Source of the DNA: Pseudofabraea citricarpa | Lineage: Eukaryota > Ascomycota > Leotiomycetes > Helotiales > Dermateaceae | Assembly (NCBI GenBank): GCA_029641185.1 | Contig: JAPWGK010000011.1 | Span: 1,240,001-1,304,000, forward strand | Length of the DNA stretch: 64,000 nt | Direction of reading: 5' to 3' | In this document: piece by piece, positions 1 to 64,000 of the stretch | Layout of the letters: each line of letters opens with the position of its first letter | How positions within the stretch are numbered: position 1 is the stretch's first letter | Program-made: the position numbers and the translations under genes | Notes under the pieces: model-generated | Database searches by the model: none | Seen by the model: the letters and a program-made list of their open reading frames with translations, nothing else | Told to the model about the DNA's origin: nothing

Positions 1-758
1 AACCTCGAGTGTAAACTCGTACGATAAATTTGAGTATACCACTCTCCCATGATATCACTATAGAGTTTAGTACCTGGAATGTTGCTAAAGTTTGACATCG
101 CTCACTAGCACGTGCTTCATTCATCCCTTGACCCGCCCACCTTGTTCAAACAGCCAATCTCATACCCAGCAGGCTCGCTATTAAACAAACAAACAAAACA
201 GAGAGAATCGGTCCCGAGGTAGTCACTTGATGCAAGACGCATTCAGTGAAAGGGTGAAGAATTTTCAACGTCGAGGTTAAGCGAGGATGCTTCTGGCTAA
301 GAGAATCAGATACAAAGCTGCATTAGTGCTAGATCGGCGCTTCCACAATTCTTAAAACTCTCAATCCAGGCTTGCATTGGGGAGTTTTAGGTTTAACGGC
401 GTCCCGCTGCTCGCATTTGTCACGAGATTCCAGCTCACCCCTTTCGGTGGCGTTGTAGCACGGAAGGAACGCGTACTAGCGTTATTGCCTGTATTTAAGC
501 TCCTCCTCCGTAACAGGAGTTCTTCTCTCTCAAACCACCCAGACAATCATTTCACACAACCTATTCAACCCTTGCCACAGCGTCTTTCGTCCGGCCCGCC
601 AAATTGGTCTCAACGATTGAGTATTTTTAGGATCTGTGGAAGTGAGATCAAATCGGCTGATTTAGAGTTGACAGAAAATTGGGATCAGATGTGGTGAGAT
701 AGAATAGAGAATTTAATTTTCATTCTTTTATGCCAATTGACATTTGTCCATCGAGCTT
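1..758. other. Intergenic, no gene recognised
   Basis: I see no supportable gene here. A 106-codon open frame at 377-697 has no ATG, and its translation resembles nothing I know. The stretch probably holds the 3' flank of the SurE-like gene, which ends at 759 on the minus strand, and the flank of a gene outside the window. Confidence 0.5.
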
Positions 759-2238
759 TCACCACATGCTCACAAACACAACCAGGCAAGCTGTCATCAT
801 AACTCCATGTGTGGACGTCTGGGTAGCATCATTAGAAATAATCGGTTCTGTCGATGTGGCTGACGCTGGAGCTGTAGTAGATGTGTATGTCGATGTAGAA
901 GTAGTAGTAGCGTTTGAATAAGGAGTTGTTCCATTTAATCCACCCACTAATGATGTACTGTTGGCAAACTGTACAAGAGGTGCAAGGTTTGCTTTCACAT
1001 CAGGTGCAGAATTGCAACTTCCACTTTGAGGTGCATCATAATCTAGAATCCCCGAGTCCTCGTCGTTAGTATTGCTTATTCTAGAGGCTTTGAAGCAATG
1101 ATCGCTATTCAAAGGTGGTAGAGATAGTTCAACAGGCTGAAAACTATTCCAAGACTCATGAACTGTACCAGTCAAAGAAATTTTCACCAAGAGACTTTTG
1201 ACATACCAACAGTGAAGACGGTGACGGCCGCTTGACACCCCCCTTCTACGATCTCGGTTTCTCCAGGTAGCGAACAATCACCATTGATGCACTGGTTAGA
1301 TGCTGGTAGAATGAGATCTACCCAGCTAAAAAGCCCAGTGGTCTCGTTATAGCCTGCTTTATCGACTACCGCACCACCAGTCATCCGTGTATAAATAAAT
1401 GGTGGATCTACACAGCTGTCGTTGATGAAGGATGTAATTAATGGTATATTCACATTGACACCATATCCAAGGGGCATGATAGGTCCTCCATTGGCATTGA
1501 TGATCATCTGTTGGGCTAGGTTTGCACTCATCTGTCCCATAATTGTAGCCGGGTCCTTCAAGCCTGCATTTGTCGTGGTATTGACCCAATAATAAGGTGT
1601 CTGGACTCCATATACTCCAGAGAATGCAATCGCTGGTATGCCACGTTCGACGGCAGTATAGGTTGCACCTAGCGTGCCTGCTAGCGTGTATAAGAAGGGA
1701 CCCATGTTGGTACCATAATTGACTCCGCTAAGTACAAGATCGAAAGTGGTAAGATTTGTGTAGCGAGGAAGAATGTAATCGAGTGCAACTTGAATTTGAG
1801 TTGTTGGAGTTCCATTGTAGTACCTAGTTGATTGATTGGTAATTGTTTTTCAAGTAATATTCATTTATAACGTACCAGATATGTGAGTCTGTCGGGTCGG
1901 TACCAATGGATGGAGCTCCAGCCTTAACAATTCCTAGGCAATCAACTGTGAGCTGTTTCTAATCTTTGTTATGAAAATCAATGTGGCTTACCAAATTCGC
2001 TATCCGCAGTTAGATTTCTATACTTGGTATAGACCTCAGATCCTCCCATCCCACTCTGGTTAGACACGCTGGCAACAATAAAAGTATTGTGCCCAAATGC
2101 TTTCATAGCCTTGTACAACTCTCTAATATTGGCAGTTCCAAAGCCGTCATCATTGGAGATCAGGATATTAAGGCCATTGACGGCAGAAAAGGCAAGCGTA
2201 GAAGCTGCAACTGCAAAGGGGATGTTGGAGAAACGCAT
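759..2238 (-). CDS. SurE-like acid phosphatase / 5'-nucleotidase, secreted, probably GPI-anchored
   Basis: This is a survival protein SurE-family phosphatase, a metal-dependent nucleotidase/acid phosphatase fold. The exons I infer are 2238-1992, 1945-1876, 1823-1207 and 1162-759, all with GT-AG introns; they join to 445 aa. An N-terminal signal peptide (about residues 1-22) is followed directly by the SurE metal site LISNDDGF. Further SurE blocks are SNQSGMGG, the segment ending GTDPTDSHIWYYNGTP, and LSGVNYGTNMG. The C-terminus is Ser/Thr-rich and ends in a short hydrophobic tail (VMMTACLVVFVSMW), which suggests a GPI signal. Fungal SurE proteins with signal peptides are known; in bacteria the enzyme is cytosolic. 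The likely role is release of phosphate from external substrates, which is an inference. The next gene, MoaE-like on the same strand, lies 0.9 kb upstream. Confidence 0.9.
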
Positions 2239-3155
2239 GCTTAGCGAGGTACGGGCAAGGCCAAGGAAGATAAGAATTAATACTTTAGCTTGGCCATCTT
2301 GGTCTTGGCCCGGCTTTTTGTAGATTTTCAGGAACCAGGAACAATTACGTAGGGATTACACAAGGATGACTGCAAGTCCACAGAATATGCGTGTTTCCTG
2401 CTTCTATCCCGCTCTTAAAGCATCGACCTCCCTATTTGGGAGATGGTTGGAGATAACGAGTCGATCCTTATCTACCTAGGTAGCAAGTGGTCGTGTGAGC
2501 TCGGCAGCACGGCTTCGCAGATAGGCGCAGGCCGAGTATTCTCTATAGCATTTGACATAAAACTACGAAGTAATGTTAGCCCGGCTAGGTACTTAGGTAT
2601 TTAGAGGAATCGAAGGCTTGTTTGCTTGCTTCACATGCCTTTCCATTAGTATTGCTTGACACGGTTTAACCAAATCCTCAGATATATACTTGCAAGAACC
2701 ATATCATTTTGCTAAAATTTACACATCTATTGTTAACCAAGCTAGCTTACTCCTTAGAACCTCCGGATTATACACTGCTAATAACGTGAAGGTAGGTAAG
2801 GCCATGCGCACGTGACATGGAGATCGACTGATAGCTACTTACTAATGTACCAGTCTTATTAAGCTCTGATGGAATTTGCTGTATAATGAGGTCTCTGAAT
2901 TCAAAGATAAAATAGCTTGATAACTAGCACCTTTAATTTGATAAGCGTCAGTTGACGTGGTTGCCAGATACTTCTTGTGTTAAGCCGAAGCTAACTCAAA
3001 GGAAAGACAATCCCTGTCTGACACTCCTTAGTTCAGCCAGAGCAAGCATACATATGAGGCGATGATCCAGCGATATCTAGATCAATTTAGAATCTCCATT
3101 AGCTCTCAGAGTTCCTTTTAAGTCACCTGCGGAGGAAATTTCCAGCCAAATCTCT
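2239..3155. other. Intergenic between SurE-like and MoaE-like genes
   Basis: This should hold the promoter of the SurE-like gene and the 3' flank of the MoaE-like gene. I see no coding frame with family similarity and no RNA gene. The sequence is moderately AT-rich. Confidence 0.5.
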
Positions 3156-3770
3156 TCAACGCACAACGGGTCCATGACCATGCTCTCCTGGAATCTTCTG
3201 TCTCAGAATAGGTCCATGAGGACCATCGGCTGGCTTCTGCTCTTGTTTTTGTTGCTCGTCAACCCTCACACCTGATGCTCCGTCTCGGTTGGCTCTCCAA
3301 ACACCGCCTTCGTCGCCTCCAAATTCTTCCTTTTTCCAGACCTCCACCTTCTCTTTGCATTCTTCCAGTGCTTCTTCGCCTGCTCTCCAAGCGGCCTGCC
3401 TGTGAGGGGAAGAGACTGCAATAAGAATACTCTCCTCTGCAATAGGGACAACACCAAGCCTATGAATCATAGCAATGGACGTAAGAGAGTGCTTTTCAAG
3501 AATCGTCTTGCATATTGTGAGCATTGTTTGAAGAGCACGAGGCTCGTATGACGTATACTGCAGTTCCTTGACAGGCTTGCCGCCAAAGTTGTCCCGAGTC
3601 GTTCCTTGGACAATTCAGTGGGTGTTGAAAGTTGGGCATGGAGAATTACCTGCGAATAAGACGATAGCACCGGCCTTGGGGCTTCTTACACGATCCATGG
3701 CTGCTTTTGCATCGAGGTAGTCATGTGTAAGCGCTACAAAGCAATCACCATCCTGCCGTTCGTTACTCAT
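3156..3770 (-). CDS. Molybdopterin synthase catalytic (large) subunit, MoaE/MOCS2B
   Basis: The protein transfers sulfur with the small subunit (MOCS2A) to turn precursor Z into molybdopterin, a step of molybdenum cofactor synthesis in the cytosol. The exons are 3770-3650 and 3604-3156, separated by a 45-nt GT-AG intron, giving 189 aa. The join restores the family block GTTRDNFGGKPVKELQYTSY. It is followed by MIHRLGVVPIAEESILIAVSSPHR and the catalytic-lysine region CKEKVEVWKKEEF. The C-terminal tail (GASGVRVDEQQ to the end) is a charged extension beyond the bacterial length. The start ATG at 3770 gives the family's N-terminal beginning (FVALTHDYLDAKAAMDRVRSP). The gene is divergent from the RBM5-like gene with 294 bp between the starts, so the two may share a promoter region. 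Confidence 0.95.
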
Positions 3771-4064
3771 GACTGGTGACTGTCTTGGATATATTGCAAT
3801 ATTGAAAAAGTGCTCTATTCAAAGTGCAAGATATTGATTGCAGCCACATCTTGAAAACGAACAGTTCTTACTCATCAATGAGGTAGTGCTGAAATGATCA
3901 CGTGAGCATAACCCTGGTACATATTTTCCCCAGATCGCGATATGTTAGGAGCGCATTATTCGTCGCATTCCAACAATCTGCGTCATTTTAACCACCGCGA
4001 TCGCAGCCGACGATAGACCAGTTAATTAACCTGTATGGTCTCTCTGCATACCTAGCGATTCAAG

Positions 4065-6602
4065 ATGAATCATTCTCGACCTTCAAGGCCTTCTGGCCAC
4101 GATGCCAACATGTACGATGATGGAGCCTGGACCAACGAATACCAGCGCCGAAGCTCTCCTCCACAAGGCTACCAAAATGCGCGGAAGGGTAATCGATCGT
4201 TGGAAGTTGAAAACTGTTTGGATTTGTGCTGATAGCATTGCCTGAAGATAATGCAAGAACCCCACCTCGAGGGCCAGCCGGAGACCACGATTACAACGCA
4301 GCCGCACCACACGAGCGAAACCATCGAGACAACTATGGTCGGAGGCGTGATAGATCAAGATCACCACGTCGTGATGGAAGAAGCCGGTATACCGATCGCG
4401 ATCGAGAAGATTATAAATCCCCATCCCGCAATAGAAGCAGAAGTCGAAGTCGTTCACCATACTTTGGCGGGCCTGCAAGCCGCACAGTGATATTTGAAGG
4501 ATTACCTGTGGAGATGACTCAGGAAGACGTTGGCCGCCCCCTTTTCAACTTATTTCGGACCCTTTGAAAGAATTGTTATACCTTTGCCTAAGTGCTCTTT
4601 CAGCTTTTGGAATTCTGGCTAAGCATAGGATCTGGCCTTCGTGGCTGTCGTTATGTATTGCAGATATCAAATGAACTACAACAGAGTATACGAGTTAGAG
4701 GACTCGAGGAAATTAGATTGATCAAAGACAAGAAAACTGGTAAGCAACATGGCGAATATTTGAATCTCTAGCTCATTCGACTTCACGCAGGACTTTCGCG
4801 CCAATTCGCATTTGCACAATTTGTTTCTGTTCCTGAAGCGAAAAGATTTCTCGAACTTCACTACCCAAGCATTATGCTTCGTGGTGGATATAACCCAGCT
4901 CAGAGCAACGTCGGTGAGCCGACTCAGGTTCGCGTCTCTTTCAGCAGAGAGAAAGACGATCGCGACAAACCTGGCAAAGGCGAGGATGATTGGAAATGTG
5001 ACGTGGTATGCTTTCCCTTCTACATTGGGGGTTTCAATTCTGATTGTGATAGTGCTTTCTTGCCAACTACTCACACCGAACACTCTGTTTTCGCTGTAAC
5101 TCACCCAGAATGCGTGAGTCAAGCCCTCAACTCGTTCTACTTCTGCTAACACTTCCGAAGGTGCAACAGCCCATGGCGTCGTTGTTGCTCAACCGAATAT
5201 GTCTGTATTTTCTGGCTTTGCTACGACTGGCGATAGTGATGCCTCTCCTGATAGTACCGCCTCGCAATTTATCCTTCTTCGTGGCTTAGAGCCTGGTGTG
5301 ACGGAGGAAATGCTAGCCAAAGGCGTAAGCAAACTGTACAAATCAAAGGTCGACATACCAGCAGAAGTTCAAACCAAGAAGGCCAAGATAACATCCACTT
5401 CAAATGATGCTAGTCTTGGTGCCAAGGCTGGTTCTCTTAGAAGAGTTCTGTTAGTTCGGGACAGGAAAACCAATGACAGCTGGAGATATGGTTTTGCAGA
5501 GTTCAACTGTGTTGAAGACGCACAATTAGCTATGGCTAAGTATAATGCGTCCGAAAAGTTCACGATATCTTCAAAGCCTGTTCTTATCACATATATTCAC
5601 GCGGGAGTTTTCGTACCTGTGCTGCAAGCGATTGATGCTGAAACAGCTCGCTTCACTTTCAGTCCCTTGTCAAACCCATCTATGAAATTGATGTATTGGG
5701 ATGAGGCAGCTTATACCAGCGAGCTCATTACCGCAGCTCCAGATAGTGAGTCTATAATCGCATCGAAAGAGAGCAAGCATGCTAGGCTTGCTGCAGCCGC
5801 TGCCAATGAAGGCCTTCTAGCTGGGGGAGATGCAGAACCTAAGTCGAAGAAGAGAAGAATCGAGAAGGATGCTACGCCTACCAGCAAGAAAGTAGTTGCA
5901 CCTCATCTTCAATTCTGGACCAATAGACATGCAGAGTTACATGGGGCCGCAGCTCAGGCCGGGGGAGAGGATGCTTCTGCATCAACCAACGCGAGCCGAG
6001 AAGTTGCAGATTCAGATAATGCACCACCAACCCAATCGTTCGCTGATATGGACCGGAAGTGTTGTTTGTTATGCTCACGACAGTTTAAGACGGATGCAGA
6101 AGTTAACAAGCATGAGCGTATGAGTCAACTCCACCGTGACAATATGAAAGACGAGAATCTAGTGGCCAAGGCAACTGCGAAGTTGAAGAAGACAGCCAAC
6201 TCTCATGCTGATAGTTTATCTTATCGAGACCGAGCCAGAGAGCGCCGACAAGCATTCAATCAACCCAAACAGCCGGCAGCACAGCATCCAAAATCGAAGG
6301 ACGCCCACACAGAAGCTGCCAAGGATAAGGAGGAGGAATCGTCTGCCCCTGTACAATCAAAGGGTGCAGCTCTGCTGGGGAAGATGGGCTGGACTGCAGG
6401 CCAAGGCCTAGGTGCGCAAGGAACAGGCCGTACAGAAGCTATCACTACGGAACTTTATACGCAAGGTGTTGGACTTGGGGCTTCCGGTGGTAAAATGGGC
6501 GATGCCGTGGAAGAAGCTCAACGCCAAACCAAGGGAGGCTATGCAGAGTTTTTAACGAAGACGAAGGACAAGGCCAAAGAGAGGTTTGAGAGCATGGGAT
6601 AA
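4065..6602 (+). CDS. RBM5/RBM10-type RNA-binding splicing factor (RRM, RanBP2 finger, RRM, C2H2, G-patch)
   Basis: The exons are 4065-4188, 4248-4528, 4664-4739, 4791-5005, a 43-nt micro-exon at 5053-5095, and 5161-6602, giving 726 aa. The order is an RS-rich N-terminus (about 60-117), RRM1 (about 119-205), a RanBP2-type zinc finger (228-247), RRM2 (about 282-390), a C2H2 finger (C548, C551, H564, H571) and a G-patch (about 646-690). This domain order is that of metazoan RBM5/6/10, components of early spliceosomal complexes that control splice-site choice in the nucleus. The micro-exon supplies the middle of the RanBP2 finger (CFLANYSHRTLCFRC), so it is supported by the finger's cysteine spacing. 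The donor at 4529 (GTTGGC) is weak, so that junction is less sure. Confidence 0.9.
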
Positions 6603-7307
6603 TTACAGGACGAACCATGGTTGGCTGTTTTGTATGGGTCTATGTTGCACTTGATTTCTTTTGATTATCCAACACTTGATAGGGAGGCTGGAGAAATCGG
6701 GCGTCGGTGCGGGGGCGTATTGAGAGCAAATTACACATCCGCTGATCTAACAACATGGGATGGCATCACGAACTGTTCGCTTTGTTGGAATCAAGGCTGT
6801 GCGGATGTCCAAGTCTTCCTCCGAGTGGCTACCAGACCACTGGGTTCTTCGATCCCTTGCACGCTGCCACCACGGTCGTTACTAGCTTCTTCTCCTATTT
6901 CTTCACTTGCCTTGAATTCGATTATTTCTCAGACGAGCTGTTGGATTACTTATTCGGGCAGAATGATGTAGGTCCGCGAAATGTCATTTGATGGAGAAAA
7001 GGTCGCCCACCCCGGAAGGAATTCCCATCACTTATCGACTTTTGTCAACCTTGTTTGGCGTTTCAGTATCTCCCACACCACCTGCCATCTCGCTTGCAGT
7101 TGGCATTTTACCGATGGTTGTTGGATTGATACCTACCTAGTGACTCAGTAAACGAAGGTCCAGAGCAGGAGCGTTTGCAGGCAGGCAGGCAGCAAACCCC
7201 GCGCCTACCACTTGTTTCCCTTCCAACTCAACCCAAACATCCTTCTCTAAAACACTGCTCTGCCCTAACACTCGACTTAACGCTGCCAGTCGGTGTCTAC
7301 CGGTACG
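6603..7307. other. Intergenic
   Basis: This is the 3' flank of the RBM5-like gene and the promoter of the 1174-aa protein. Open frames here (6621-6971, 6755-6991) show no family resemblance. I see no RNA gene. Confidence 0.5.
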
Positions 7308-10300
7308 ATGATGGATGTGCGAGCGAAATTCCATAAGTTGGGCATTCTCCCTATATCGCATAGTTTGGGGTACTTCGAACAAGACCCTACTAGGGATTAT
7401 GCGACCTTGCGCAGTCTGGGCCAAAAATTCCTTGCAACATACGAGACTGAGGACCGGACAATACCACCGACCTTCCGCAGTGGCATATCTGAGTTCGGGA
7501 GTGAGGCGCGCACGTGTAGTCGGGAGTTTCTCCACATCTACGGTCCACAGCTATTCCAAGAGAATGGTGATAACACTGATAAACACCCCATTTGGCCACA
7601 GGATGAAGAATTGTAGGCTGTTCACACCCAGATCAGATAAATCACCGTGAGACTTACCAGAGGGAAAAGCATCGAAGTTGCAGCAGCACATTTCCTCCAG
7701 CAGCTCGCCTTCCGCAATTACCAGAAACGGTGCAAGAAAGCAGCAAAAAGAAAACGTTGTTCGGAAGAGGACGATTTTCACGATGACCAATCTACGCATG
7801 AGACCGAAGCAGACCACGACGACATAGATGAACCAGCAATTCAGAGCTCGAAGCAGCCAGATACCAATGCCTGTATACGATACATCCAGGAGCTCAACCC
7901 AGCAAACGAAGAGAAGCTTGAAGATTGCAAGGACTTTTCTTGGTTGTGGGATGTAAGTAGTATTCTACATGATAACTCAATGTGTTTGCAACTGATTGCT
8001 AGAAGCGCAAGCTTTCTATACCAGAAACAGTAGGTAAACGGCTTCGCCGGTTCATGCACGAACACAATGTATACCTCAGCCTGGACTCAGGTTGCGAGAC
8101 ATTGCGATTATTAGTAGCTAAAATGTTTGAAGAGGATGAGTTGACATCCGCCGACAACATCTTAGATCACCCCCAGCTCCTACACCAAATAAATGATTAT
8201 ATCCAAAAGCACACAGTCTATCTTCAAGAGCACTTCTACCTCGACGAAGGCTCTTCTGTACTTCAGAAAACTGAGCGATTCGATGATCTCTGGACTTGTC
8301 GAGAGGAGTATTGGAACGCAAAGCGACAAAGAAAAGGACGCTGCCACACGCTACCTGTGGATATTGAAATCCCACAGAAGCGTAGAAGTATTAGCAAAGT
8401 AGGTATTTCTACAGGGCAGACAGATCACTTCAAAGAACCTAGGCACTCCTTGACTCCAGAAAGTGCCCGAGTTGAAACTTCAGTTGCGAGTCCACAAGAG
8501 AAAATGGTAAGTTTATGGTCATAGATAGGGAGAGTTTAAGAGTATATATCTAACCGTCACTAACCATAGGCTTTACACAACGACACTACTACAGAGGCCG
8601 TCACTAAATATCATGGTTTCCCTGACGCGCTCGGTGTAACAATATCAGATACGAAAAAATCTAAACCTGCAAGTCTTTTACTGAAGTTGAAACTTCCAAA
8701 TCACCATTTCGGCACACCTCAAACCTTAAGACCTAGCAATGCTGCCTCTACAACATTCCCAACCATGAATATCAGTACTACGGAAAATGCGGACAATGAG
8801 AACCAGGTGCCACGATCAGCAAAGCCAAAGAAGGTAGCACAAAATATCCATCATGCATCTACTCAAGGCTTTCCGTTGCTTGAATTTAGCGATGGTGCTA
8901 TCAGCAGAATGAAAGCTGTCTGGTATACCTTCCGCGGGAAATCCCAAAGATCGCATTGGTATATGAGAACTGTTGGGAGTAAGACTGAGCCTCGATGTAT
9001 AGATGAACGCCACTACCATGTAAAACTGGAAGGGTCGCGATGGTATTATTTCGGCCCGCAGAGTACCAAGGAGATTCTCGTTGAAGATGTATACTGTGAG
9101 CGCATTATCCTCGAGTGGAAAGCAAACCCAACACTAGACCATCAAGCCTTTGTTGAGTGGTTCTTTGAAAGATTTACAGGAGCTACTTTAGTACAACTAA
9201 CACGACTCATTCGTGAGATCGGTGTGGGAGCAGTCCGCAGCACACGTCGCGTTCCTGCCCCACAAGAACCAGGATCTATACCTACCACCACAGACATAGT
9301 TGATGTTCAGCAGCCGGGACCACATGCAGACACATCAGCAACTAATCTGCAGGCAACACAGCCACTTTTAACATCACTAGGTATAGATTCATTGCCTAGA
9401 GACTCTTCGAAGATCGACAAAATGGTCAAGTCTTCCTTGTCAAAATCATCAGTTGGCTACCCTCAAGATACATATGTCTCTCCATGTCAAGATATTCCTG
9501 TATTAGACAATCTCGGAACAATAGACGACCCCGTGTCTCTAAGTAGCGGTGATGATCTCAGTATGCAGGGAGAGGACATGGATGATCAATTTAATGCTAA
9601 TTCAAGCAATCCAGTTTGGTCAACAGCGGGACCGAACAACGAATCTATGTCGGAATGCACCGCATTTGAGGAAGCCTACTTTGGCTCGGTCAACAATGGA
9701 GAGCCTAATGAGGTGTTCACTGACCCTCCGCAGTTCGCGCATCCTCATTCAACTGCATCAAGTCATAATATTCACCAAACCATGCCACAAGAGAAAAGTG
9801 GTTCTACGAACCCGCAACCTATCGCTTTTGTGCCCTCGAACAACTACGGCGATAGTGTAACAACTGAGTCGTACGCCAATAATTTTGTGGCTACAAGTGA
9901 ATTTGGGTCTCCTGGCCTTGAATTTGCGTCGATTCTATCAAGCTCAGCTTGCAAGAGATGCGCTTCATTGAAAGTCAAGTGTCAGTTGCCATAACTATTC
10001 CCTTCTTTTCTCGGCTAACATTTCGAAGGTGTTAATGAGGGAGTTCTCTCGACTTGTAATGCCTGCGCAAAGAGCCAGAGAGCTTGTGTTTATTCTGAGA
10101 TTACCAAATCTTCCCCAGAGCCGCAAGCCTCAATCAAAAAAGGCCCTCAGCAGCCTGCTCCTCTGCCAACTCCAGAAACCATCAACGGCCCAAAATTTGC
10201 TAGTGCTTTCAGATCAGCAAATGTAAGTAGCCTTCAACGTGGTACCTGTTCATGAGTATAGAATTTACTAAATTGCTCAAGGAAAATATAACTGAAACTT

Positions 10301-11100
10301 CTCCTACGAATATCAAAGATACAGACGAATCTAGCATTTCTACTTCGGTTTCTGCACACTCTAGGTACACAAGCAAGACATTTGGCCCGAGTTTCGAAGA
10401 CAAAAGATCACGCAATGCAACTCACAATATCAAACTAGCCTTGGATCAGGATCAGCAGACCACTGGCTCTCATGAGAGACTCACTTTGTCTTCATCTGCA
10501 GTTGTGGATAATCCGTCAACCATGGACAGAACCTCATTAATTCCACATTCAAATGACATAGAAGGAATTCCTATTACAGCTACTACACGTATATTACTCG
10601 AACCATCGTCAGTGGCCATTCAGCCAATAGTAGAGCGTGATACAACATATCAAAAGCCTAAGCACGATCTGGTTGATTCACGCCATTGTTTCAATCGCAG
10701 CATACCAGCATCAAACTCGTCAACCGAGATCGTGATTGCGTCTGCAAAAAAGGTCCAGAGGCTACTTTTTTTCATTGAGAAAGAAAACGGCCTTCTGGAT
10801 CGCGATTTTCCTATTCCTTCCGAACACTTTTTTGGTCTAAGTGTGTATTCTGTCTTTGAGCTTATCGCCAAAAGAACTGGACAATCACTCGCAGTTGTAC
10901 AGTTTGAGTGTGAGAATTTTGGGGTGAAGGACCACACATTTGAACTGCAAAGGTATAATACAAGTGAGGTTGATTGGAAAGATCACAAGATTGTTATGGA
11001 AAGGTTTCTTCGTCGAGGGAAGAAGAAATATCCTGAGTGCATGGACTTTGTGATTAGAATTCTTACATCTTTGCAGGTTGATGATGATGATGAGGTGTAA
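7308..11100 (+). CDS. Orphan 1174-aa protein with a Zn2Cys6 cluster near the C-terminus
   Basis: I do not recognise the family. The exons are 7308-7612, 7661-7952, 8003-8506, 8570-9980, 10029-10222 and 10282-11100, all GT-AG. The total is 3525 nt, exactly 1175 codons. Residues about 820-858 form a fungal Zn2Cys6 cluster with spacing C-x2-C-x6-C-x8-C-x2-C-x5-C; the third cysteine codon is split by an intron. Such clusters normally sit at the N-terminus of transcription factors, so the position is unusual. A W/Y-rich block (about residues 440-550, with RSHWYMRTVGSK and RWYYFGPQSTKE) looks like a folded domain. Low-complexity Ser/Thr/Asn linkers separate the parts, and the protein ends in an acidic tail. 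The last intron acceptor at 10281 was chosen because the nearer AG at 10261 breaks the frame. A nuclear DNA-binding role is an inference from the cluster. Confidence 0.75.
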
Positions 11101-11967
11101 TGAGGGAGAGTTATACTTCTATGCCACAAAGCATGTTTTAGGCATCCCTTGTATTATATGTAATCTTTGTTGTATTCGATATTATTAGCAGTACTTACAA
11201 AAGTAAGATAGCTATGTGGAGAGCAAAGTTCAGGTAACTATGTGTTTATCTCTCAGCTGCAAATTAGCATGGCATTCGATCATAATCTAAACCTCTGGGC
11301 TGTTTGCTCGCTTAAACGAATTTCGAAGTTCAGTGACCACCACTACTGCAAAGAAAAGGGACTATGAGCAGACGCAATGCGAATCCTGGAGCAATAAGGT
11401 GGGTTATCTTAGCATAATTCTAGGTCCTTAAAGCAGCATGTTTGTATCTCATCAAACCCCTTAACACACCAAGTTTCTAAACGTCAAGTCTAGCCGTGGT
11501 TGCCCACCACAAGGCATGCATCCGGGAATATGCAGACTTATCATACGCCAATATCCACAGGAAGATAGCAAGAACCCTGTCTACAAGTTAATTGAGTCAT
11601 AGCGTTTGGTGTGCATGCATATTATAGCCTCTGCAGATATTACTGGTTATAGTATGGTGATGATCAGACATGATATTGCCAACACGCCCCTGTCGTGACC
11701 AAAGGCGCTTCAATCCTTGTATGCAGTTCTTGCCATCAGATGACAGCTATTATTCAGAAAGAACTGTAAAATTCCGAAGGCTGGTTCTTTACCACACATG
11801 CAAGTTGGTCTGTTAAGCGAGAATCCTCAATTGCCCCCCTTTCTTTCTGGTTGTAATTCCATAGCAGATTCGAGGACAACTTCACCGTCCTCAACAGACC
11901 CGAAATCATATTCATTCTGTGATAACCTATTACCAGGCACTGTTACGATCCTCTCAACAATAAAGTC
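11101..11967. other. Intergenic
   Basis: I see no recognisable gene. An open frame at 11798-12034 overlaps the start of the next gene in another frame and looks like a shadow. Confidence 0.45.
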
Positions 11968-12780
11968 ATGGACGCGAAGAGAAACACCTCAAGCAGCAAT
12001 CAAGATACAACGATGGCAGGACATGAGCTACTGACCCATAATGACGCCAGTCTTTCTGATGACTCGCTATCCCTTGATTTTCACAGCGGCTTCAAGGACT
12101 TTAGCATATGTCTGGATAAGATCAATAACGCTCTTGTCGATAGAGCCACCACAGAACGCGTTTGGAACGCAGCCGTTCGAGGGATTGTCACTTCCCTCAA
12201 ATGTAGCGATCATCAACGAAAGATTTATCTGGAAGATGCTCTTTCACGGGTACGTCTAACTCGTCACGTACACCTTATCAGTGTAGTGGCTAACCTCTTT
12301 CCAGGCTGCTGCTACACCAGAGATTGAGATCTTCTGGCAGAGTAAGTCTGCAAGACATCAACACCAAATATTGGTTTCCAGCCTCAAGGTAAAGCTTACT
12401 AGCCTTTTAACTTCTATCTTGATACCAGGCTTACGTTGTGATACCAGACGAAATGCGATCTGGCTGGCATGCTTGTTGAGGAGCTTGATGCCGACGGCAA
12501 CTTTCCCGAAGAAAAAGAGGATGAGCCGAACCCGAGCCTTCTCGAGGAGCAACAAAAGTTACTTCTTGAATCGAAGCACCGTCATGGCTATATGGCTGCT
12601 TCGCAAAGTTCAAAGGATAGCATGCCAAATTTAGACAAGCATCAGCAAGATGGCGAATTCAACCTGGACGATGTAACGATCACAGGCCCGTTAGAACCCG
12701 AGAGGAACAGCCATGGTCGTTATCTTAGATCGATATATGACAACTTCGATGATGACGACGAGGAAAATGAAGACGAGTGA
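11968..12780 (+). CDS. Acidic hypothetical protein, 232 aa
   Basis: I do not recognise the family. The exons proposed are 11968-12249, 12305-12388 and 12448-12780, in phase throughout. The N-terminal half is predicted helical (FKDFSICLDKINNALVDRA and the block around ERVWNAAVRGIVTSLKC). The C-terminal half is acidic and ends in a run of Asp/Glu (FDDDDEENEDE). The second intron is ambiguous: a consensus GTAAGT lies at about 12342 and several AGs are available. I chose the join that keeps the acidic frame. The start could also be the later in-frame ATG at 12013. The role is unknown. Confidence 0.55.
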
Positions 12781-13941
12781 AAGTATGTTGGGCAGGAGTT
12801 TGATTTGGGGCATACTTGAAGCTTCTGGGAAAAAGATGCGATCTAGTGGAGGACTTCTTGTCTTTCGATGGTGCAGTGGGTATACAATGGCGCAGCGGGT
12901 ATAAAAGCAACTCATCCAACAAATTGAAAATTCCTTGTTTATAACTTCGATCATCAATTCATTGACTACTACTTGTACCTATCTATTACGGCTTATTATA
13001 CTAAACCCACCAAACCCTAAAGTGACTTAGCATACTAGGTAGGATAAATATGACTCAGTGAGAGAAACGGAGGCAAAAGAAGTTTAAAGCAAAAATAGTA
13101 AGGATACCTCGTAAGGACTAGATTAGTAACAGATTATGCCATGCGGAGTATCACATGCCACTCCGATTGGCGTTTGTTTCCACCAAGTCTCCTCAGGTAT
13201 TGTTTGTTTTCCAAACTTGTGCAGTGTTGTGCTCAAGATTAAAACAAGCTAAGTTGAGCTAAGAAACTTTTTTAGTTCTTTCTATCATGGCTTTGACGGT
13301 CATTCCGTCCCTTACCTAAGTACCCAGGTACCCTCGGACACCACTATCAGACGAACATGTGCCAGGCACGCCTAAGCGTGTGGCTGCAGTGGACACTGAC
13401 GCTTTCACGGATTTTGTGATGATGCTGATGGCTGGGTCATTGAATTAGTGACTTGCCCGCACTGCGATATTTAATTACTGGCCAGAGGCTTCGAGGTCAA
13501 AGTGTAACATGTTACCTATACACATGCACCACATGCTTCCAGCCTGAAGGGTGCCTAAGCGAGCGGTTGGCGGGGTTCGTTGCCTTGTGCGCGAGGCACG
13601 CATCAGCTAATCCTCGAGGTCGCGATCCGATCTCCATCGACGCATCACGAACTTCATGGCGTCTCGTACACCATAATACCTGGAAATGCTGCCCAAATGG
13701 CTGGGGAAGGAAGATCTGACCTCCGTCGCATTGACAATTCTGAAATGATGGGCGTTTGATCCTACAAATAACTCGCGTTCAGTTGGGTGGTGGCTGGGGG
13801 AAACTCCCAACCTCCTCCACAATAACCGGTGTCCGCCACTCAATGGATTGCATATACAGTCTCTTGCAGGCCGTAACGAGGCATTCTTCAGTCTCCTGCA
13901 CGACTTATTGGCCATCCTATACACACAATGGATCTAGGAGC
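12781..13941. other. Intergenic, upstream region of the DUF3433 gene
   Basis: No gene is supported. An alternative upstream start for the next gene exists at 13843 in the same frame. Short frames at 13453-13719 and 13607-13924 overlap on opposite strands without family resemblance. Confidence 0.4.
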
Positions 13942-16470
13942 ATGCGAAGTCCGGACTGGAACTGTACAGTGTAAGTGTTGGCATGATGCGCTGGCTTGAC
14001 CTGATGATCTCTTGCTTACTCCAGGTCCGGTGTAGACAGCCGCCCCCAACTCCAATCCAACACTTCGCAACATTCGATAACACCTGTGAACGCGCATCAT
14101 GATGACCCATCTTCCTCTTCGATAACATCAACTCCCTCCGACCCAACAACCGCAATTAGATGGTCCACGCCTCAGTCACGACTACTTACACCACCAGTGA
14201 CTCCCAAAACAACTGAGCCAGAGCACGTCCAAACACTTGCCGCCAATGAGACAGTATACACGCCTTCAATGCCGCCTATTGTACGTTTTGACGAAGAGCA
14301 GGTCAGGAGCTTGGAAGCTCAGGCATCTGAAAGACCTAAGGTCAATGATGTTGATCTGGATTCTGGTCCACCAACCCCGAGCAACGACGATACCCCATAC
14401 ATCCGCTTCGCCATCGATCAGTTGACTCGCGAGGAGGACATCAGAACGCTCGAGAGACAACCGTCTGGTTCAAGCGCTGACTCTTACCCGGTCGCTCGAG
14501 TTATATCTGATCATGGACTCGGCTACATAAAACCACAAAACAATGAAGATTTCAGAAAAGAGCTTGCAGCAGCTAGAAGAGATAGAGACGCTCTGCAAGG
14601 CGAGCAGGAGGAGGGAGGTCTTTTCAAGTTCAACGCAACTCGCCCTCTCACCTCGCACTCCAATCCGACGCTCACAGATCTCAACCTTGCTCTCAAACCT
14701 TCTTTCGACTCAGAAATCTTCATACCAGTCCCTCCGCCTCAAAAGACACCACGATACCCTGACCTTGCGTTTGTACCTACGATTATACGACCTCTTTCGA
14801 TGATTGTCTTGTCACTTTTATGCGTTTTAATGATTGCTGCTATTATCTTTTGCGCAGTACATTCTTCCCAGAACGACGGCCTTGCTCTATACACAGCCGG
14901 TATATATGGTGGGCGGTATTTTGTTTTCGGCTTTTTGCCGCAAATCTTTGCGGCATGTATATTTATATATGTTCAGGCAGTCATGGCTGCTATTACGAGG
15001 ATCATGCCATATACCTTGATGGCAATGGACGAAGCGACCAACAGAACCGGTGCCTTGTTTTTGGGCATACATCCAAGAAGTCTACTATGGCCAAGATGGG
15101 ATGGCTATTTAACGATAAATATTTGTAATTTGGGGTTCTGGTTATCTGTTTTTACGATACCTCTTCAGAGCTGTCTGTTTACTGTGTTACCCACCGCTGG
15201 AGGCTGGAAGTGGACAGCAGTTCAAGGCGTTGCGTGGACACTCGTTACTATCTATATAATCATTCTGGGAGCTACGATTACGACCTGTGTCTTTTTCTTT
15301 GGGAGGACAACTGGTTTGATGTGGGACCCTCGTTCACTAGCCGACATCATCTTAATGCTGCCACGGAGCAATATCTTGAGAGATTTCCCTGGTACTGAAA
15401 CGATGGAGAGCAAGCAAGAGATCAAAAACAGGCTAGCATTCAGAAGCGACAGACTTGGATACTGGCGAACACCGAAGCGGACCCAAGCAATGTTCTATTG
15501 TATTGGCGAAGAAGGAGCTTCGACCAGACAGTATACACTCTCGGCCGGAAAACTTCACGAGAAACCATTTGGAGAGATCTACCGGTCAGTGGATCTGGAA
15601 AATGTTGCGGATCTCTATAGCCCGCACACGCGGTTCCGCCATCTTCCTTGGTTTCTTCGCGATACCTTTGTTATACTTTGGTCTGTTGCTGCATTCATTA
15701 TACTTCTGGCATTAATCATCGTGTCATTTTTGCCCTCGTCTGCAATTCGCAAGGGATTTCCTCCTCATGTCCCTGTTGTGCCAACAGATGCTGGATTTTC
15801 TGCGGCAAATTTTCTGTACAGCTTTATTCCATCTATTTTGGGCATGATCCTGTATCTTCTTTTTCAACCTCTAGACATGGCATTTCGAAAGCTACAGCCT
15901 TGGGCCGAGCTCTCACAGCCAGATGGTGTTAACGCCGAGCAATCACTCTTACTCGATTATCCTGCTGCCTTCCCGGTATCATGCACCATCTCCGCGATTG
16001 GAGCAGGCCATTATCGAGTAGCTGTATTATCTCTGCTCTCTTTCTTCTTCGCCCTCTTGCCTGTCCTCTCAGGGGGCCTCTTCTTCGCTCTTACCACGCC
16101 TTCGGGGACTGTTCGTATGATTCCCAACCTCCCGGCCTTCTACGTCCTCCTCGTCCTTCTAATATTTTACTTCCTCGGCCTACTCCTGCTCATCCCCGGA
16201 CGCCACCGTATGCATCTCCCACACGATGTCGACTCTTTGAGCGAGATAATCAGTTTTGTACATGGGAGTCGCTTACTCGACGACGCTCCTTTTAGGGCTC
16301 CAAGATCGAAGGCAGATTTAGTGACCCGTCTAATGGCTGTGCAAAGAGAAGGCGGAGTAGCAAGGTTTGCGTTTGGAGTTTACAAAGGTCGACATGGTAA
16401 AGAGTGCCTAGGCATCGACAGGATAGGCAGAATTGGTGCACAGGAAGTAATGGTCCTGAGTGGGCGATGA
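13942..16470 (+). CDS. DUF3433-type multi-pass membrane protein
   Basis: The exons are 13942-13970 and 14025-16470, giving 824 aa. The long open frame has no ATG of its own at 14086 (it is a GTG). A phase-2 GT-AG intron just upstream joins it to a short first exon. The start could be 13942 or the in-frame ATG at 13843. A Ser/Thr/Pro-rich cytosolic N-terminus of about 230 residues is followed by roughly eight hydrophobic segments in two groups of four (for example MIVLSLLCVLMIAAIIFCAV, and later FYVLLVLLIFYFLGLLLLIP). The two groups, separated by a soluble loop, match the duplicated layout of the fungal DUF3433 family, whose function is unknown. It probably sits in the plasma membrane or an internal membrane. 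Confidence 0.85.
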
Positions 16471-16994
16471 AAACGATCTTTCGAGTTTTCCGATTGGTAA
16501 ATTTAGCGACATGATTTAATGGTGTTTATGGGTTACTGGAATACGGGTTATGGGAAACGGACATGGGTTATGGGACGCATGAGCTCTTTGGAAGACTTCA
16601 TGATAAATGGCGTTTTATGATTGATGGTAGCTATGGTAGATGAGTACGGAGTATAAATAGTTAGGCTTGGTATATTTGTGAGAAATTATCTATCTATCTG
16701 TAGTATAGTGTAATACGGAAATGTTTTTTGGTGGTCATTTGTTCATTTGGTTGTTCTATAAACTATCTTTAAGCATTTGCTTTGTATGCCTCTCGAGAAC
16801 AGCCAGGCTTTCACTTATGCATATACACATCAGTTGATTGGACAAGATCTTTCTTATGCCAGGCATGTTTTGGGAAGAAATTCCCATGCGAGGGAACTGG
16901 CATATCAACTTATCCCAGGGAGCAATGTCCTTTTCGAAGAGATCTCTAAACACAAATACGGTATTATATCGCCCGAGAGGCTGTTTGTTCTATT
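16471..16994. other. Intergenic
   Basis: This is the 3' flank of the DUF3433 gene. It is AT-rich and contains one TACGGAGTA motif at 16645. A 151-codon open frame starting at 16777 has no family resemblance and overlaps other open frames. Confidence 0.4.
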
Positions 16995-17246
16995 ATGGCT
17001 TGGTTCGGCGTCAGCAATAGTAATCCGCGCCGAGGCTTGCCGGAGTCGACCACAGTGGCCGAACCGCGAAAGACCAAGAACTACGACGTCACAATACAGT
17101 ACAGATTCCATACATCCGATACGCCCGAACAGGAGATCTCTTTTCGCGGCTTCGATTCGGATTATGGCACGGATAATATTACCGAGTCATCGTCACTATC
17201 TTCTCGTCCGTGTGCTACAGCACTCAAATTGATTCTTACCACCTAA
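16995..17246 (+). CDS. Possible small protein, 83 aa
   Basis: This is an ATG-initiated open frame of 83 codons, beginning MAWFGVSNSNPRRG. Its mixed hydrophilic composition looks more like coding sequence than the overlapping frames do. It has no signal peptide, membrane segment or motif that I recognise. It lies alone between the DUF3433 gene and the Zn2Cys6 regulator. It could be a chance open frame. Confidence 0.3.
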   Translation: MAWFGVSNSNPRRGLPESTTVAEPRKTKNYDVTIQYRFHTSDTPEQEISFRGFDSDYGTDNITESSSLSSRPCATALKLILTT

Positions 17247-17542
17247 ACGGTACAATCCAAATCATCAGTCATCTCGCTAATATGTAATATCTTAACGATG
17301 AGCCCAGCCAGTGCTGGAATCTTCGTAATCATGGTATATCCATCTTTAAGGTGTCTTGCAGGATCCCACGTGCTAGGCTGCTTACTTGTATGCTTTTGAC
17401 CATACCTCGAATTTTTTGGTATATAATACTCTAATAGTTTTTTCATTCTGTTTGTTGGTTTCTTAGAAGACAAATCTTAATCAACATACTACCATTATTT
17501 CATTGAGTCCTCAAGCGGAAGAGGCAGATTTAAGCTCCAGCC

Positions 17543-19008
17543 ATGGAGAGTATGAAAAATATCTTCTCGGTGGTCGAAAATGAGGAACCCTCTCCCCGCC
17601 GAAGACACAGAAAGTCAAGAATGGGCTGCCAAACCTGTAAAAGACGCCATGTTCGATGCGATGAATTTTATCCCGTCTGGTCAGTCTTCCCCGTTACCAC
17701 ACCCGAGTCAAAAACTTAGATGATGCAGTCGTAATTGCTCGAGACTTGGACTTGCATGCGAGTATTCGCATTCTGCAGAAAGGATCCTCCAAACTGGAGA
17801 GAGTTCCCAATCTCAAGACCTGCAATCTGGTCAATCCGAGGCTAATTCCTTTCCGCTACCTTTTCTATCAGACCAAATCTCATCTGGAGATCAGCGTTTG
17901 GTTAGTCACTTGGTTTATCTGGCAGACAACTTAACAAATAATGGAATCAATGATTTGTCCCTATCTGTAAGAGAGCTTCCCTTGTAAGTTCTCAGTTTCA
18001 ATCCCCCAAACAGAAAATGACAATGTATAGGTTCATTGACCTTGGAAAATCTCACGATAGCATCAGGGAGGCACTCCTCGCAATTTCTGCCACCCATCTT
18101 GGCAAGCTAACCAGATCTGCGGAGCTTGATAACCTGGCGTTGGCTCATCAGACATCTGCATATAGTTGTCTTCAGGAATCTATCAATAACTTTTCTCAGC
18201 AGAATGCCGATGCCACTCTTGCAACATCTATAGTTCTCGCTTTCCAAGCACCAGACTGGTATGTCGCCTATTATCTACAAATTTTCTATATAGAAAGCAA
18301 AGGAAACAAGCTGATATTCTGTTCGACTGTTTAGGCGGGCGTGGTCTCGGCTCGTGCAGGGAAATGTTGCTGTGAGTAAACTCTCTTCAGACCAACTCAA
18401 CTGTGCTAATATAAGCTTCCTAGTTAATCACAGCTATGCGTCCATGGATCTCGCAATCTGTTTTCTACGAATATATCATTGAAACTCTCCGTCAATCCCA
18501 CACAAATCAAACCTCAACGCCAAACCGAGCGAATCTCGTACCATTTCAAAGCTTCAGTGAATGTCTCAATGCTGCCGCGTCTTTCATGGGTCAAAACAAC
18601 GAGTTGCAGCAATTACACCGTGATTTGCTGGTCTTTACACAGAATCTGCGCAATTTTCCGCCCGAGCCATCTTCGTCGGACCAATTCAAGATCGCTTTCC
18701 AGCTACGGTGCTGGCTTTTCTGGATGCCGGACTCGTATCTAAAGACTAGCGATCCCGATGTTAACATTGTTGTAGCTTTTGCATTTTTCAACAGTATGGT
18801 TTGGTCTGTAAGGGAATTTTTCCCTGCGGTCCCTGATGTTGTTTTTCGAAAGACGCGTTTTGGGGATATGCAAAGGGCTCTGGATAAGTTAGTTGCTAAA
18901 CGAGCAGTGTTACAAGGGGACGATAAACAGCTAGAAGAAGCGATTTCTTTGCTTGGAAGTACATTGGAGGTTGCTGATGGTTTAAAACTTGGCGAAAGGT
19001 TGGAATAG
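17543..19008 (+). CDS. Zn2Cys6 fungal transcription factor, 413 aa
   Basis: The exons are 17543-17679, 17729-17983, 18031-18258, 18335-18371 (37 nt) and 18424-19008; the total is 1242 nt. The N-terminal binuclear zinc cluster reads C-Q-T-C-K-R-R-H-V-R-C, then C-R-N-C and a final C in LGLACEY; its second half is supplied by exon 2. The middle region matches the fungal-specific regulatory segment (SIREALLAISATHLGKL), as in sterol-uptake-like C6 regulators. It is presumed to be a nuclear DNA-binding regulator with unknown targets. No biosynthetic cluster surrounds it, so the neighbours give no hint. Confidence 0.88.
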
Positions 19009-20948
19009 AAATAGAAAGGTTAAGGGGTTAAAAGCTAGACTGGTTTATACATACGGAGTAGCATGGGTTTTGATCTTCAACGAAGCTTGCACAACTTAGA
19101 CAAGAAAATCAGATTATGTTTTATTTTTCCTTTTTCTTTCCCGGAGATCGTCAACTTAACATGAATGATACCAATTATCTGAAGTCTTAAAAAAAAAGTC
19201 TAACCTTATTGATTAAACACTCGCATCGCTTAATGAAGCTTCGTACGCATAAAACATATGTTTTCGTGCATAAACTTCTTAAATCTAGCTGAACTCACCG
19301 CTCACCAGACATGTTATATTTTATCTCACTTTACCATTTCACTAATCATCCACCTATTCTTAACTTGTGTGACTCTGTTATATTTTACCGTAATATAGTT
19401 CTGTGGTATCTATAAACCTTACACTTTGAATTCGAGAACTACTCTAGTACTATTTATTATCATTTACTTCTAGTTTCTAAGCCGAGTTACCAAGGATTCC
19501 AGTTTATACAAGAAGGGGGCAATTTTCAGACTTGAGTTCGTCTTACGATTCAATATAATCCTTACAACCTCGTGGGGTATTCCATTCGGCTTTGACCTGC
19601 AAATTTCGAAACTCTAGTAGTCTTTTCCTTGCAACGGTTTCAAATCAGCTAACTATTCTAATATAATAAACAGGATAGATAAAGGATCTGTATGTCTTTT
19701 GTCGATACGCTCGCTAACTTAGCTATCTTGCTTTGGTTTTTAAATAACCCATGTGTGTAATAAAGCAGCAAAGTCTTAGAATTGTTTTCCTTGAATTTAA
19801 TATTGTTCTTCTATGCTCTGATCTCAGTCAACTCAAAGAAGGAAGATACAACTAAATTTGAATATTGGAAGATTGAATTCCGCAAGGTTTGTTTCCAAAT
19901 TGGAAATTCCAATCTAGTAAATATATTTCACAAAATGCAACTTGCATCATGAAGCTTTCCGAGCATGAAGACTAATATGGTATGGGTGCAATATATTTCA
20001 AAAAGGAAAGGAGCAACAAGAAACTGTGGTCTTCTGTTCACATGGCAGAGGATTGTTTCGAGTTGGTTCTTGAGTGCCTGGAACAAGACTGGGATGGGTT
20101 TATATCTGACATTGTGCCGTGTTTTGGGTTTTGGGGTGTGTTAGATCCAGTTGCTCGAAGTCTTGTGGCCAAGAGCATGCGATATTAAATATTCGGTGTG
20201 CTTGCGTCGCCTAAGGATGCACTTCCGTGGCTGTGCTTGGCATGTATCGCTCCTTTCTCCGGGAATTAACTGAACGATATGAAACCCCGAGCTGAAGGCT
20301 TGTGGCTACAAGATGGAGCTGCTAGGATTCTTTGCTGTGGTCCTATGGCAGTCCTTGGTGGAATTGTACGATAAAAACTTGATCTATAGCTGTTGCTGTC
20401 AGTGTTGACACAAACAACTTGTAGTTGTAGTCAGGAAATTTAGCGGCCAGCCATCAACTATTCGTTCCATGAATTCAAGATCATTTAGAAGAAGATATTA
20501 AGCAACAGAATTGATTTATGTAAGAACTCGTCTAGCCACCTGACAATCAAAGTACATGCATGTGTTTTGCATCTTCTTCGCAACTTCCCATGTCAAAATA
20601 GACCTCTCAAGCCAAATTTAAAGTCTTTTCATATTCATGAAATAATTTGATGTGGCAGGAAAACCGAAGGCTGACTTAAAAAAAGGGGGGTATATAATAT
20701 TTTTACTTAACAGTTCAGCTTTTGACCCAGACTAAATAGTTCTTATGTACAAGCAGAGCTCAAAACACAATATAAAACAACTTTGCAGATCAACTGTTGG
20801 ATATAAACCTTACAAAAAAAACAACGAAAAGAAAGTACAAACAACCTCAACTGCAAACAACCACCCACTGCTTATACTCCGCCTTATGTCTAAACTCCCC
20901 ACTCAATCCTTCCTCGACAGTTAGTTCAAAGTCTGCAGTAGCGATAAC
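19009..20948. other. Gene-poor AT-rich intergenic region
   Basis: About 1.9 kb of AT-rich DNA with long T and A runs. One TACGGAGTA motif lies at 19052. An ATG-initiated 68-codon frame at 19982-20188 is isolated, and I do not support it as a gene. I see no RNA gene or transposon. Confidence 0.5.
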
Positions 20949-21851
20949 TTAGATTGCTCGAGCGAGTTCGATCAAGTTTATGGCTCCAGGTTGACTTTGA
21001 ACATAGCGTGAGTTGTGTCCCAACATATTTCTCAAGGCATTGTAGAGTGGATCGTTGAGTTGAATCGGCTGTTGGTTGATGAAGAAGGTAACAACTTCTG
21101 AACAAGGTGGGGTTGTGAGACTTCCTGCGTAGGTAAAGAAAGACCCGTCATTGATCAGTGCAAGGATAGGATCAAAGTTGAGAGTTGTCAGAGCTAATGA
21201 GTCTCCAGCATTGGGAATCTGTGCGAGATTTCCCAAGACGCCATCCATAAGTGCGTCGCCAGCAACATCACTTGGCTCAATCATGAAGCCAACAACCATG
21301 AAGTTACCAGGATTGTCTATTCAAGTCAGTATATTGAAAACAAAAGTCGGGCTAGAAAACATACCAATCGATTCATGGACAAAGTGGACTTCGCCAGGGA
21401 AGTGCTCTCCCCGTAGATAATGCTCACTGGGGGTGTGGTAATGAAATTGAGCGAGACCAAAAGATTCGTTTCCAATAACTGTAGTGCCATGCACCTCGAG
21501 CTCGACAGTAGTTCCCAGATTGAGAAGTGTTGTATTGTTGGGTCCTTCGATTGTCATGTTGACAGATCCAGGCCCGGCAGTCGTTATAGTATCAGTGAGA
21601 TCAATTGGTGATTGACGAGTGCCGCTACCACAGGCAGAGTTGGCAGTGTCGAGTGTATGCCAAAGAAGTGGTCCTCTGGTGGAACCATAGTCAAAGCCGG
21701 GATCCTGGAAAGCTCCAGCACTGTTCTCTGCGTTGTCTGATCTCTTTGCCAGTTGCTGGCGCTTGTAGAACGGAGTTCCGTGTTGGCATTGAGCAAGAAC
21801 AGTAGATGCTGCAAGAGCGATTGTTGCGAAGGTGAAGCTGGAAGTATGCAT
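20949..21851 (-). CDS. Secreted alpha-type carbonic anhydrase
   Basis: This enzyme catalyses reversible hydration of CO2 to bicarbonate and here acts outside the cell. The exons are 21851-21365 and 21316-20949, with a 48-nt intron, giving 284 aa. A signal peptide (MHTSSFTFATIALAASTVLA) precedes the mature protein. Family landmarks are RQSPIDL (residues about 79-85), the zinc ligands H137 and H139 in QFHYHTPSEH and H156 in EVHFVH, and the substrate-site loop SLTTPPCSE near the C-terminus. All three zinc histidines are present, so activity is expected. Several N-x-S/T sites suit a secreted glycoprotein. The gene stands alone at the edge of a gene-poor region. Confidence 0.95.
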
Positions 21852-22835
21852 GATTGGAATGAGTGGCTAGTATTTTGAATGAGTTGATGAACAGTGGTGA
21901 AAATGATGCAGATGGGGAATGAATGTGATGTCCTTTGATAGTACTGATACCTGCTTCTCGAGGAAGATCCAACTACCTTATATACAAACCATATGTTCTG
22001 CAGACGAACTCATTACCATAGCCACACGGCCCCCGAGATTTCCAAGAGGAAGACCAAGAGGCACAATTGAGTTTTCCCACACTTCAACCTTTCATGCATT
22101 CTAGAATGGAGAACAGATCAGATGGCGGCACTCTTGGCGTGTTGTTTTGTTCAAAGCTCGACTAGAGAGAGAATAGGATCTAAGAAATTTAGAATCCTTC
22201 CGCCAAGACCCAAGGAATTAGAGGAACAAATCAGAAGCTCAAAACTTGCAGTACGTCAGAGCACTCCTAATTACCCCTGTAACCAGAGAATAAAATCACA
22301 ATTAGACTTTTACCAAGTGATCCTGGGCATCTCGTTTCGTCTAAGTTAGCCGAAGAATCATCGGCGGTAAGATGTGAAGGATCAATGCTGCTACGTTTAC
22401 TTCCATATGAAACGGCATCTGTTGCATCTGAGTACAATCAGCGTTGATGAACCACTTACAGGTCACGATATTGCACGATAAACACCTAAGATATGCCAAA
22501 AATACTTTTACCAAAAAGCCGTGGGAACCACACAGTTTGTGAGATCTGGGGAAGCACGTGGAATAATGTGTGTATCAAATCATGCTTGCCCTTGAATCTG
22601 ATGGCTGGGCGTCCTTACTGCGGGCAAGTCATACTCCCATATCCCAACACACTTGGGGTCAATGAATGACCTTGGCTATGATATCTCTTAGATATCAGGC
22701 TATAAAATTAGCCGGCTGACTCGTTCTATGCCAGTTTATTTAGCGAGGAAACAATTCAAAAGGAGGATGATACGCAGTACGGAGTACGCCCCTAGCACCG
22801 ACCTAAAGCCGGGAGCATCGGTACCGTACATCGGG
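21852..22835. other. Intergenic, upstream of the carbonic anhydrase gene
   Basis: This is presumed to hold the carbonic anhydrase promoter. No coding frame is supported. A TACGGAGTA motif lies at 22778-22786, close to the left arm of the long inverted repeat. Confidence 0.45.
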
Positions 22836-23130
22836 TAATCGTTGCCTTAGGCCCCCCACTGGCACACCCACCACCACCACCACCCCCAGTGGTAGTTGCC
22901 ACTTTTGAATAGGCCGATTTTTTGAAAGGGCCGACCCACTACTTACTTAATAGAGGAAGATGTTGAGGTTAAGCGAATCTGAATGATATTAAGCGAATAC
23001 CAGACTCACGTGCCTCACATATTATGCGCGGTCGGCCCTTTCAAAAAATCGGCCTATTCAAAAGTGGCAACTACCACTGGGGGTGGTGGTGGTGGTGGGT
23101 GTGCCAGTGGGGGGCCTAAGGCAACGATTA
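22836..23130. repeat. Perfect 101-bp inverted repeat with a 93-bp spacer
   Basis: The left arm 22836-22936 is the exact reverse complement of the right arm 23030-23130; I compared the arms base by base. The arms contain a (CCA)n-type tract flanked by C runs. Outside the arms the similarity stops at once. The spacer 22937-23029 carries no gene. A transcript across it would fold into a long hairpin. It could be a fold-back transposon, a MITE remnant or a recent duplication-inversion. I found no clear target-site duplication. Confidence 0.9.
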
Positions 23131-26100
23131 ACGGAAATGGCCCTACAGCGTACAGTGCTGTGCTGCATGTGCCTCGTGTAGCCATGCAGCCCAGAAAAGC
23201 TGGAGCCCACAAGAAACAAAAAACAAGAAGATTCATCTCACAATTCACGCTACGTCCATTTGTAATCAACAAAGCTGGTTCTTGGAATTCTCCAAATTGT
23301 TCAGGACAAGTTTTTGTAAAGTACTGTATTACCGGGCCTGCTGTACCCAATAGACTTTCGGCTGTTTCTCTTTTTCGCATTCGTAGTCGTGTCCGAGAGA
23401 TTACTGTTGTCTCGTCCACGATGCTCCGCAGTACTGCCGCGGGCTTAGGTATTCCAAGGCACACTCTTCTAAGTCTTCTTTTCTTCTTGTCTTCTTATTT
23501 CAAAACCTCAACTCGTATGTTTGCTCAGTTGACTTCCCAAGCCAAGTTCTTTTCAGTTCTACATTTAGGCTTAATGGTTTTCAACTTACAACCTAATACA
23601 TAAGGTATTACCAAGCTATTTTCGACGGAAACTCAAAAAACTCTTTTTTCTTTTGCCTTTTCTGCAGAGTCAGCTGCTGAGTTGATTCTAGTTCCCCATT
23701 CGACTCTACTCAACTTCGGAGAAAATAGCAATTATTAACCTAGGCATATATTCATAGTTGGGGTTTCAACTCTTTCACATTACTGAACCTTTCCCTTTAA
23801 GCCCTATCATTTCTGTTAACAAAGACAGAAATATTTTTGTAGTACTATCACGGGCAACGGCAAAGGTATACTTTATAATCGAGCGATCGTCCTTATCACA
23901 ACCGTTGGGGCGGCAATAATTGGGTTCTCTTCCTTCGGCACTTTTGCCGATGCGTCCGACGAAGGTCGATCTGCCTTCTTTCGAAGTCCGGCGTTCCTTC
24001 TGAACTTTAACACAACCAATAGTTCACCCTTTAATGCCAAAGTCTCACGGATAATGGATCATGGCGACTTCCGTGCTCTGCCTACCTTAATTAAATACGT
24101 CCCCCTAAGCTTATTATATCCGATCAACTAAACACACTAAATCCACGTCAGCTTCTCCTTGTTAAAAAAGTGGTACGAGATACGTTCCCAAATACTATTG
24201 GTTGATTTCTCACGATACCACCAAGAACGAATCAGTTTCTTGTGGCAAGCCACGAGAGTTCATAAACACTATGATATTCCAGTAATTGCGGTGCTCCCGA
24301 TTATGGAATAACTGACGCGTACATAATACCCAAAACTCTCTTGAATTTTTATTAACATGGTTATTAGAGAAAAGTGCATCATAGTTTCCGGGACTACGAA
24401 TGGCATCTGGGCGCGCTAGTTGTATTGTGCAGGCGAACGGTGAGAGTGGTATTCCCTCTTCGACTACATAACCTAGTCTAAACCCAGGCAGGATGTCCCT
24501 TACTTACCTCGCTTAATAGTCATAGGGGGCGGCCATACCAAAATAGAAAGCAAGCCGAATAATGCATTTCTTGCGCAGATACTATACAGTTTACCTACAC
24601 ATAGGTGTAAGAGTCAACGTGAACCAAATAACTGACTCGTGGGGAGTGCCCTTGTCAGCAAGAAAGCACAGCTCGAAAAGGTGTAGTAATTTTCGCCCAA
24701 GCACCGCCTGTAATGCCAATATGTCCATCACGTTCTGACATAAGATACCAATCGTCTGAAGTCTTTCTATACAGGGATCTGAATCTTGGGTTCTTGGTTC
24801 TAGAGTTGCGTTGTGCGTAATCGATCTAAGCCCTCTAATTAAAGTGGGAAGAACAATAGACCCGTTAGTAGCGGGGCAATTGGCATATGCTGCACAATTT
24901 TAAGTGTTTCCGACTCCCCTTGATATTTTCAACATCTCATCTCTTTGGTCAAGCCAAAACCCACGTTACTCAAGCGGGATTTTCGGTAGCTACCTCTTGT
25001 ATTAGATCAGGGGGTTGGCATACAGATAGTAAACTGTGATTGCTGCCTATAAACCCCACTTCGTAGTTGTTTTTTAGAGCTTGGAAATTATTGGGCCAAC
25101 AAGTAAAAGGTAGTAGGAGTCCAAACTAAAATCATCAAAAGATTGTCGGAGTTATCTCATATGGTAGTGCCCTTATTTCTGTGGTCTATTTATTCTGCAA
25201 CCAAATCCCTCAATTTTCAACTAACAGCCGGTGCCTTTCTTTCTTTTTTTCGCTGTACAATGTTTTGTCCCCAGCTGGTTCAACCCAAACTGCTCCGCCG
25301 GACTTTTCGGCAACCAGTTTATGTTAAGGTTGAGAACTAACGAATTATTTTTCGAAGTAGAGCTTGTCTTCGGACTAAATAATTAACAGCCCACTTGAAG
25401 GGTGGCCCGAATAGTTTAGTTGAGTCTATTTCTAACCGATAAGTATCATAAAATCGCTCAACACTCGCCCGTTCAGAAGGAGGGAGAGGTGGATGAAAGA
25501 AAGAGGCCCCTCAGGAAAATATCTTCAAGTCCAGATACCAAGATCCTGGGCACTACTTGGCTCTTGTCGCCCTTTGGTTCAATAAAGTCCAGTCAAGAAA
25601 TATAAAGGGGGCGTGCAGAAGTAGGTGCGCATGTATCTCGATCCCTCGCTACCGGCCAAAATTCTGCTGATTTATACTTTCAGAAAAATAGGGCCACTAG
25701 GGCCACTAGGGCCTCCAATGTTCCCCATGATCTCTCGATTTTCAAATCCAAGTTTCGCACTTCGGCTCGCACCAGCGGATCTTGAGCCTGTAACCGGGTT
25801 ATACTCAAAGACCAGTACCGTAGCATTGGAATTGGGCCTTGTAACCAGCGACCCATTATACAAGCTGTCAATGTTTCAGGTACTGAATGCCACAATACCA
25901 ACCACTTGGTTGCCTGGGTACGCTATGACAGTTGGCAGTCCTTGGAATGACAAGACAATTCTGATCGGTTAACTGCTTTATCTGCCGACGAATGCAGGCA
26001 TTGATTATTGGCGGATTAATGGTCATCTGTGCTTGCGGGATTGAGCGCGGAATAAAACTTTGGACTATAAACTGGTTAAAATATATGTCAGAGGTGGAAT

Positions 26101-26817
26101 AGAAGAGCGCTTTGGAGATAGTCCAATTTTACTTGTGTTAGTCAACTTGTCAAACATTCATAATTAAGAACTTGATGGTTTGTCAATGGTGACTAAACAT
26201 GTATACTCTTGGCTCTGAACCTCACGAAAGAGAAGTTATTATTGCTAGATAAAGCATTTTTCCTTCTTCAGCGAAGGGAAGACCATGGTGATACTCAATC
26301 AAAGTGGCTCGGGAACTGGCTTAGTCTTAGGTTTAGCTACCGTGGGTCTTCATTTGGGGTCTGGTCGCTAAGACTTTGCCATTTGATACAAATTTGCAAG
26401 CCCTAGACATTTATCTGGAAGTACTACAGTTTCTCATAACCAATCAACCAGTCAGGGTTTATATGAAAACGTTGGTTTTGCAACGCTCGCAAGAAGTTTC
26501 AGCATAGAGAGTACACATGGTTGATTGTACCGCAAATGATGCTCACGTGAGCTGTTCTTGTTGATGAAGAGCTTCTCATCCCGTTGTGGATCTTAACTCT
26601 GGCAACTCAGATTTGATCATCCACAGGCGTGATATTACAAGAAGCCATCATATATCTCTCAACCCAGATGGTATTTGTTTCTGCATTCTATACTTTCTGC
26701 ATTGACTAATGCGTGTGTTTAGATCTAAATAGCACATGCAACTGCTGCCCACAAATTGGCCTCCATTGTTCTGAAGACTGCTAGCCTACCGTTGGGATAT
26801 GGGATCATCTTTTCAAC
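23131..26817. other. 3.7 kb unassigned region
   Basis: No gene is recognised. Several short frames exist (for example an ATG-initiated 113-codon frame at 25631-25972, and 25143-25340), but none shows a domain, a signal peptide or plausible splice partners. The texture differs from neighbouring intergenic DNA, with many short GC-rich hairpin-like words. It could be a decayed mobile element or organellar-derived DNA; I cannot decide by eye. Confidence 0.4.
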
Positions 26818-27396
26818 ATGACACACGCCATAAACACGCGCAGCTCTTCCAGGTCAGCTTCAGCTTCAGCTACGAACGTCACTTGCCAAGGTCGAATACT
26901 CGAGGAGTGCCATTCTTTGATAGAGGATTGTGTTGCCAATTCCACCTACCCCACTAGCTTCCCAAACGCATTTGGAACTTGCGATAACAGCAGTCTATCA
27001 ATACTGACTAGCTCGCCTTCCCCGTTGGCCTCCGGAAAGACGTTATCATCCTTGTCGCTATCTGTATTCTCGTTCGACAAATCAACCATCGCAAGTCGTG
27101 ATCTTAGCAATGGTGAGAAGCTTGGAGTTGCTGCTGTGGCTGCTAGTATAGTGGGCCTATTTCTCATCGGGATTTCTTTCTGGTACCTTTGGCGGGGGTC
27201 CCGAAGTCGACGATTGAGTTTTTCTGGGATATTCTCCAGGGAGCAGGCAGGGTCCTCTCCTACAGGTTTATATGAAATGGAAGGAAATATAGGAATAGCT
27301 ACCCAGGAGCGATACGGAAATTCCAAAGCTGCAAGAAGGGCTTGGGTAGATGAGAGAGCTGCTGCTGGATACGACAGGGCTTACAGAGGCAACTAG
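26818..27396 (+). CDS. Single-pass membrane protein, Ser/Thr-rich ectodomain, 192 aa
   Basis: I do not recognise the family. The open frame starts at ATG 26818 and ends at 27396. Residues 1-100 are Ser/Thr-rich with five cysteines (TCQGRILEEC..., DCVANST..., TCDNSS) and N-x-S/T sites. One membrane segment follows (GVAAVAASIVGLFLIGISFW, about 103-122), then a basic stop (RGSRSRRLS) and a cytosolic tail of about 65 residues. The layout resembles fungal cell-surface sensors of the WSC/Mid2 type, but no WSC domain is visible. There is no signal peptide at the N-terminus, so a first exon may be missing upstream, or the segment may act as a signal anchor. Confidence 0.6.
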   Translation: MTHAINTRSSSRSASASATNVTCQGRILEECHSLIEDCVANSTYPTSFPNAFGTCDNSSLSILTSSPSPLASGKTLSSLSLSVFSFDKSTIASRDLSNGEKLGVAAVAASIVGLFLIGISFWYLWRGSRSRRLSFSGIFSREQAGSSPTGLYEMEGNIGIATQERYGNSKAARRAWVDERAAAGYDRAYRGN

Positions 27397-27656
27397 GATT
27401 CTTTGTTATAGTTTGAAGGTAGACTCACAAGAATGCCACTATTAGTATGACTCGAGACGTTGCGATTTATATATGAGTAATTATCTTGGGTCCCATCAAG
27501 CTGGACCATCATAGATCATTCCATGTACAATGATGCATACACATTAAACTAAGTCGTGGGGTATCATTTCATCCTATGCTGCAAATGGCTATCACTGATT
27601 CTCTATTCGGTTTCGATGAAGCAAACTCGACCCGTTATATTTATGCCTTCTGATGA

Positions 27657-29393
27657 TCAGAACCAGCCACCTCCCAATAATGCAACTGATACCCCCAACA
27701 AGACAAAGCCGGATGTTTCTATTGCAAGTAAAGCTCTTGTGGCTTCATTCTGACTTCCACTAGTCGTAGTACCTTCGGTACTGGCAGTCGCAGGTGGTGA
27801 CGTGCTACTTGTCCTACCACCCCCAAAGACACCAGAAGCCGTAGGAGTAACCGATACCGAGCTTGCAACACCAGAGATGTCTGGGATTGAAGTTTGGTTC
27901 GCTTCAAACTCTACCACATTTGATTGAGTAGAGTCGAAGTTCGTCTGTGCAAGAGCAATCTGATTGTTTGCAAGGTCATACACCACATATGCTGATCTCA
28001 AGAAAGTATCTCCTAGTAAATTCGGTCCATCTCTGGCGACCTGGATTCCAAATCCACAGGCATTTCTTTCGCTAAAAGGCAACGGAGGGAGATCTGTGCC
28101 AGGATATAAATCGAATAGTCCGGTAAGATTGAAGATGAGCTCGCTTATTGGAACCTTGATTGTTGCAACCGAAGAGTTTCCAAATCCATAATTGAATGTG
28201 AGAAACTTATCATCGCGCAGTGTACAGTCGATATATACGTTTCCACTGGTATCTGTGTCGTCGACAGCGTTCAATATAGTATAAATACTAGCTGCTAGAT
28301 CTCCAGGGAGATAAGTGATGGAAGTTCCCGAATCAAGAAGCACAGGCTCTGCAAATCCAGGTGTCGTAAGGGTCGTTGTATTGCCAGTGTTTGAAGTAAC
28401 AGAGAAAGACGTAAGAGCAATGTTGAAATCCACATAAACTTCAGTACCATTGCGGAAATTATAAGGCGCGATTGGAATGGCAGTGAGACTTCCTTGGTAT
28501 TTATCTGTGTCCTAAAATTCAGAATCTTAGTATTAGTGCCATTTATCCCAGAAATCCCGAAAGAGGTCTGAACATGATCCAAAGGGACTGAAAACTTTTT
28601 AGAAGGGTAAATAGTACGCTGAAACTCATGAACCATGCAAACCAAAGAATTCTTACACGGAGGTGCTTCACTTACCATACCGCCGAAAATAATTGATCCA
28701 GTAACGCTCTGGAGATCATCCAGGTAGAGACTATAAGCCTTCGTATTGATGAGGCCCTGACTCAACATTTCGTCAATGATATTCGGATAGAGAACGTCAG
28801 CTACTACATTAATGCTGTATCCAATCCCCAGCAGCCCAAATGGAATAGAAGAGTTGTAGGCAATGCCCATCTGCAGATCTCTGACGACCACTCCTCCAAT
28901 TGCAAGATCATCTGTCATGTAGTCGCCTTTCGAGCCCGATCTGTCTTGATATGTGATATCGAATGTGCCTTCTTGCACGATCTTGAAAGACGAAGACTTG
29001 GTGTGATCATCTGTACCAGCGTATCAGTATATAAACAGGGACTAAAACTAAGCCAAACCTACAAGTCGTCTGGCAACCATCTTGGTAGTATTGTTGTAAC
29101 TGTACATCGGTACACAAGTCGGCCGAGCTATCCAAGAGCCACACGTCGCTACTTCCAGTATCGATGACAAGGTCCATGCTCTGAGGCGGCGAGCCTACCT
29201 TGATACTGGCCATATAGCTCCCGCCTGTGATGTTGTTTCCAAGCGACTGGGTGATTGTGGCGCGTCTTGAGAGATGCCGGCGACTAATACCTGAGCTTGC
29301 TGGATTTCTGGCAATGCTCATAGTAACAACATTTGCAGCAGTCAGCCCCGAGAATGCTAGCGACACCGCCACCAGAAAAAGGAGTAACTCCAT
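27657..29393 (-). CDS. Yapsin-like GPI-anchored aspartic protease
   Basis: This is a pepsin-family endopeptidase tethered to the cell surface. The exons are 29393-29063, 29010-28676 and 28511-27657, giving 506 aa; intron 2 is 164 nt, long for this window. A signal peptide (about 1-20) is followed by a short basic pro-segment (RRHLSRR). The two active-site motifs are DTGSS (D78) and DSGTS (D282), both intact. The flap and the second lobe are recognisable (CGFGIQVARDGPNLLGDTFLRSAYVVYD). The C-terminus is a Ser/Thr-rich stalk ending in a hydrophobic GPI signal (FVLLGVSVALLGGGWF). Yapsins process surface proteins and help cell-wall remodelling. It neighbours a surface-type membrane protein on the opposite strand; the two converge. 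Confidence 0.93.
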
Positions 29394-30081
29394 GATAATC
29401 TTGGCAGCGTTGTAAAGGTGCGCGGGGGAGGGAGTCTGGAGCTTCAGGTCCTAGGTGCAGAATCATCCGGTGCGCGTAGAATCCACAGTTAAGTGAATGC
29501 AAGCCGACTCGTGACGCTGGCAAGCATCAATTACAGCACACCACAACAACGAATTTAAACAAAGGAACAGGCTGACTTCTTGCATCTTATGTCATGAACG
29601 ATACCTCAAGCTAATTTGCATAGTCAAAATAAGATAGGCATAACATGAAAGAAAAAAGCATGTAGATCTGTGGTGAAATCAGGATGGCTGGTGCTGATGT
29701 CATGCTGCACACGCAGAGGCACTTGTCACTGGACATTGGATTTCTGAGGCTGACACCAGATGAGCGACATCCAATGAAATAAGATGGCCAAGGTGGTACA
29801 TGTCCAAAGCACATCAGGCCATCTTAAACAGAAATGGTCCCTTGCGCAAGAGCTTTCTCGCGATGTCTCCCCCCAAGGTTGAGGGTTAGCCATGCGAGAC
29901 GTAGCATGAAGTACTAGAGATTCGTATCAGTGAAGCTCGCCTCTGTAGCAGCAACCCCTTTGGGAACTGAATTACGTGAAGGTTTGAAGGGCGTGTTCTC
30001 TTTTGTTCTGTCGAACTGTTATACACTGTACAGCTTTCTTGGTATCTCTGTCCTAATACTACAGCACCATATCCTAATGTT
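29394..30081. other. Intergenic between the protease promoter and the SCO1 3' end
   Basis: No gene is supported. This is the promoter side of the aspartic protease and the 3' flank of SCO1. Overlapping short frames on both strands have no family resemblance. Confidence 0.45.
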
Positions 30082-31104
30082 CTACTTCTTCCAATCCCCC
30101 ATGTGTCCAAGAATGATCGCAGCCGCTTGCTCGGGGCTATGCTGTCTCCCAATGGCCTCCACAAAGTCGCCCTCAGGATCCATCAAGTAAAAATATATGC
30201 TGTGATCGACAAGATAATCCTGTCCCTTCTTCACGCCCTCCGGGGTGGAGAAGTAGACCCGGTAGCTCTTGCAAACTCCTTTGATTTGTTCCCAGGTTCC
30301 CGTCAAGCCAACCAGCGAAGAATGGAATTCGGACAGGTATTCAGCGAGTACGGCAGGCGTGTCGCGGGCTGGATCACAGGTTATGAAGACGGGAAGGACC
30401 TCCGGTGTGCTCTTTTGCTGCAAGAGGGGAGATGCGCGTACGAGATCGATCATCTGTGACATCTTATCGAGCTCTTCGGGGCAGATATCGGGACAGTGAC
30501 TGAATCCAAAATATACCTGGATCATATCAGTCAGATATTGAATCCCTTTCACAGAAATTGAGCAACTTACCAGAGAGTATTTTCCCTTCATATCCTCACT
30601 TGTAAACTTATTCCCATTGTGATCGAGCAATTCAAATGGTCCTCCAACCTTGGGTCGCCCAACACCCTTTGCCGCATCCGCAACGCGCTTTCTTTCCATC
30701 CGTGCTTTCTCATATCGGAAATAAAAGATCATGGCAGCACCAGAAGTGAGGAAGAGGAGCCCGGCTTTCCAGGAAAAGGGCTACGACGTCATTGTCAGCT
30801 TAACAGTTGCTGCATGTGGATCGATAATTATACATACACCTGATCGGTATCGCGACCGTTGCTCCTGAACGGTTTTGTATGCCCTCGCTGCCGATGTACC
30901 AAATCCTTTCCTGCCATCGACCGAAAGTCTCGAGGATGTGCTTGTACGAAGGCACACGTTTTGCATACTTCGGGGTATGATGGGTGCGCTGATACTAGAA
31001 TATCGTTTGCATTGTGAGGAGCTTCTTAACGAGGTTCCTTGCTTGTTGAGACATTGCGCAAATTTGGAGAGCAAGCTCCGGCTTGGGACAATTGGCTTCG
31101 ACAT
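30082..31104 (-). CDS. SCO1/SenC mitochondrial copper chaperone for cytochrome oxidase
   Basis: SCO proteins deliver copper to the CuA site of cytochrome c oxidase subunit 2 in the mitochondrial intermembrane space. The exons are 31104-30838, 30780-30571 and 30516-30082, all joined in phase 0, giving 303 aa. A basic, Ser/Arg-rich presequence of about 90 residues is followed by one membrane segment (AGLLFLTSGAAMIFYF) and the thioredoxin-like domain. The copper ligands are present: the CPDIC motif (CxxxC) in YFGFSHCPDICPEELDKM, and the distal histidine in VDHSIYFYLMDPEGDF. The start is the ATG at 31104; upstream codons in the open frame begin with TTG. Confidence 0.95.
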
Positions 31105-31894
31105 CGTGGTTTGATGCAAGAAAGTGAGATCATGAGCTTTTTAGGTCCGTCCCCTCCGTCCAGTCTTGCCCAAGAGCTCAGGCTGTTTCCCCCGGGGTTG
31201 CACCGGGATCGTGCACGTGATAGAAACCCCTGAACGGCGGCCAACAATCAACGACTTACGCCAAACTCACCTCAGTTTGTCGATTCAATATAACGACTAG
31301 GTGTTCAACCGGTACTGTATTCTGCGGTCTGAGGTGTTTTTAACGTTGCAGAGTAGTGGTATTTCCAATCCGAATCCCAAACTGGGGCGGCATGCTGATA
31401 GTAAGACCACCTAGGTAATGTAGGTATCATACGGTACGCAGCTATGATAAAGCGGACACGTTCAAGCATGGATAATTAAATCAGCATGTACCAACCAGAA
31501 AGACCTCAAGCAGAGAATGGACACATATTCGACGCAATTAGTTAGCTTCTTAAAGCTACTTACTGCTTTAGACCGCTCATTCCATGCGCATCACATTCCA
31601 GATACCAACCACCATATGAAATGTCTTCAGTACTCGAAAATTACTCTGAACTACTTAATGATCTATGCCGCCGCTTCAAGATCAATAATCTTACAAGTAC
31701 AAAAATGCAGGGCTCCCGCATCACCACTAGCGGGAATATGCTTCGCACCTCGCTCAAATTTTTGCTTCAACGCCTCTAGACGCCAAAAGATAATGCACCG
31801 TCCCGACCGAATCAGAATCGAAATATTAAGCGCCTCCGATCCCCCCATTACTTTCAACTCCAACATATCAAGAACGCTTTCTCGCAAAATGATA
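31105..31894. other. Intergenic, SCO1 upstream side
   Basis: This holds the SCO1 promoter and the 3' flank of the coiled-coil gene. A long frame at 31517-32023 on the plus strand overlaps the end of that gene and is judged a shadow. Confidence 0.45.
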
Positions 31895-34297
31895 TTAATC
31901 CCTTCGACTGACCTGGCTAGCACTGGTTCGACTACGCTCATCTTCCTCCAACACATCACTCAGTCTTGTTGGATGGTGATGTCGAGGAACCGATTCCCAA
32001 CCCGAGCCATAACCTTGGCCTGAGTAATCAGCTCCAGATGTCTGTTCTGCTGTGGGCCGAGAGGTTGGCGTGGCACCGCTTGCCGTAGCAGTAGGGCCTC
32101 GTCCATATTCAACACCAGAAACAGGAGTTTGTCCGTATTGCTGCAGATATGCCAGCTCCTGTTCCCTCTCTGCAGCTACGTCGTACTCGTCCGTATCATC
32201 ATCAGAGGCAACGCTTCGACGATAGCGAATTTTGTTACCTCTAGCATCTCGAATAAATTGACCTTGCGAATCAATCTCGTATTCCTCCTCGCTCATAGCG
32301 GCTTCAGAAGGGTATGATGGATTGTTTTCAGCACGACCCGTCGGGTCACTCGGGTGAAGGGTAGTGCCCTGCTGCTGTTGCTGGTAGAAAGCACCAGATG
32401 AAGCTGGCTGAACAGCTGGGGCTTCAGTGTACTTTGGGTAGGAGATAGGAGATGAAGTTGAAGCTACAGAAGTAGCTGTGCGTGTCGCTCTAGAGGGCGT
32501 TGTAGTTCGTCCGCTCTCGACAAACGGATCAGCAGGATCGGCTCTCTGAGTCTGCGCGTACTGTTGATAGGCTTCATCACTATCCACCTCAGGTTCTTGC
32601 ACGGCTTGGCCACCTCCCGAAACTCCCCCAGCAGCAGAGAAGGGGCTTTGCCTTGCGGGAGGCGGATCACGAGCACTGCCATGCCGACTAGGAACGCCTT
32701 GCATCATGGGTACAACCTGAACTCCACCTACGATGGTTGGCTGTCCATCACGTAACGACAGAGTTCTCTCGCGCTCTTCTTGCTCTCGCTTTCCAAGCTC
32801 ATCCCATGCTCGCCTAGCTTCTTCCTTGGATATTTGAAGTTCCCGCTTCATCTCTGCTAGCATCTTGTCTGATGTTGTTTTATCCCTCTCGACGGCCACA
32901 GCATCCGCGATAGCTTCAGCTCGACCACGGCGTTCCTCCTCTAAAGTTGCTTCTAGCATCGCCTGAACCTCTTGAGCACGCTCCTGTTCCGCCCTAGTCT
33001 CAAAGAACCACCGCTGAAATTTTCGTTCGGACGATGCTCGTAGGCGTTGTAATTCTACTACGGCGTGGAATAAGTTGGCACCGGCAGCAGAAAGATCAGT
33101 CACTTGTCTGGATAGTTGCTGCGACAGTGGATCTCTATCGATTTCGTTCTTGTTTTCCTCGAGTCTTCGGATCCAGAATGAGGTGAGGCCTTCCCAGTGT
33201 GCGGATAAAGTCTCCCAGCGCTCGAAGGCGTGGGGGAAGGAAGAACGAGCTGGGCCACCAGTTGATGTACCAGGAGCCTGCGCTGAAGTACCTGGGGCCG
33301 GCGCAGACGTAGGTGCAGGTTGGGCAGGTCCAGCACGTGTGCTCTCGGCGCGGGTGGGTCTTGGCTGACCTTGAGATTGGGATGGTCCACGAGGCCTACT
33401 TACCGCCGGTTCACCTCCCCCAACTGCACGACCTCCTGTGCCTCGAGCTTGCAAGGGTGACTCTTGTGTTCTGGCACCTCCATTGTCGGGACCACTGGCT
33501 ATTCTGTCACCAGGTCTTCGTTCTGATCGTTGCGAGTTGTCCGAAATTCTCTGGCCACCATCGCCTCCACTCCCTCTTTGTATCCCCCCTCCGACAGCGC
33601 CAGCAGCTGCAGCTCTTCTCTCTGCACTTCGTCTCTGGTCCTCGACAAGTCTTGCTTCCTCTTCTGCTCGTGCTCTCTCCAATGCTTCTTGTTCAGCTTT
33701 TCGTCTTGCTTCTCTGGCATTACGTTCGCGCATGATATCCCTGGGGCCTTTTATACTTGGTGAGCCGGTAGTGCCTGGGCCTCCTTGTACTCTAGATCCA
33801 CCATTGCCATTGCCGCCGCGACCATTGCCAGCGGAGGCAGGAAGACCTCCACCGACAAGATCTGACATGGACGCGTTCTCCTCCACCAGGTCGGGCGTGA
33901 ATGGGTTCGGGTTCCGCAAAGCCTCTTCAAGTGTGTAGAGGATAGCGCTAGCGGTGTGCTTGGAGATTCGTAGAGCACGATGGGGTCTTTGATTTGCTTC
34001 GGGGGAGGAGTAATAGCTCGAAGCTAACGGATCTGAGGAGTCTTCAAGATCGTCGCTGAAATCATGGATGAGCTGCTGTTGTCCGCTCCTCTGCTGCTGA
34101 TCTGCAGTGAATCTTAACTGCGGTGGACTTATTCCAACGGAAGTCGCTTCAATGTGAGTTCTTCGGGGAGCTGTCTGCTGCTGGCGCTGCTCTGCTTCGG
34201 GCGTCACAGGGTCGTTCACGTCGTAACGGTCGTTAAAGCGTGAAAGAATTGGGTTCGTCACCGCTGCTGTGGGCAAAGGTGAAGTGGTGGGAGGCAA
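31895..34297 (-). CDS. Large disordered/coiled-coil protein, 5' end not resolved
   Basis: I do not recognise the function. The open frame covers about 800 codons and ends at 31895. The N-terminal part contains a probably folded helix (HTASAILYTLEEALRNPNPF). A Gly-rich stretch and a strong Arg/Glu coiled coil (RDIMRERNAREARRKAEQEA) follow, then a Pro/Ala/Thr linker, a second coiled coil (about residues 400-540) and a disordered tail ending TRLSDVLEEDERSRTSASQ. No ATG begins the frame: it opens at a TTG at 34297 and extends upstream to an AG at about 34311-34319 that could be a splice acceptor. A first exon probably lies in 34330-35100, where I could not pin it down. Composition suits a scaffold or septum/polarity protein, but that is only a guess. 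Confidence 0.7.
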   Translation of the reverse strand: MPPTTSPLPTAAVTNPILSRFNDRYDVNDPVTPEAEQRQQQTAPRRTHIEATSVGISPPQLRFTADQQQRSGQQQLIHDFSDDLEDSSDPLASSYYSSPEANQRPHRALRISKHTASAILYTLEEALRNPNPFTPDLVEENASMSDLVGGGLPASAGNGRGGNGNGGSRVQGGPGTTGSPSIKGPRDIMRERNAREARRKAEQEALERARAEEEARLVEDQRRSAERRAAAAGAVGGGIQRGSGGDGGQRISDNSQRSERRPGDRIASGPDNGGARTQESPLQARGTGGRAVGGGEPAVSRPRGPSQSQGQPRPTRAESTRAGPAQPAPTSAPAPGTSAQAPGTSTGGPARSSFPHAFERWETLSAHWEGLTSFWIRRLEENKNEIDRDPLSQQLSRQVTDLSAAGANLFHAVVELQRLRASSERKFQRWFFETRAEQERAQEVQAMLEATLEEERRGRAEAIADAVAVERDKTTSDKMLAEMKRELQISKEEARRAWDELGKREQEERERTLSLRDGQPTIVGGVQVVPMMQGVPSRHGSARDPPPARQSPFSAAGGVSGGGQAVQEPEVDSDEAYQQYAQTQRADPADPFVESGRTTTPSRATRTATSVASTSSPISYPKYTEAPAVQPASSGAFYQQQQQGTTLHPSDPTGRAENNPSYPSEAAMSEEEYEIDSQGQFIRDARGNKIRYRRSVASDDDTDEYDVAAEREQELAYLQQYGQTPVSGVEYGRGPTATASGATPTSRPTAEQTSGADYSGQGYGSGWESVPRHHHPTRLSDVLEEDERSRTSASQVSRRD

Positions 34298-36521
34298 TAT
34301 GGCTCGTAGGTAGCTAGGTAGATTGAATTGGAGGACCGCGCCTCAGAGGGAATTGGCCGGCCTGTCGCCAGTACTCAGGGCACTCGAGAACGGGGCCTGG
34401 AGGAGGAATGTGACTTTTCCAGGCAGAGCCAAAATCAAGGAGGTTGCGAATGTGAAAGTGAAGGTAGGAGGGATCTGAATCGAGCTTTGAGTTCTGGCCG
34501 GGTTGGTTTTGCTGGGTGGCTGGGGAAGCGAATACAGGAGGTTGGTGTTGGGTTGGTGGCAGTCAACAATGGCCGCCGCACTGGCCGCAGGTGAAGCCCA
34601 AATGGTCTGTAGAGTTGTAATTGCAGCGCGCTCTACCTTTTGCCTGTCGCGCGCAGTGAATTGGGAAGCAGAAGACGTGTGGTTCTGGTGGTGGTGTTGC
34701 GACAGGATGGGTTGTTGTCTGGCAGCTTCGGGCCTCCTTGCCTTTCGTTGCACGCCTGTACAGCGTTGCGCAGGGCCGGAGATGCAAGAGACAAAAACAC
34801 GGGAGTCTGGTTGGGCTGTGGAGGGATCATGCTCACGCTCAATTATCACCAATGGCTCTAGATAGTCAAAGCAAGAGGGGAAGAGGCACAATGGGGAGAG
34901 AATAATGTCTCTTCTGTTTTTCCTTCCCTGTCTCTCCCTCTCGCGAAAAAAGCCGAGTTCGAGTTCGCGGTGGCCAAGGATGAGCGAACGTGCATCATCA
35001 ATCAGAACACGCAAACCGAACCGCGGCAGTCAATGGTATGGTCGATTGGACGCGGGCTTTCTCAGCTGGGCTTGCGTTTGCCAAAGGGTTTGCGGAGACA
35101 GGCATTGATGGTAGGGTAGGGTAGGGTAGGGTAGAGTAGGGACTGGACGGAGTAGATAGATTGTCAATAATATGGAGGAGAGTAGGAAGAACGTCGAGGC
35201 AGGAGGTTGGGGGAGGACTTGGCCCGGGAGTGCCAGCACATCCATCCAACATTCATCCATCCATTCATCGCCATATCGTGCGTTACCAATAGCTTGGAGA
35301 GCTAATAAGGAGCCGGGGCCGAGGCTGGGGCTGGGGACTGGACTGGGGACTGGACTGGACAGGACAGGACAGGGACAGGGTTGGGCCATCATTACTGTAC
35401 TGTACTGTATTCTTGTCGTCATCGTCATCCTCAAATACCAGTACTGAATCCAATATTAACAAAAAACACTACTTGGTTTTGGACGAACTCAAAGTCTTCT
35501 TCCAGCTCGGATTGCCATGTTGAACGTCCAACGCTGGCTGCACTGCTTCCCGCATGGTCTGATTCCTTCCCAGTCTACGGTCTGGTCTGTCTGTCTGTCT
35601 GTCTGTCTCCAATGAAATGCTCACTTCTCGTCTCGCAAACAATAAGCTTTCATTCGAGAGGAGAGGGACGGGAGGGCGCGGCTATGTGCAGCCGCTTATT
35701 TGATTTCAGAGCAGAACAAGGGGGTGCGTGCGTTTGTACTGTACTTACTGTAACTGTGCAGAGCCTCAGATTCTTAAATCCAAGCACATGTTTTCTTGCC
35801 CTTTAATTTAATGCGTGCGCCCTGCACTATATCCAACACTCTTCATTTCCTTTTCGAGGCATCCTTTGCTACTTGGGCTGGGTACCTACCCGATACAACC
35901 ACGTGATGGTATGCACGTGTTTGCGTATCACGTGGTGCATCGCCGGGATGATGGCCAGGTGACGATGGCTTGAACAAAAAGAGAAAGGAGAAAAGACTTG
36001 GGATTTCATGACCTAGCTGCTTCCATTTCAAGCCCTGGGACGTCTATGTTGCATTTCCCCATAACTATCTATGAAATGGGCATTTGGCGCAGGGAGGCCC
36101 GTTGTCCATCACTCACTCCTAGATAAATCATAAGCGATCCACCCAGAGCTGAGCTATGAAAAGTCATACTGAAGAAAGAAGCCAGTAGGTGCTCTAGTAT
36201 CTTCAACCTTGGTGAAAATTCTTCACGGTCTGAGAGTTACCAACGATCTATAGAGATGGAAATAAATACCTGGTATTGATCCAATACTACATTCGGCTTT
36301 ACCGATGTAAAGACATCTGACATAAGGTAAGCTGACAACTTGTTGCCAAGCGAATTTACAGTTTCCACGATACGATTCATAGATGCTGTACTGTAGAGGA
36401 TTAAAACATGACTAAAGTCCCGAAAGTATGCTTATATCCGATGGGGCATGTGCGGGGTCTCTCAGGTGTCTAATGGGCTTGCACTCGCATTCTTCGTCAC
36501 ACCCTTGAACTGATCTCTAAA
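34298..36521. other. Intergenic/5' leader region with simple repeats
   Basis: This holds the presumed 5' leader and first exon of the coiled-coil gene (minus strand, about 34.3-35.1 kb). A 223-codon frame at 34343-35014 lacks an ATG. The GGGTA tract at 35111, (GGACT/GGACA)-like repeats at about 35331-35375 and a (GTCT)n tract at about 35585-35609 lie here. Nothing is recognised from 35.8 to 36.5 kb. Confidence 0.45.
35111..35140. repeat. GGGTA tandem tract
   Basis: About six tandem copies of GTAGG, one of them altered (GTAGA). It resembles a telomere repeat but is 5 nt per unit, not the TTAGGG of most filamentous fungi. It is best read as a microsatellite. Confidence 0.85.
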
Positions 36522-37493
36522 ATGGAGACAATTCATGTACCTCTGACCAGACAGCCGGATATTCTCATCGCTTGTACATATATCCCTCCGACTTGTCAGC
36601 TGTCTCCAAGGAGTACTCTAGTGATATTCCTGAATGGCATGGACTGCCCCCAGAAGAATTGGTATCCTACTATAGAGCATGCGATCAATCTACGGAACAA
36701 AGATGGACGGAATTCGACACCGATGTTGACTTTCGACCGACCAGGCCAAGGCAAGACTACCGGCCGGAATAAAGACAAGGAGGGGAGGCCAAAAGGACAC
36801 GGGAACGACTGTCTGGATGCTGCTCATGATGTCCGTGAGGTTATCAAAGCGGTTGCCATTTCGAAATTAGGAATCGATGAGCAAGACCTGCAAACTCTCG
36901 ATCTTGTTATTGTCGCACATTCAATGGGGTGTGCTATAGCTCGTCTCTATGCAGCTTTGTACCCGGTTAGTATTGCAGGCCTCATTTTCATCGAATCCAC
37001 CTGGGCGAATTCTGATACTATATCCGTGTTCCCCGACCCTACAGCGCCACAATTTTCTAAGACTAGCCTGCCTACTAGAGTGACAGCAGAGATGTGCCAA
37101 AGATCACGAGCAATGTTCGGGGCTGTATACGCCCCAGGCGCTTTGAACAGAGAAGGGCTATGGCGAGGGAACCTCGCACAGTACCTACCGGAGACTTCTA
37201 AGCCTAATATCCCTGGGAATCCATGGATAACTGTCATTGTTTCCGATCTAGATGCACTGGTACACTTGCAAGGGGTTAGTCTCCATCCATTGTGGGATAT
37301 CTTGTTGCTCATTCATACTTTGTAGGAAAATGGGTTGCCCGAGGTCATGCTAAGAGAATATCTTTACCCATTCAGCTACCAGTATTCAATGGAACTGTCG
37401 AAGCTCACGAGGAGAGAAAGAAGCAAAGGCCCTTTGATTGAACTTGTGGAGATGCTAGAGAAGTTAAGAAGGAATGGAACCAGCCGGATGTAA
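36522..37493 (+). CDS. Alpha/beta-hydrolase fold protein, 306 aa
   Basis: The exons are 36522-37274 and 37326-37493 (GTTAGT donor, TAG acceptor, phase 0). Fold landmarks are the strand-turn with the oxyanion region (LVIFLNGMDCPQKNWYP), FDRPGQGKT and the nucleophile elbow AHSMGCAIA, with the serine at about residue 134 in place of the more usual GHSMG. A late aspartate lies in VIVSDLDALVHLQ, and no clear catalytic histidine appears before the end (the exon 2 sequence is ENGLPEVMLREYLYPF...). The missing obvious histidine makes catalysis uncertain. There is no signal peptide, so it is probably cytosolic. The substrate is unknown. Confidence 0.8.
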
Positions 37494-37574
37494 ATCTTAT
37501 CAGCAACTGCCATGCCTAGTACATGTTTTGTAGCAGGATTTGAAGATAGAAACAGCCCCTACTAGTTATGATTT

Positions 37575-38528
37575 TCAACTCCCAAAAATTGACTTCTCTC
37601 GCCGCACACAGAGATCGGTCCTTATAACCCACTTCTCCCCACTAGTCACTTCTCGTCCTTCGTGCTGTTCTATTGTCAGGGGCGTAAGAAATCAGTAAAG
37701 TGTAATTACTAACCAGCATGCAATCATTTCCATGCTTATGCAAAAGAAGCATTCCAGTCTCCAACCCAACGACGATTTCTTTGTCAATGGGGGAGTTCTT
37801 ATGCGGTATATCATCAGGGTAAAAGACAGTCTCGCCACCCTCACAGCCTGTAGCAGGTGATGTCAAATAAAGTAAAATTGTCCATGTTGTCCTTGCTGGA
37901 GTTGGCGTGGGTTTGGTTGATAAAGTGAGGACATTCGACTCGTCATCTGAAATTGTTAGATGTTGATTTCAGTTTCTAGAACGTTACTCACAGTGGCAAT
38001 CAAAGAACTGGCCCTCTGTATATCTATAGATACGTATCGAAGGATTTAAACCTACAACTTCTCCGCCCCTTCCCTCATCAGTCTCAGGTTCAATTTAAGC
38101 ATACGTGCGTGGCATAAATACCATAGCTCTTCCCGTTCCCTTTTACTCATCGTTACTTCGCCCTCCTCGAAGCTCTCAGTCTCGGATCCACCCCAAATTA
38201 GTTCTTTTAAGCCAGCTTCTAGCCATAGGCGATTCGCAAAAGTAGGATCATTGATCTGAAATCTGTCGTTGACCCTCAACGCATCACCCTTCTTCGGCTT
38301 ACCAGGTGTTGTTACCAGAGGTAATGTTTTCAGAAACGACACATAATTTTTGCACAAGGTTGAAGTCCAAAAATTCCTGATGACCACAATTTGTGATTCT
38401 GCGACTGTCTCCAGGGATAGATCAGACGTTGTTAGCAGTGGTTTAAATGCAGGCCAGTCAGGTGATTTGACCTCTTCGGCTTTGGGCTTCGGAGGGGGTT
38501 TGGCATTGGAATGTTTCTTCGGAGCCAT
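37575..38528 (-). CDS. 2-oxoglutarate-Fe(II) dioxygenase (prolyl 4-hydroxylase-like), 268 aa
   Basis: The exons are 38528-38122, 38068-37992, 37946-37714 and 37664-37575. Every junction was chosen by frame and motif, and the total is exactly 269 codons with stop. The iron ligands are H161 and D163 in FFDCHYDES and H240 in HEGREVTSGEKW; K250, ten residues after the distal histidine, is the expected 2-oxoglutarate anchor. The block LWGGEVVGLNPSIRIYRYTE just before the first ligand is typical of fungal P4H-domain proteins. There is no signal peptide, so it probably acts in cytosol or nucleus on an unknown substrate. The start is the ATG at 38528 (MAPKKHSNAK); the frame continues upstream only from non-ATG codons. 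Confidence 0.9.
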
Positions 38529-38538
38529 GACAGAACCC

Positions 38539-38967
38539 TCAGAGCCTTTGCGGCAATCCAATAGCTTCTCGATAGTGCTTGTACACTTTCTTCGCGTGAA
38601 GGAGAATGAGGAATTCGATATTCTCGTGAGCTGATAACTTTGGTTTGGGTTGGTCGCAGTTGTCCGTCCATTTGCGAAGACAATTCAGGCTACGGTGGCC
38701 GCTGAAAGTGCAGTTCTGGCCTCGACAAGCCTCGTTTTTCTCCTCTCTTTCCCAGTTGATGAGACCATCACAACGACGACTAATGGCTCGTGGCCCAAGT
38801 ACATCGACATGTATCTTGCTCAAGTGAGTGAAACATACTGTCTCGTGACAACACGGGCTCCTCCAGGCATCGCATTCCACTCGTCCACCTTACCACTCTA
38901 TTTGATGTCGCGACAGGTAGCAAGGCAAGGGATGAAGATCGCGTTCCCTTCGTGCCTCTTTCGCGCT
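38539..38967 (-). pseudogene. Cys-rich gene remnant or unresolved exon with an in-frame stop
   Basis: On the minus strand one frame runs from an AG acceptor-like site at 38968 to a stop at 38539. It encodes a cysteine/tryptophan-rich sequence that looks like real protein (LPCYLSRHQIEW, then SPCCHETVCFTHLSKIHV, VLGPRAISRRCDG, INWEREEK and CLRKWTDNC). A TAA interrupts it after HQIEW. A GT-AG pair could remove exactly 33 nt including the stop and keep the frame, but that is shorter than usual fungal introns. No start codon is visible upstream, and the stop lies only 10 bp from the oxygenase ATG. A decayed gene is the simplest reading. I do not know the family. Confidence 0.4.
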
Positions 38968-39116
38968 CTGCAAGATGTCTCGTGAGTATTTACTTATACT
39001 TGAGGGTGGTCAGCAAAGAGTGAGTCTTTCTTAGTTTTGCACTTCCTCACATTCTATGTTCTCCTTGGATCCGACCTTTTAGTCCGTCTTGACACAGCTC
39101 AAATACTTCAGCCGAG

Positions 39117-40368
39117 ATGTTTTCTGCACTATCTTTGGCTCTGAATATCTTTATATGGACGCTGTGCGTCTTTCCCGCTGAAGCTTGGTTCTGGAATCGC
39201 AACACAGACACTCAATACAATAAAACATTCAAGCAAATACGAGGCTGGACTGGTTCCCTTCAGAGCTCACGTTATGGGGAAAGCCCAAGTGTAGATGCTG
39301 GTCCATCTGGTTGGAATGCTTCTGCATCCCGCACAGCTCTAAACCAGTATGTTCCTGCTGACTATACCTTTTCTCTACCTTCGCCAAGTGTGATTCGGCC
39401 AACCGCCACTTCCCAGGGCATGATTGCAACATCAATAATACCGATATACGAAGTGTGCAACCTACCAGGTCAGAGTGTAGTATCATGCTCTCCAGTTCTC
39501 GAGACTCGCAGATTTTCTTCGTGTTCTGCCGTCATCACCGGCTTTTTTACCAGAGTCACAGTTAGCGACTGTGAACAGTCGATTACATTCTCGTCTCAGA
39601 GCAGCTATTCTTTAGCGACCATCACAGCTTCTCCCGCCGTATATACTTCCATTGGAGATCTTGCGAGTCCATCGATTACGACCTATGTGGAGAGCGTCAT
39701 CTCCTACTACATTGCGCCATGGCAGTCGCTACTTGCAAACGACCCTTCTGGAATCACCGTTGCTATCTGTACCACAGATTATCTCGGCCAGAAATCATGT
39801 ATCCAGGTGCATGAAGTCTGGGTTGTGTTTACGGAATACGTCCCAGTGATTTTGACTAGTAATATCTCCGTTTCTCGAACGTTTACTTCAGTAGGTGTTC
39901 TCTCTATTGCTACGGAATAGTACAAGCTAATAAACCAAAGCCCGTAGTACTCCTTTTTGGACCAAGTGACAGCTTGACAGTCACTGCGGGAGACTTTGAC
40001 TTTTCAACGCTGGTCGAGTATACAAGTACGTCAGCGAATACAACGACAATGACTACAACCATTGGAAGCCCGGCCGCTTTTGTCGCCAAAAGCAGTTTAG
40101 TGGTCGAACAAGCTTCAACTGCGAAATATACGCCAGTACAAAGTATAATGCTGTACAGCAGAATCACATCCACGAGAACAAAAACACGAACTATCTATGT
40201 GACCAAAGGCACGACACTTACGAGAACACTGGGTGCTACGTCAAGTGAAGAACCGTAAGCTTAAGAGGTATGAGAGTATAAGTCTTTACTAATCATTTCA
40301 GGACAACCACCTTGATTTCAACAACGACATTGACCAAGACCAGGACAGTCCGTGCTCGAGAAACATAA
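39117..40368 (+). CDS. Secreted Ser/Thr-rich glycoprotein, 380 aa
   Basis: The exons are 39117-39858, 39921-40254 and 40302-40368; the total is 1143 nt. A signal peptide (about 1-23, ending PAEA) precedes a mature protein rich in Ser, Thr and Val. Several cysteines occur in the middle (YEVCNLPGQSVVSC, SSCSAVITGF, DCEQS, CTTDYLGQKSC). The C-terminal region has repeated T-x-T-x-T patterns (TSTRTKTRTIYVTKGTTLTRT, then STTTLTKTRTV), common in fungal surface mucin-like proteins. There is no GPI signal, because the last exon ends ARET. The function is unknown; it is probably in the cell wall or medium. The first intron was chosen so that the frames before and after join (LT|IVQANKPKPV). Confidence 0.75.
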
Positions 40369-40820
40369 CATATGTAGGATTTTCGGTGTCGAATGTTTCA
40401 CTTTGAATTTTAGCTTTTAATACAATTTCTAATATGGTCCAATTGAACTTGAAGTACCATGGCTATTTGATAGACGGAATCACAGATATTACAGGGTTTG
40501 GCGTTGAGGTTTTTATCTGGATTATGGGTTATTAGAATTTCATCTCAAATTTTGAATATTATCGCTAGTGAACGGACACGGAAATATCTCAAAAAGAATA
40601 CTGTATCTAATGTTTAACTCGTTTCTTAAAGAGGGGCCTGGTATAGTTGACTCTAGTTACAGACTCGACAGGATTATTGAAGGATTAGAGCTATTGCAAG
40701 TAATCTCGAGAGGCGGCTCCTCTCGCGAAATGCTCCAACTGTAACATTGTATATATATTATAACACTGTCGAATCATCCATCAAACATTTCAGATCTGGA
40801 ACGCGATCATATCACGTGAC
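40369..40820. other. Intergenic
   Basis: This is the 3' flank of the glycoprotein gene and the 5' flank of the tRNA gene. It is AT-rich and no gene is seen. Confidence 0.5.
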
Positions 40821-40933
40821 GCTCCGTTGGCGCAATGGTAGCGCGCAAGACTTCTATTAAATGCATTTATTACCCAATTAAATGCATTGATTACGTAATC
40901 TTGAGGCTGCGAGTTCGAGTCTCGCACGGAGTG
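40821..40933 (+). tRNA. tRNA-Arg(UCU) with a 41-nt intron
   Basis: The acceptor stem GCTCCGT pairs with ACGGAGT, with one G-T pair at the end. The D arm (GCGC/GCGC) contains the A box, and the anticodon stem is CAAGA/TCTTG. The anticodon TCT is at 40853-40855. The T arm is GCGAG/CTCGC with loop TTCGAGT, and the discriminator G is at 40933. The intron 40857-40897 sits at the canonical place, one base after the anticodon. It carries an 11-bp direct repeat around ATGCAT at 40857-40867 and 40878-40888. A T-run at 40940-40943 follows as a polymerase III stop. It is the left anchor of the element described below. Confidence 0.92.
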
Positions 40934-41061
40934 CTTTCCTTTTAATCTTTTTGGAAAAATCTAGTTAGTAAGAGTTTTCTTTTGTCGAGAAAAACGGAGT
41001 GCTTCTCATTTTATTCTTTTGGGAAAATCTAGTAAGGGTTTTTTTCGTTTGCCGAGAATTC
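40926..41061. repeat. Imperfect tandem duplication of the tRNA tail
   Basis: A 68-bp unit starting ACGGAGTGCTT at 40926 is followed by a diverged second copy from 40994. The copies share the 9-mer, T-rich tracts and the words GAAAATCTAGT and CGAGA. The duplicated tail may record an earlier integration event. Confidence 0.7.
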
Positions 41062-41257
41062 GCTTAATTGTTTGCATCTGTAGCCAACCCCAACCTCGCC
41101 AACGCAATTTAATATCTTGATGTGTTGCAATTTCTCTAGAGCCAAGCTAACTAAGAAATGTTTAGTGGTAATATTTACACTGTTAAATAAACCTTCCAAA
41201 CTGGATCATCATATACTTATGCTCCTTATCTTATAACACTCTGCAACATTTTGCGAC

Positions 41258-42276
41258 TTATTCCTCATCGTCCTCGTTATCCTCTTCGTCTCGGTCTTTA
41301 CGTTTCTTGGCAGCTCGGTTTTTATATTCCTGCAATCTCCGCTTCTTCTCCATTCTCAGGCCAGCCACAATCCCCTCGCTCGTCTCTCGCAATGTTGTTA
41401 GATCCTATAGATTTTAGCCTCGGCCTTTGGAGTTATATTGTAATTATCCTTCTTTCATACCTTGACAGGTTTATCTGTATGTAGTTTGCTAATCATCTGA
41501 TCGTCGAATTCCTTCCTCTTAATAGCATTCTCTTCCAGTTCAAGTAGATCTACATTAAGTTCTTTCTCTTTCTTTTTGAACCAGTCTCGCAAAGCTTTCA
41601 GGTCCTCTTTCTGAAAGTCGGCGGGATACTTCTTGTACTTATTATCTGGCTTCTTGGTTGTTTGAACGAAGAGGTACTCCATCAGAGCTTTCTGTAGCAT
41701 GATACTGTCGGTCCTATAATCCTTCTCGTCTGTCTCGTTCCCTGTCGTAGCTTTGGCACTGCTGGTTTCAATTCCAAATGTGTCAAAAATCGAGGCTGTA
41801 TGTTGTGCATAGTGTAAAACAACTACTCGTTTATGATATATATTCTGTAGTTTGCCCTTTAGTATCTCGAATCCTCTGGATGGTGACGAATGGAGAGGAC
41901 TGGTTGTCAAGTTGAATATATGTTTGAAAAGCTCGGTTATCTCCTTGATATCAGTTCTTTGGTCGTTTCCAGAGTCGGTAGCTTTGTTGGGCACAGTGTC
42001 TTCAGTGGGCACAGTGTCTTCAGACTCGGTGGGTTGGAAAAGTTGCTGAATCGCCTTCCTTGCCTCCAAAGTACAGCCCGTCGGGAACATTACATGCTGT
42101 TTGGCTATACCAGATGATGATAAAGCAGGGGAAACAGAAGACTTAGACTCGTCGTCTTTCCTCAGTATCTCGATAAGCTCCTTCTTGTTACATCTTGATC
42201 CTTTGAGCTTTCTGTCTCTGATAATATTTTGAAGGTCTTTAAGCTTCAAATTTGAGTACTCGTCGTCTTTCGACAT
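41258..42276 (-). CDS. SAP-domain protein of the candidate element, 320 aa
   Basis: The exons are 42276-41461 and 41404-41258, with an intron of 56 nt and phase 0. Residues about 8-42 match a SAP motif, a helix-turn-helix that binds AT-rich DNA (LKLKDLQNIIRDRKLKGSRC, then NKKELIEIL). The middle region includes an HIFNLTTSPLHSS segment and a helical block. The C-terminus is very basic then acidic (KNRAAKKRKDRDEEDNEDDEE), with a likely nuclear signal. It is divergent from the recombinase gene, 268 bp between the starts, which suggests shared control. A role in DNA binding for transposition or in element maintenance is an inference. I do not know a family with this full layout. Confidence 0.8.
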
Positions 42277-42544
42277 TGTGATTGCTCGGTCGGCGTAGTA
42301 GTCTTAAGAGTCTTGTTGTTTGTTGTGTTGATCTCTCAATCCTGCATTGGAGTCGCTCTCTCGTTCCTTCCTACCTATTTCGGCTAAACGCTTCTCATAC
42401 AACACTCTCCTCCTCCTCCCTCAATTTTCTACTTACCTCGGACCCTTTACACATGCTCGTTCGTTAGTCTTCTTGGTCTCTGTCGATTCAATTCACACAG
42501 TTGATATATAGAACGGGCCTCAAAGTTATTCGACCGAATTTACG

Positions 42545-45156
42545 ATGGATATATCCAAGGCCCCGAAGGTTAAGCCCATAGCTGAAGGAAAGGCTCGAGC
42601 CTTCCAAAAGGTCTTAAAAGATGCGGAGAGAATGCAGAAAATTCAAGAAGACCAAAATAACTCACTGTTTTGGGACCAAGGTGCTCTGAGGACCAAAAAT
42701 CGACGTGAGACAACGCGGGCTGAGTTTGAGTTCTTTGTTGAAGCAAGCTACGAAGTTTCCGAAATAGCCCAAGTTTGGAACATTGAGACAATTATAGAGC
42801 GGACGAAGGCCTTCATCTCGGTTTCTTTACATGTCCTTATTGATAAAATGAAGGGTATGTTCACTCAGTCAAACCGAGCGACCGAGATGCTAAATTAACC
42901 AAACCATATAGAGAAACCAAAGGTCGGAGTACTCTGGCAGCGTAAAGATGCAATATACTGGTGGAGCTTGCGATTCATCCCAAACTTCCTGTCGATGTAC
43001 GGAATGTGGCACACCTCCGTCGCCTCCCATATATATTATCTCGCGGTGCACAGTACTTTACGAACGACGTCGCTTCCCAAAAACAATCTGACCGACATCG
43101 AACTAGATGTCTTCTTCGCATTCATATTTACAACTCAAGAATACTCCGAAAACTCCTCCCAACACTACTTGGCTTGGTTATTAGTCTGGTTGACATCAGT
43201 GCGGCCTGGATCGATTACCGTATGTCCTGGCTACGAAGCAGATTCTTCGAGAGGAAGAACCGAGGATGAGACGTTACGTTGGAGTGATATTGAATTCTTT
43301 ATCTCAACCGACGGATCAGGCATTGGAGTTCGCCTTATCTTCCGATACATCAAAGGTTATCGAAACCCTCATAAGAAGTTCCGTCATGATCCCACACGGA
43401 CTTTCACATTCCTACCCTGCAAGACACCAAGATTGCATATGGATATTACTCTTATTTTCACTGCAATTGCTTTCTCACGGGGCCTCTTCCCACCGAGCTT
43501 CGTTAACATCGAAGCTCTTTACAAATGCAAGACCTTTTTTATCCCGAAGGTTCCAGATGTCGATAGACTGCCGGTGTTCCTTCGGTCAAATAAAGATATT
43601 CTTGTCAAGACCGAGGCTATGAAGGAACACGCACTGAATGATAAGCTACACGCTGTCTGCGATAAAGTTGGCTTGTTTGCGAGATATACTATGTATTCTT
43701 TGCGTCGTACGGCTATTATCGAGACAAGGAGAACAGACGGAACGGAAGAAGCGCGGGAATTGGCGACCCATGCTCCTAACTCAATGTCTATCCACTCATA
43801 TGACAATGTAGGTCTAGCAGACAAGGATGTGACAGCATCACGTCTTGGAGAAACCCAAGTATCAAGAAGCGAGATTCGAAAGATCTTCAATCTTGTTATA
43901 ACCGCCAGAGCCAACACAACGACTGGGACCGAGACCGAGACTAGCCAATATGCGCTTTTGAAGGAGGAGATGAATATCTGGGTTGAGGCTAAACTGTGGA
44001 AAGACGAGACTTGGATTAAGTCGGAAGACTTATACAACAAATTGTAAGTAAACCAAGAGATGGAGCTACCATATATATATGTCTAACTACTATCAGCCTG
44101 AGAGAGGTTTACGACAATTTCAATCTCCCTACAATTCCATCTAGACTAAATTGTAGTAAATCAATTCGTAACGCAGCAGAAATCAACGAAGATACGAAAG
44201 CGACCGCCCTAGCTAAACTTGCAACGATACAAGATAATACCAAAAGTACGAAGAGATCATTGACTCGAAAATATACTATTCAATTCAAGGAGGTTAAGTT
44301 AGAAGAAGCTCGGGAAACACTTCAAGCATCCGAAGTCGCAGTACGTGTCGGCGGCCGTGGCTCTCGTACAGTACCGAAAGAAATCAAGAAGATCATAGCA
44401 CAGGGGGACAGAGCAAACGAACAAATTCATATTGCAGCCACGAAGCAAGCAATCAACCAAATAAACGAACTTAATACCAATGACCTCAATATCAATAACA
44501 ACAACCACATCAATGACAACAACCACATTAATGACAACAACCACATCAATGACAACATCAATCAAAAGAAACGAAAGAGAGATACACCTATGGAACCTAC
44601 CGAGAACCGAGGTGATGATTCGACCGAGCCTAGCGATGATGATGAGGATGAAGATGATCCTCGCAAAGAACCGAGTGCTTGGGAGGACTTACCCGATGAT
44701 ATAGTTATACAAGTCGAGAAAGAAGTTACCGACGACGGAAAGGAGATAACGCTCGCTGACCGTATCTCTTTTGTACAGAAGCTTGTTGACATGGGGAGTC
44801 GGTCTTCACAAGATATAGGATGGTCGACAGGATCTCTAAGATGCCATCTCTGCCAGCTCGACGATTCTGTGGACCAAACGAAGAGGAACCAGATATGGAA
44901 GCGTGTAGCGTTGGACCGACATCTAAACAGCAACTTTCACAGCCAGGCGAGTGTACTGAAACGTAATGTCGAAGCGTACTTGGTCCATGACACAAAGTGT
45001 CCCCTGTGCTCAAGGACCGAGATGATCGAGATGACCGACAATAGTGAGGAAAGCGTGGATGATACCGAGGAAGGCGAGAAGAAGAAGGGAAGAGAGTTCA
45101 AAAACGCTAATAGTCTGGTAAATCATTTGGTCGAGGTTCATGAATACAAGGTCTGA
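42545..45156 (+). CDS. Tyrosine-recombinase-like protein with C-terminal zinc fingers, 833 aa
   Basis: The exons are 42545-42854, 42912-44043 and 44097-45156; the total is 2502 nt. The central part carries the spacing of a tyrosine recombinase: R201 in TSVRPGS, LRWSDIEFF, K251 in FRYIKGYRN, R368/R369 in YSLRRTAIIE, H390 in ATHAPNS and a candidate nucleophile Y400 in IHSYDN. Fungal Crypton and DUF3435-type recombinases have the same order with the R-R motif. The C-terminal region has an Asn/His repeat (about 613-635), a nuclear signal KKRKR (638-642), an acidic stretch and two C2H2-like fingers (C730, C733, H756, H762; C782, C785, H824, H829). No frameshift or stop breaks the model, so it may be active. 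It is presumed to be the integrase of the element. Confidence 0.8.
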
Positions 45157-45378
45157 AAACAAACATTTGCTAGATTGCAATTAGCAAGCGCGTATTTACT
45201 ATTCATTCATACCAAGTATTATTCTAATGAACAAAACAAGAACCGAAATAGAAAAAAAAGCAAGAAAAAAGGGTCTATTCAGAGGAAACATTGTTTTTAT
45301 TTCGCAAGTCTATTCCTTACTCTCGGTACTTGGTTCTTTAGTACTCGGTAGTTCAAAGTTCGAACTACCCCTCACGAA

Positions 45379-46568
45379 CTACTTTCTTCCACTCTTCTTC
45401 TTCTTGGCTCTCTCCACCTTAGCTTGTTCCCTAAGCCGATTTCGTTCCCCAAGCATCAGGTCGAAATTCTGGAAGGCAATCTTTCCTTTCTTGACCATCT
45501 TGGTGAAAACCTTCCGTTCACATTCTTCCACGGTCAGTTTTTCCCAACCCTTGAGCAACTTACAGTCGGTATACTTGATATTGGTTCCTCTGTATGGCTT
45601 CGCTTTCGACACATCGACAGTTTGTCCTTGGACGTTGTATTTGCCGACGCGACGAAGGAACTTCAAATTTCGGTCAAAGGATCCATAGACAAGTCTTCGG
45701 CTATCCTTTGCGTCAGGATGATATTCAGCGAAAGCTATGCCATCCTCAATAGATGAGGAGCTGTGCTGATTGCGACCCTTGTTCATCTTCTCTTTTCCCT
45801 CGTCAGATGATGACCCTGCCTCCAACTTTGTCTCTTCGCTACTTGTACTTTCAATGGATATAACAGACGGAGCTTCCTTTTCTGAGGGTTGATTTTCGGA
45901 GAACTGAGCCTCGCTTGGCGCTGCTGAGTAGCCCTCGGATCCTTGGGAACTCGCATCTCCAGTGCTAGCATAACGTGCGTGGCGTGCGTGGCGTTTGTTG
46001 AAAGCTGGGTATGGGGTAGATGTTCTTTCGGTTTCCTTGGTCTTTTCTAAACTTGGTGTTACTTTATTGTCCAGAGTGGAAAGTCTTCTTGAAAGCTTGG
46101 ATGGCTCGGTTTTGCCTTACCTTCTTTTTGTGCGCCTTCTTTTGGAGGAAACTGAAAGTCTTCTCGAAAGCTTGGATGGCTCGGTTTTGCCTTACCTTCT
46201 TTTTGTGCGCCTTCTTTTGGAGGAAAGCCTTCTTGAAAGCTTGGATGGCTCGGTTTTTCCTTGCCTTCTTTTGGTAGTTTTGATGGAGCTTGCTTCGTTG
46301 GAGGGGGGTTGAGGGAGCGTAGCAATTGGTTCAATGTATCTCGGGTTGCTTTATCGAGCAAACCATCTCGTGCTTCAACCACCAGTGCACAAAACTCCTC
46401 ATGCTCCTTTTGATTGGGTCTTCCTCCATGCTTATCGGGATGGTGCATAATAAGAAGTTTCTTCGCAGCCTTGGTAATAAGATTTTGAACCACTGCGCTC
46501 AGTTGTTCGGTCGAGACTGGTTGGAGCCCTAAAATGCCCCAGTAGTTGTGGTTGACGACGGGTGCCAT
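45379..46568 (-). CDS. J-domain protein of the candidate element, 376 aa
   Basis: The exons are 46568-46121 and 46061-45379. The join is phase 1 and uses a GTAAGG donor inside the last copy of a repeated segment. The N-terminus is a J domain with the HPD motif at residues 43-45 (LLIMHHPDKHGGR), so it may recruit an Hsp70. Next come imperfect copies of KPSHPSFQE separated by PPKEGAQKEGKA. The C-terminal half has a disordered Ser-rich part and a compact basic region (LVYGSFDRNLKFLRRVGKYN through KAKPYRGTNIKYTDC), ending KVERAKKKKSGRK. J-domain proteins linked to an integrase are unusual; a chaperone role in assembling the integration complex is speculation. Confidence 0.75.
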
Positions 46569-46902
46569 GTTGATAACTGCTCATTGAGTTAGTCTCTCTT
46601 TATGTTCGGTCTTCGGTCTTCGGTCTTAGGGAATCAGAAAGGCAATCAAACTTACGAGATCGATTAGGGAGGGACTTGTTGGATTTAAGCTTCGATCTTA
46701 GGTGGCTTCCTTGGTTTGCTGGCTCGGTGCAGCTCAGTTTTGCATCTGTTTGTTAGCTTGGGTTAAGGATCTTCGATTCAGTACTTACTACTTCGGTATC
46801 TTGTAACCTTTGCATTCCTTCTGACAAGGTATGTTGGTTATACAAGATGGTTGCGTTGGTGTAGTGGTAAAGATGGAGAGTCGCGAAACAGAAGTACGCG
46901 GC

Positions 46903-46986
46903 GCGCAGATATTACTAGCGCTAACTGAGTGCGCAGGTATTACTAGCGCTAACTGAGTGCGCAGATATCACTAGCGCTAACTGAGT
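46903..46986. repeat. Three tandem 28-bp repeats with a TAGCGCTA palindrome
   Basis: The copies start at 46903, 46931 and 46959 and differ at one or two bases. Each contains the perfect palindrome TAGCGCTA. A decayed fourth copy follows to about 47014. Spaced palindromes at an element end could bind a recombinase or accessory protein. Confidence 0.85.
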
Positions 46987-47074
46987 GAATAGATATTGCT
47001 AGTTTTAGTTAGCGCGAATTGTGTTTATATGATGCAGACAGACCTAGCTGAGCCAAGTGCTGGCTGTGAAGCGA

Positions 47075-47391
47075 TGGCTCTTGTCGCAGCTTTCTGAGGA
47101 TTTCTTAAAATGCTATTGATGAAGCAGATATTGATGAAGCATTTACATGAGGATCAGATGATGAGGATGAGCAGAGATGCTGGCAGTGCAGTTATTGTAT
47201 TATTTACAGAAATACTAATAAGTAAAGTCTGCTCGATAGCTCTTGTTGCAGCTTTCTGAGGATTTCTTCTCAAAATACTGTTGATGAAGCAGATTTTGAT
47301 GAAGCAGAAGATAATGAGGATGAGCTGAGATGCTGGCAGTGCAGTTATCATATCATTTACAGATATACTAGTAGAGTAAAGTCTGCTCGCT
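47075..47391. repeat. Tandem duplication, about 161-bp period
   Basis: Two diverged copies start at 47075 and 47236. Each begins near GCTCTTGT, continues with GCAGCTTTCTGAGGATTTCT and ends near AAAGTCTGCTCG. No coding role is apparent. Confidence 0.8.
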
Positions 47392-47637
47392 TTTTATTAT
47401 AATGCTTGATCGCTACTACTATATCATCTATATGTTACCTCAGCTCTTTCTTTAGAGCACTATGATAGCATAGGCAATTAGATTGATGAAGTGCTCTCTT
47501 TATACGTCTTAAGAATGCAATAATCCTATTCCAAAGTCTTAAGTCTTAGGTTTATTGTACTTGTATTTACTGATTTTATAGCACTAAGGCTCACTTACTC
47601 CAGACAAGCGCCACAGAGTGGCGCTGGACTAAATAAG

Positions 47638-47757
47638 ATGCCGACCCGGAAGCGCTTGGCGAACTCGAATCCGGCTCGACTAACAAAGATGACTAACAAA
47701 GTCTTTATGCCGACACCGGAGGCGCTAGGCGAACTCGAACCTGGATCGGCTAACGAG
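47638..47757. repeat. Two 51-bp units abutting the tRNA fragment
   Basis: The units at 47638-47688 and 47707-47757 share ATGCCGAC, CCGGA, GCGCT and GGCGAACTCGAA in the same order. The second runs directly into the tRNA 3' fragment. Read on the minus strand the core contains TTCGAGTTCG, somewhat like a B box, but no cloverleaf forms. Confidence 0.75.
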
Positions 47758-47786
47758 GCTGTGGGTTCGAGTCCCACACGGAGTGC
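47755..47786 (+). tRNA. tRNA-Arg 3' fragment (pseudo-tRNA)
   Basis: The sequence has a T arm GTGGG/CCCAC with loop TTCGAGT, the 3' acceptor strand ACGGAGT and a discriminator G, followed by a T-run. The 5' half is missing: upstream lies repeat DNA. It differs from the intact gene's 3' end mainly by paired changes in the T stem. It is the putative right attachment site of the element. Confidence 0.75.
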
Positions 47787-49162
47787 GATTATTCTTTTTT
47801 GCCCTGCATGATCGAGATACGAAGATCTAAAGCCATCTCCTTCATCTCTTTTTCTATTTTTTCTTCAAGTTTCGATAAGCAGCTCGCTTATTGGCGGCCT
47901 CGTTGTGGCATTTTGGATCATCGTAGGCGAGGTATGCATTATCAAGTTACACGAGTTTAACCTACCTTAGCTTCACCTGCGAAAAGGGGTACGTAAAACT
48001 CTATCATTTCAATGGTACTGGCAGTAATTAATCACATTTCATTTTGCGGGAAAAGGAAGCAAAGTGCGAGATAGTCACTCGGTGATGTTTCCCCGCCCCC
48101 TGCCGGCTACCCCACCCGCAGCCAGTTAGCCTGGTGACACCAAATCACAATGGAATCTGGCGGTCAAGCAACCAGCCTTGTCAAGTATCTTCGAATCAGA
48201 CAATACCTGCAGATCTCATATCTCATATCTCTCCTTGTCTGCATCTTGAGCCGTCCGTGTTTGTCTCTGAACATGCGATGAAGCGCTGATCAAGCCACAA
48301 AAGGCATCACATCGAACAAACATCTAAACTCGCATAAGGCTATCTATCGGAAGTAATTCCCCCCCCTTTTTTTTAAGAACAGGGTATTTCTTCAAGAATT
48401 ACTAGTAATAATATAAATGCACATCTTAGCTTAAGCAGTTCCTTGTTTAATATATTTGAAAGCATTGGCCTAACGTTATTGTTTTCTATCCTCTTACTAT
48501 AATTATCAATTCTCATAAAGCTCCTATACAATTAACCTACTTTGGTATAAATATAATATCCGCTCGCTATACGCTCACAAAGTACATGGCTGGAAATAGG
48601 AGTGATTTTATATACCGTATATTGAGAATTTCGACTCGTAGTAGGTGCAGGGTGAGTTACACAGAGAATATGTAGCATCATACACCTAGCACTTACCCGC
48701 CACTCACCACACACCACACACCACACACCACACACCACCCTGCACACCCCCTACCAACTTGTGTTGGCATAGTATCAATATGAAGTTGATAAATCACATC
48801 TTCCACAAGTGACTCATGCTGTAGGCCTGGCTGATCAGAAGAGCAAAGAAGGCTTCGGATTATGCCCAAACTAGCCCGAGTGTCTGCACCTGCCCGGCAC
48901 TGAACTGATATCCAAAGTCAGCCTTCGACTGGCCCCTTGCTCTTGGGTCTCAGCTCCATTTATCTAAGGAGTATAAGGGCCAATGCGGTTGCCATCTTGT
49001 GCGGTCACCAATTCCGCACCAGCAGTTTTCACCTGTTCTCCTTGTCCTCTTCCTGCTTTCCCAATAACTCACAATAACTCACAATAAAAATCTACCCTGG
49101 TAAGTCATATCCGTCATCTCTCGTCAAACGGGGATGTTAAATAAACTTAAGTGCAGGTCAAC
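47787..49162. other. Intergenic
   Basis: No gene is seen. A (CACACCA)n tract lies at about 48706-48740 and a short C/T homopolymer run at about 48360-48374. This is the promoter side of the next hypothetical gene. Confidence 0.5.
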
Positions 49163-49858
49163 ATGAGTTCTCTTTCCGAAGTCATCAGGCACGTCGAGGC
49201 CGTGCTTGGCAGCGATGACGACCGATGGTCTTTCGAGATCTCATGGCAGAACGTTGAAGAGGTGAAAGAATGCCAAACGCCAGCGGAACTTCAAAAGTGG
49301 CATGAGAGAAAGCTCAAGTGGATGAATGACCAAAAGGACCCAGACGTTTTGCGCAACTTGGAACTCTACTTGAACCTGTTCGAGTCGATCATCAAGCCTT
49401 TGGGAGAAGTTTTGGCCAAGATTGAAGACCTCAGAGGATGGGCACGAGGTGCTAGCAACACCGACAACACAGTAGGACGCAGTATTCTGCGCGAGGTTTT
49501 CAAGGGCGAACTCCTTGCCTTGAGGGCCTTTGTCACAGTCGCTGAGCATCCGGATTTGATGCAAAAAATTGCTTCGGGGATTGTACGCCATTACTTGAAA
49601 ATGACAATGGAGATCACGAAAGATTCACTCCGTGTGGTTTATCCCCAAGGGCCAGACGTACAATGGCTGGATTACTGGGATGAGAGTCATAGAGACGGTG
49701 GGTATGATGAGTTTATATTTAACCGTGAAGCATCACGCTTGCGTGAGGAAGACTTGGTCCTGAACGAAACAGCACTTGCATATTTGATAGTCGGCATCAT
49801 GCAGAAGGAGGAAAAAGAGACGCCCGAAGGCCTTTTTGAGCTCCCCGGGGGGACATGA
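49163..49858 (+). CDS. Hypothetical helical protein, 231 aa
   Basis: I do not recognise the family. The single open frame starts at ATG 49163 (MSSLSEVIRHVEAVLG); four codons upstream in frame have no ATG and end in a CAG that could be a splice acceptor in the 5' UTR. The protein is rich in charged residues and tryptophan and looks all-helical (LQKWHERKLKWMNDQKDP, LYLNLFESIIKPLGEVLAKI). It has no signal peptide or membrane segment. It lies beside the candidate mobile element and is unlike its cargo genes. Confidence 0.65.
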   Translation: MSSLSEVIRHVEAVLGSDDDRWSFEISWQNVEEVKECQTPAELQKWHERKLKWMNDQKDPDVLRNLELYLNLFESIIKPLGEVLAKIEDLRGWARGASNTDNTVGRSILREVFKGELLALRAFVTVAEHPDLMQKIASGIVRHYLKMTMEITKDSLRVVYPQGPDVQWLDYWDESHRDGGYDEFIFNREASRLREEDLVLNETALAYLIVGIMQKEEKETPEGLFELPGGT

Positions 49859-50283
49859 TGTCGTGGTACGGTGGAATACGCATGACGACACGCGTGACAC
49901 CATCAGGGAGTGCGGGGGTTTACGACGGATCTGGCGGGAAACTTTTTATCTTTACGATTTGTCTTAGCCATACACGAATTAATACATCATACTGCAATAG
50001 TGCCAGGTGTTGCCAGAAAGTAGAGATTGAGGTGATTTCGTTGGGAGGTTGCACTCTTGGCTTCGTTTAGTCATCACCTTGGGTTGGGTTGGTTACCTTA
50101 CTTGTGCCTTTGCCAGCTCTACCTACCTACCTACCTACCTACCTACCTACCTACCTAAGCAAACAAAATTCCCACCCCGAGCAAGTGTCTGCGCCTGTAT
50201 TTGAACGCATGCTGTGGCCCAATCCGGTCGCGATCAACAGCCTCTGAGCGCACTTGTTCAACCGCACAATCGCCCTCTTTTCA
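49859..50283. other. Intergenic with a (TACC)n tract
   Basis: This is the promoter of the AIM11 gene. A (TACC)n microsatellite spans about 50119-50157. No further gene is seen. Confidence 0.55.
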
Positions 50284-50838
50284 ATGGCCTTCCTGCAGCC
50301 AACAGCAATGGCCAATTCGCAGACTGGCCCGGCTTCTCAAGCTGTCGCAACGACGACAACATCAGCAAACGCTCAACCCGATTTCTTTTCACGGCGCTCA
50401 CGGCGGCAACTAGGTCTCTTCTTGGCAGGCGCAAGCTTCTTTGGAGTTACGTCAGTCATCACACGCAGAGCATTGGTTCGGCGGTATAAGGCTACCGTCC
50501 CTAAGTTCTATCAACCTAACAACCGACCGAGCATGGAGTTTGATGGGGCTATGGAGGCATTCGAAGCGTTGAGCATTGCGACGATCAACGTCGCCAGCGT
50601 TGGGATGATGACCGCTGGGGGACTGCTTTGGGCGTTCGACATATCATCAATTGAAGACATGAGGAAGAAGGTCCGCACGAACTTAGGCACGGAGCCTTTG
50701 GCCAAAGACCAAGATGCAGAAGAGGAAATCGAGGAGTGGGTTGCGGGAATACTTGGCCGGAAAGATGAGAAGCTCGAGCAGCGTGCAAAGGCTCGCCATG
50801 CTAGGAACCAAGAAAAGAGCGACGAGGACAAATCATAA
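50284..50838 (+). CDS. AIM11: Altered inheritance of mitochondria protein 11 (AIM11 family)
   Basis: The single-exon frame starts at ATG 50284 and gives 184 aa. Family blocks are RRQLGLFLAGASFFGVTSVI, TRRALVRRYKATVPKFYQP and MEAFEALSIATINVASVGMM, followed by GGLLWAFDISSIEDMRKKVR. Two hydrophobic segments fit the family's two membrane passes. The acidic tail has EEEIEEWVAGILGRKDE. In yeast, loss of AIM11 increases mitochondrial genome loss; the biochemical role is not known. It is probably a mitochondrial membrane protein. An open frame upstream has only TTG and no ATG, so 50284 is preferred. Confidence 0.93.
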   Translation: MAFLQPTAMANSQTGPASQAVATTTTSANAQPDFFSRRSRRQLGLFLAGASFFGVTSVITRRALVRRYKATVPKFYQPNNRPSMEFDGAMEAFEALSIATINVASVGMMTAGGLLWAFDISSIEDMRKKVRTNLGTEPLAKDQDAEEEIEEWVAGILGRKDEKLEQRAKARHARNQEKSDEDKS

Positions 50839-51639
50839 GTGTACATGGTTACGACGCGCATCTTCCGTATGTGCATCATGCAGATACAAACTCCTCTCAA
50901 TTAAAGCGTAACAGGTGGCGGTGAGCAGTTGCTAGGCTCTGCACCGTACCAAGGCGATTCCTACGCAACCAGTCACATTGGTCGTTGTACAATCAGCCGT
51001 GGTTACACTACTCGAGCGTCAGAACGACGAGCCGTTAAACTCGGCGACGATAGTCAGTGTATGAAGTGCGCCTCACATATATCGAATAGATAGATGCCTG
51101 TTACACGCCCAGGTAAAGAAATCCACCAGCCTCAAACCATGATTTCGTATCGCTCTGCAAAGGGGGTAGTTGCCTCGCCGTTGAATTCTGCTAAATAAAG
51201 GGCATATTCCATGATCTGGCTGATCTGCTAGTAATCACAAAATTGCTTTTTCGGCTTATCGCTATGCAGCCAAAGATGACTTGCTCGATTCGTACTGACA
51301 TGCAGTCGGGCGTTACGAGTGGTCGCCTAGGTATTCGAGGATATGTGCATCTAACATTCTTTACGGTCCGTTGCAGATTTTGGTGTTCAGCCATTCTGCA
51401 AGGGCAAACCATCATGGAGGGCATGGAATCCCGCATGCTAACAGCCCGCCCGTGCCTTTTCTGTCATATCTTACCCCCGAGCTACACCTGACTGCAATCG
51501 ATGGACTTCATTGTTAAGGCTCTTGGTTTTCATTAGTGCCCCTTTTCAGTCCATTTCCCCATACAAACAGAGTTCAAGGCTCTTGGTTTTCATCAGGGCT
51601 CCTTTTCGGTCCATTTCCCCAGACAAACAGAGTTCAGAG
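50839..51639. other. Intergenic, ends in a 60-bp duplication
   Basis: No gene is supported. Overlapping short frames at 51191-51491 on both strands show no family. The last 124 bp hold the tandem duplication listed separately. Confidence 0.45.
51516..51635. repeat. Tandem 60-bp duplication just before a start codon
   Basis: Copies at 51516-51575 and 51576-51635 differ at only a few bases. Each begins AAGGCTCTTGGTTTTCAT and ends ACAAACAGAGTTC. The second copy ends 4 bp before ATG 51640, so it is 5' UTR of the next gene. Confidence 0.9.
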
Positions 51640-53515
51640 ATGGAACCTAATCACCTTACAGTCCCAGAGTGCAGAGTTAACATACGAAAGTATGTCCTGA
51701 TCCGGAACACTTCGCATTGGAAAGAGAGAGCGAAGCGGACCGTGGTCTGGTCACCAATGACTAGTATCCCAGTGACTGCAACTTGCGTCCCTGTTCAAGC
51801 CATCAGTGGAAAACAGGCAAACGGCATTTGTTTCATACCCGCAAGTGATATCGAAGAAGATTCGAAGTATGTATATACCAGGCTACGGGTCAGCAAGGAG
51901 ATCACATCTACAACTGCACATGGTATTGCTTTGGTGGATAGTTCGCCTATCGAAGAGTTCGCATATAAGAAAAATGATGTGTTTGTAAGTTTAGCTGTAA
52001 CATGAGACACAGCTCTCTTTCAGAAACCCCAATGCCTCGAATCAGCTATTCATAGGTGTATTAGCTGTCAAATATTAGCAGGAAGACATACTAACTTTAC
52101 AAATACAGTGGATTTCGATTGGTGCAGACGTAAAATATCATCCTGGCCATGTAACTGTGCTCAACTTGAGAAGCTTTCACACGGGAATCGTTCCGCTCAA
52201 GGCTGTGTGCTGGTATCCCAAGCTACAAGGCCCGGACGGTGAACTGATGACCCCGGGAGGGCCAATGCGTGAAAATTTCCTAAGAATATCGAGCTCGATA
52301 TACTACTCTTGGGTAGTTCGCCAATTCCCGAACTCGACCAAAATTGATACACAAGAAAGCATCCAGCTACCCAATGGAATTACTGGGGAGGGGCTCTTCT
52401 CAGATGATGAAAGCAGGGAACAGGAAGAGCAAGGGCGACCCTCGAATCAGATTTTGCTACTTTCGAGTGACGAGCGGCGTTATCGTTTTGAAGAACTCTA
52501 CAGATTCAGAGCGGGCATCATAGCTCCGCAGAAAAGCCATAGCCATAGCCAGGCTGAGGAAGACGAGGAAGACGAGGATCAGACCGATGAGGATATACTG
52601 AATGTTGACGAGCAACATGCTGATAACTCGGAGGCTTCTGAATTGGGTTCCGATGCTGAAGAGGACGAGATGGACCAAGACGAGGAAGTGGAGGAAGTGG
52701 ACACACCAATTCAGTCACTAATCCATAGTTACGAGCTTCCAACGAGGGCAGAATTCCAGACATTAGAGGACGTGGAGGAAGACAAGGAAGACGAGGAAGT
52801 GGAGGAAGTGGACACACTAATTCAGTCACTATTCTATGGTTACGAGCTTCCAACGAGCGCAGAATTCCAGGCATTAGAGGACGTGGAGGAAGACAAGGAA
52901 GACGAGGAAGACGAGGAAGTGGAGGAAGTGGACACACCAATTCAGTCACTATTCCATGGTTACGAGCTTCCAACGAGGGCAGAATTCCAGGCATTAGAGG
53001 CTTTGACGACCGAGTCCTTGAAGATCGCCAAGAAATTATCCAAGACGCTGGATCCCTCTCGAGCATTTCTATTTCCCGAACTCATTCGTCCTCGGAGTCC
53101 AGAAGCAACTCCAAGCTGTTCTAAGCGTCGAAGGACTTCTAGGGATGCAAGCATTGTGGGCAGCATTGCTAGCAACGAATCTGGTCAAGATGAGGCCCCT
53201 CCCTCTATAATCTGCTCTTCTCCGTCAGCAAGCGACAGCCTCATAGAACCAGTGCAGTTTGTCTCTCCAAGAGCCTTGGAACGCCCGAGTACGCCGGCTC
53301 ATTATTTGGCACAGGAAGAAGACATTAGCAGAACGCTAACAAACTTAGCCTTCCTTATGAACAATTATAGGCACCAAAACCACCACGCTAGGAAGCGTGG
53401 CGAAGAACCTACTGGGGCGATGTTTAGCGCAGCAAATCCGATGCTGATGTCGAATCCCACCTTGCTCATGGGCGGGAGGCGGTACGAAGAGCAGATCTGG
53501 AACAGTTACTCGTAG
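51640..53515 (+). CDS. Hypothetical protein with three acidic tandem repeats, 583 aa
   Basis: I do not recognise the family. The exons are 51640-51984 and 52109-53515; the intron has a clear branch point (TACTAAC) and is joined in phase 0. Residues 1-200 look like a folded beta-rich domain (VLIRNTSHWKERAKRTVVWS, ISIGADVKYHPGHVTVLNLR). The middle has Glu/Asp-rich stretches enclosing three copies of a unit containing EEVEEVDTPIQSL, then YELPTRAEFQ (about 52682-52998), and a predicted nuclear signal CSKRRRTSRD follows. The tail is disordered. The N-terminal domain might be a fungal domain of the heterokaryon/effector sort, but I cannot name it. Confidence 0.7.
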
Positions 53516-54624
53516 AGACAAACAAGAGGGGGAGGGGTCATGTCATCTCAGGCCCCGGAGCAGAGGGTATTCGTTTTTTTCTTTTCTTTTCTTTTCTCCA
53601 AAACAATGTCACGTATTCTTAAGTCTCAATGAACCTCCTTGCTTCCATTGACTTCCCCATTCTTTTGTCGTCCGCCCTTGTTCAAGATGTTCGATGTGCA
53701 TTACTGTGACCTCAGCGACACCGCAAATTGCTCCCTCATCTGACACAAATGCTAACTAAGCCCGCGTTGCCAAGCAGCTTTCGGCAGCTTCATCCGGATT
53801 CCGAATTATGGCCAGGACGGAGTGCAGCTACTACAGTAGAGTAGAGTAGGTCCTGTACTGTACTGAAGGCATAGTATGGTGTGTATGGTATGTATGGTAT
53901 GTATGGTATGTACTTACCTAGCCTAGATACTCTCGCTCTCGCTCTCGCCCCTTGTCTCCCTTTTCCCCTCCTTCGGCCCCTACAGGCTACAGTCCAGTCC
54001 AATCCAGTACAGTACAGTACTAAGTACAGCCCAGCCCCCCTCCCAAACTCCCAAACTCCCAAGCTTCCAGCCTCCCTAAGATGCCACAGGACCCCCTCCT
54101 CCCCTCCCTCCCCCCCCCCCCCCCCAGCATCCTAGCATCCCAGCATCCATCCATCCCTCAATCAATCCATCCATCCATCCCATCCACCCACCCACCCCAG
54201 CATGTCTGCCCTTGAAAGTTGAAACCCAGCATTTCGATGTTCAATTTGCACTCCCTCCTGGCACCGGAGACCTGGACACGCGTAATGGGGTAGCCAAGGC
54301 CTCAATCTTGAATACAGAGTCTGCGAAAGCACTCTCGTATCTATCTAAGCCTTCCTGCCCTGCCGCAAGTTCCGCAACCTCCATTCTCGTATCCAAGCAG
54401 TCAAACCATCTTTCCTAATCACGTCCCCTCCTTTTGCATTCATTCTTTCTTTCTTGTCTTTGCCGTCTCTTCATTAATTCTTACTCTTTTCCCTGCGCTC
54501 TTCGCTTTGCCCCTCTACCACGAAACATCAGACGAACCTCGAACCTCGAACCTCGAACCTCCGAACCCTCGCCCACATCCCTTACATGCCATCATCCCGT
54601 TCGCAGCAGCCCACGACGACGAAC
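53516..54624. other. Intergenic with microsatellites
   Basis: No gene is supported. It holds a (TATGG)n-like tract at about 53876-53912, a poly-C run at about 54110-54125 and a (CATC)n tract at about 54140-54200. It includes the promoter and 5' leader of the DUF5672 gene. Confidence 0.6.
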
Positions 54625-55898
54625 ATGTTACTCGGTGACGAGCCATTCTCGCCGTCGCGGATCCCATGGCATCACCGGCGAGTACAGCGCTGCATAGGAT
54701 TTGCTGTGTTTTTTCTGTTCGTCAGGCCCTCGTGTCCATCTGTGCTGAAGACTAATCCGCCTCAAGTCTAGTTTTGCTTGCACTCCTATTTCGCGAGGAC
54801 AAACTGCCGATAGTAGCAGACCTCAACCTCGACTCCTTAAAAACGGGCCTGCATCACTACACCTCTACACATGAATCCGGCGGCCCAGCGGTACCTCTAG
54901 ACGATAATTCCGAGAACCAAGCGGATCGAGGGCCTTTGTACGATGTGCCCCAGGGAGGATACCAGGAGCTATCCACAGAAATGCACACCCCAGGTGTAGC
55001 AACCACGGGCACTGGAAAACTGGCTTTGGATCCAACCAAGATAGCTCTTCTCTTGGAGACTCGCGCGATTTCGCATCTGCCCGCCTTAATCGCCCATTTC
55101 ATATCCGTCCTCCCCCCGGACTGGACGGTGCGATTCGTAGGCTCCAAGATATCTCTGGGGATGGCAAAACATTCCGTGTCTCTACAACACCACATCCGCA
55201 GCGGAAAGCTGGTTCTCACCGACCTACCCAAGAAATACCCCATCGATAGCCAGGAGGCCATTAGCGCAACACTGACGGACCTTTCTTTCTATAAAGAATT
55301 CCTTGCGCCGGCAGAATGGGTTCTGATGTTCCAGAGTGACAGCATCATCTGTTCGGCTTCGGAGCATAACATCGAGGAATGGGTTTCTAAGAAGCACACT
55401 TGGGTTGGTGCGCCATGGCATCTTGGCAATCAATGGGGAGGGAACGGCGGTTTATCCCTCCGACACATTCCACCGATTATCAAGCTGTTGGAGAAGGAGA
55501 CACGGGTTGCGAAGTCAGAATGGGAGGACCGCTGGCTGTGCGATCGCCTAGGTTTACTGCCCGAAGCAAACATGCCACCACCAGCGGTCGAGAGGGAGTT
55601 TTCTGTCGAGGGTATCTGGACGGATCGACCTTTTGGATACCATCTTCGAGGAAGCGGCCTGTTATTGGCAGGCGAGATCTGGGGTGATGCCAAAAAGAGA
55701 CAACAGGTCTTTGATTACTGCCCCGAGATCAAAATCGTGCTCGACATGGATCTTTTGGCCTCAATCGACGCCATGAAAAAAGAGCTAGCTGAGTTAAAAA
55801 AGCAGATTGCCAAGATCCCGAAGAAGGCCAAGGAATCTACAAGCAAGGAGATTGCTGAGGATTTAGAGGAAGAGGAAAAGGAAGAAAAGACCCCGTAA
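54625..55898 (+). CDS. DUF5672 type II membrane protein, putative glycosyltransferase-like, 407 aa
   Basis: The main open frame (54774 on) lacks an ATG. A first exon 54625-54716, joined at a GTTCGT donor to 54767 by a 50-nt intron with a CTAAT branch point, completes a signal anchor (CIGFAVFFLLVLLALLF). The lumenal part matches DUF5672: ALLLETRAISHLPALIAHFI, FLAPAEWVLMFQSDSIICS, WVGAPWHLGNQWGGNGGLSL and WEDRWLCDRLGLLPEANMPP. The DSI motif and the GNGGLSLR loop recall glycosyltransferase substrate sites. A Golgi location is likely. A Lys-rich coiled coil follows at the C-terminus. Another in-frame start at 54586 is possible, and the intron donor is not the strongest choice on consensus alone. 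Confidence 0.82.
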
Positions 55899-56283
55899 GA
55901 AATCTATAATGACGTTATTTGAGCATATAGATATTTTGCATGGTACGGCGTTGTCTCTGGGAGGGGGAGTTCGAAGTTTCTGATATTATTTTTGGGTTGG
56001 ATATACAGGACCTTGCCTATTAGGATTATATACATAATTTTTCTTCCAGTGGGCTGCCTGTTTGATAGTAAGGCAGCAGGCAGGCACCCAATTTTTTTTT
56101 AGTTCACTTGAAATAGATACCTACCTTACTTTATTATATCAGAGCACATAATTTCCTACAAGAAAAAGGGTCATGGTATGTGACAGCATGTAAATGGTTA
56201 AAAATGTACAACGCAGCTTCAAAAGTGCCCAGGTATGAATCCCCTCGCTTTCTATCAGCTTGCTTATGGTAATCATCTCAATT
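55899..56283. other. Short region between two convergent genes
   Basis: The 3' ends of the DUF5672 (+) and Dug3 (-) genes converge here, so this is mainly 3' UTR. No gene is seen. Confidence 0.6.
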
Positions 56284-57425
56284 TTACATTTCTTCAATAT
56301 CGACATTTCCATCTCTATCTACTAACACAACCCTATTCTTCTCAATCAAGTTCCATTCTTTATTCTTGTACGTCGTTGGTTCACTCGCAATGATTACATG
56401 GCGTCCATGTTCCTCTGCATCTCTCTGGGCATGTGGGTTATGTCCTTCGGCACCCTTGGCAGGCTTTTTCACATGGCCATGTTTTTCAGCTGAGCCGTGC
56501 GGTCCTTCTTTTCCGTCTGGATGGTCAGGAAACTGGCGGTTCAGAGTCACACCAGCCTGGGTTGAATAATACAACGATGGAGGTTGTTCCGTTGCATGGT
56601 TCCGGAACCGACTCGCGACGAGGACTTTCCCATCTGTGACAGCGATGTTGAGGTCGTTTGGCTCAGCCCGAGAGCCTAGTGTTTCATCCTGAAGACTGAT
56701 GATTTTTGAGATGGTTTGTTGCAGGGCCTCTTTGATCTGAGAAGGTGAGTGGTATTCTTCCCATGCCGGCAGCATGTCGGAACGATTGCTTGTGTCTGGA
56801 CAGAGGAAAGACATAAGCAGGGCTGCGAAGTGCTCCGTGTCGGTACCTCCTTCAATGCTCTCATACGCCGCTTGGCTCATGGCCTGGCACATGTTACGCT
56901 TGATCTTGGGGAAATGGGAAATGTAGCCATTGTGCATGATCGTATGGATGCCAAAGGTAAATGGGTGGTTGTTGGTTGGGGTGATGGCTGTAGCAGTGGC
57001 AGCTCTGATGTGTGCAAACACAGCCTTACTACAGGTATTTCGGCAAATAGAGCGGAAGTTGGAGTCGTGAAGTGGAGGCTGGATGTTTTTATACAAGGCA
57101 GGATAAAGCTCTGGCTGCGGCACCGTTTTGGTGGAAGAGAAGGCTGAAATGGTAGATGTATACCAGGCCATACCAAAGCCATCAACGTTGAAGAGTCGGT
57201 TACGAGTCGTTATCTCAGCTTCAGTGGTAGGTTCGGCATGGATGGATGGATCATGAGAGAGAAGCTGGGGCAGATAATGCTCATGGACTTGCTTGGAGAG
57301 GGCATGAGCAGGAGCTGGTGAAGTTAGCCTGGGAGAGTACAGATGGGGTGGGGGAACTTGCTCACGAGCACATCTTCAAGGAGACATGGTTCCGAGCTGG
57401 AGACGTATGCAAACCAACGACACAT
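56284..57425 (-). CDS. DUG3: Class II glutamine amidotransferase Dug3 (glutathione degradation)
   Basis: Dug3, with Dug2, forms the cytosolic enzyme that breaks down glutathione by the alternative route. The exons are 57425-57362 and 57314-56284, giving 364 aa. The intron starts GCAAGT rather than GT, the classic GC-AG form; the join restores CLLEDVLVTPAHALSKQVHEHYLP, typical of fungal homologues. The start at 57425 places Cys at position 2, the N-terminal nucleophile of Ntn amidotransferases (MCRWFAYVSS). The family blocks NVDGFGMAWY, VFAHIRAATATA, NNHPFTFGIHTIMHNGYISHF, GGTDTEHFAALL and HVIIASEPTTYKNKEW are intact. A Gly/His/Lys-rich insertion (PDGKEGPHGSAEKHGHVKK) is peculiar. It is divergent from the RdRP gene, 1.1 kb apart. 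Confidence 0.95.
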
Positions 57426-58544
57426 GCTATGAAGGGTTGTGTTTTTGTGTGTGTATCTTGTGTTTTTTGTTGTTGTTGCAAAGTTGGGAGGTTTGCAAAT
57501 AGAAGGAGGGCAACAAAGCAAAGAAACTGAATCTCAACTCAAGACTCTTAAGAACTAACAACATACCTACCTACCTATACCTACCGAAGAGCGGGATGAC
57601 ATGGAGGTGTTCCTGGCCACTATTTTTCCTTGGCACAGGCAAGATCCAAAGCTTATCTCCCAGCTCTCCACAATAATAGCCAGGAACCATGCCGTGCCAT
57701 GTTGCTTCTGTACGATCGAGCATCGCATCACCATCGCCATCGCTGTCGTCATGATGAGTAAGCGACGTGAGATGCAGCCAATAATCACGTGGATCGCTCA
57801 GGTGAGCAGGGCAGGCTTGCGTTGCTTGGTCTCTGTAAGGGTTCTTGGTGTGAAATCATGCCAGTTAGACTTCCATCTCTACTGTACTGTATTATATACT
57901 CATCTTTTGTTCAATTGACTTTATACCCTGGCTGCCCCAATGTGCACGAGCAAACACACACTAGCTTCTCTGGGCAACACGTGTACTCCGTTGCCCTAGA
58001 GCCATGATAATGTGACAGGAAAAAGAGACAGGAGATAGTTAGGGTTACTATCACAACCAACAACAGCACCAACAACATCAATAACAACGCCGCCGCCATT
58101 ACTCTCCTGGTTCTGTTGGACTGCCATGGCTGCATAATATGGCTGCGCACGCCCGACCGATGATCCTCAATGGCTGTGTGCCTTCCGTGTTTTAAGCCTT
58201 AGCTGTTCTCTCGTGCAGGGGGCTGCAAACACTGCGATTGTCTCCACCACACCGCAGACTGCTTTGCTTGTTGTTGTCATTGCTGCTGCTGCTGCTGCTG
58301 CTGCTGCGACTGCGACTGCTGCGAATGCGAAAACAGTTATTCACAGTTCTTCTATTCACCTAATATTTGACTGCTTTTATATCCTCGTTTCTGCCCTTCT
58401 TCGTTCTTCTTCTTCTTCTTCCTTCCTTCCTTCCCATTCTCACCCCAACATTCTCCGCTTCATCTTACAGATGATCGCAGCATCTTCACCCTGCTCTACA
58501 TACATCGCCATACCACACCAAGCACTCTTACCACTGTCTTTATC
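57426..58544. other. Divergent promoter region between Dug3 and RdRP
   Basis: No coding frame is supported. A (GCT)n tract lies at about 58278-58310, and Ser/Ala-rich open frames there are low-complexity. This should contain the promoters of both genes. Confidence 0.5.
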
Positions 58545-61500
58545 ATGGCGCTCCCCTTCGATCTTATTCAAATCCCCAAAACCTGGCAGAAAAATCCATT
58601 GCTGAAGGTCAAAGTGAATGGCCTGCCACCAGACGCCGACACCAGAGAAGTCAAGCAGGCGTTTGAGGGGGAAGGAACCATTGTTTATGTGACTCTCTAT
58701 GAGAATGAGCAAGGCTTAAGATCTGGTGGTGCGCTCATCAAATTCTCCCCCGCCCCTCGCAGGAACTTCTGGCAGGATGGCCATTATCATACTTCGTTTA
58801 GAGGCAAGAAGTATAGGCTCCAAGTTAGGGCCGACAAAGGCCATGGAAAGCATCAGGTCCAGAGCCCAATCAAGAAACACAAGTGGTACGACGAAAAGTA
58901 CAAACTCTGGTGTGACAGTCTCGAGTTCGGAGTCATGCTCCAACCGACCACCATTATGCCTCTGCAGACTTTGAGGAAGCTTACAAAGCCTGACGACCTC
59001 ACGTTTCTGGTCGATTTGTTCCGTAAGAGGATCGTCACCGAGTTTACCGTCCCCTTTCGCGATCCACGGCATAATGGTATACCCGACCCCAACGCAAGTC
59101 ACAGCGAGGGTTACTTGGATCGAGACACTAGGTTTAAGTTTGAGTTGCCATTCGGACTTCTCAAGAAGATTCACATTTACGATGTTGACAAGCTGAAATA
59201 TGCGCTGGTGATCTCTGTGGACAGCCCTCCTCGTGTTTTCAAAAAGGCCGTAGAGGAGGAGAATACCCATACAGTTGGAGCATCAACTTGGTCTGAATTC
59301 GATACATGGTGGAGACATTGTGATATTGTATACGATCCTTATCGGCTCAAGAAGACCATCGTGTCGCTTCCGAAAGAGCGCCCTTTGATCGATGTTGGTT
59401 AGTGATGCTGTATCGATAGTGAAGACGTGTGCTGACAATTCTAACAGGGCGATGGAAGACCTACCGATTCATCTTCAGACGAGATCAGAACCCGCATGAA
59501 ATCTTTGACAGCATGAAGGATGCTTTGCAGGATTTTAATATTGAAATGGCACGTATCGATATCCAAGATGCACCGGAACAGCTCGCTACTTTCTGGCCAA
59601 TAATCGATACTTCAGCCCTCCAAGACGTACAGACAAAAACTACCTCTTCCAATGGTACGAGTCAAAACAGGGATTTTGCGTCTGACCTCTGGTCCTTAGG
59701 TCAAGGTGAAAGTACGGCATCTCTGCCATTTCCCGTGAGGTATCAGCTTGAAGTATGTATCTCGCGGGATATTATCAACGAGTACAACATTACCAGTAAT
59801 TTCGTGCTGAAGTTAGCGGAATTGGCTCGTAACGATGCAACCAAGGCGAGGACCATTCTGGAGTACGTTGTAGAGCAAGAAAAGCGAGTCTATGACCCCA
59901 TGTCCATATTTGATAACGAGGATGCCTTTGCATATTCACCACAAACAAAGATCCCACGTTACTGCGGATATACACGCAAAGCTACTGTCACACCTACAAC
60001 ATTAATCTTCAGCTCGCCTACAGTTGAGACCACAAACAGAATCACCAGACATTACGCTAGAGAAAATGCAGATGGACGCTTTCTTCGTGTACAGTTCACC
60101 GATGAAAATTTCGAGGTTAGTGATTCTACAAAACTTGGCTCAACATAATTAACCATTGGTAGGGACGGATTAATTCCAACGCGGACAAGACTGGTGATGA
60201 TGAAGTCTATACTCGTGTGTTTAGAACCTTACAAAATGGCATCAGGATTGGAGACCGCCACTTCAAGTTCCTGGCTTTTGGCAATTCTCAGTTCAGAGAA
60301 AATGGTGCTTATTTCTTCTGTCCCACAGAGCACCTGTCCTGCGACGATATCCGTAGGTGGATGGGAAATTTCAAACATATCCGCGTTCCGGCCAAATATG
60401 CTGCCAGACTCGGCCAGTGCTTTTCGACGACTAGAGCCATCAACGGAATGTCAGCCCCGCAGCTTGTTAAAGTTCCTGATGTAAAGAGGAACGGGTATAC
60501 ATTCACCGACGGTGTTGGTAAAATTTCATACTTCCTCGCACAAATGATCGCTGTTGAGCTAGGTTTGAAGATTGTACCTTCAGCTTTTCAATTCCGCCTT
60601 GGTGGCTGTAAGGGCATTCTCGTCGTTTCACCAGAAGCAAAAGATAAGGAAGTCCACATTCGGGAGAGCCAGCAAAAGTTTGCAGCTACCTATAATGGTC
60701 TGGAGATCATTAGATGCTCCCGGTTCTCTTGTTCAACACTCAACCGACAAACAATCACAATATTGTCAGCTCTTGGAGTATCTGATGATGTGTTCCTCGA
60801 TATGCTAGCAGAGCAACTAACAGGCTATCATGAGGCTATGCATGACAACAGCAAGGCACTTACTTTGCTAGCGAAATATATCGATGATAACCACATGACA
60901 TTGAGCATAGCCAGCATGATCTTGAATGGTTTTATGACTGAGAGAGATCCTTTCGTCTTATCTCTCCTTTATCTTTGGAGATCCTGGTCTATCAAGCTAC
61001 TGAAGGAAAAAGCCAAGATAATCGTTGAAGATGGTGCATTTGTTCTGGGATGTGTGGACGAAACCAACACTCTCAAGGGCTATTCGACTCCTAAGGCAGA
61101 CAAAGCACCCAATTCCAAGGACGTGACTCAACTGCCTGAGATTTTTATTCAAGTTCCAGATCGAAAAGATCCAACGACTTACAAGGTCATCACAGGTGTT
61201 TGTCTCGTTGGCCGAAACCCTTCACTGCATCCTGGTGATATCCGCGTGGTACGTGCTGTCGATATTGAGGCATTACATGGATTACGCGACGTCGTGGTTT
61301 TTCCCCAGAAAGGAGACCGAGACATCCCAAGTATGTGCTCAGGGGGTGATCTCGATGGTGATGATTTCTTCGTCGTCTGGGACGAAAAGCTCTTGCCAAA
61401 GGAGTGGAATCTTGAGCCTATGGGTTATACCGCTCTGACACCCGTCGAGCTCAAGCGGTCGGTTAGAGTCGATGATCTCGTCAAATTTTTCGTCAAATTC

Positions 61501-62656
61501 ATGAAGAATGATGCACTGCCAACGATCGCCCTCAATCACCTAGCGCAAGCTGACTATCTCACTCCCGCAGGTGGTGTGAAGCATGCTAAATGTAGGTCCC
61601 CCATATTCTATAACCTCTACAAAGCAGATACTTTACTTCATCACTTCAGCCCATACATACCATTGATCCACAGCTAACTATTTCCTGTCACTAGGCCTCG
61701 AGTTGGCAGAGTTGCACTCAAAAGCAGTGGATTATGTCAAAACTGGACTGCCTGCGGAGATGCCGAAACGTCTTAGGATCCAAAGATGGCCTCATTTCAT
61801 GGAGAAAAAGAACAAGTCTAAGGATAAAATCTACCACTCCACAGGAATTCTGGGCCAGCTCTATGATAAAGTGGAGAGTGTTAATTTTGTTCCACAATAT
61901 GAGGTACCATTCGATAGACGTATCTTGAGAGCCTACAAGCTTGAGAACTCCCTCTTAAAATCCGCCCGACAGTCTAAAAGCCAGTATGATACTGCAATGC
62001 GCCGTATTATGGCCCAGCAGGAGATTGGCACTGAGTTCGAGGTCTGGACTACTTTCGTGCTATCGAAACCTCGAGTCGGTAGCGATTACAAAGTCCAGGA
62101 AGAAATGGACAAGATAACTTCAGCTTTCAAGGCACGATTCCAAGCGGTCTGTATCGAGAGAGCCGGCGGTAAGGATTTTAATGTGCTGGGGCCTTTTGTC
62201 GCTGCCATGTATCGTGTCACCAAGGAAGAACTCGATATTGCATTGGCAGAGTGCCGAGCTGGTAAGCGCAAGATGGAACCCAAATACATGCCTCTCATTA
62301 GTTTCCCGTGGCTTTTTGAGAAAGAACTAGCTCGAATTGCTACAGGCACCGAAGTCTATGGCGATGTTGAGGAGCTCGGTGTACTGACCCTCACTACGAA
62401 GAAAGACACGGCAGCTGGCCGAACCCGCAAGATAGCTACTGCCGAGGAAGAAGACTTCATTGAAACAGAGGATGGAAAGAAGATTCACCGCGGTGAGCAA
62501 CTCGACCTTTTTAGTGAAAGTGAGGACTCGGAGGGATTCTCTTCTGCTGGAGATGACAGTGCAGATGGGATTGAGCAGGTTGAGGAAGAGGTTATCATGG
62601 ATGACATTGGGGGCGAATCATCCCTTGATAAGCTTGCTCGCCTGTTAGAATCATAG
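58545..62656 (+). CDS. RNA-dependent RNA polymerase of the RNAi type (SAD-1/RRP family), 1303 aa
   Basis: This enzyme makes double-stranded RNA from single-stranded templates for Dicer, in quelling or meiotic silencing by unpaired DNA. The exons are 58545-59397, 59448-60115, 60163-61591 and 61695-62656; the total is exactly 1304 codons. An N-terminal RRM-like segment (LLKVKVNGLPPDADTREVKQ, about residues 18-95) precedes a large RdRP core. Core motifs are YTFTDGVGKIS, FRLGGCKGILVV, the catalytic DLDGD (about residues 903-907) in CSGGDLDGDDFFVVWD, and AQADYLTPAGGVKHAKC. All three catalytic aspartates are present. An acidic tail ends the protein (TEDGKKIHRGEQLDLF, then EEEVIMDD). The N-terminal RRM suggests the SAD-1-like clade rather than QDE-1, but a tree is needed. 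Confidence 0.95.
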
Positions 62657-63799
62657 TGTGTTCGTTTTACGAAAAGATACCCTCTACCAATCAAAAATAG
62701 AAATTTATGACCATCCTACCCAAATTAGCTCAAGAGTATTATAAGTAAGTGTATGGATAAATCTATGTTTAATATAGTGCGGTGACACATGCAAAGGCTT
62801 TTGGGACTCTGGGAAGCTCTGAGCTGCGTCATGTCAGATCTCATAACAGCATGTGATGGTGTGGAGGGGGGAGAGGATAAAAGGTTCAGCAATAATATCA
62901 GCTTCAGTCACTCGCGCATGAGACCCTGGTAATGCAACCCAACAAGACCCCCATGTGGTTGATCGTCGACTGACTCTTGCCTTACTTACCAAGCACGCCC
63001 AGCCATGCCACAGACATCATTTCACGATTGAGCATCGTGGGGTAACACAGCATGGAGCCGTTACTATGCACCGTATTGACCCCACACCCAGAAGGCCAAG
63101 ACTTTGAACAAAAAGGACAGCCGTCAAGAAGTAGGAGTAATGGCGAGGTCGGGGTGGGGCTGGGATAAGTTGAGTTCGGTGTGTGCCACTACAGCTCGTG
63201 GGCTGGCCTTCGTAATAACTGACTGTACTGAGTTGACCAGACCTGACCAGACCTGACCAGAAATGTGTGGGGGTTTATTAATGTAACTGTGATGGAAATC
63301 CCGAAACTCCGTGGTGGCTTTTGTTTTTGAACCATCTACTGAAATAGGTAGGTACGTAGATATCTCCCTCTTTTTCTCCGGGGGAAAAAAAGGATGGGGT
63401 AGGGGTTAGATCATACCGACTTTTTGAATGGGGTGGACTTACATTCCGGGAGAATTTCCATAGTGTGTAGTATGGCAAAGGAGGGATCCCGTTGTTACCT
63501 GGGTTGTTAGAGATGGAAAGCAATGTTAGCTGAAAGTGGTTGGAATTGCATTTGAGAAATAAGTCTGCATTTTTGAGTTGCCTTTTTCTGTCACCAGTGA
63601 GGTGATCTAGGAATCTAGACATCGGATCATGCATATTTTGAAACAGCAAAAAGGGAGAGAAAGTATGCCACCAAACCGGCCAACCAAAAGAAACTATGCA
63701 CTATGCAGTATCCATCTTTTTGATATCAAAAAACCTCCGGCCCGAGCCTTTGAACCAATAGGAATAATTCGAGGGTGGCAGTATTCTTCTTTGTCGCAT
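62657..63799. other. Intergenic
   Basis: No gene is supported. A frame at 63278-63649 (minus) shows no family. This lies between the RdRP 3' end and the D-lactate dehydrogenase 3' end, so the two genes converge. Confidence 0.5.
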
Positions 63800-63946
63800 T
63801 CATGATGGCACATCCATGATCTTGCCGGGATTCATGATCCAATATGGGTCCAATGCTAGCTTGATGGACTTCATTACTCCCACGGTATCAAGTCCCACTT
63901 CCATGAGTAATGCTTCCTTCTTTCCAATGCCGATTCCGTGTTCGCC
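63800..63946 (-). CDS. D-lactate dehydrogenase (cytochrome), FAD-linked, last exon only
   Basis: The visible part is the last exon, 48 residues and a stop, beginning GEHGIGIGKKEALLMEVG and ending ALDPYWIMNPGKIMDVPS. This is the conserved C-terminus of the FAD-linked oxidase family (D-lactate dehydrogenase/glycolate oxidase type), with the GEHGIG metal/substrate motif. The upstream sequence looks like an intron end: a CTAAC branch point then TTTGGCAG at 63947. An ATG-initiated frame reaching 63991 would read through that intron. The rest of the gene lies beyond the window edge. The protein is usually mitochondrial and oxidises D-lactate, passing electrons to cytochrome c. Confidence 0.9.
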   Translation of the reverse strand, partial: GEHGIGIGKKEALLMEVGLDTVGVMKSIKLALDPYWIMNPGKIMDVPS

Positions 63947-64000
63947 CTGCCAAATGTTAGCTAGTATCCCTTCCATGTTTTCCAATTTCATTAAGCGACG

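What the first reader, a model, noticed from the sequence alone, without database searches (positions are those of the whole stretch)
40821..47786. A mobile element that seems to integrate into the 3' end of a tRNA-Arg gene
Seen: an intact tRNA-Arg(UCU) at one end and only the 3' part (T arm, acceptor strand, ACGGAGTGC) of the same tRNA type at the other. Between them lie a tyrosine-recombinase-like gene, a SAP gene and a J-domain gene. Known: many bacterial and archaeal integrative elements use tRNA 3' ends and rebuild the gene on one side. Inferred: this fungal element does the same. Such a gene set with tRNA targeting is not something I can match to a described fungal family.
Basis: partly seen in the sequence, partly recalled or inferred. 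Interest (0 to 1): 0.88.

Follow-up and report, generated by a model that had tools for sequence, protein, structure and literature searches.

The report
Fungal element that rebuilds a tRNA
A small stretch of fungal DNA appears to have inserted itself inside a tRNA gene with its own recombinase and to have replaced the tRNA's cut-off end with a copy it carried, a trick well known from bacteria and archaea.

Summary
An intact, intron-bearing tRNA-Arg(UCU) lies at 40821-40933; a 32-bp orphan 3' half (47755-47786) lies 6.85 kb downstream. The orphan is 32/32 identical to the only other tRNA-Arg(UCU) found in this 44-Mb genome (contig C34). The left tRNA's 3' half differs from it at four bases that form two compensatory T-stem pairs. 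This is the signature expected if an element supplied a new 3' end and displaced the native one. The two junctions share GAGGCTG (7 bp). Between them lie an uninterrupted two-intron DUF3435-type tyrosine recombinase (833 aa, catalytic residues conserved), a SAP-like gene and a J-domain gene, found only here in the genome. The recombinase belongs to the superfamily of Starship captains, but the element does not fit Starships as described (6.85 kb against 15-700 kb; recombinase not the outermost gene). I call it a new variant of a known kind: a small DUF3435 element that works like a prokaryotic tRNA-integrating element. No relative's flanking DNA was reachable, so recurrence at tRNA genes is untested.

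The parts
40821..40933 (+). Intact tRNA-Arg(UCU), hybrid: exon 1 40821-40856, intron 40857-40897 (41 nt), exon 2 40898-40933; 5' side native, T arm and acceptor 3' strand supplied by the element
   Evidence: Rfam 57.5 bits; comparison with C34
40903..40909 (+). Left copy of the 7-bp core GAGGCTG (attL)
40910..40933 (+). Element-borne tRNA 3' end with the T-stem version GCGAG/CTCGC (the first G belongs to the core)
   Evidence: four bases differ from C34, two compensatory pairs
40926..41036 (+). Left-end partial tandem repeat (40926-40968 and 40994-41036, 35/43 identical), including ACGGAGTGC twice
41258..42276 (-). SAP-like protein gene, 320 aa; exon 1 42276-41461, intron 41460-41405, exon 2 41404-41258
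   Evidence: splice model; weak SAP resemblance; no homologue at E<=0.1
42545..45156 (+). DUF3435-type tyrosine recombinase gene, 833 aa, C-terminal Cys/His zinc-finger-like region; exons 42545-42854, 42912-44043, 44097-45156
45379..46568 (-). J-domain protein gene, 371 aa, with a C-terminal domain shared with P0026; exon 1 46568-46121, intron 46120-46047, exon 2 46046-45379
46903..47002 (+). 28-bp tandem repeat, 3.6 copies, in the non-coding right part
47646..47761 (+). Right-end partial tandem repeat (47646-47691 and 47716-47761, 37/46 identical); the second copy ends at the core
47755..47761 (+). Right copy of the 7-bp core GAGGCTG (attR)
47755..47786 (+). Orphan native tRNA-Arg(UCU) 3' half, 32/32 identical to C34

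Best explanation
This is a 6.85-kb integrative mobile element of a filamentous-ascomycete-like fungus. Its DUF3435-type tyrosine recombinase recombined a circular form (attP) with a tRNA-Arg(UCU) gene (attB) across a 7-bp core at tRNA positions 43-49. The element's left end carries a T arm and acceptor strand, so integration cuts the tRNA gene but at once re-creates a complete one on the side that keeps the 5' half (host A box, element-borne B box). The original 3' half is left as an orphan at the far end. Shown by sequence: the two tRNA pieces and which one is native, the 7-bp shared core, an uninterrupted recombinase gene with conserved catalytic residues, one copy in the genome. Inferred: the circular intermediate, the direction of the event, that this recombinase did it, that the hybrid tRNA works. 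Most speculative: the zinc-finger-like tail and the SAP-like protein help choose or hold DNA, the J-domain protein recruits host Hsp70 to assemble or take apart the recombination complex, and the roughly 70-bp end repeats are accessory binding sites.
Against: No empty site, circle or second copy was seen. No flanking DNA of any of the 25 homologues was reachable. The window recombinase scores 25.5 bits against a Pfam cut-off of 25.8. Foldseek found no match at E<=0.001 (best Cre 1.4e-3), and K251, R368/R369, H390 and Y400 lie in model segments with pLDDT under 50. The right 1.2 kb is repeat-rich non-coding DNA whose part in the element is unknown.
Confidence: 0.82

Rival explanations
1. Two tandem tRNA-Arg(UCU) genes once stood here; the right one lost its 5' half by deletion or decay, and an unrelated solo recombinase gene with neighbours happens to lie between them.
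For: tRNA genes are often duplicated; DUF3435 genes are mostly found solo (PMC12134995, section 4); decayed tRNA-like pieces exist in this genome (C5).
Against: The orphan half is perfectly preserved over 32 bp, while no 5' half is detectable above chance within the element. It is the orphan, not the intact gene, that matches the other genomic tRNA. The genome holds one good DUF3435 gene and it lies exactly between the pieces.
Confidence: 0.08
2. It is the deletion remnant of a larger, ordinary Starship that happened to land in a tRNA gene; the small size and odd gene set are secondary.
For: The recombinase is of the captain superfamily; Starships can target a structural RNA gene, 5S rDNA (PMC12153272 passages); the right 1.2 kb looks rearranged.
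Against: Both ends fit one att site with a 7-bp core and all three genes are uninterrupted, which does not suggest a torso. A J-protein relative with the same C-terminal domain exists in another genome, so the J gene is not random debris. 5S-targeting Starships are said to fragment the gene, while here the gene is rebuilt.
Confidence: 0.12
3. The arrangement arose by DNA break repair or ectopic recombination at the tRNA gene, not by the recombinase.
For: tRNA genes are known fragile and recombining sites (recalled). The right end includes a stretch similar to the tail of a host gene on C7.
Against: Repair would not be expected to supply a different, complete T arm and acceptor strand in register, nor to leave a 7-bp overlap, the usual size for tyrosine-recombinase cores (PMC8371274 passage).
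Confidence: 0.05

Closest known systems
Starship elements of Pezizomycotina (DUF3435 'captain' tyrosine recombinases)
   Same: Recombinase superfamily (PF11917); short direct repeat at the junctions; structural RNA genes can be targets (5S rDNA, PMC12153272 passages).
   Different: 6.85 kb against 15-700 kb (PMC12134995, section 4); a SAP-like gene lies between the end and the recombinase; target is a tRNA gene, and it is rebuilt instead of fragmented.
Prokaryotic tRNA-integrating elements with tyrosine integrases (phages, ICEs, archaeal viruses and plasmids)
   Same: Recombination inside a tRNA gene, 3' end supplied by the element, orphan tail at the far side, core of 7 bp (PMC8371274 passages; it lists tRNA-Arg(TCT) among the more frequent archaeal targets).
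   Different: Eukaryotic gene structure with spliceosomal introns, DUF3435 recombinase with zinc-finger-like tail, J-domain and SAP-like genes; the internal B box must be supplied as well.
Cryptons (CryptonF)
   Same: DNA elements with a eukaryotic tyrosine recombinase and short direct repeats, thought to move as circles (PMC3212892 passages).
   Different: CryptonF carries a GCR1_C domain and 4-6 bp repeats; none was found here; recombinases only very distantly related (PMC12134995, section 4).
tRNA-targeting retrotransposons of yeast and Dictyostelium
   Same: Use tRNA genes as presumed safe sites in a compact genome (PMC5006619 passages).
   Different: They insert near, not inside, the tRNA gene (recalled), use reverse transcription, and do not rebuild the gene.

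Membership tests
Starship | DUF3435 (PF11917) tyrosine recombinase | tested here: met
   E 8e-6, but 25.5 bits against a cut-off of 25.8; 16 of 26 in the family alignment match at E<=0.01; 9 of 25 homologues carry PF11917
Starship | Recombinase is the leading, outermost 5' gene | tested here: not met
   SAP-like gene 41258-42276 lies between the left end and the recombinase at 42545
Starship | Giant size (15-700 kb reported) with cargo | tested here: not met
   6852 bp core to core; range from PMC12134995 section 4
Starship | Short flanking direct repeats | tested here: met
   GAGGCTG at both junctions
Starship | Terminal inverted repeats (in many but not all) | tested here: inconclusive
   No inverted pair of 18 nt or more at the two ends; shorter ones not tested systematically
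Starship | Recombinase falls in a named captain family | not tested
   No reference captains were at hand; the tree holds homologues only
CryptonF | GCR1_C DNA-binding domain | tested here: not met
   Pfam scan of the three recombinase reading frames at E<=1 lists none
tRNA-integrating element of prokaryotic style (works like) | Tyrosine recombinase in the element | tested here: met
tRNA-integrating element of prokaryotic style (works like) | Intact tRNA on one side, displaced native 3' part on the other | tested here: met
tRNA-integrating element of prokaryotic style (works like) | Empty site or circular form observed | not testable with these tools
   No other fungal genome or reads available; only the predicted joint was checked

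The most novel reading that the evidence does not exclude
A family of small fungal integrative elements uses DUF3435 recombinases to enter tRNA genes and rebuild them as prokaryotic integrative elements do. Many 'solo' DUF3435 genes of Pezizomycotina are then not orphans but unrecognised mobile elements of this kind, whose boundaries stay hidden because the target gene stays whole.
Probability: 0.45. Interest if true: 0.88.

Novelty: new variant of a known kind. Interest (0 to 1): 0.76.

Why it matters
[quoted passage not shown] A tRNA tail is an easily searched boundary, so the question becomes testable in any fungal genome: look for orphan tRNA 3' halves downstream of an intact tRNA with a DUF3435 gene between. 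It would also mean that the tRNA-rebuilding strategy of phages and archaeal viruses exists in a eukaryotic nucleus, where an element can enter the coding part of a tRNA gene without breaking it, and it may offer a recombinase with a conserved natural target.

Tried and rejected
A displaced tRNA 5' half at 46850 inside the element: rejected, 16 of 27 matches; 36 of 100 Markov-1 resampled sequences reached 16 or more. A second element at C5:1120203, where the tail pattern matches with 3 mismatches: a decayed tRNA-like stretch, with no recombinase seen among the reading frames of the 9.9 kb fetched. The C7 match to the right end (85% over 74 nt): the tail of a host gene that I read by eye as a Y-family DNA polymerase (no family search), not another element. 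The C12 DUF3435-like match (25% identity, one stop): no tRNA found in the 9.9 kb fetched. Viral and prokaryotic contig collections held no confirmed relative of the recombinase (37 pattern stretches; 49), nor viral contigs of the J protein (14). No homologue of the SAP-like protein at E<=0.1 among 2225 candidates. A profile search of PDB sequences listed 12 chains at E 0.03-1, zinc fingers and unrelated proteins, no recombinase. No pair of long terminal inverted repeats. The fungus could not be named. Literature, open-licence PMC library only: 0 papers with DUF3435+tRNA+Starship+tyrosine recombinase; 0 with Starship+target site+tRNA+DUF3435; 1 with Starship+captain+tRNA+target site (passages read, unrelated); 1 with DUF3435+tRNA (PMC5374152; listing only, not opened). 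Searches were seen as listings. The starfish paper is not held. Subscription papers and preprints were not searched, so absence from print is not shown.

Full report
What is there. At 40821-40933 lies a complete tRNA with a 41-nt intron (Rfam 57.5 bits). Its 36-nt 5' exon is identical to that of a second gene, C34:2299586-2299678, which ARAGORN reads as tRNA-Arg(tct) with a 20-nt intron. A 20-nt D-arm pattern with up to 3 mismatches is found at 8 places (reversed-pattern control: 5). Two are exact, namely these two genes; one has 1 mismatch, a tRNA on C25 that I read as Arg(CCU); five have 3 mismatches. So these are the only two tRNA-Arg(UCU) genes found. The family-wide tRNA scan (62 matches) is only a lower bound: it did not list the window's own tRNA.

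The displaced tail. At 47755-47786 stand 32 bases identical to the 3' half of the C34 gene (32/32, E 9.9e-8). The left tRNA has GCGAG/CTCGC where C34 and the orphan tail have GTGGG/CCCAC: four changed bases that make two complete pair exchanges, so the T stem still forms. The 5' half of the left tRNA is thus native, its 3' half is a different but well-formed version, and the native 3' half sits 6.85 kb away. Integration with replacement of the 3' end predicts this; decay of a second tRNA gene does not. Around the crossover the junctions agree over GAGGCTG (40903-40909 and 47755-47761) and differ on both sides of it. Joining the flanks gives a complete tRNA with the native T stem that ARAGORN recognises, although with the same misplaced intron as for the left tRNA; the right end alone gives none.

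The ends. Each end carries a partial tandem repeat of about 70 bp: 43 nt, 35 of 43 identical, 68 bp apart on the left; 46 nt, 37 of 46 identical, 70 bp apart on the right, where the second copy ends at the core. The binomial estimates (5e-13 and 2e-13) are not corrected for the search over positions, but chance is unlikely. The predicted circle joint holds an 8-bp inverted pair, ACTCGAAC and GTTCGAGT, around the core but off-centre (sequence). These could be recombinase-binding sites; this is conjecture.

How it most likely works. Bacterial and archaeal integrases often use tRNA genes, with an overlap of about 7 bp, and an intact tRNA gene is reconstituted (PMC8371274 passages). By analogy, a circle carrying a tRNA 3' end recombined with the host gene. 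In eukaryotes the promoter boxes lie inside the tRNA (recalled), so the element must also supply the B box; the left tRNA's T arm with TTCGAGT does. The step from anatomy to mechanism is inference: I saw no empty site, circle or second copy.

What it is and is not. It fails two tested features of Starships as described (length; recombinase outermost) and meets two (recombinase superfamily, short direct repeats); placement in a captain family was not tested. The lack of GCR1_C speaks against CryptonF (PMC3212892 passages). I therefore file it as a new variant: a small DUF3435 element that works like a prokaryotic tRNA-integrating element. Eukaryotic virus recombinases in two papers have other targets: a CC dinucleotide site in brown algae (PMC13236599 passages), and telomere-type repeats and 28S rDNA in crustaceans (PMC10871703 passages). 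Papers were seen as passages, except section 4 of PMC12134995, which was read whole.

What weakens the case. One genome and one copy; no flanking DNA of any homologue; a non-coding right part of about 1.2 kb with repeats, an AT-richer make-up (GC 0.421) and the highest TpA/ApT ratio of the stretches compared (1.04; recombinase gene 0.76, flanks 0.77 and 0.72), so that part may be decayed or foreign to the element. The element as a whole is AT-richer than its flanks (GC 0.436 against 0.489 and 0.487).

Noticed in passing
L056 1496-1651 (G000:C42, about 1051677-1051832, +): A tRNA that I read as Ile(UAU), with an anticodon-loop intron, has its T loop interrupted by 60 nt with spliceosomal-intron signals (GTAAGT, CTAAT, TTTAG). 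ARAGORN finds a tRNA only when the 60 nt are left out (calling it Glu by misplacing the other intron), Rfam finds none in the stretch as it stands, and no second copy was found in the genome: a possible spliceosomal intron in a nuclear tRNA gene.
   Followed up: partly
window 47035-47373 and L046 4796-6550 (G000:C7): The right part of the element holds two degenerate copies of a stretch similar (85% over 74 nt; 77% over 47 nt) to the 3' end of a host gene that I read by eye as a Y-family DNA polymerase: possible capture of host sequence.
   Followed up: partly
window 40926-41036 and 47646-47761: Both ends of the element carry a partial tandem repeat with a period of about 70 bp; on the left the repeat includes a second copy of the tRNA terminus ACGGAGTGC. 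Unexplained: binding arms, or scars of earlier integrations.
   Followed up: partly
window 46903-47002: 28-bp tandem repeat (3.6 copies, consensus with the palindrome TAGCGCTA) in the non-coding right part.
   Followed up: no
L045, G000:C5:1120203-1120225 (-): A decayed piece resembling tRNA-Arg(UCU), followed by CCA in the DNA (AGTGCCA), as a copy of a mature tRNA would be; could be a retro-pseudogene or chance.
   Followed up: partly
L043 3729-5099 (-), G000:C12: A 456-aa reading frame with a C2H2 finger, next to a 25% DUF3435-like match with one stop: probably a decayed recombinase gene of the same superfamily.
   Followed up: partly
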